NCBI GenBank assembly: GCA_950071955.1 | Contig: CATMOC010000006.1 | Coordinates: 1 to 19,194, forward strand | From: an uncultured Mesorhizobium sp. | GTDB taxonomy: Bacteria; Pseudomonadota; Alphaproteobacteria; Rhizobiales; Rhizobiaceae | DNA: 19,194 bases | Direction of reading: 5' to 3' | Part shown: piece by piece, positions 1 to 19,194 of the stretch | How positions within the stretch are numbered: the stretch's first letter is position 1 | Layout of the letters: each line of letters starts with the position of its first letter | Translations under genes and position numbers: made by a program | The notes under the pieces: model-generated | The model's input: the letters and a program-made list of their open reading frames with translations, nothing else | Databases searched by the model: none | Told to the model about the DNA's origin: nothing

Positions 1-2
1 AG

Positions 3-1010
3 GGACCGTCCGGCATCCGCACGATCGCGCGCGGGGAACCGCCGCGCTTCGAGGCGAGCCGGCGCAGGCTGGTGTGGGACGCTTCGGGCGCCGTGGCGTA
101 TGCGTTCTCGGCCGAAGATCCCGAGAGCCTGCGCGGGCCGCAATTCGAAGCCGCGTGGTGCGACGAACTCGCCAAGTGGAAGCACATGGAGGCGACCTTC
201 GACATGCTGCAGTTCGGCCTGCGGCTGGGAGAGCGGCCGCTGCAGCTGATCACCACGACGCCGAGGCCGGCGCCGCTGGTGCGCCGTCTGATGGCCGATC
301 CGCGCTTCTGGCAGACGCGCATGACGACGCGCGACAATGCGGAGAATCTTGCCGCCGGCTTCATCGCAGCGGTCGAGGCGCGGTATGCCGGCACGCGGCT
401 CGGGCGCCAGGAACTGGAGGGCGAGCTGATCGCCGACCGCGAGGACGCGCTGTGGTCGCGGCGCATGGTCGAGGCGGCGTTCGCGCCGGAGTTTTCCGGC
501 GAACCGCAGCGGGTGGTGGTGGCGGTCGACCCGCCGGCGGGCTCGCGCCGGACGTCGGACGCCTGCGGCATCGTGGTCGCCGGGTCGCTGGGCGACGGAC
601 GAGCCGTCGTCCTTTTCGACGGGACGGTGCGCCAGGCAAAGCCCGCCGAATGGGCGGGGCAGGCGGTGCGGCTGTTCCACGAATTCGAGGCGGACACGAT
701 CGTGGCGGAGGTCAACCAGGGCGGCGAGATGGTCGCCGCGGTGATCCGCTCGGTGGACGCTTCCGTGCCGGTCAAGAGCGTGCGGGCGAGCCGGGGAAAA
801 TGGCTGCGCGCCGAGCCGGTGGCGGCACTCTACGAACAGGGCCGCGTGCGGCACGCTGCGCGGTTTGCCACGCTGGAGGACGAGATGTGCGATTTCGGCC
901 CGGATGGGCTGTCGGATGGACGCTCGCCCGACCGCATGGATGCGCTGGTCTGGGCCCTGACGGAGCTCCTGCTGCGCGGGACGGCTGAGCCGCGGGTGCG
1001 GGGCGTCTAG
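3..1010 (+). CDS. Phage/GTA large terminase (DNA-packaging ATPase-nuclease), 5'-truncated by window edge
   Basis: This is the packaging motor subunit that pumps DNA into the prohead and cuts it. The frame is open to the window edge: codons from position 3 already read GPSGIRTIARGEPPRFEAS, a typical terminase ATPase-core stretch, so the ATG at 72 is internal and the true start lies upstream of the window. The Walker B-like WCDELAKW follows at about visible residues 52-59. The C-terminal RNase H-like nuclease shows its three acidic positions in AVDPP, AEVNQGG and RMDALVWAL. About 335 residues are visible, consistent with the C-terminal three quarters of a GTA/HK97-type terminase (counterpart of RcGTA g2). 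The stop at 1008-1010 is followed by a palindromic spacer and then the portal gene. The family call is firm. GTA rather than prophage is inferred from the cluster as a whole. Confidence 0.93.
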   Translation, partial: GPSGIRTIARGEPPRFEASRRRLVWDASGAVAYAFSAEDPESLRGPQFEAAWCDELAKWKHMEATFDMLQFGLRLGERPLQLITTTPRPAPLVRRLMADPRFWQTRMTTRDNAENLAAGFIAAVEARYAGTRLGRQELEGELIADREDALWSRRMVEAAFAPEFSGEPQRVVVAVDPPAGSRRTSDACGIVVAGSLGDGRAVVLFDGTVRQAKPAEWAGQAVRLFHEFEADTIVAEVNQGGEMVAAVIRSVDASVPVKSVRASRGKWLRAEPVAALYEQGRVRHAARFATLEDEMCDFGPDGLSDGRSPDRMDALVWALTELLLRGTAEPRVRGV

Positions 1011-1075
1011 GCAAAGAACCCACCCGGACCTGCGGTCCGACCTTCCCGCGAGGGGGAGGTGAAAGACCCGCCGCC
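1011..1075. repeat. Palindromic intergenic element (two adjacent hairpins)
   Basis: The spacer between terminase and portal contains a short perfect hairpin, CGGACC (1025-1030) / GGTCCG (1034-1039), followed at once by an imperfect GC-rich hairpin, ACCTTCCC (1040-1047) / GGGGGAGGT (1052-1060). The same two-hairpin layout recurs near 5680-5710 and 9371-9413. It resembles the intergenic mosaic elements (RIME-like) scattered through rhizobial genomes. The family assignment is from memory and not verified. Confidence 0.55.
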
Positions 1076-1100
1076 ACGACATCAATCGAGGATGGACGAG

Positions 1101-2279
1101 ATGACATGGAATTGGCCGTGGGCGAGGAGCCCGGAGGCAATGGCGGCGCATGGCCGCGCGGCGGAGCGCAAGGATGCCGGCGGCATGGGCTTCGTCGCCC
1201 TGCACCTGCAGGCGGAAGCGAACTGGACGCGGCGGGATTTTTCGGGGCTGGCGCGTGAGGGTTACATGCGCAATCCGGTCGCGCACCGCTGCGTGCGGCT
1301 GATCACGGAGGCCGCGGCCGTGGTGCCGCTGCTCGCCTTCGAGGGCGGGGAAGAGCGCGCCGGCCATCCGGCCCTGGCGCTGCTCGACCGGCCGAACCCG
1401 CGCCAGGCCGGCGGGGCCTTCCTGGAGGCGCTCTACGGGCACCTCATGCTGTCGGGCAACGCCTATGTCGAACTGGTGACGACCGCGGGGGGCGGGCGGG
1501 AACTGCATCTCCTGCGGCCCGACAGGGTGAGCGTCGCCTGCGACGGGCAGGGCTGGCCGGTCGCGCTGGAGTATCGCGGGGGCACTGGCAAGCGGCGGGT
1601 CGCCCTCGGGGCGGGCGGGAGCGCGCTGCACCTTTCGCTGTTCCACCCGCTCGACGACCACTACGGTTTCGCGCCGCTGGAGGCGGCCCTCATGGCGCTC
1701 GACACGCACAATGCCGCCGGGCGCTGGAACAAGGCACTGCTCGACAATTCGGCCCGGCCTTCCGGCGCGCTGGTCTATGCGCCCAAGGACGGCGCCAACC
1801 TGACGGAGGAACAGTTCGACCGGCTCAAGGCCGAGCTGGAGCAGGGTTACACCGGCGTGACGCGGGCCGGGCGACCGCTGCTGCTGGAAGGCGGGCTCGA
1901 TTGGAAGGCGATGGGCCTGACGCCCAAGGACATGGATTTTGTCGAGGCGCGCAACGGGGCGGCGCGCGACATCGCGCTCGCCTTCGGCGTGCCGCCGATG
2001 CTGCTCGGCATCCCGGGCGACAACACCTATGCCAACTACGCCGAGGCGAACCGCGCCTTCTACAGGCTGACCGTACTGCCGATGATCGGCCGCACCGCGG
2101 GCGAACTCTCCGGCTTCCTCGGCGATGCCTTCGGCGCGCCGCTGCGGCTCTGGTACGACGCGGATTCCATCGAGGGCCTGTCGGTCGAGCGCGAGGCGCT
2201 GTGGCGGCGGGTCAACGCGGCGGGATTTTTGAGCGAGGACGAGAAGCGGGGAGCGGTGGGGTATGGCAGGAGGGAGTAG
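1101..2279 (+). CDS. HK97-family phage/GTA portal protein
   Basis: The portal forms the ring at the capsid vertex through which DNA passes and to which terminase and the tail bind. The 392-residue product has the usual HK97-type portal features: an N-terminal YMRNPVAHRCVRLI segment, the LSGNAYVEL strand, LFHPLDDHYGFAPLEAA, and the diagnostic block ARDIALAFGVPPMLLGIPGD followed by NTYANYAEANRAFYR at about residues 287-322. I chose the ATG at 1101 because GAGG at 1088-1091 sits nine bases upstream. In-frame ATG 1092 has the same GAGG touching it, and GTG 1059 would put the upstream palindromic repeat into the protein. The length matches GTA portals (RcGTA g3). The gene ends intact just before the foreign insert. 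Confidence 0.92.
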   Translation: MTWNWPWARSPEAMAAHGRAAERKDAGGMGFVALHLQAEANWTRRDFSGLAREGYMRNPVAHRCVRLITEAAAVVPLLAFEGGEERAGHPALALLDRPNPRQAGGAFLEALYGHLMLSGNAYVELVTTAGGGRELHLLRPDRVSVACDGQGWPVALEYRGGTGKRRVALGAGGSALHLSLFHPLDDHYGFAPLEAALMALDTHNAAGRWNKALLDNSARPSGALVYAPKDGANLTEEQFDRLKAELEQGYTGVTRAGRPLLLEGGLDWKAMGLTPKDMDFVEARNGAARDIALAFGVPPMLLGIPGDNTYANYAEANRAFYRLTVLPMIGRTAGELSGFLGDAFGAPLRLWYDADSIEGLSVEREALWRRVNAAGFLSEDEKRGAVGYGRRE

Positions 2280-2300
2280 GGAGTTTGATGGCCTGGGGCC

Positions 2301-2609
2301 TTGAGCAACGTTGAGACCCTTGAGGCCAATGCCTCAGCGAGCGCGAGCACAGCGGCACTGTCCGAGAACAACGCAGAGAGCGCGAAGGAGGATGCCGAGC
2401 AGGGATTCGCGGACTTCCACGCAGGACTTGACGGCGTTCCAAGCCTCAGTGGCGAGAACACTCGGCCGGAAGTGCACGCCTCCGGTTCATTCCCTGTGAC
2501 ACCTGAGGCTACCCCCACGGAAGATTACCAAACAAGCAACAAGAAATACGTAGAAGAGGAGATTTGGCTTCAATGGCATACACTGACGAAGAAGCACAAG
2601 ATGCCGTAG
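2301..2609 (+). pseudogene. Truncated phage tail-fibre segment (N-terminal piece of a split fibre gene)
   Basis: The frame begins only with a weak TTG right after a stop, without a convincing ribosome binding site, so it is probably the middle of a gene whose 5' part was lost. The first 40 residues are Ala/Ser/Glu-rich (EANASASASTAALSENNAES), as in the coiled or collagen-like shafts of tail fibres. Near residue 80 it reaches QTSNKKYVEEEI, which matches the common fibre hinge TKKYVDxxI. In known fibres this is usually followed by a sequence like YTDEEAQDAVG. Here that continuation is present but in the -1 frame, as the next gene. After the hinge this frame runs on with unrelated residues to a stop at 2607-2609. 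Either an indel split one fibre gene or these are two overlapping genes. Confidence 0.55.
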
Positions 2610-4228
2610 GCACCATTCTGACCGATACCGCCAATATCAAGTTCACTTACGACGATGCTACCCCCGAGATTTCGGCGGACTTGAGCACGTCCGCTCAGGC
2701 ATCGCTCGCGTCGGCTGACAGCGCTCTACAGAACGGAGACCACTGGACACTTTCTGGTGGCGACCTGTCCTACGAAGTTGGAGACATCTATGTAGGGGAC
2801 AGTGGTAATACCAGCGGTACCTCCCGGGCCGGGTTCAACGGGTCGAGGGCTGCTGTTGGATATAACGGAAGTGGAGCGTACAAGTATGGATACTTGGCCG
2901 GCGGTCCCGGCAAGAGTGCTCGTCTCATCACAGATGGAGACCAAACGAGGCTCGATATCCTAAGCAATGGTGAGATGGTATTTAGCACCGGAGCGGGGAA
3001 TGACGAGCGTATGCGGATTGCGGCCTCAGATGGGGCGGTATCTATCGCGGAGTCCCTGTCGGTCGGAGGTCAGGCTCTTGGTTCTGCGGCGTTCGCTGAC
3101 GTGGGGACCGCTCAGGACGACCTCAAGGCACTGAACAGCACAGGTGCTTTCTTGTTCGACCTCACGGCTAATCCCGCTGAAACCATCCCAAATCCTTGGG
3201 AAGGGGGAGCAGGAGGCGCGTACTCGAACTGGAGCATCAAGAAATACTCGAATGGAAACCATGTCGGTAACTCTTGGTGGGCCGCTGCAATCTCAAACGA
3301 GGTTGTCGGCTCTGGCGGTACGTCCACGAGTAGCCTTGATGGCGCTCTGTGGCTCAACTGCTGGAAGGATGGATGGCGTGACGGCCATACTCCCGGTAAC
3401 GGTGTTAAGGGTCCGATCACCACTCTCATGGTTGTCGCCAACAACAACGAGTGGGATGACACCGGTGCTATCGTCACAAGCGCGGCGCGGACCTACGGCA
3501 CGGAAGCCCTTACGAACACGAACGGCTCTCTTATGCAATACGAGGGTGGAAGTGTCGTCTGGAACTCTGCGGGAGACACTGTGCTGCGGGAACTCCACGT
3601 TCTCATCGGGTGGGATCACAACCCGCAACATGCGACGTTTCAAGCACTCCACCCCGGCGAGAACAGCGGCATCACTGTTGAGCCTAACACGGGGTCATCC
3701 TTTGCTGCCTATGTGGCTCAGGACGGAGGAGTTTTCGGTACTGGACGAGGTTTCAAGTACCTTCTCGTCCACGCCACGCACCGCAATGCTTCCACCATTC
3801 AGGTCCACCTGACTGGCACAGAACACGCGGATGGAAACGGGCTTCTTAGAGCCGGGGCGGGCACTGCCGCGCACCCCTCACTGTCCACTTACACTGACCC
3901 CGAGACGGGTTTCTATAGTGGCGGTAACGGTGTCATGAACTTCGCCACGAATGGTACGAGGACCATGGTCCTAGGCAACGGTCTCCGTCTAGGAAACCCG
4001 GCTGGCGGCGACATGGGCGTCGGCACCCTCAATGCTGCTGCGGCGATCTACGTCTGGGGAAGCAAGGTCGTTGACGACCGGCGAACCGGCTGGACTACGG
4101 CAACCGGCACGGCGACGAGGACTAGCTTTGCCACCAACACCGTGACGCTACCCCAACTGGCAGAACGTGTGAAGGCTCTCATTGACGACCTCCACGCTGA
4201 CGCTGGTCACGGCCTTATCGGAAGCTGA
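2573..4228 (+). CDS. Phage tail fibre-like protein of foreign (non-GTA) origin
   Basis: This 551-residue frame starts at an ATG with GAAGAGGAG (2553-2561) upstream; TTG 2564 is the longer alternative. The N-terminus AYTDEEAQDAVGTIL, then FTYDDATPEISADL, is a common phage fibre/structural-protein repeat. Residues ~140-160 (ILSNGEMVFSTGAGNDERMRI) and ~460-475 (GVMNFATNGTRTMVL) are two copies of a fibre module. The C-terminus LPQLAERVKALIDDLHADAGHGLIGS resembles conserved phage structural C-termini. The middle is Gly/Asn/Trp-rich and unrecognised; it is a candidate receptor-binding domain. I see no catalytic motif. The frame is undamaged over 1.6 kb, so the insertion is recent or the protein is under selection. 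Codon use is unlike the flanking GTA genes. Confidence 0.72.
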   Translation: MAYTDEEAQDAVGTILTDTANIKFTYDDATPEISADLSTSAQASLASADSALQNGDHWTLSGGDLSYEVGDIYVGDSGNTSGTSRAGFNGSRAAVGYNGSGAYKYGYLAGGPGKSARLITDGDQTRLDILSNGEMVFSTGAGNDERMRIAASDGAVSIAESLSVGGQALGSAAFADVGTAQDDLKALNSTGAFLFDLTANPAETIPNPWEGGAGGAYSNWSIKKYSNGNHVGNSWWAAAISNEVVGSGGTSTSSLDGALWLNCWKDGWRDGHTPGNGVKGPITTLMVVANNNEWDDTGAIVTSAARTYGTEALTNTNGSLMQYEGGSVVWNSAGDTVLRELHVLIGWDHNPQHATFQALHPGENSGITVEPNTGSSFAAYVAQDGGVFGTGRGFKYLLVHATHRNASTIQVHLTGTEHADGNGLLRAGAGTAAHPSLSTYTDPETGFYSGGNGVMNFATNGTRTMVLGNGLRLGNPAGGDMGVGTLNAAAAIYVWGSKVVDDRRTGWTTATGTATRTSFATNTVTLPQLAERVKALIDDLHADAGHGLIGS

Positions 4229-4244
4229 TAGGGCCACACTCTTG

Positions 4245-4270
4245 CTCCTCTCGCAATTCGGCGGGAGGGG
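4245..4270 (+). terminator. Hairpin after the fibre gene (possible attenuator/terminator)
   Basis: CTCCTCTCGC (4245-4254) pairs along all ten positions with GCGGGAGGGG (4261-4270), including two G-T pairs, around a six-base loop. Only a weak T-containing tail (catccctt) follows, so partial termination or mRNA-end protection is as likely as full termination. Confidence 0.35.
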
Positions 4271-4311
4271 CATCCCTTCGAACTAAACACACACAGGAAA
4301 GGAACACACAT

Positions 4312-4584
4312 ATGAAGATCAATTTCTCTCAGACTGTCATGGCCCCTAACGGCGAGGAACTCGACGTGAACCTTGGCCAGATTTCGGTGATGGCACTCAA
4401 CGCACCCGAGAAGGAACCTCTTGGGCTGGACGAAAGCATTCGACGCGGCTCCCTTGCTCTCAAGGTAAAGGACGGCGGCGAGATTGAGATTAAGCCTGAG
4501 GATGCGGCGATGATCCGCAAGAACCTCCCCAAGGCATGGGCACCGTTCATCGTCGCTCAGGCAGCACAGATGCTGGACGGATAA
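4312..4584 (+). CDS. Small phage protein of unknown function, 90 aa
   Basis: The start ATG is preceded by a strong purine-rich site (AGGAAAGGA, about eight bases upstream). The product is soluble, acidic and compact, with no signal or membrane segment. It reads like a small, well-folded alpha/beta protein: MKINFSQTVMAPNGEELDV, a central region with LGLDESIRRGSLALKV, and a C-terminal helix APFIVAQAAQMLDG. It recalls small uncharacterised proteins beside fibre and lysis genes in podoviruses, but I cannot name a family. The gene lies between the fibre-like gene and the holin-like gene with short spacers and the same A/T-richer composition, so it arrived with them. Confidence 0.7.
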   Translation: MKINFSQTVMAPNGEELDVNLGQISVMALNAPEKEPLGLDESIRRGSLALKVKDGGEIEIKPEDAAMIRKNLPKAWAPFIVAQAAQMLDG

Positions 4585-4590
4585 TCCCCA

Positions 4591-4860
4591 TTGATAGACG
4601 ACAAGAGCCTGACACAGGAACTCTTGGTCACGCTGGGCAGGATCGACGGTCAGAACAATCTGATCCTCTACCGCCTAGACAGACAGGTAGAATGGCAGGA
4701 CGAGATTACCAAAGAGGTATCTGAGACCAAGGAGCGCGTGACGAAAGTCGAACGCCGCCTTAACTGGTACCCTGCCTACGCGGCTGGGGCTGCGGCTACA
4801 GTCGGCGCGGCTGTCTACGCCCTCAAGGGCTGGATCGCGGGGTTCCTCCCCAATGGCTAA
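4591..4860 (+). CDS. Holin-like membrane protein with N-terminal coiled coil (foreign phage segment)
   Basis: The 89-residue product starts at TTG, six bases after the preceding stop, with a weak upstream GGATAA. Residues ~1-55 are charged and heptad-like (EITKEVSETKERVTKVERRL), predicting a coiled coil. Residues ~60-85 (YPAYAAGAAATVGAAVYALKGWIAGF) form one membrane-spanning helix. Coiled coil plus a single C-terminal membrane segment is the layout of XhlA/T7 gp17.5-type lysis proteins, and a location after a tail-fibre gene also fits a T7-like holin slot. The stop overlaps the next start (ATGGCTAA), which suggests translational coupling. The function is inferred from topology and position; a spanin-like or structural membrane protein is possible. 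Confidence 0.6.
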   Translation: MIDDKSLTQELLVTLGRIDGQNNLILYRLDRQVEWQDEITKEVSETKERVTKVERRLNWYPAYAAGAAATVGAAVYALKGWIAGFLPNG

Positions 4861-5008
4861 GAGAACCACTGAACAAACTCTCGATGGGCTGTTTGATGCC
4901 TTCGTCGAGCATTTCGGGAGTGTCCGATTGATTGGGTGCGGGGCGGCCGTGGCGGGTCATCAGCGGATCACGGCCGGCAAGCGTTCCGGGAAGAGTACAG
5001 CGAACTGA
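4853..5008 (+). pseudogene. 5' fragment of a foreign phage gene, possibly terminase small subunit
   Basis: An ATG overlapping the holin-like stop opens MAKRTTEQTLDGLFDAFVEHFG, a short polar helical N-terminus of the kind seen in small phage DNA-binding or terminase small subunits. About 20-25 codons in, around 4918-4935, composition switches to GC-rich. The frame then reads a meaningless stretch antisense to the IS256-type remnant, ending at a chance TGA (5006-5008). So only the first ~65-75 bases look like real coding sequence. A terminase small subunit is suggested mainly by the order fibre-holin-TerS in T7-like phages, not by a diagnostic motif. Confidence 0.4.
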
Positions 5009-5112
5009 GGGTAGTCTGCACGCCATTCGATGGCCGGCTTCCAGTGGACGCCGACATTGCGCAAGGCGAGGAAGATCAGCTTGAGAGTGGAGCAGAGGCG
5101 CCGCGACGCAAC
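4960..5112 (-). pseudogene. Remnant of an IS256-family transposase (C-terminus only)
   Basis: On the minus strand, from 5088 down to the stop at 4962-4960, the frame reads TLKLIFLALRNV, then HWKPAIEWRADYPQFAVLFPER, then LPAVIR-stop. This fits the C-terminal tail of IS256/Mutator-type transposases: a KLIxLALRN helix, spaced tryptophans, and an NQFAI-F-ER-like motif. Reading further upstream in this frame (5088 to ~5120) gives no convincing transposase sequence, and the DDE core is absent. The element is therefore a deleted, inactive leftover. The region just left of the stop, starting near 4917-4925 (GGGAGTGTCCGATTGATTGG), may be the original IS terminus, but I cannot confirm its inverted repeat. 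The family call rests on pattern memory. Confidence 0.6.
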
Positions 5113-5126
5113 CAGGAAATATCGAG

Positions 5127-5468
5127 ATGAGTGACCTCTCCCAGGCCGCGTGGCTGTGGGCGGCGAAGGGCGTGGGCGCGGTGGCGGGATCGGCGATCTC
5201 GCTGGTCTACGTCCTGCCGCGCGACCGCCGCGAGGCGGCGATCCGCTTCGCCGTCGGCACCGCCTGCGGCCTCGTCTTCGGCGGCGTGGCCGGGCTGAAG
5301 ATCGCGACCGAACTCGGCATCGACGAGGAGATCGGCGCGGCCGAGACCATGCTGATGGGATCGGCGGCCGCGAGCCTCTGCGCCTGGTGGGCGCTGGGCT
5401 ACGCGATGCGGGCGTTCCGGAAGGATGGGCGGGGCACCTCCGCCGATGACGAACGCGTGACGAAATAG
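5127..5468 (+). CDS. Small membrane protein in the GTA g3.5 position, 113 aa
   Basis: The ATG has AGGA at 5114-5117, nine bases upstream, and composition returns to GC-rich here, so this is part of the original cluster rather than the insert. Three hydrophobic stretches are visible: residues ~13-29 (AKGVGAVAGSAISLVYV), ~41-57 (AVGTACGLVFGGVAGLK) and ~75-95 (LMGSAAASLCAWWALGYAMRA). They are followed by a short charged tail. RcGTA also has a small gene between portal and protease, and rhizobial GTA-like clusters carry similar small membrane proteins there. No function is known to me. Holin-like or head-assembly roles are both possible. Confidence 0.75.
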   Translation: MSDLSQAAWLWAAKGVGAVAGSAISLVYVLPRDRREAAIRFAVGTACGLVFGGVAGLKIATELGIDEEIGAAETMLMGSAAASLCAWWALGYAMRAFRKDGRGTSADDERVTK

Positions 5469-5774
5469 CGGCGTCCGGTAGGGTGCCGGGATCGACGCCG
5501 GTGCTGGAACGCGCCTGCCGATGGCGGATCCTCGGGATAGGCCAAGGATGACGCCGCGCGGCGAATATGACGCCTCGTCAGGGTTCTAGTTCGGGTCCAC
5601 GGACGGCGGGCTGCTGGAAGCACCCCCTTACCGTCTCGCCTCGCGAGCCACCGTTCCGGGGCGAGCCGCTTGTCTCGCGCGTCCTTCGGACACCCCCGAT
5701 GGGGGGCGAGGAAGGGCGGTGCCGACCGCTCGGCGGCTTGGCCCACGCACAACTATCGCAACCGGAGCAAGATC
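5469..5774. repeat. Intergenic gap with partial palindromic element (core about 5616-5720)
   Basis: This 306-base gap has no convincing gene. A weak inverted repeat CGGCGTC (5469-5475) / GACGCCG (5494-5500) follows the g3.5-position gene. From 5618 on, AAGCACCCCCTTACCGTCT repeats, with one change, the left end of the long palindromic element at 9352. GTCC-TTC-GGAC and CCCCCGATGGGGGG hairpins near 5681-5706 give the same two-hairpin layout as at 1025-1060. The matching right end (CGGTGAGGGGGTGCTT) is missing, so this is a degraded or half copy. It ends shortly before the protease ribosome binding site. Confidence 0.55.
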
Positions 5775-6428
5775 ATGACGAACGGGACCACTGGTTCCTG
5801 GGCGCGGAAGCGCGCGCCTGGGGGGCTGCGGCGAATGGCGTATGCCGGGGACGACCGGGTGGCGGGGAATCGCGGCGCCGGCGGGCTGCCGGTGGGGAGT
5901 GCCCGGCTCGCGGCCGGGGAGGGACGCTTTTCCGGTTATGCGAGCCTCTTCGGCGTCGCCGATCTCAGCCGCGACCGGGTGGAGCGCGGCGCTTTCGCGC
6001 GGTCGCTGCGGGACAAGGGATCCGCCGGCATCCGCATGCTGTTCCAGCACGATCCGGCGGAGCCGATCGGGCGCTGGACGGCGATCCGGGAGGACGGGCG
6101 CGGCCTCTTCGTGGAAGGGATCCTGGCGCCCGGCGTGCAGAAGGCGCGCGAGGTGCTCGAACTGATGCGGGCCGGCGCCATCGACGGACTGTCGATCGGA
6201 TTTCGGACGATACGCGCCGCGCCAGAGGCGCGAAGCCGCGTGCGGCGGATCCTCGAGGCAGACCTGTGGGAAATATCCGTCGTGACATTCCCGATGCTGC
6301 CGGGCGCGCGCATCGGCGAGGTAAAACGCGCGGCACAGGAGGTCGCGACGGACGGAATGGCCCGCCAGCTGCGCGCCGCGACGAACATGATCAACCGCCA
6401 AACGATCCAGCGAAAGGACAAGGCATGA
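5775..6428 (+). CDS. HK97-family prohead protease (peptidase family U35/S78)
   Basis: The product cleaves the delta domain from the capsid precursor during prohead maturation. The family core starts at residue ~52 with FSGYASLFG and SRDRVERGAFARSL. The putative catalytic residues are visible: His92 in LFQHDP, Ser140 in DGLSIGF and Glu166 in LWEISVV. I chose ATG 5775 (GGAG at 5764-5767, seven bases upstream). The longer in-frame ATG 5670 would translate the palindromic spacer. The 217-residue length is normal, with a basic, Gly-rich 50-residue N-terminal extension before the core. The stop overlaps the capsid start (ATGA), so the two are translationally coupled. It is the counterpart of RcGTA g4. 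Confidence 0.92.
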   Translation: MTNGTTGSWARKRAPGGLRRMAYAGDDRVAGNRGAGGLPVGSARLAAGEGRFSGYASLFGVADLSRDRVERGAFARSLRDKGSAGIRMLFQHDPAEPIGRWTAIREDGRGLFVEGILAPGVQKAREVLELMRAGAIDGLSIGFRTIRAAPEARSRVRRILEADLWEISVVTFPMLPGARIGEVKRAAQEVATDGMARQLRAATNMINRQTIQRKDKA

Positions 6429-7678
6429 CCGACCCCATGGCAGCACCCGAACACAAGGCCGGGATGAAGCCGCCGGAGGACGCCAGCGGCGCCTTCGGCG
6501 AATTCATGAACGCCTTCGAGGCTTTCAGGGAAGCCAACGACCAGCGGCTCGCCGAGATCGAGGCGAAGGCGACGTCCGACGTCGTCACCGTCGAGAAGGT
6601 CGACCGCATCAGCCAGGCGCTTGACGCGCAGAAGAAGGCGCTGGACGGCATCCTGCTGCGCCAGGCGCGGCCGGCGCTCGGCCGGCCCGAGGCGCTGACG
6701 GTGAAATCCGAACATGCCTCGGCCTTCGAGGCCTATGTCCGGTCCGGCGACGACCGCATGCTGCGCTCGATGGAGCAGAAGGCGATGTCCTACGGCTCCG
6801 GCCAGGACGGCGGCTACCTCGTTCCGGAGGAACTGGAGACGGAGATCGGCAAGCGGCTCGCCGCGATCTCGCCGATCCGCTCCATCGCCTCGGTGCGGCA
6901 GGTCTCCAGCGCGGTGCTGAAGAAGCCCTTCGCGGTGAGCGGTCCGGCCGTCGGCTGGGTCGGCGAGACGGCGGCGCGTCCCGAGACGGCGAGTTCGACG
7001 CTGGCGGAACTGCAGTTCCCGACGGCGGAACTCTACGCCATGCCGGCGGCGACCGCGTCGCTGCTCGAGGATTCGGCCGTCGATCTCGACCGCTGGATCT
7101 CGGCGGAGATCGAGACCGCCTTCGCCGAACAGGAGGGCACCGCCTTCGTCACCGGCAACGGGACGAACAAGCCCAAGGGCTTCCTCGACTACACGCTCGT
7201 GGCGGAGGCGAGCTGGGAGTGGGCCAAGATCGGCTACATCGCCACCGGCGTGGACGGAGCGTTGCCGGCGGCCGACCCGTCGGACATCCTGATCGACCTC
7301 GTCTACGCGCTGAAATCCGGCTACCGGCAGAATGCCAACTGGGTGATGAACCGCAAGACCCAGGCGGCGATCCGCAAGCTGAAGGACGACGACGGCAACT
7401 ATCTCTGGCAGCCGCCGGCAATGCCCGGCGCGCGCGCCATGCTGATGGGTTTCCCGCTGGTCGAGGCGGAGGACATGCCCGACATCGCCAGCGACGAGAC
7501 GCCGATCGCCTTCGGCGACTTCGCCCGCGGCTATCTGGTCGTCGACCGGACCGGGGTGCGCGTGCTGCGCGATCCCTATTCCGCCAAGCCCTACGTGCTC
7601 TTCTACACGACCAAGCGCGTGGGCGGCGGCGTGCAGGACTTCGACGCCATCAAGCTCCTGAAGTTCGGCGTGAGCTGA
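6425..7678 (+). CDS. HK97-fold major capsid protein
   Basis: This is the main head subunit, 417 residues. The first ~110 residues form the scaffolding-like delta domain with a predicted coiled coil (RLAEIEAKATSDVV to about residue 75). The mature shell domain probably begins near residue 110-120, at the MSYGSGQDGGYLVPEEL segment typical of HK97 capsids. Later hallmarks are LQFPTAELYAMPAATASLLEDS, the FVTGNGTNKPKGFL loop, WVMNRKTQAAIRKLKD and the C-terminal VLRDPYSAKPYVLFYTTKRVGGGVQDF. It overlaps the protease stop by ATGA and is followed by a strong tandem-hairpin terminator. A much longer upstream in-frame extension (to 5567) is chance open frame. It is the counterpart of RcGTA g5. Confidence 0.95.
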   Translation: MTDPMAAPEHKAGMKPPEDASGAFGEFMNAFEAFREANDQRLAEIEAKATSDVVTVEKVDRISQALDAQKKALDGILLRQARPALGRPEALTVKSEHASAFEAYVRSGDDRMLRSMEQKAMSYGSGQDGGYLVPEELETEIGKRLAAISPIRSIASVRQVSSAVLKKPFAVSGPAVGWVGETAARPETASSTLAELQFPTAELYAMPAATASLLEDSAVDLDRWISAEIETAFAEQEGTAFVTGNGTNKPKGFLDYTLVAEASWEWAKIGYIATGVDGALPAADPSDILIDLVYALKSGYRQNANWVMNRKTQAAIRKLKDDDGNYLWQPPAMPGARAMLMGFPLVEAEDMPDIASDETPIAFGDFARGYLVVDRTGVRVLRDPYSAKPYVLFYTTKRVGGGVQDFDAIKLLKFGVS

Positions 7679-7717
7679 TCGCCGAAGAAACTCTGGCGGC
7701 GCCCCTTCCGCCGGAGC

Positions 7718-7779
7718 GCGCGGCGGCAACGCCGCGCAAGGACGGCCCCGGTTTCCTCCCGCCGGGGCCGTTTTCGTTT
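7718..7779 (+). terminator. Tandem hairpins with intrinsic terminator after the capsid gene
   Basis: The first hairpin is GCGCGGCG (7718-7725) / CGCCGCGC (7730-7737) with a GCAA tetraloop. The second is ACGGCCCCGG (7742-7751) / CCGGGGCCGT (7762-7771), a ten-pair perfect stem with a ten-base loop, followed by TTTTCGTTT. Together they look like a Rho-independent terminator or attenuator that lets capsid mRNA be made in excess over the downstream genes. Confidence 0.8.
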
Positions 7780-7809
7780 CCGTAAAACCCCGAGCCGAAG
7801 AAGACACCC

Positions 7810-8382
7810 ATGGCGCTTTTCCGAACCAGCGGGCCCGACGCGGAACCGCTGACGACAACCGAATGCAAGGCTCATCTGCGCGTGAGCCATTCGAGCGACG
7901 ACGACCTCATCGCCGGGCTGATCCGCGCGGCGCGCGAGGAGGTGGAGCGGCACACGGGGCTCGCGCTGATCGACCAGGACTGGCGGCTGGCGCTGGATTG
8001 CTGGCCGCGGAGCGATCCCGTGACGATCCCGCGCCATCCGGTGAAGCAGATTCTCTCGGTGACCACCTACGGGTCGGAGGGCGAAGCCTCGGAGCTCGAC
8101 CCGGCAAGCTACCAGCTGGATCCGCTGTCGCGGCCGGCGCGGCTGCATTTCGAAACCCGGCCGTCGCCCGGCATCGCCATGAACGGCATCGAGATCGATT
8201 TCCGCGCCGGTTTCGGCGAGGCCGGGACGGACGTGCCGGACCTCCTGAAGCGGGCGATGATGCTTCTGGTCGCGCACTGGTACGAGTTCCGCGCCGAATA
8301 TGGCGCCGCAGACCAGCCGGTCTCGCTGCCCGAGGGATACCAGCGCCTGGTCGCGGGGTTCCGGGCGAGGAGGCTGCTGTGA
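7810..8382 (+). CDS. Head-tail connector/adaptor protein (gp6-like)
   Basis: This 190-residue protein matches the phage gp6/phiE125 gp8-like head-tail connector group, which sits under the portal and bridges to the closure protein. Visible hallmarks are LTTTECKAHLRVSHSSDDDLIAGLI with AAREEVERHTGLAL near the N-terminus (residues ~14-56), the AHWYEFRAEYG motif near ~158-168, and the terminal YQRLVAGFRARRLL. The ATG at 7810 opens just after the capsid terminator with only a weak ribosome binding site (gaagaag). The last codons overlap the next start (GTGA). It is the counterpart of RcGTA g6. Confidence 0.87.
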   Translation: MALFRTSGPDAEPLTTTECKAHLRVSHSSDDDLIAGLIRAAREEVERHTGLALIDQDWRLALDCWPRSDPVTIPRHPVKQILSVTTYGSEGEASELDPASYQLDPLSRPARLHFETRPSPGIAMNGIEIDFRAGFGEAGTDVPDLLKRAMMLLVAHWYEFRAEYGAADQPVSLPEGYQRLVAGFRARRLL

Positions 8383-8714
8383 GGAGGCGCGGGATCGACC
8401 CAGGCGCGTTGCGCACGCTGTTCTCCCTCCGGGAGGCGGCGCCGGTGCCCGACGGCGCGGGCGGTCATACGCTGGAGTGGAGCGAAGTCGCAACCGTCTT
8501 CGGCCGGCTCGAGCCGGTTTCGGCGCAAAGCCGATTCGGCGCCGACCAGGCGATCGAGACCGTCTCGCACGACGTGACGATGCGCCGCCGGGACGACGTC
8601 CGGAGCGGCATGCGGCTCGTTTTTGGTGCGCGCGTGCTTACCATCGTGATGGTGCACGACCCCGACGGGACGGGCCGCTATACGCTCTGCCGGACACGTG
8701 AGGAGGGGCAATGA
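8379..8714 (+). CDS. Head closure / head-tail joining protein (SPP1 gp16-like)
   Basis: The 111-residue product begins at GTG 8379, overlapping the adaptor stop, with an AGGAGG-like sequence inside the first codons and GAGGAGG at 8368-8374 upstream. It has the layout of the phage head-tail joining family: a short N-terminal strand (LRTLFSLREAAP), a Trp-containing VFGRLEPVSA segment, then DVTMRRRDDVRSGMRLVFGARVLTIVMVHDPDG, a beta-barrel closing ring around the portal channel. It is the counterpart of RcGTA g7. It ends with an ATGA overlap to a small downstream frame. Longer in-frame starts (from 7863) lie inside the adaptor gene and are not credible. Confidence 0.85.
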   Translation: MRRRGIDPGALRTLFSLREAAPVPDGAGGHTLEWSEVATVFGRLEPVSAQSRFGADQAIETVSHDVTMRRRDDVRSGMRLVFGARVLTIVMVHDPDGTGRYTLCRTREEGQ

Positions 8715-8905
8715 AGATCGCGATGAAGCTGACGCTGGACGGACTGGTGCGAGCGCTGAGGACGCGCGCGCACGATATCGCCGACGGACATGAAATCGGC
8801 CATAGTGCGCGGGTCGCCGGCCCGAATCGCGAGGTTACGAAACGGATGCGACGTCCCCGAAAGGGGCCAGCGACAGGAGGGGGAGATGAGCGCACCCGCG
8901 CTTGA
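8711..8905 (+). CDS. Small basic ORF between head closure and tail terminator
   Basis: This 64-codon frame starts with an ATGA overlap on the head closure gene and runs 20 bases into the tail terminator gene. The first 30 residues, MKIAMKLTLDGLVRALRTRAHDIADG, look like a real amphipathic helix. The C-terminus (RRPRKGPATGGGDERTRA) is low-complexity and basic and may be read-through of spacer. The coupling and the structured N-terminus favour a real small gene. High GC makes chance frames common, so the call is tentative and no function is proposed. Confidence 0.45.
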   Translation: MKIAMKLTLDGLVRALRTRAHDIADGHEIGHSARVAGPNREVTKRMRRPRKGPATGGGDERTRA

Positions 8906-9296
8906 TCTGCAGAAGGCGGTGCTCGCCGCCCTGGCGGACGACGAAGACCTGACATCGGCCCTCGGCGGGTCGCGCATCTACGATCACGTGCCCGCCGACA
9001 CGCCGTTTCCGTACCTGACCTTCGGCAGGACGAGCGTCTTCGACTGGAGCACGTCGACCGAGGCCGGCTTCGAGCAGCTTCTTACCCTGCATGCGTGGTC
9101 GAAGGCGCAGGGCAAGACCGAGGCGCTTGAGATCATGGACCTGGTTGCCGCGCGCCTGAACGACCAGCCGCTTACCCTCGAGAGCCACAGGCTGGTGTCG
9201 ATCCGGCAGGAATTTTCGGAAGTGCGCTACGATGAAGACCTCGCCGTCTATCACGGGCTCCTGCGCTTCCGGGTGCTGATCGAGGAAAACGCGTAG
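8886..9296 (+). CDS. Tail terminator / tail completion protein (DUF3168)
   Basis: The ATG at 8886 is preceded by AGGAGGGGGAG. The 136-residue product shows the DUF3168 pattern: an N-terminal helix (LDLQKAVLAALADDEDLTSALGGSRIYDHVP), then DTPFPYLTFGRT, FEQLLTLHAWSKAQGKTEALEIMDLVAARL, and a final strand pair with YHGLLRFRVLIEE. In GTAs and siphophages this ring caps the tail tube and joins it to the head. It is the counterpart of RcGTA g8. It is followed by the long palindromic element that separates head genes from tail genes. Confidence 0.88.
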   Translation: MSAPALDLQKAVLAALADDEDLTSALGGSRIYDHVPADTPFPYLTFGRTSVFDWSTSTEAGFEQLLTLHAWSKAQGKTEALEIMDLVAARLNDQPLTLESHRLVSIRQEFSEVRYDEDLAVYHGLLRFRVLIEENA

Positions 9297-9351
9297 GCGC
9301 ACGGCGGCTCTTCGAGCGCAAATCTCTTTCGTGGATCCCGAGGTGTCGGCC

Positions 9352-9535
9352 AAGCACCCCCTCACCGTCTTGGGCTTCGCCCGATCCACCTCTCCCCCTG
9401 CCCGGGGGAGAGGAAACGCAGCTTCGGCTTCGCGCCAATACTATGGTGCACGAGCGAGATCGGCCGGGCTGTCCTTTCCTCCCCACCGGGCAGGGGGAGA
9501 GGTGGCTTGCGAAGCAAGTCGGTGAGGGGGTGCTT
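9352..9535. repeat. Nested palindromic intergenic element (RIME/MITE-like)
   Basis: The outer ends form a perfect 16-bp inverted repeat: AAGCACCCCCTCACCG (9352-9367) and CGGTGAGGGGGTGCTT (9520-9535). Inside lies a second, perfect 20-bp inverted repeat: CCACCTCTCCCCCTGCCCGG (9386-9405) and its complement (9486-9505). Each half also carries its own small hairpin: GGGC-TTC-GCCC (9372-9382) on the left and CTTGC-GAA-GCAAG (9506-9518) on the right. The left half can fold alone (9389-9398 with 9404-9413). The layout suits non-coding palindromic repeats dispersed in rhizobial genomes. The flanking stretches 9297-9351 and 9536-9585 hold nothing I recognise. Confidence 0.85.
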
Positions 9536-9599
9536 CCTCCAGGCTGCCGGCTGGCGGCTATTCCCATTTACGATCAATCTTTGACAAAGGAGTTCGCGC

Positions 9600-10013
9600 A
9601 TGAGCGCGCAGAAGGGCAAGGACCTGCTGTTGAAGCTGGACAGCGGCGGCGGCAGCTTCGTCACCGTGGCGGGGCTGCGATCGAAGCGGCTTTCCTTCAA
9701 CAGCGAGACCGTCGACATCACCGATTCCGATTCGGCGGGACGCTGGCGCGAACTGCTGGCCGGGAGCGGCGTGCAGCGGGCGAGCATCAGCGGCGCCGGC
9801 ATCTTCAAGGATGCCCAGTCTGACGCCGATATCCGCTCGCGCTTCTTCGCCGGCACGATTTCGGACTGGCAGTTCGCCGTGCCGGACTTCGGGACGGTGG
9901 AGGGGCCGTTCCAGATCACGGCGCTCGAACTCTCCGGTTCGCATGACGGCGAGGTGACGTTCGACATCGCGCTGGAATCGGCGGGCGCCGTTAGCTTCGC
10001 GGCCGCCGCATGA
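9600..10013 (+). CDS. Phage/GTA major tail tube protein (TP901-1 family)
   Basis: The product polymerises into the tail tube. AAAGGAG at 9586-9592 gives a strong ribosome binding site seven bases before the ATG. The 137 residues follow the TP901-1 major tail pattern: KGKDLLLKLDSGGGSFVTVAGLRSKRLSFNSETVDITDSDSAGRWRELL, then VQRASISGAGIFKD, with a beta-rich remainder ending in TFDIALESAGAVSF. This is the normal length for GTA major tail proteins (RcGTA g9). It starts after the palindromic element, which may give it a separate mRNA boundary, and ends with an ATGA overlap to the next gene. Confidence 0.92.
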   Translation: MSAQKGKDLLLKLDSGGGSFVTVAGLRSKRLSFNSETVDITDSDSAGRWRELLAGSGVQRASISGAGIFKDAQSDADIRSRFFAGTISDWQFAVPDFGTVEGPFQITALELSGSHDGEVTFDIALESAGAVSFAAAA

Positions 10014-10354
10014 ACGCGAATGCGAGACGCGGCGAGATCGTCGCCGAACTCTCGGGCAAGCGTCACCGGCTGTGCCTGACGCTGGGCGCGCTCGCGGAGC
10101 TCGAATCGGCCTTCGCGGTCGACGATCTGTCGGCGCTGGTCGCGCGGTTCTCCTCCGGAAAGCTTTCGGCGCGCGACATGGCCCGCGTCATCGGCGCAGG
10201 TCTCCGAGGCGCGGGGGCCGCGATCTCGGACGAGGAGGTCATGGCGCTGGAGACGCCGGGCGGGGCGGCCGGCTACGCGCGCATCGTCGCCGGGCTTCTG
10301 ACCGCAACCTTCGGAGCAACCGGCAGCGGGACGGAGACTTCCGAAAACCCTTGA
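10010..10354 (+). CDS. GTA tail assembly chaperone-type protein (g10 position)
   Basis: This 114-residue protein starts with an ATGA overlap on the major tail gene. It shows the GTA/TAC pattern: RRGEIVAELSGKRHRLCLTLGALAELESAF (residues ~6-36), then a helical domain with SGKLSARDMARVIGAGLRGAG. Tail assembly chaperones bind the tape measure while the tube polymerises. It corresponds to RcGTA g10. The stop overlaps the next start as TTGA. The overlap with a second small chaperone-type gene recalls the G/G-T pair of lambda, although here the two are separate, coupled genes. Confidence 0.85.
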   Translation: MNANARRGEIVAELSGKRHRLCLTLGALAELESAFAVDDLSALVARFSSGKLSARDMARVIGAGLRGAGAAISDEEVMALETPGGAAGYARIVAGLLTATFGATGSGTETSENP

Positions 10355-10584
10355 GTGCCGCATCCGGCCCGACCGCGCCGGCCGCGTTCCCCTGGGACGC
10401 GGTGATGGCGCTCGGCCTGGGTTCGATGCGGCTCCACCCTGAAGCATTCTGGGCGATGACGCCGCGCGAGTTCGCCTTTGCGGCGGGGCTGGCCGGCATG
10501 GCCTCGCCGTATCCGGATCGCGCGAGCCTGGCCGAACTGATGCGGCGCTATCCCGACGGCGGGAAGAGCCCGGCGCGGGCCTAG
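10351..10584 (+). CDS. Second small tail assembly chaperone-type protein (g10.1 position)
   Basis: The frame is entered at TTG 10351, overlapping the preceding stop; the first in-frame ATG is 10405. The 77-residue product contains FPWDAVMALGLGSMRLHPEAFWAMTPREFAFAAG, which matches the small Phage_TAC-type proteins at the RcGTA g10.1 position (pattern: FPW-x-GLG-x-LRL-x-FW-x-MTPRE). It ends near the tape measure gene. The TTG start is inferred from coupling and from the conserved region beginning only 12 residues in. Confidence 0.8.
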   Translation: MSAASGPTAPAAFPWDAVMALGLGSMRLHPEAFWAMTPREFAFAAGLAGMASPYPDRASLAELMRRYPDGGKSPARA

Positions 10585-10609
10585 CGCGGATCGTAGTGGA
10601 GAGAGAACG

Positions 10610-11185
10610 ATGGACGAGCCGCAGCAGGTGAGTTTCGAATTCGATACGGGCGGAATGGAAAAGGCGCTCGCCAACCTCGGCGAACTCGCCGACGATTTCG
10701 GACGGCAGATGACCCGCGCATTCGCGAGCGCGGTGATCCACGGCCGCTCGTTCGAGGACGTATTGCGCCGGCTGGGGCTGAGCCTCGCCGGATTGGCGTT
10801 GCAGCAGGGTCTCCAGCCGCTGCAGCAGCTTGCCGGGTCGTGGACCTCCGGCCTGTTCCAACTGCTGCGCGGCATCCTGCAGTTCGAGAAGGGCGGCGTG
10901 CCGGGCAGCGTCGTTCCCTTCGCGGAAGGAGGCGTGGTGTCGAGCCCGACCTTCTTTCCAGCGGGGCGAAACATCGGCCTGATGGGCGAGGCGGGCGCGG
11001 AGGCGATCATGCCGCTGGCGCGCGGACCCGACGGGCGGCTGGGCGTCAGCGCTTCCGGCGCCGCCGCTCCCGTCAGCGTCGTCTTCAACGTCACAACCCC
11101 CGACGCCGCCTCCTTCCGCAAGTCGGAAGCGCAGGTCACCGGCATGATCGCCCGCGCCGCGGCGCGTGGCGCAAGAACCCTGTGA
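10610..11185 (+). CDS. Short tape measure protein (g11 position)
   Basis: The product sets tail length. At 191 residues it is far shorter than siphophage tape measures, as expected for the short tails of GTAs. The N-terminal half is helical (FDTGGMEKALANLGELADDFGRQMTRAFASAVIHGRSFEDVLRRLGLSLAGLALQQGLQPL). The C-terminal part has the tape-measure signature GGVPGSVVPFAEGGVVSSPTFFP, then GRNIGLMGEAGAEAIMPLARGPDGRLGV (residues ~100-150). A ribosome binding site (GGAGAGAG) precedes the ATG. A spacer of seven bases leads to the distal tail gene. Confidence 0.88.
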   Translation: MDEPQQVSFEFDTGGMEKALANLGELADDFGRQMTRAFASAVIHGRSFEDVLRRLGLSLAGLALQQGLQPLQQLAGSWTSGLFQLLRGILQFEKGGVPGSVVPFAEGGVVSSPTFFPAGRNIGLMGEAGAEAIMPLARGPDGRLGVSASGAAAPVSVVFNVTTPDAASFRKSEAQVTGMIARAAARGARTL

Positions 11186-11192
11186 GGGAGAC

Positions 11193-11843
11193 ATGACCGA
11201 CCTGCAGTCATTCCATGAGGTTCGATTTCCCGTGGCGGTGTCCTTCGGCGCGACGGGCGGACCGGTGCGCCGCAACGAGATCGTGCTCCTGACCTCGGGC
11301 CACGAGCGGCGCAACGCGCGTTTCGCCGATTCCCGCCGCACCTACGACGCCGGCACCGGGCTGCGCTCGCTGGAGGACGCGTACGAGGTGCTCGATTTCT
11401 TCGAGGCACGGCGCGGATCCCTGCACGGGTTCCGCTTCCGCGATCCGTTCGACATGAAATCCTGCCGGCCCGACCTCGCCCCGCAGCCGGACGACCAGGG
11501 GATCGGGACCGGCGACGGCGCGATGGAAGAATTCCAGCTGACCAAGGCATATGGCTCGGGCGCGGACGCCTATGCACGGCAGATCGCAAAGCCGGTCGAG
11601 GGAACCGTGCGCGTTGCGGTGGACGGGACGGAATTGGAGGAGGGGACCGGGTTCTCGGTCGATCCGACCAGCGGCATGGTGACGTTTCTGGCCGGGCACA
11701 TACCGGCGGCGGATGCCGTGGTGACGGCCGGTTTCGAGTTCGACGTGCCGGTGCGCTTCGACACGGACCAGCTGAGCCTGAGCCTCGCCGGTTTCCGGGC
11801 GGGACAGATCCCGACAATCCCGCTGACGGAGATCCGGCCATGA
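11193..11843 (+). CDS. Distal tail protein (DUF2460, g12 position)
   Basis: GGGAG precedes the ATG at 11193; the upstream in-frame start at 11166 would overlap the tape measure gene and is not preferred. The 216 residues match the DUF2460 / TIGR02217 group: FHEVRFPVAVSFGATGGPVRRNEIV, HERRNARFADSRRTYDAGTGLRSLEDAYEVLDFFEARRG, then LHGFRFRDPFD and the C-terminal PVRFDTDQLSLSL. In RcGTA this protein forms the ring at the tail tip that attaches the hub. The stop overlaps the hub gene start by ATGA. Confidence 0.9.
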   Translation: MTDLQSFHEVRFPVAVSFGATGGPVRRNEIVLLTSGHERRNARFADSRRTYDAGTGLRSLEDAYEVLDFFEARRGSLHGFRFRDPFDMKSCRPDLAPQPDDQGIGTGDGAMEEFQLTKAYGSGADAYARQIAKPVEGTVRVAVDGTELEEGTGFSVDPTSGMVTFLAGHIPAADAVVTAGFEFDVPVRFDTDQLSLSLAGFRAGQIPTIPLTEIRP

Positions 11844-12730
11844 GCGGCTTTCCCGAGGCGTTCCTGGCGCATCTGGGTAACGGGGCGACGACCGTCTGCC
11901 ATTGCTGGCGCCTGACGCGCAAGGACGGCGACGTCATCGGCTTCACCGACCATGACCGTCCGGTCGCGGCCGACGGGACCGCGTTCCTGCCGCAGACCGG
12001 ATTCACGGCGAGCGAGGCGCGCGACACGCTGGGGCTCGCCTCGGACGCGGTGGACGTGGAGGGGGCGATTTCGTCCGACGTGCTGCGCAGCGAGGACATC
12101 GCGTTCGGCCGGTATGACGGCGCGCGCGTGGAGACGCTGCTGGTCAACTGGCGCGAGCCGGATCAGTTCGCGATCATCCGCACCGGGCGGATCGGCAGGA
12201 TCAGGCTCGAGGACGGCCGCTTCATCGCCGAACTGGAAAGCCCCAAGCTCGACCTCGACAAGCCGCGCGGGCGCTACTTCAGGCGCGGCTGCGACGCGGA
12301 ACTCGGCGACGCGCGCTGCGGGGTGGACCTTTCGGCAGGGGGATTCAACGGATCGGGGACCGTCTCGGCCAAGGTCACGGAAGACACGATCCGGGTGAGC
12401 GGCCTGGGCAGCTTCGAAGCCGGCTGGTTCTCGCATGGCCTCCTGGCCTGCACGACGGGCGTTTCGGCGGGCATCATTTTTCGCATCATCGTTCACCGGC
12501 TGGCCGGTGGCGAAGCGGAGCTGACCTTGTGGTGCGACACCGCGCCGGCGCCGGCGGCCGGCGACGCGTTCACCGTGAAGGCGGGCTGCGACAAGGCGTT
12601 CTCCACCTGCAAGGCGAAGTTCGCCAACGACCTCAACTTCCAGGGCTTCCCACACCTGCCCGGCAACGACGCGGCCTACGGGTACGCGACCGAGGAGCAG
12701 ATCTTCGACGGAAGCCCGCTGGTTCCCTGA
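11840..12730 (+). CDS. Tail hub protein with likely Fe-S cysteines (DUF2163, g13 position)
   Basis: The 296-residue product matches the DUF2163 / phage BR0599 group: FLAHLGNGATTVCHCWRLTRKDG and GFTDHDRPV near the N-terminus, then EGAISSDVLRSEDIAFGRYDGARVE. The C-terminal domain has four cysteines in two pairs, Cys151/Cys160 (GCDAELGDARC) and Cys250/Cys257 (GCDKAFSTC), followed by NFQGFPHLPGND. This is the arrangement of lambda gpL-type hub proteins, which bind an iron-sulphur cluster. It lies between the distal tail and peptidase genes. Cluster binding is inferred from the cysteine pattern. Confidence 0.9.
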   Translation: MSGFPEAFLAHLGNGATTVCHCWRLTRKDGDVIGFTDHDRPVAADGTAFLPQTGFTASEARDTLGLASDAVDVEGAISSDVLRSEDIAFGRYDGARVETLLVNWREPDQFAIIRTGRIGRIRLEDGRFIAELESPKLDLDKPRGRYFRRGCDAELGDARCGVDLSAGGFNGSGTVSAKVTEDTIRVSGLGSFEAGWFSHGLLACTTGVSAGIIFRIIVHRLAGGEAELTLWCDTAPAPAAGDAFTVKAGCDKAFSTCKAKFANDLNFQGFPHLPGNDAAYGYATEEQIFDGSPLVP

Positions 12731-12741
12731 GGAGCATGACG

Positions 12742-13185
12742 ATGACGTCCCCGATCAACAAGCGGATCGTCGCCGAGGCGACGGACTGGCTCGGCACGCC
12801 TTTCCGGCATCAGGGCTCGCGAAAAGGTGTCGGTTGCGATTGCCTGGGGCTGGTACGGGGTGTCTGGCGCGCGGTCTACGGCTGCGAGCCGGAACTGCCC
12901 GGGGCCTATGCGATGGACTGGAACGAGACCGCCGCGGGCGATCCGCTGATCGAGGCGGCGCGGCGCCATTGCGCGGAGAAGCCGGCGACCGACATGCGGC
13001 CCGGCGACTTGCTGCTCTTTCGGTGGAAACCGCGATACGCGGCCAAGCACGCCGGCATCCTCGTCTCGGCGGACCGCTTCATCCACGCCTATGACGGCAA
13101 TTCCGTCGTGGTGTCGCCGCTGGTGCGGCAATGGCGCGCGCGCATCGCGGGCGTCTTCGAATTTCCTGAAACCTTGCAGGGCTGA
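12742..13185 (+). CDS. NlpC/P60 cell-wall peptidase of the tail tip (g14 position)
   Basis: GAGGAG at 12729-12734 is seven bases from ATG 12742, preferred over ATG 12736. The 147 residues match the phage NlpC/P60 family, which cuts peptidoglycan peptides during DNA entry. The catalytic cysteine is Cys34 in VGCDCLGLVRGVW. The catalytic histidine is probably His103 in AKHAGIL, with His115 in FIHAYDG also conserved. A WLGTPFRHQG segment precedes the active site, as usual. It stands between hub and host-contact genes, as in RcGTA and in lambda's K gene position. Confidence 0.92.
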   Translation: MTSPINKRIVAEATDWLGTPFRHQGSRKGVGCDCLGLVRGVWRAVYGCEPELPGAYAMDWNETAAGDPLIEAARRHCAEKPATDMRPGDLLLFRWKPRYAAKHAGILVSADRFIHAYDGNSVVVSPLVRQWRARIAGVFEFPETLQG

Positions 13186-13191
13186 CCGGAC

Positions 13192-16100
13192 GTGGCGACC
13201 ATCATCCTCCAGGCCGCGGGCGCCTATCTCGGCGGGCTCATCGGCGCGACCGCGGCCACCATCGGCACCGCGGCGGGCGCGGTCGCCGGCTATCTGCTCG
13301 ATCAGGCGCTCCTCAACAGCGCGACCCGGATCGAGGGGCCGCGCCTCGCCTCGGCGCCGCCGCTCACGGCGGAGGACGGCTCGCCGGTTCCGCGGCTCTA
13401 CGGTACCGCGCGCCTCGGCGCGACGCTGATCTGGGCGACGCGCTTCGAGGAGGTGCGGACCACCGAGAGGCGCGGCGCCAAGGGCGGTCCGAAGGTGACC
13501 ACCTATGCCTACTACGCCAACGCCGCCTTCGCGCTCTGCGAGGGCGAGATCGCCGGGATCAGGCGCGTGTGGGCCGACGGACGCGAACTCGATCTCGACG
13601 GGATCGACATGCGTGTCCATCGCGGAACCGCCGACCAGTTGCCGGATCCGCTGATCGAGGCGAAGCAGGGGGAGGGCAACACGCCGGCCTACCGGGGCAT
13701 CGCCTACGTCGTCTTCGAGCGTCTTGCCCTCGACGATTACGGCAACCGCCTTCCGCAATTGCAGTTCGAGGTGATCCGGCCGGTCGGAGGCCTGACCCGC
13801 ACCGTGAAAGCCGTCGCACTCATTCCTGGCTCGACCGAGTTCGGCTACGCGCCGCTCGGAGCCACGCAGGCGATCGCCGAGGGGCAGGCGGGGGCGCTGA
13901 ACCGGCACGTGCTGTTCGGCGCGTCCGATTTCGCCGCCTCGGTCGACGAATTGCAGGCGGTCTGCCCCAACCTGAAGCACGTTGCGCTGGTGGTGGCCTG
14001 GTTCGGCGACGATCTGCGCGCCGGGACCTGCACGGTGCGCCCGAAGGTGGTGGGCGGTGGCGCGGCCGCCACCGGCACCGCCTGGCGCGTGTCCGATGTC
14101 GAGGGGGCAGACGCGGGCACGGTCTCGGAGGACGGCGGGCAGGCAGCCTTCGGCGGGACGCCGTCCGACGCCAGCGTCATCGACGCGATCCAAGACCTGA
14201 AGGCGCGCGGTCTCTCGGTGACGCTTTACCCCTTCGTCATGATGGACGTGCCGGCCGGCAACACGCTCCCGGACCCCTATGGCGGCGCCGGTCAGGCCGC
14301 CTATCCCTGGCGCGGGCGGATCACCTGCCATCCGGCTGCGGGCCAGACCGACAGTGCCGACAGGACGCCCGCCGCGCGGACACAGGCGGCCGCCTACTTC
14401 GGCGAGGCGCTGGCGGCGGATTTCTCGTCGGGTGGCGGTCAGGTGCATTTTTCCGGTCCGGCGGACGAATGGGGATATCGCCGGATGATCCTGCATTACG
14501 CGCGGGTCGCACAGGAGGCCGGCGGCGTCGACGCCTTCCTGATCGGCTCGGAAATGCGGGGCTTGACGACGATCCGCGACGAGGCCGACGCCTTTCCAGC
14601 GGTGGAGGCGCTCTGCGCACTCGCCGCCGACGTGCGCGCGATGCTCGGAAGCGGGCCGAAGCTCACCTACGCGGCCGACTGGTCGGAGTACTTCGGACAT
14701 CAACCCGGTGATGGATCGGGTGACGTCTTCTTCCACCTCGACGCGCTATGGGCGCATTCGGCGATCGATGCCATCGGCATCGACAACTACATGCCGCTTT
14801 CCGACTGGCGCGATGGCGACTACGCGGGCGAGAGCCCGGACGGGGCGGCGGGACCATACGATCTCTCTGCATTGCGGGCTGCGATCGTGGGAGGAGAGGG
14901 CTACGACTGGTTCTATGCCGATGAAGAGGCCCGCAACGACCGCATGCGCAGCCCGATCGCGGACAGCGCGCACGGCAAGCCTTGGGTGTTCCGCTACAAG
15001 GATCTCGTGAACTGGTGGTCGAACGCGCATTTCGACCGGCCGGGCGGGGTGGAATCGGCCACTCCGACGGACTGGATCGCGCGGTCGAAGCCGATCTGGT
15101 TCACGGAACTGGGCTGCCCCGCCTGCGACAAGGGGCCGAACCAGCCGAACGTCTTCCATGACCCGAAATCGGCAGAGAGCGCGCTGCCGCGCTTTTCCAA
15201 CGGCGGGCGGTCCGACATCGCGCAGCACCGGTTTATCGAGGCGCACCTCGGCTACTGGGACGAGGATTCGGACGGGTTCGAGGACGCGTCGAACCCCGTA
15301 TCGGGCGAGTACGACGGGCGCATGCTCGATGCCGAGCGGTGCTATCTCTGGGCGTGGGACGCGCGGCCGTTTCCCGCCTTTCCGCTCGCGACCGACATCT
15401 GGGGCGACGGCGAAAACTGGCCACTGGGGCACTGGCTGAACGGACGTCTGGCCAGTCCTGCGGTCGGCGACCTGATCAACGCGATCATCGCGGACCACGG
15501 GCTGGAACAGGCCGACGTGGAGGCCGCCGACGGCAAGGTGACGGGCTACGTCGTTTCGGAACCTTCAACCGCGCGCGGCGCCCTGGAGCAGATTGCCGAG
15601 GTCTTCGGCCTCGTCGCCTGCGTCGACGGCGACCGGCTGATCTTCCGGTCGCAAAGCGCGGGGGCGGGGGCGGCGCTCGAAATCGGCGAACTCGCAGCGA
15701 TCGACGCGAGGCCGGTCATCACTTCGGCTCGCGAGGCTGTGCATCTTTTGCCCGACGAGGCGCTGCTGTCCTTCCGCGACCCGCTGCGCGATTACCGGGC
15801 CGGCTCGACCCGGCACGTGCATCCGAATTCGCTCGCCGGCCGGCAGCAGTCCCTCGCCCTGTCCGGCTGCCTGGAAGAGCCGGTCGCGCAGTCCCTCGTC
15901 GCCGACTGGCTGAAGCGCCGCTGGCGGGCACGCGAGCAAGTCAGCTTCGCGATTCCCGCCTCCGATCGCCGCATCGCGCCTGGATCGATCATCCGTCTGC
16001 CGGAAAGGCTCGACGGGCAGGACTACCTCGTCACCGGGATCGAGGAAGGCCTCGTGCGGGAGATCAGCGCGCTTCGGATCGATCGCCTGCCACCAACACC

Positions 16101-17097
16101 AGCGGCGGCGACTCTCGGCGGGGCGGCGGCCAAGAAGGTGGAACCGCCGGCAAAGCCCCTCGTCCACTTCCTCGACCTGCCGTCGGCCGGCGGCACCGAC
16201 CAGCCCTGGAACGAACTGAGGATCGCCGCATGGTGCCGCCCCTGGCGCAACCAGATCGTCTACGCGTCGCCGGAGACCGCCGGGTTCGAGCAGCGGGCCG
16301 CGCTGGTCGAGGCGAGCAGGATCGGGAAGCTCGAGGAAGCCGTGGTAGCCGGGAATGCCGGACGCATCGACGCGGGACGGTCCCTTTTGGTCCGGATTTT
16401 CGGCGGCGCCCTTTCGAGCGTCTCCACGGTCCAGATGATGAACGGGGCCAACGCGGCAGCACTTCGCTCCGCCAGCGGCGCCTGGGAAGTGCTCCAGTTC
16501 ATGGAGGCGGAAGAGATCGCCTCCGGGCTGTGGCGGCTGTCGAAGCTCCTGCGCGGCCAGCTCGGCACCGAGGACGCGATGCTGGCCGGCGCGCCGCTGG
16601 GATCGGCCTTCGTCATGCTCGACCAGGCGGTTCCTTCCGCAGGTCTCAGGCCTTCGGAAGCCGGACTTCCGCTGACATGGCGGGTCGGTCTCGCGAAGGG
16701 CGACCTCGGGGGCGCTCTGTTCGACGTCCAGACGGTGACGGGCGGGGTCCGCGCGGCGCTGCCGCTCTCGCCCGTCCACATCCGCGCGAACAAGGCCGCA
16801 AGCGGCGACGTCTCGCTGCGCTGGATACGGCGCGGCCGCATCGCCGCCGACGGATGGGAAGCGGGCGACATACCGCTCGGCGAGGAAACGGAGGCCTACG
16901 CCATCGAGGTCCGCACCGAAGGCGACGTGCTCCTCCGCAGCGCGGAAATGTCGAGTCCCGAATGGACGTACGGCGCGGGCGACATCGCAGAGGATTTCGA
17001 CGGCGACCCGGGGCCGGCGATCTTCCACGTCTTCCAGAAGAAGGGCGCCGCCGGGAGCGCCGGGCTGCCGGGTCGATTGAGCTTCTACCTGGCATGA
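13192..17097 (+). CDS. Giant host-contact tail-tip protein with TIM-barrel glycosidase-like domain (g15 position)
   Basis: This 1301-residue protein is the counterpart of the RcGTA megatron/host specificity protein, starting at GTG 13192, six bases after the peptidase gene. It begins with a Gly/Ala hydrophobic segment (residues ~5-40), then the tail-tip domain with VPRLYGTARLGATLIWATRFEE. Residues ~400-740 form the GTA TIM-barrel-like domain, with candidate glycosidase acids Glu454 (IGSEMRGL) and Glu639 (WFTELGCPACDKG). Residues ~800-960 are the Phage-tail_3 region (AREAVHLLPDEALLSFRDP). A C-terminal beta-rich region follows. The reading frame is undamaged over 3.9 kb, which argues that the particle is still under selection. 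Confidence 0.95.
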   Translation: MATIILQAAGAYLGGLIGATAATIGTAAGAVAGYLLDQALLNSATRIEGPRLASAPPLTAEDGSPVPRLYGTARLGATLIWATRFEEVRTTERRGAKGGPKVTTYAYYANAAFALCEGEIAGIRRVWADGRELDLDGIDMRVHRGTADQLPDPLIEAKQGEGNTPAYRGIAYVVFERLALDDYGNRLPQLQFEVIRPVGGLTRTVKAVALIPGSTEFGYAPLGATQAIAEGQAGALNRHVLFGASDFAASVDELQAVCPNLKHVALVVAWFGDDLRAGTCTVRPKVVGGGAAATGTAWRVSDVEGADAGTVSEDGGQAAFGGTPSDASVIDAIQDLKARGLSVTLYPFVMMDVPAGNTLPDPYGGAGQAAYPWRGRITCHPAAGQTDSADRTPAARTQAAAYFGEALAADFSSGGGQVHFSGPADEWGYRRMILHYARVAQEAGGVDAFLIGSEMRGLTTIRDEADAFPAVEALCALAADVRAMLGSGPKLTYAADWSEYFGHQPGDGSGDVFFHLDALWAHSAIDAIGIDNYMPLSDWRDGDYAGESPDGAAGPYDLSALRAAIVGGEGYDWFYADEEARNDRMRSPIADSAHGKPWVFRYKDLVNWWSNAHFDRPGGVESATPTDWIARSKPIWFTELGCPACDKGPNQPNVFHDPKSAESALPRFSNGGRSDIAQHRFIEAHLGYWDEDSDGFEDASNPVSGEYDGRMLDAERCYLWAWDARPFPAFPLATDIWGDGENWPLGHWLNGRLASPAVGDLINAIIADHGLEQADVEAADGKVTGYVVSEPSTARGALEQIAEVFGLVACVDGDRLIFRSQSAGAGAALEIGELAAIDARPVITSAREAVHLLPDEALLSFRDPLRDYRAGSTRHVHPNSLAGRQQSLALSGCLEEPVAQSLVADWLKRRWRAREQVSFAIPASDRRIAPGSIIRLPERLDGQDYLVTGIEEGLVREISALRIDRLPPTPAAATLGGAAAKKVEPPAKPLVHFLDLPSAGGTDQPWNELRIAAWCRPWRNQIVYASPETAGFEQRAALVEASRIGKLEEAVVAGNAGRIDAGRSLLVRIFGGALSSVSTVQMMNGANAAALRSASGAWEVLQFMEAEEIASGLWRLSKLLRGQLGTEDAMLAGAPLGSAFVMLDQAVPSAGLRPSEAGLPLTWRVGLAKGDLGGALFDVQTVTGGVRAALPLSPVHIRANKAASGDVSLRWIRRGRIAADGWEAGDIPLGEETEAYAIEVRTEGDVLLRSAEMSSPEWTYGAGDIAEDFDGDPGPAIFHVFQKKGAAGSAGLPGRLSFYLA

Positions 17098-17135
17098 AGA
17101 AACCATCTCTGGCCATCAACGAAGGAGAAACTCTC

Positions 17136-17345
17136 ATGACCGCAAGCAAACCCTGGTATCTGTCGCGCACCATCTGGGCTTCGATCATCACCATCGCCAC
17201 CGCCTCCGGCAGCCTGTTCGGACTCCCGGGGTCGGGGATCGACGATGCGGCCCTGACGGACGTCGTCCTGCAATTGGTCACGGCGGTTTCCGGCGTGGTC
17301 GCGATCCTCGGGAGGCTGTCGGCGACGACCAGGATCGGGGGCTGA
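17136..17345 (+). CDS. Small holin-like membrane protein at the end of the GTA cluster
   Basis: AAGGAG at 17122-17127 lies eight bases before ATG 17136. An in-frame ATG 17094 overlapping the g15 stop is the alternative, adding 14 residues. The 69-residue product has two hydrophobic segments (IWASIITIATASGSLFGL and VVLQLVTAVSGVVAILGRL) joined by a short acidic stretch GSGIDDAALTD. Small proteins with this layout (KPWYLSRTIWAS, then AxLGRLSATTRI) occur in rhizobial prophages and are often annotated as holin-like. It is the last gene of the cluster and may help release particles. The role is inferred from size, topology and position. Confidence 0.7.
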   Translation: MTASKPWYLSRTIWASIITIATASGSLFGLPGSGIDDAALTDVVLQLVTAVSGVVAILGRLSATTRIGG

Positions 17346-17441
17346 GGGCGGACACGGTTGTTTGCCGACGCGGTGGGAGTGTGATGGCGGATGAAGCAGC
17401 CCCCGGCTTGCAGGCACCCGGCCGCTTCCTAGGTCTAGCAT

Positions 17442-17473
17442 AGGCGATCCTCGTTCCCTCCCAGGGATCGCCT
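17442..17473. other. Hairpin in the cluster-feuN gap
   Basis: AGGCGATCC (17442-17450) and GGATCGCCT (17465-17473) form a perfect nine-pair stem with a 14-base loop. No T-run follows on either strand, so this looks more like a processing or repeat structure than a terminator. The rest of 17346-17677 holds no gene I can support. Confidence 0.4.
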
Positions 17474-17482
17474 GACATGGAA

Positions 17483-17530
17483 CCGGCGGCGCTACTTGCC
17501 CCCAGGCCCAGGCGCCGCCGGCTTCCTTTT
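17483..17530 (+). terminator. Terminator-like hairpin after the GTA cluster
   Basis: CCGGCGGCG (17483-17491) pairs perfectly with CGCCGCCGG (17513-17521), and the tail CTTCCTTTT (17522-17530) is T-rich. It is the best candidate for ending transcription of the cluster before feuN. The 21-base loop is long, so efficiency is uncertain. Confidence 0.5.
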
Positions 17531-17677
17531 GCCGCAGCGATGTCTGCCGGAGGCAGCCGTCGATGCGAAGGCGAGGAATGGATTTCTTCGCGCTGTCAAA
17601 ATCGGAAATCCAAGCTACATTGACCGGTGCGCCTTGGCACTCAGATCGCCAAGGGCTTCGCAGTGAATCCGAAACGG

Positions 17678-17694
17678 TGTTCATGTCGCGTTCA
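17678..17694 (+). promoter_or_regulatory. PhoP-box-like direct repeat upstream of feuN
   Basis: TGTTCA (17678-17683), five bases, then CGTTCA (17689-17694). The 11-bp period matches the (T/G)GTTTA-N5-(T/G)GTTTA box bound by PhoP-type OmpR-family regulators. The gene for such a regulator lies just downstream, so the likely ligand is FeuP itself. Confidence 0.55.
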
Positions 17695-17706
17695 GCGGCG
17701 GCGGGG

Positions 17707-17712
17707 TATCAG
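17707..17712 (+). promoter_or_regulatory. Putative -10 hexamer for a leaderless feuN transcript
   Basis: TATCAG begins exactly 12 bases after the PhoP-like box, the spacing usual for PhoP-activated promoters. Transcription starting about seven bases downstream would begin at or next to the feuN ATG (17719). No ribosome binding site precedes that ATG, which agrees with a leaderless mRNA. Confidence 0.45.
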
Positions 17713-17718
17713 TAGCGC

Positions 17719-17967
17719 ATGAAAGTACGTAACCCCATGATCCGTCTCCTGACGCTCCTGCTCGTCGCAGGCTCCTTGGCCGCGCCGGCGCGTGCCGCGG
17801 ACTGCAACACCCTTGGCCAGGCAATTGCCGCCCAGGACGGCGGTACCCTGCAGGTTGCGACCGAGCAGAGCCGCGGCGGCCAGACGATCTGCGTCGTCGT
17901 CTACACCGTACCGGGCAGCAACGGTCAGCCGCCGCGCCGGGTCGAGAGACAGGTACCCGCCAACTAG
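17719..17967 (+). CDS. feuN: Small periplasmic modulator FeuN-like
   Basis: The 82-residue product starts with a clear Sec signal peptide (basic MKVRNPMIR, hydrophobic LLTLLLVAGSLAAPA, likely cleavage after ARA or ARAA). The mature part is about 55 residues, with two cysteines (Cys29 and Cys58) that could form a disulphide, and a beta-rich TICVVVYTVPG strand. In Sinorhizobium meliloti, FeuN is a small periplasmic protein encoded just upstream of feuP that restrains the FeuP-FeuQ system. Size, export signal and position all match. The start ATG has no Shine-Dalgarno sequence, but a promoter-like -10 sits six bases upstream. ATG 17737 is an alternative start that still leaves a signal peptide. 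The symbol rests on synteny and size rather than alignment. Confidence 0.72.
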   Translation: MKVRNPMIRLLTLLLVAGSLAAPARAADCNTLGQAIAAQDGGTLQVATEQSRGGQTICVVVYTVPGSNGQPPRRVERQVPAN

Positions 17968-18036
17968 CCTTCCTGTCCTGCATGGCGCAGCGGTCGAGGG
18001 CCGGGCGAAGCGAGAGCCCGTCAATCCGAGGAAAAC

Positions 18037-18702
18037 ATGAGAATATTGGTCGTAGAGGATGACAAGAACCTCAACCGTCAGATCGCCGATGCGCTGACGG
18101 AAGCGGGTTACGTGGTGGACCGGGCCTATGACGGCGAGGAAGGACATTTCCTGGGGGACACCGAGCCCTACGATGCCGTCGTTCTGGACATAGGCCTGCC
18201 CGAAATGGATGGGATCAGCGTGCTGGAGAGATGGCGCGCGGACGGCAAGAAGATGCCCGTGCTGATGCTGACGGCGCGCGATCGCTGGAGCGACAAGGTA
18301 GCGGGGATCGACGCCGGGGCCGATGACTACGTCGCCAAACCCTTCCACATCGAGGAAGTGCTGGCGCGCGTGCGCGCGCTGATCCGCCGGGCGGCGGGGC
18401 ACGCCTCGTCCGAACTGGTCTGCGGGCCGCTGCGGGTCGACACCAAGGCATCCAAGGCCGATGTTGGCGGGATGCCGCTTAAGCTGACCTCGCACGAGTT
18501 CCGGCTGCTCGCCTATCTCATGCACCATATGGGAGAGGTCGTGTCGCGCACGGAACTGGTGGAACACCTCTACGACCAGGATTTCGACCGCGATTCCAAC
18601 ACGGTCGAGGTGTTCGTCGGGCGCTTGCGCAAGAAGATGGGCATGGACCTGATCGAGACGGTGCGCGGCATGGGCTACCGGATCCGAGAGCCACAGGAGT
18701 GA
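18037..18702 (+). CDS. feuP: OmpR/PhoP-family response regulator FeuP-like
   Basis: GAGGAAA precedes the ATG. The 221-residue protein has a complete receiver domain: acidic pocket Glu7/Asp8/Asp9, phosphorylation site Asp51 in AVVLDIGLPEMDG, Thr79 in LMLTARD and Lys101 in AKPFHIEEVLAR. A winged-helix DNA-binding domain follows from about residue 125, with LTSHEFRLLAYLMHHMGEVVSRTELVEHLYDQDFDRDSNTVEVFVGRLRKK and the terminal VRGMGYRI. The sequence is very close to the rhizobial FeuP/PhoP type. In S. meliloti, FeuP with FeuQ controls the response to low osmolarity and cyclic glucan export through ndvA. The stop overlaps the kinase start (GTGA). Confidence 0.9.
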   Translation: MRILVVEDDKNLNRQIADALTEAGYVVDRAYDGEEGHFLGDTEPYDAVVLDIGLPEMDGISVLERWRADGKKMPVLMLTARDRWSDKVAGIDAGADDYVAKPFHIEEVLARVRALIRRAAGHASSELVCGPLRVDTKASKADVGGMPLKLTSHEFRLLAYLMHHMGEVVSRTELVEHLYDQDFDRDSNTVEVFVGRLRKKMGMDLIETVRGMGYRIREPQE

Positions 18703-19194
18703 GCACGCAGGTGCCGCAACAGGCGCGGCCCGCAAGGCGAAACGCCCTGAGGATCGGGCTTCGCTCGCTGTCCTTCCGCGTCGTCACCTTTTCCACCGTC
18801 TGGGCCGTCGTCGCACTGGTGGTGATCGCCACCCTTATTTCCGCACTCTACCGCGTCTCGGCCGAACGCAGCTTCCGCAGCCTGCTCGTGGCACATCTCT
18901 ACAGCCTGGTCGCCGCTGTGAGCGTTTCCGACGAGGGAGAACTGCAGGGGACGCCGGCCCTCTACGACGTCAAGTTCTCGCAGCCCGGCTCCGGCTGGTA
19001 CTGGGCCGTGGAGCCGGTCTCTCCTGGCCTCGACGGTAGCATCCGCTCCGCCTCCATGACCAATCCGATCCCGGCGCCGGCGATCGCGGAGGTGCCCTTC
19101 GACAGCCAGTTCCAGCGCGTCTACGAGACCGTCGGGCTGTCCGGCGAACGCATCGACGTGGTCGAGAACGACTTCATCCTGGACGCCGACAACC
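18699..19194 (+). CDS. feuQ: Sensor histidine kinase FeuQ-like, 3'-truncated by window edge
   Basis: The frame starts at GTG 18699, overlapping the feuP stop, with CAGGAG just upstream, and is open to the window end (165 codons visible). Residues ~1-22 are basic and cytoplasmic. Residues ~23-48 (FRVVTFSTVWAVVALVVIATLISALY) form the first membrane segment. The rest is the start of a periplasmic sensor domain: SAERSFRSLLVAHLYSLVAAVSV, then DVKFSQPGSGWYWAVEPV, which matches the PhoQ/FeuQ-type sensor layout. The second membrane segment and the kinase core lie beyond the window. As FeuP's partner it would sense envelope or osmotic conditions, with FeuN acting on its periplasmic part. Confidence 0.85.
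   Translation, partial: MSTQVPQQARPARRNALRIGLRSLSFRVVTFSTVWAVVALVVIATLISALYRVSAERSFRSLLVAHLYSLVAAVSVSDEGELQGTPALYDVKFSQPGSGWYWAVEPVSPGLDGSIRSASMTNPIPAPAIAEVPFDSQFQRVYETVGLSGERIDVVENDFILDADN

Follow-up and report, generated by a model that had tools for sequence, protein, structure and literature searches.

The window, by which is meant the whole stretch of 19,194 nucleotides that was analysed, is one entire contig of a MAG that consists of 611 contigs and is about 70% complete. Profile searches place the large terminase (terL), portal, DUF6107, protease, capsid, tail and GTA_TIM genes in a single run, forming a GTA cluster (Table 1), which the joint run of head and tail genes with those for the GTA_TIM and DUF2460 proteins identifies as RcGTA-like. 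Set against the expected RcGTA-like gene order, all of the genes in the single run are shared with the RcGTA-like clusters of Alphaproteobacteria, and the difference is 2.85 kb of foreign DNA between the portal and DUF6107 genes. Both flanking GTA genes are whole. The DUF6107 gene shows 72–76% to those of three genomes of the same genus (G002, G003 and G004), with no DUF6107 match in a fourth (G001), and the true start of the protease ORF probably lies further in than position 5670. Rfam and tRNA scans of the whole window gave no matches and the promoter scan found none, while the sole terminator-like match lies on the minus strand, against 2.0 expected from shuffles.

Table 1 Features of the window from the large terminase to the major capsid gene.
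Feature	Position	Strand	Evidence and remarks
GTA large terminase	1..1010	+	PF17289 5.6e-26, PF03237 2e-19; 5' end missing at contig end
GTA portal, intact	1059..2279	+	59–77% identity among matches listed
Left junction, approximate	2280..2289	.	G-rich tail resembling that in G003 (same genus), followed by a phage frame that is open from 2289 (by eye)
3' fragment of putative fibre-type gene (Ala/Ser-rich, 102 aa), 5' end absent	2289..2609	+	Frame reading; GC3 0.66
Phage fibre ORF	2573..4228	+	551 aa from ATG 2573, or 554 aa from TTG 2564
12-bp hairpin between fibre and p90 genes	4243..4272	+	MFE -26.2 kcal/mol for 4225–4300, z -3.55
p90, small tailed-phage gene, 90 aa	4312..4584	+	Homologues in prophage and viral contigs
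89-aa ORF, weakly holin-like	4591..4860	+	Charged N-terminus, hydrophobic C-terminus
Start of a further gene, cut	4853..4930	+	3' edge approximate; ORF 4853–5008 runs into IS remnant
IS256-type transposase C-terminal fragment (54 aa)	4963..5110	-	5' edge approximate
GTA DUF6107 gene (g3.5 position), intact	5127..5468	+	PF19602 1.3e-34
ORF with GTA head maturation protease	5670..6428	+	phrog_80 1.7e-50 over residues 83–232
GTA major capsid	6425..7678	+	PF05065 5.4e-93, full profile

The foreign block covers 2847 bases, from the portal end (2279) to the DUF6107 start (5127), and holds, in order, the fibre-type fragment, the fibre ORF, the hairpin, p90, the 89-aa ORF, the start of another gene and the tail of a transposase on the minus strand. 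Its GC content is 0.56–0.60, compared with 0.63–0.73 elsewhere in the window, and its GC3 values are also low (0.63 for the fibre, 0.69 for p90 and 0.74 for the 89-aa ORF), while 12 of the 13 cluster ORFs measured range from 0.83 to 0.93; the thirteenth (7863–8711, GC3 0.63) overlaps g6 in another frame. The codon usage cosine of the fibre (0.92) is inside the range of the GTA genes, and that of three short block ORFs to the cluster is 0.76–0.77, a measure which is noisy for short genes. The coordinates, the three ORFs and the drop in GC are as described in the earlier note, which had reported about 2.8 kb of compositionally different DNA between portal and g3.5 and had proposed the GC and codon check. 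The fibre and lysis gene block of that note is no clean module, as both of its ends are truncated and an IS remnant lies inside it; the note had also missed the fragment at 2289–2609, the gene start at about 4853–4930 and the IS256-type tail. By eye, a short native-looking leader is left at both block edges. No bounding repeats stood out among 20 of the 30 direct families listed, seven proteins had no match in NCBIfam, and no toxin or MuF matches were found in the window ORFs scanned.

The fibre ORF matches the tail needle profile phrog_1219 over 41 residues (487–527, 1.8e-6) and the fibre of a viral contig (L078) at 33% over 329 aa (1.5e-43), and has 18 distant protein homologues, with which it mostly has a short motif in common. 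Fibres attach to the virion by their N-terminus. Since the motif which opens the window ORF is internal in all 18 homologues returned, with at least 30 residues ahead of it, and residues 1–137 of the L078 fibre, which resemble the N-terminal ends of other fibres, are without an equivalent in the window ORF (it aligns to the L078 fibre only from residue 215 on), the N-terminal attachment part of the window fibre appears to be missing. The N-terminal attachment region joined to a distal part, as in a complete tailed-phage fibre, was accordingly not found, and the fibre previously called undamaged is so only as an open reading frame. The fragment upstream had no significant homologue in profile searches or among the loci and homologues compared, and is putatively labelled fibre-type from its composition and position. 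It overlaps the 551-aa ORF by about 45 bases, which could reflect either a broken gene or two native overlapping genes; a GAGGAG lies 11 nt upstream of ATG 2573, so that for the fibre a native second ORF, and not a truncated one, is also conceivable. The predicted structure of the fibre (mean pLDDT 27.7) is too poor for use.

The p90 product is 53% identical to its homologue in a prophage-like region (G036), and 63% and 60% identical to those of the viral contigs L077 and L078, respectively. The hairpin ahead of it was not picked up by the terminator scan. The 89-aa ORF, for which a holin-like nature had been proposed, does match the holin profile phrog_689, although only with an E value of 0.0027; its best match is phrog_5225 (2.4e-5), which has no function assigned, and its hydropathy shows one modest hydrophobic stretch. 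The first 26 aa of the cut gene that follows have no family match. Compared with IS256 insertion sequences, the window has only a fragment, the C-terminal 54 aa of the transposase, with 45–58% identity and a best E value of 1e-4 in the ten listed out of 33 plasmid matches, five of those ten being annotated as IS256 family. This fragment had no Pfam match, and a search of 41 genomes found it only at its own place.

When 174 loci were searched with the block pieces, a single viral contig matched the fibre, and the prophage and four viral contigs matched p90; the remaining pieces were found nowhere among these loci, and the GTA loci of relatives included in the search had no block genes. A two-row p90 alignment led to the four viral loci, L077 to L080. 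Single-sequence searches with the fibre, p90 and the 89-aa ORF gave no match in 50,697 phage records or in viral contigs, nor did the p90 of G036 in the phage records, and none was found for p90 in genome contigs. Among 394 genomes of the family, p90 was found only in the source genome and in G036, and among 385 genomes of the class the p90 alignment found only the source genome. In the collection of proteins, 29 contigs carry p90, all with the same sequence, and 34 carry the 89-aa protein, of which there are two sequences; the longest of these contigs has 597,771 bp, a length more usual for a piece of bacterial chromosome than for a phage, and this speaks for a true piece of chromosome. The fibre protein itself did not come up in this collection, where a longer form would fall outside the length limits of the search. 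In L077 and L078, p90 is placed between fibre and lysis genes, and in G036 it is 3' of fibre-type genes, the same side as in the window, whose fibre resembles that of L078. As the relatives of p90 adjoin fibre genes in the prophage and in two viral contigs, the donor was a tailed phage; unlike that fibre and lysis region, the piece in the window has neither the N-terminus of the fibre nor the remainder of the phage. The foreign, phage-derived nature of the block is supported, and so is the view of the earlier note that its genes are outside the GTA gene set.

The portal–DUF6107 junction was compared in 126 genomes of the family (own included), where both genes were among the matches listed (from searches that matched 249 and 277 genomes) and on one contig. 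This leaves out G223, split over two contigs, as well as G179 and G324, in which the two genes differ in contig or strand. The median gap is 59 bp, with 24 gaps above 500 bp and 17 above 1000 bp. In an overlapping set of named loci, consisting of the best 80 of 238 portal matches, the gap exceeds 500 bp in 35 of the 77 with DUF6107, and so does the step before the portal in 43/72, while the next four steps do so in 4/72, 0/69, 0/60 and 0/44 (the g6–g8 step spans g7). The difference (Fisher, 35/77 vs 4/245) has a value of 5e-21, which overstates independence because the species are related. Since the named loci end about 5 kb past the portal, so that large later inserts would drop out (n falls from 77 to 44), the control was repeated on 14-kb stretches of 40 genomes, and the contrast stands: six later single junctions have 3/235 gaps above 500 bp and 1/235 above 1000 bp, g6–g8 and g10–g12 being excluded as they span a gene. 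The portal–DUF6107 gap is above 500 bp in 4/40 of the same set, a figure that is no measure of prevalence, as these genomes were chosen for long contigs with their portal gaps known beforehand and other long-gap genomes were left out. The two portal-adjacent sites thus acquire DNA more easily than the later junctions, and the portal site is less busy in the 40-genome set than in the named set. One g8–g9 gap of 1868 bp was also seen in the 14-kb control.

Considering these results together, we find it likely that the block is phage debris which lodged at a permissive cargo site in the GTA head operon and is more a passenger than an upgrade. A clipped piece of a tailed phage (fibre, p90, 89-aa gene and the first part of one more gene) would have landed, together with an IS256-type tail, in the gap between portal and DUF6107. 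The earlier note also considered a fresh scar that may uncouple the portal from the protease; insertion there is evidently tolerated, since this junction is interrupted in other lineages too. The joining was presumably illegitimate, for example by Ku-dependent end joining, and Ku is encoded in the genome; Dupuy and others are said to have described in 2019 bacterial end joining with uptake of foreign DNA in a Sinorhizobium setting. A long hairpin in the gap of one relative (L047, -58 kcal/mol, z -5.2) might favour breaks. Alternatively, the block may be what a deletion left of a larger island. In either case it would do little, given that its fibre seems to be without the N-terminal part that attaches fibres to the virion. 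Several observations count against debris: all three complete ORFs are uninterrupted and read along with the GTA genes, as in a kept module, the number of contigs carrying p90 and the 89-aa protein indicates that this DNA is not rapidly decaying, and the codon cosine of the fibre is within the range of the GTA genes. The few long portal–DUF6107 gaps in the 14-kb set likewise make the site less busy in close relatives.

An assembly chimera, in which a phage contig was wrongly joined into a GTA contig of a fragmentary MAG, would account for a window that is a whole contig, for block edges which both lie within genes of the foreign DNA, and for the protein collection yielding p90 and the 89-aa protein but not the fibre itself. 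This reading is nevertheless unlikely, as two wrong joins would have to come back to exactly the right neighbour, the window contains no N, p90 and the 89-aa protein recur on many contigs including the very long one, and the leaders at both edges look native.

An adaptive gain, with the GTA using the acquired fibre and holin-like gene to alter its recipient range or release, is more improbable still. It agrees with the frames being open in the GTA direction and with the retention of the domains of the neighbouring GTA genes, yet the apparent loss of the fibre N-terminus, the IS remnant, the cut genes at the edges, the weak holin matches, a GC3 that is still foreign and the relatives' GTA loci searched being without the block genes all argue against it, so this proposal of the earlier note is not supported. 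The block might also be a remaining copy of an ancestral GTA or prophage module that other lineages have lost; GTAs descend from a tailed phage, which would have carried fibre and lysis genes, but there is hardly any chance of this reading given the sharply different composition, the short median gap in the 126 genomes and the relatives' GTA loci searched, where the same genes at the same place, the sign of such a module, were not found.

As phage debris, the block adds one more case to those in bacterial genomes, its host locus being unusual, and its main value lies in the site: many relatives have unrelated genes at the junctions to either side of the GTA portal, which is rare at later head and tail junctions. 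This cargo differs between relatives and includes ParDE-like, AlkB-like and HipA-like genes as well as polymorphic-toxin-like ORFs, as judged from examples checked by profile and from a cargo listing with only ORFs of biased GC3. The examples comprise a ParE toxin (5.2e-11) with a ribbon-helix-helix partner (2.6e-5), an AlkB-like 2OG-Fe(II) oxygenase (9.1e-13) and, in G035, a HipA-type protein (2e-47) with a helix-turn-helix partner; most of the profile-checked cargo ORFs had no convincing match, and many had none. The polymorphic-toxin-like genes begin 8–35 bp past the portal match or are fused to a duplicated portal C-terminus. In G297, such an ORF opens with a repeat of the portal C-terminus and has a CdiA-CT RNase A domain (2.3e-17) at its other end, while the match to this domain in G280 is weaker, just under the family cut-off. 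Small genes following several of these ORFs are putative immunity genes; those scanned had no convincing profile match.

In the MuF polymorphic toxins of temperate phages, the gene is directly 3' of the portal and has a variable toxin C-terminus (PMC5576092). The likeness concerns the cargo of G297, G280 and G209, not that of the window, and the relatives differ in having the toxin domain with no MuF match in the cargo ORFs scanned, and a GTA cluster as the host locus. No description of cargo beside the portal was found in the titles and abstract openings listed for the open-licence literature on GTA with polymorphic toxins, on GTA with toxin-antitoxin, portal protein and Rhizobium, or on RcGTA-like clusters with inserted genes. 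It is a doubtful though conceivable reading that the rhizobial GTA portal is flanked by sites for conflict-gene cargo, that the heads may carry toxins into recipients without immunity, and that the piece in the window is a recent occupant. Should toxin-like cargo indeed enter the particles, GTAs would not be gene carriers alone but also weapons or kin filters. Several of the toxin-like ORFs open with a domain of 60 residues, which is found in 38 of 247 genomes of the family, 8 of them having it immediately 3' of the GTA portal; as it also occurs at other places, it is not peculiar to GTAs.

Genes coding for unrelated products are found beside the GTA portal gene in some of the relatives, and in two of these relatives a CdiA-CT RNase A toxin domain lies on its 3' side. 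In genome G297, a single ORF joins this domain to a second copy of the portal C-terminus.

Positions of the CdiA-CT RNase A toxin domains found 3' of the GTA portal in relatives
Locus (genome)	Coordinates	Strand	Evidence
L082 (G297)	2142-2825		profile match
L086 (G280)	1289-1804, counted on the reverse strand	reverse	weaker profile match, just below the family cut-off

ParDE-like pairs lie within the GTA head operon in the portal-DUF6107 gaps of several loci (L133, L145, L172 and L173 among them), and an AlkB-like oxygenase occupies the same gap in many Rhizobium-type loci, with one example of each checked by profile. At the terL-portal junction, more than 500 bp were measured in 43 of 72 loci, which belong to the best 80 of 238 portal matches.

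The search of the protein collection did not return the fibre protein (window 2564-4228); both of its neighbours, p90 and the 89-aa protein, are present in the same collection. The GTA head genes may be lost or divergent in G001, a genome of the same genus with a listed completeness of 100%, since neither a portal match (at 1e-60) nor a DUF6107 match (at 1e-3) was obtained there.

Short GGCGAATGG- or GGTGAATGG-type repeats were observed 3' of the portal stop in L047 (3955-4070) and in the gaps of L049 and L052, and according to computed folding those of L047 form a long hairpin.
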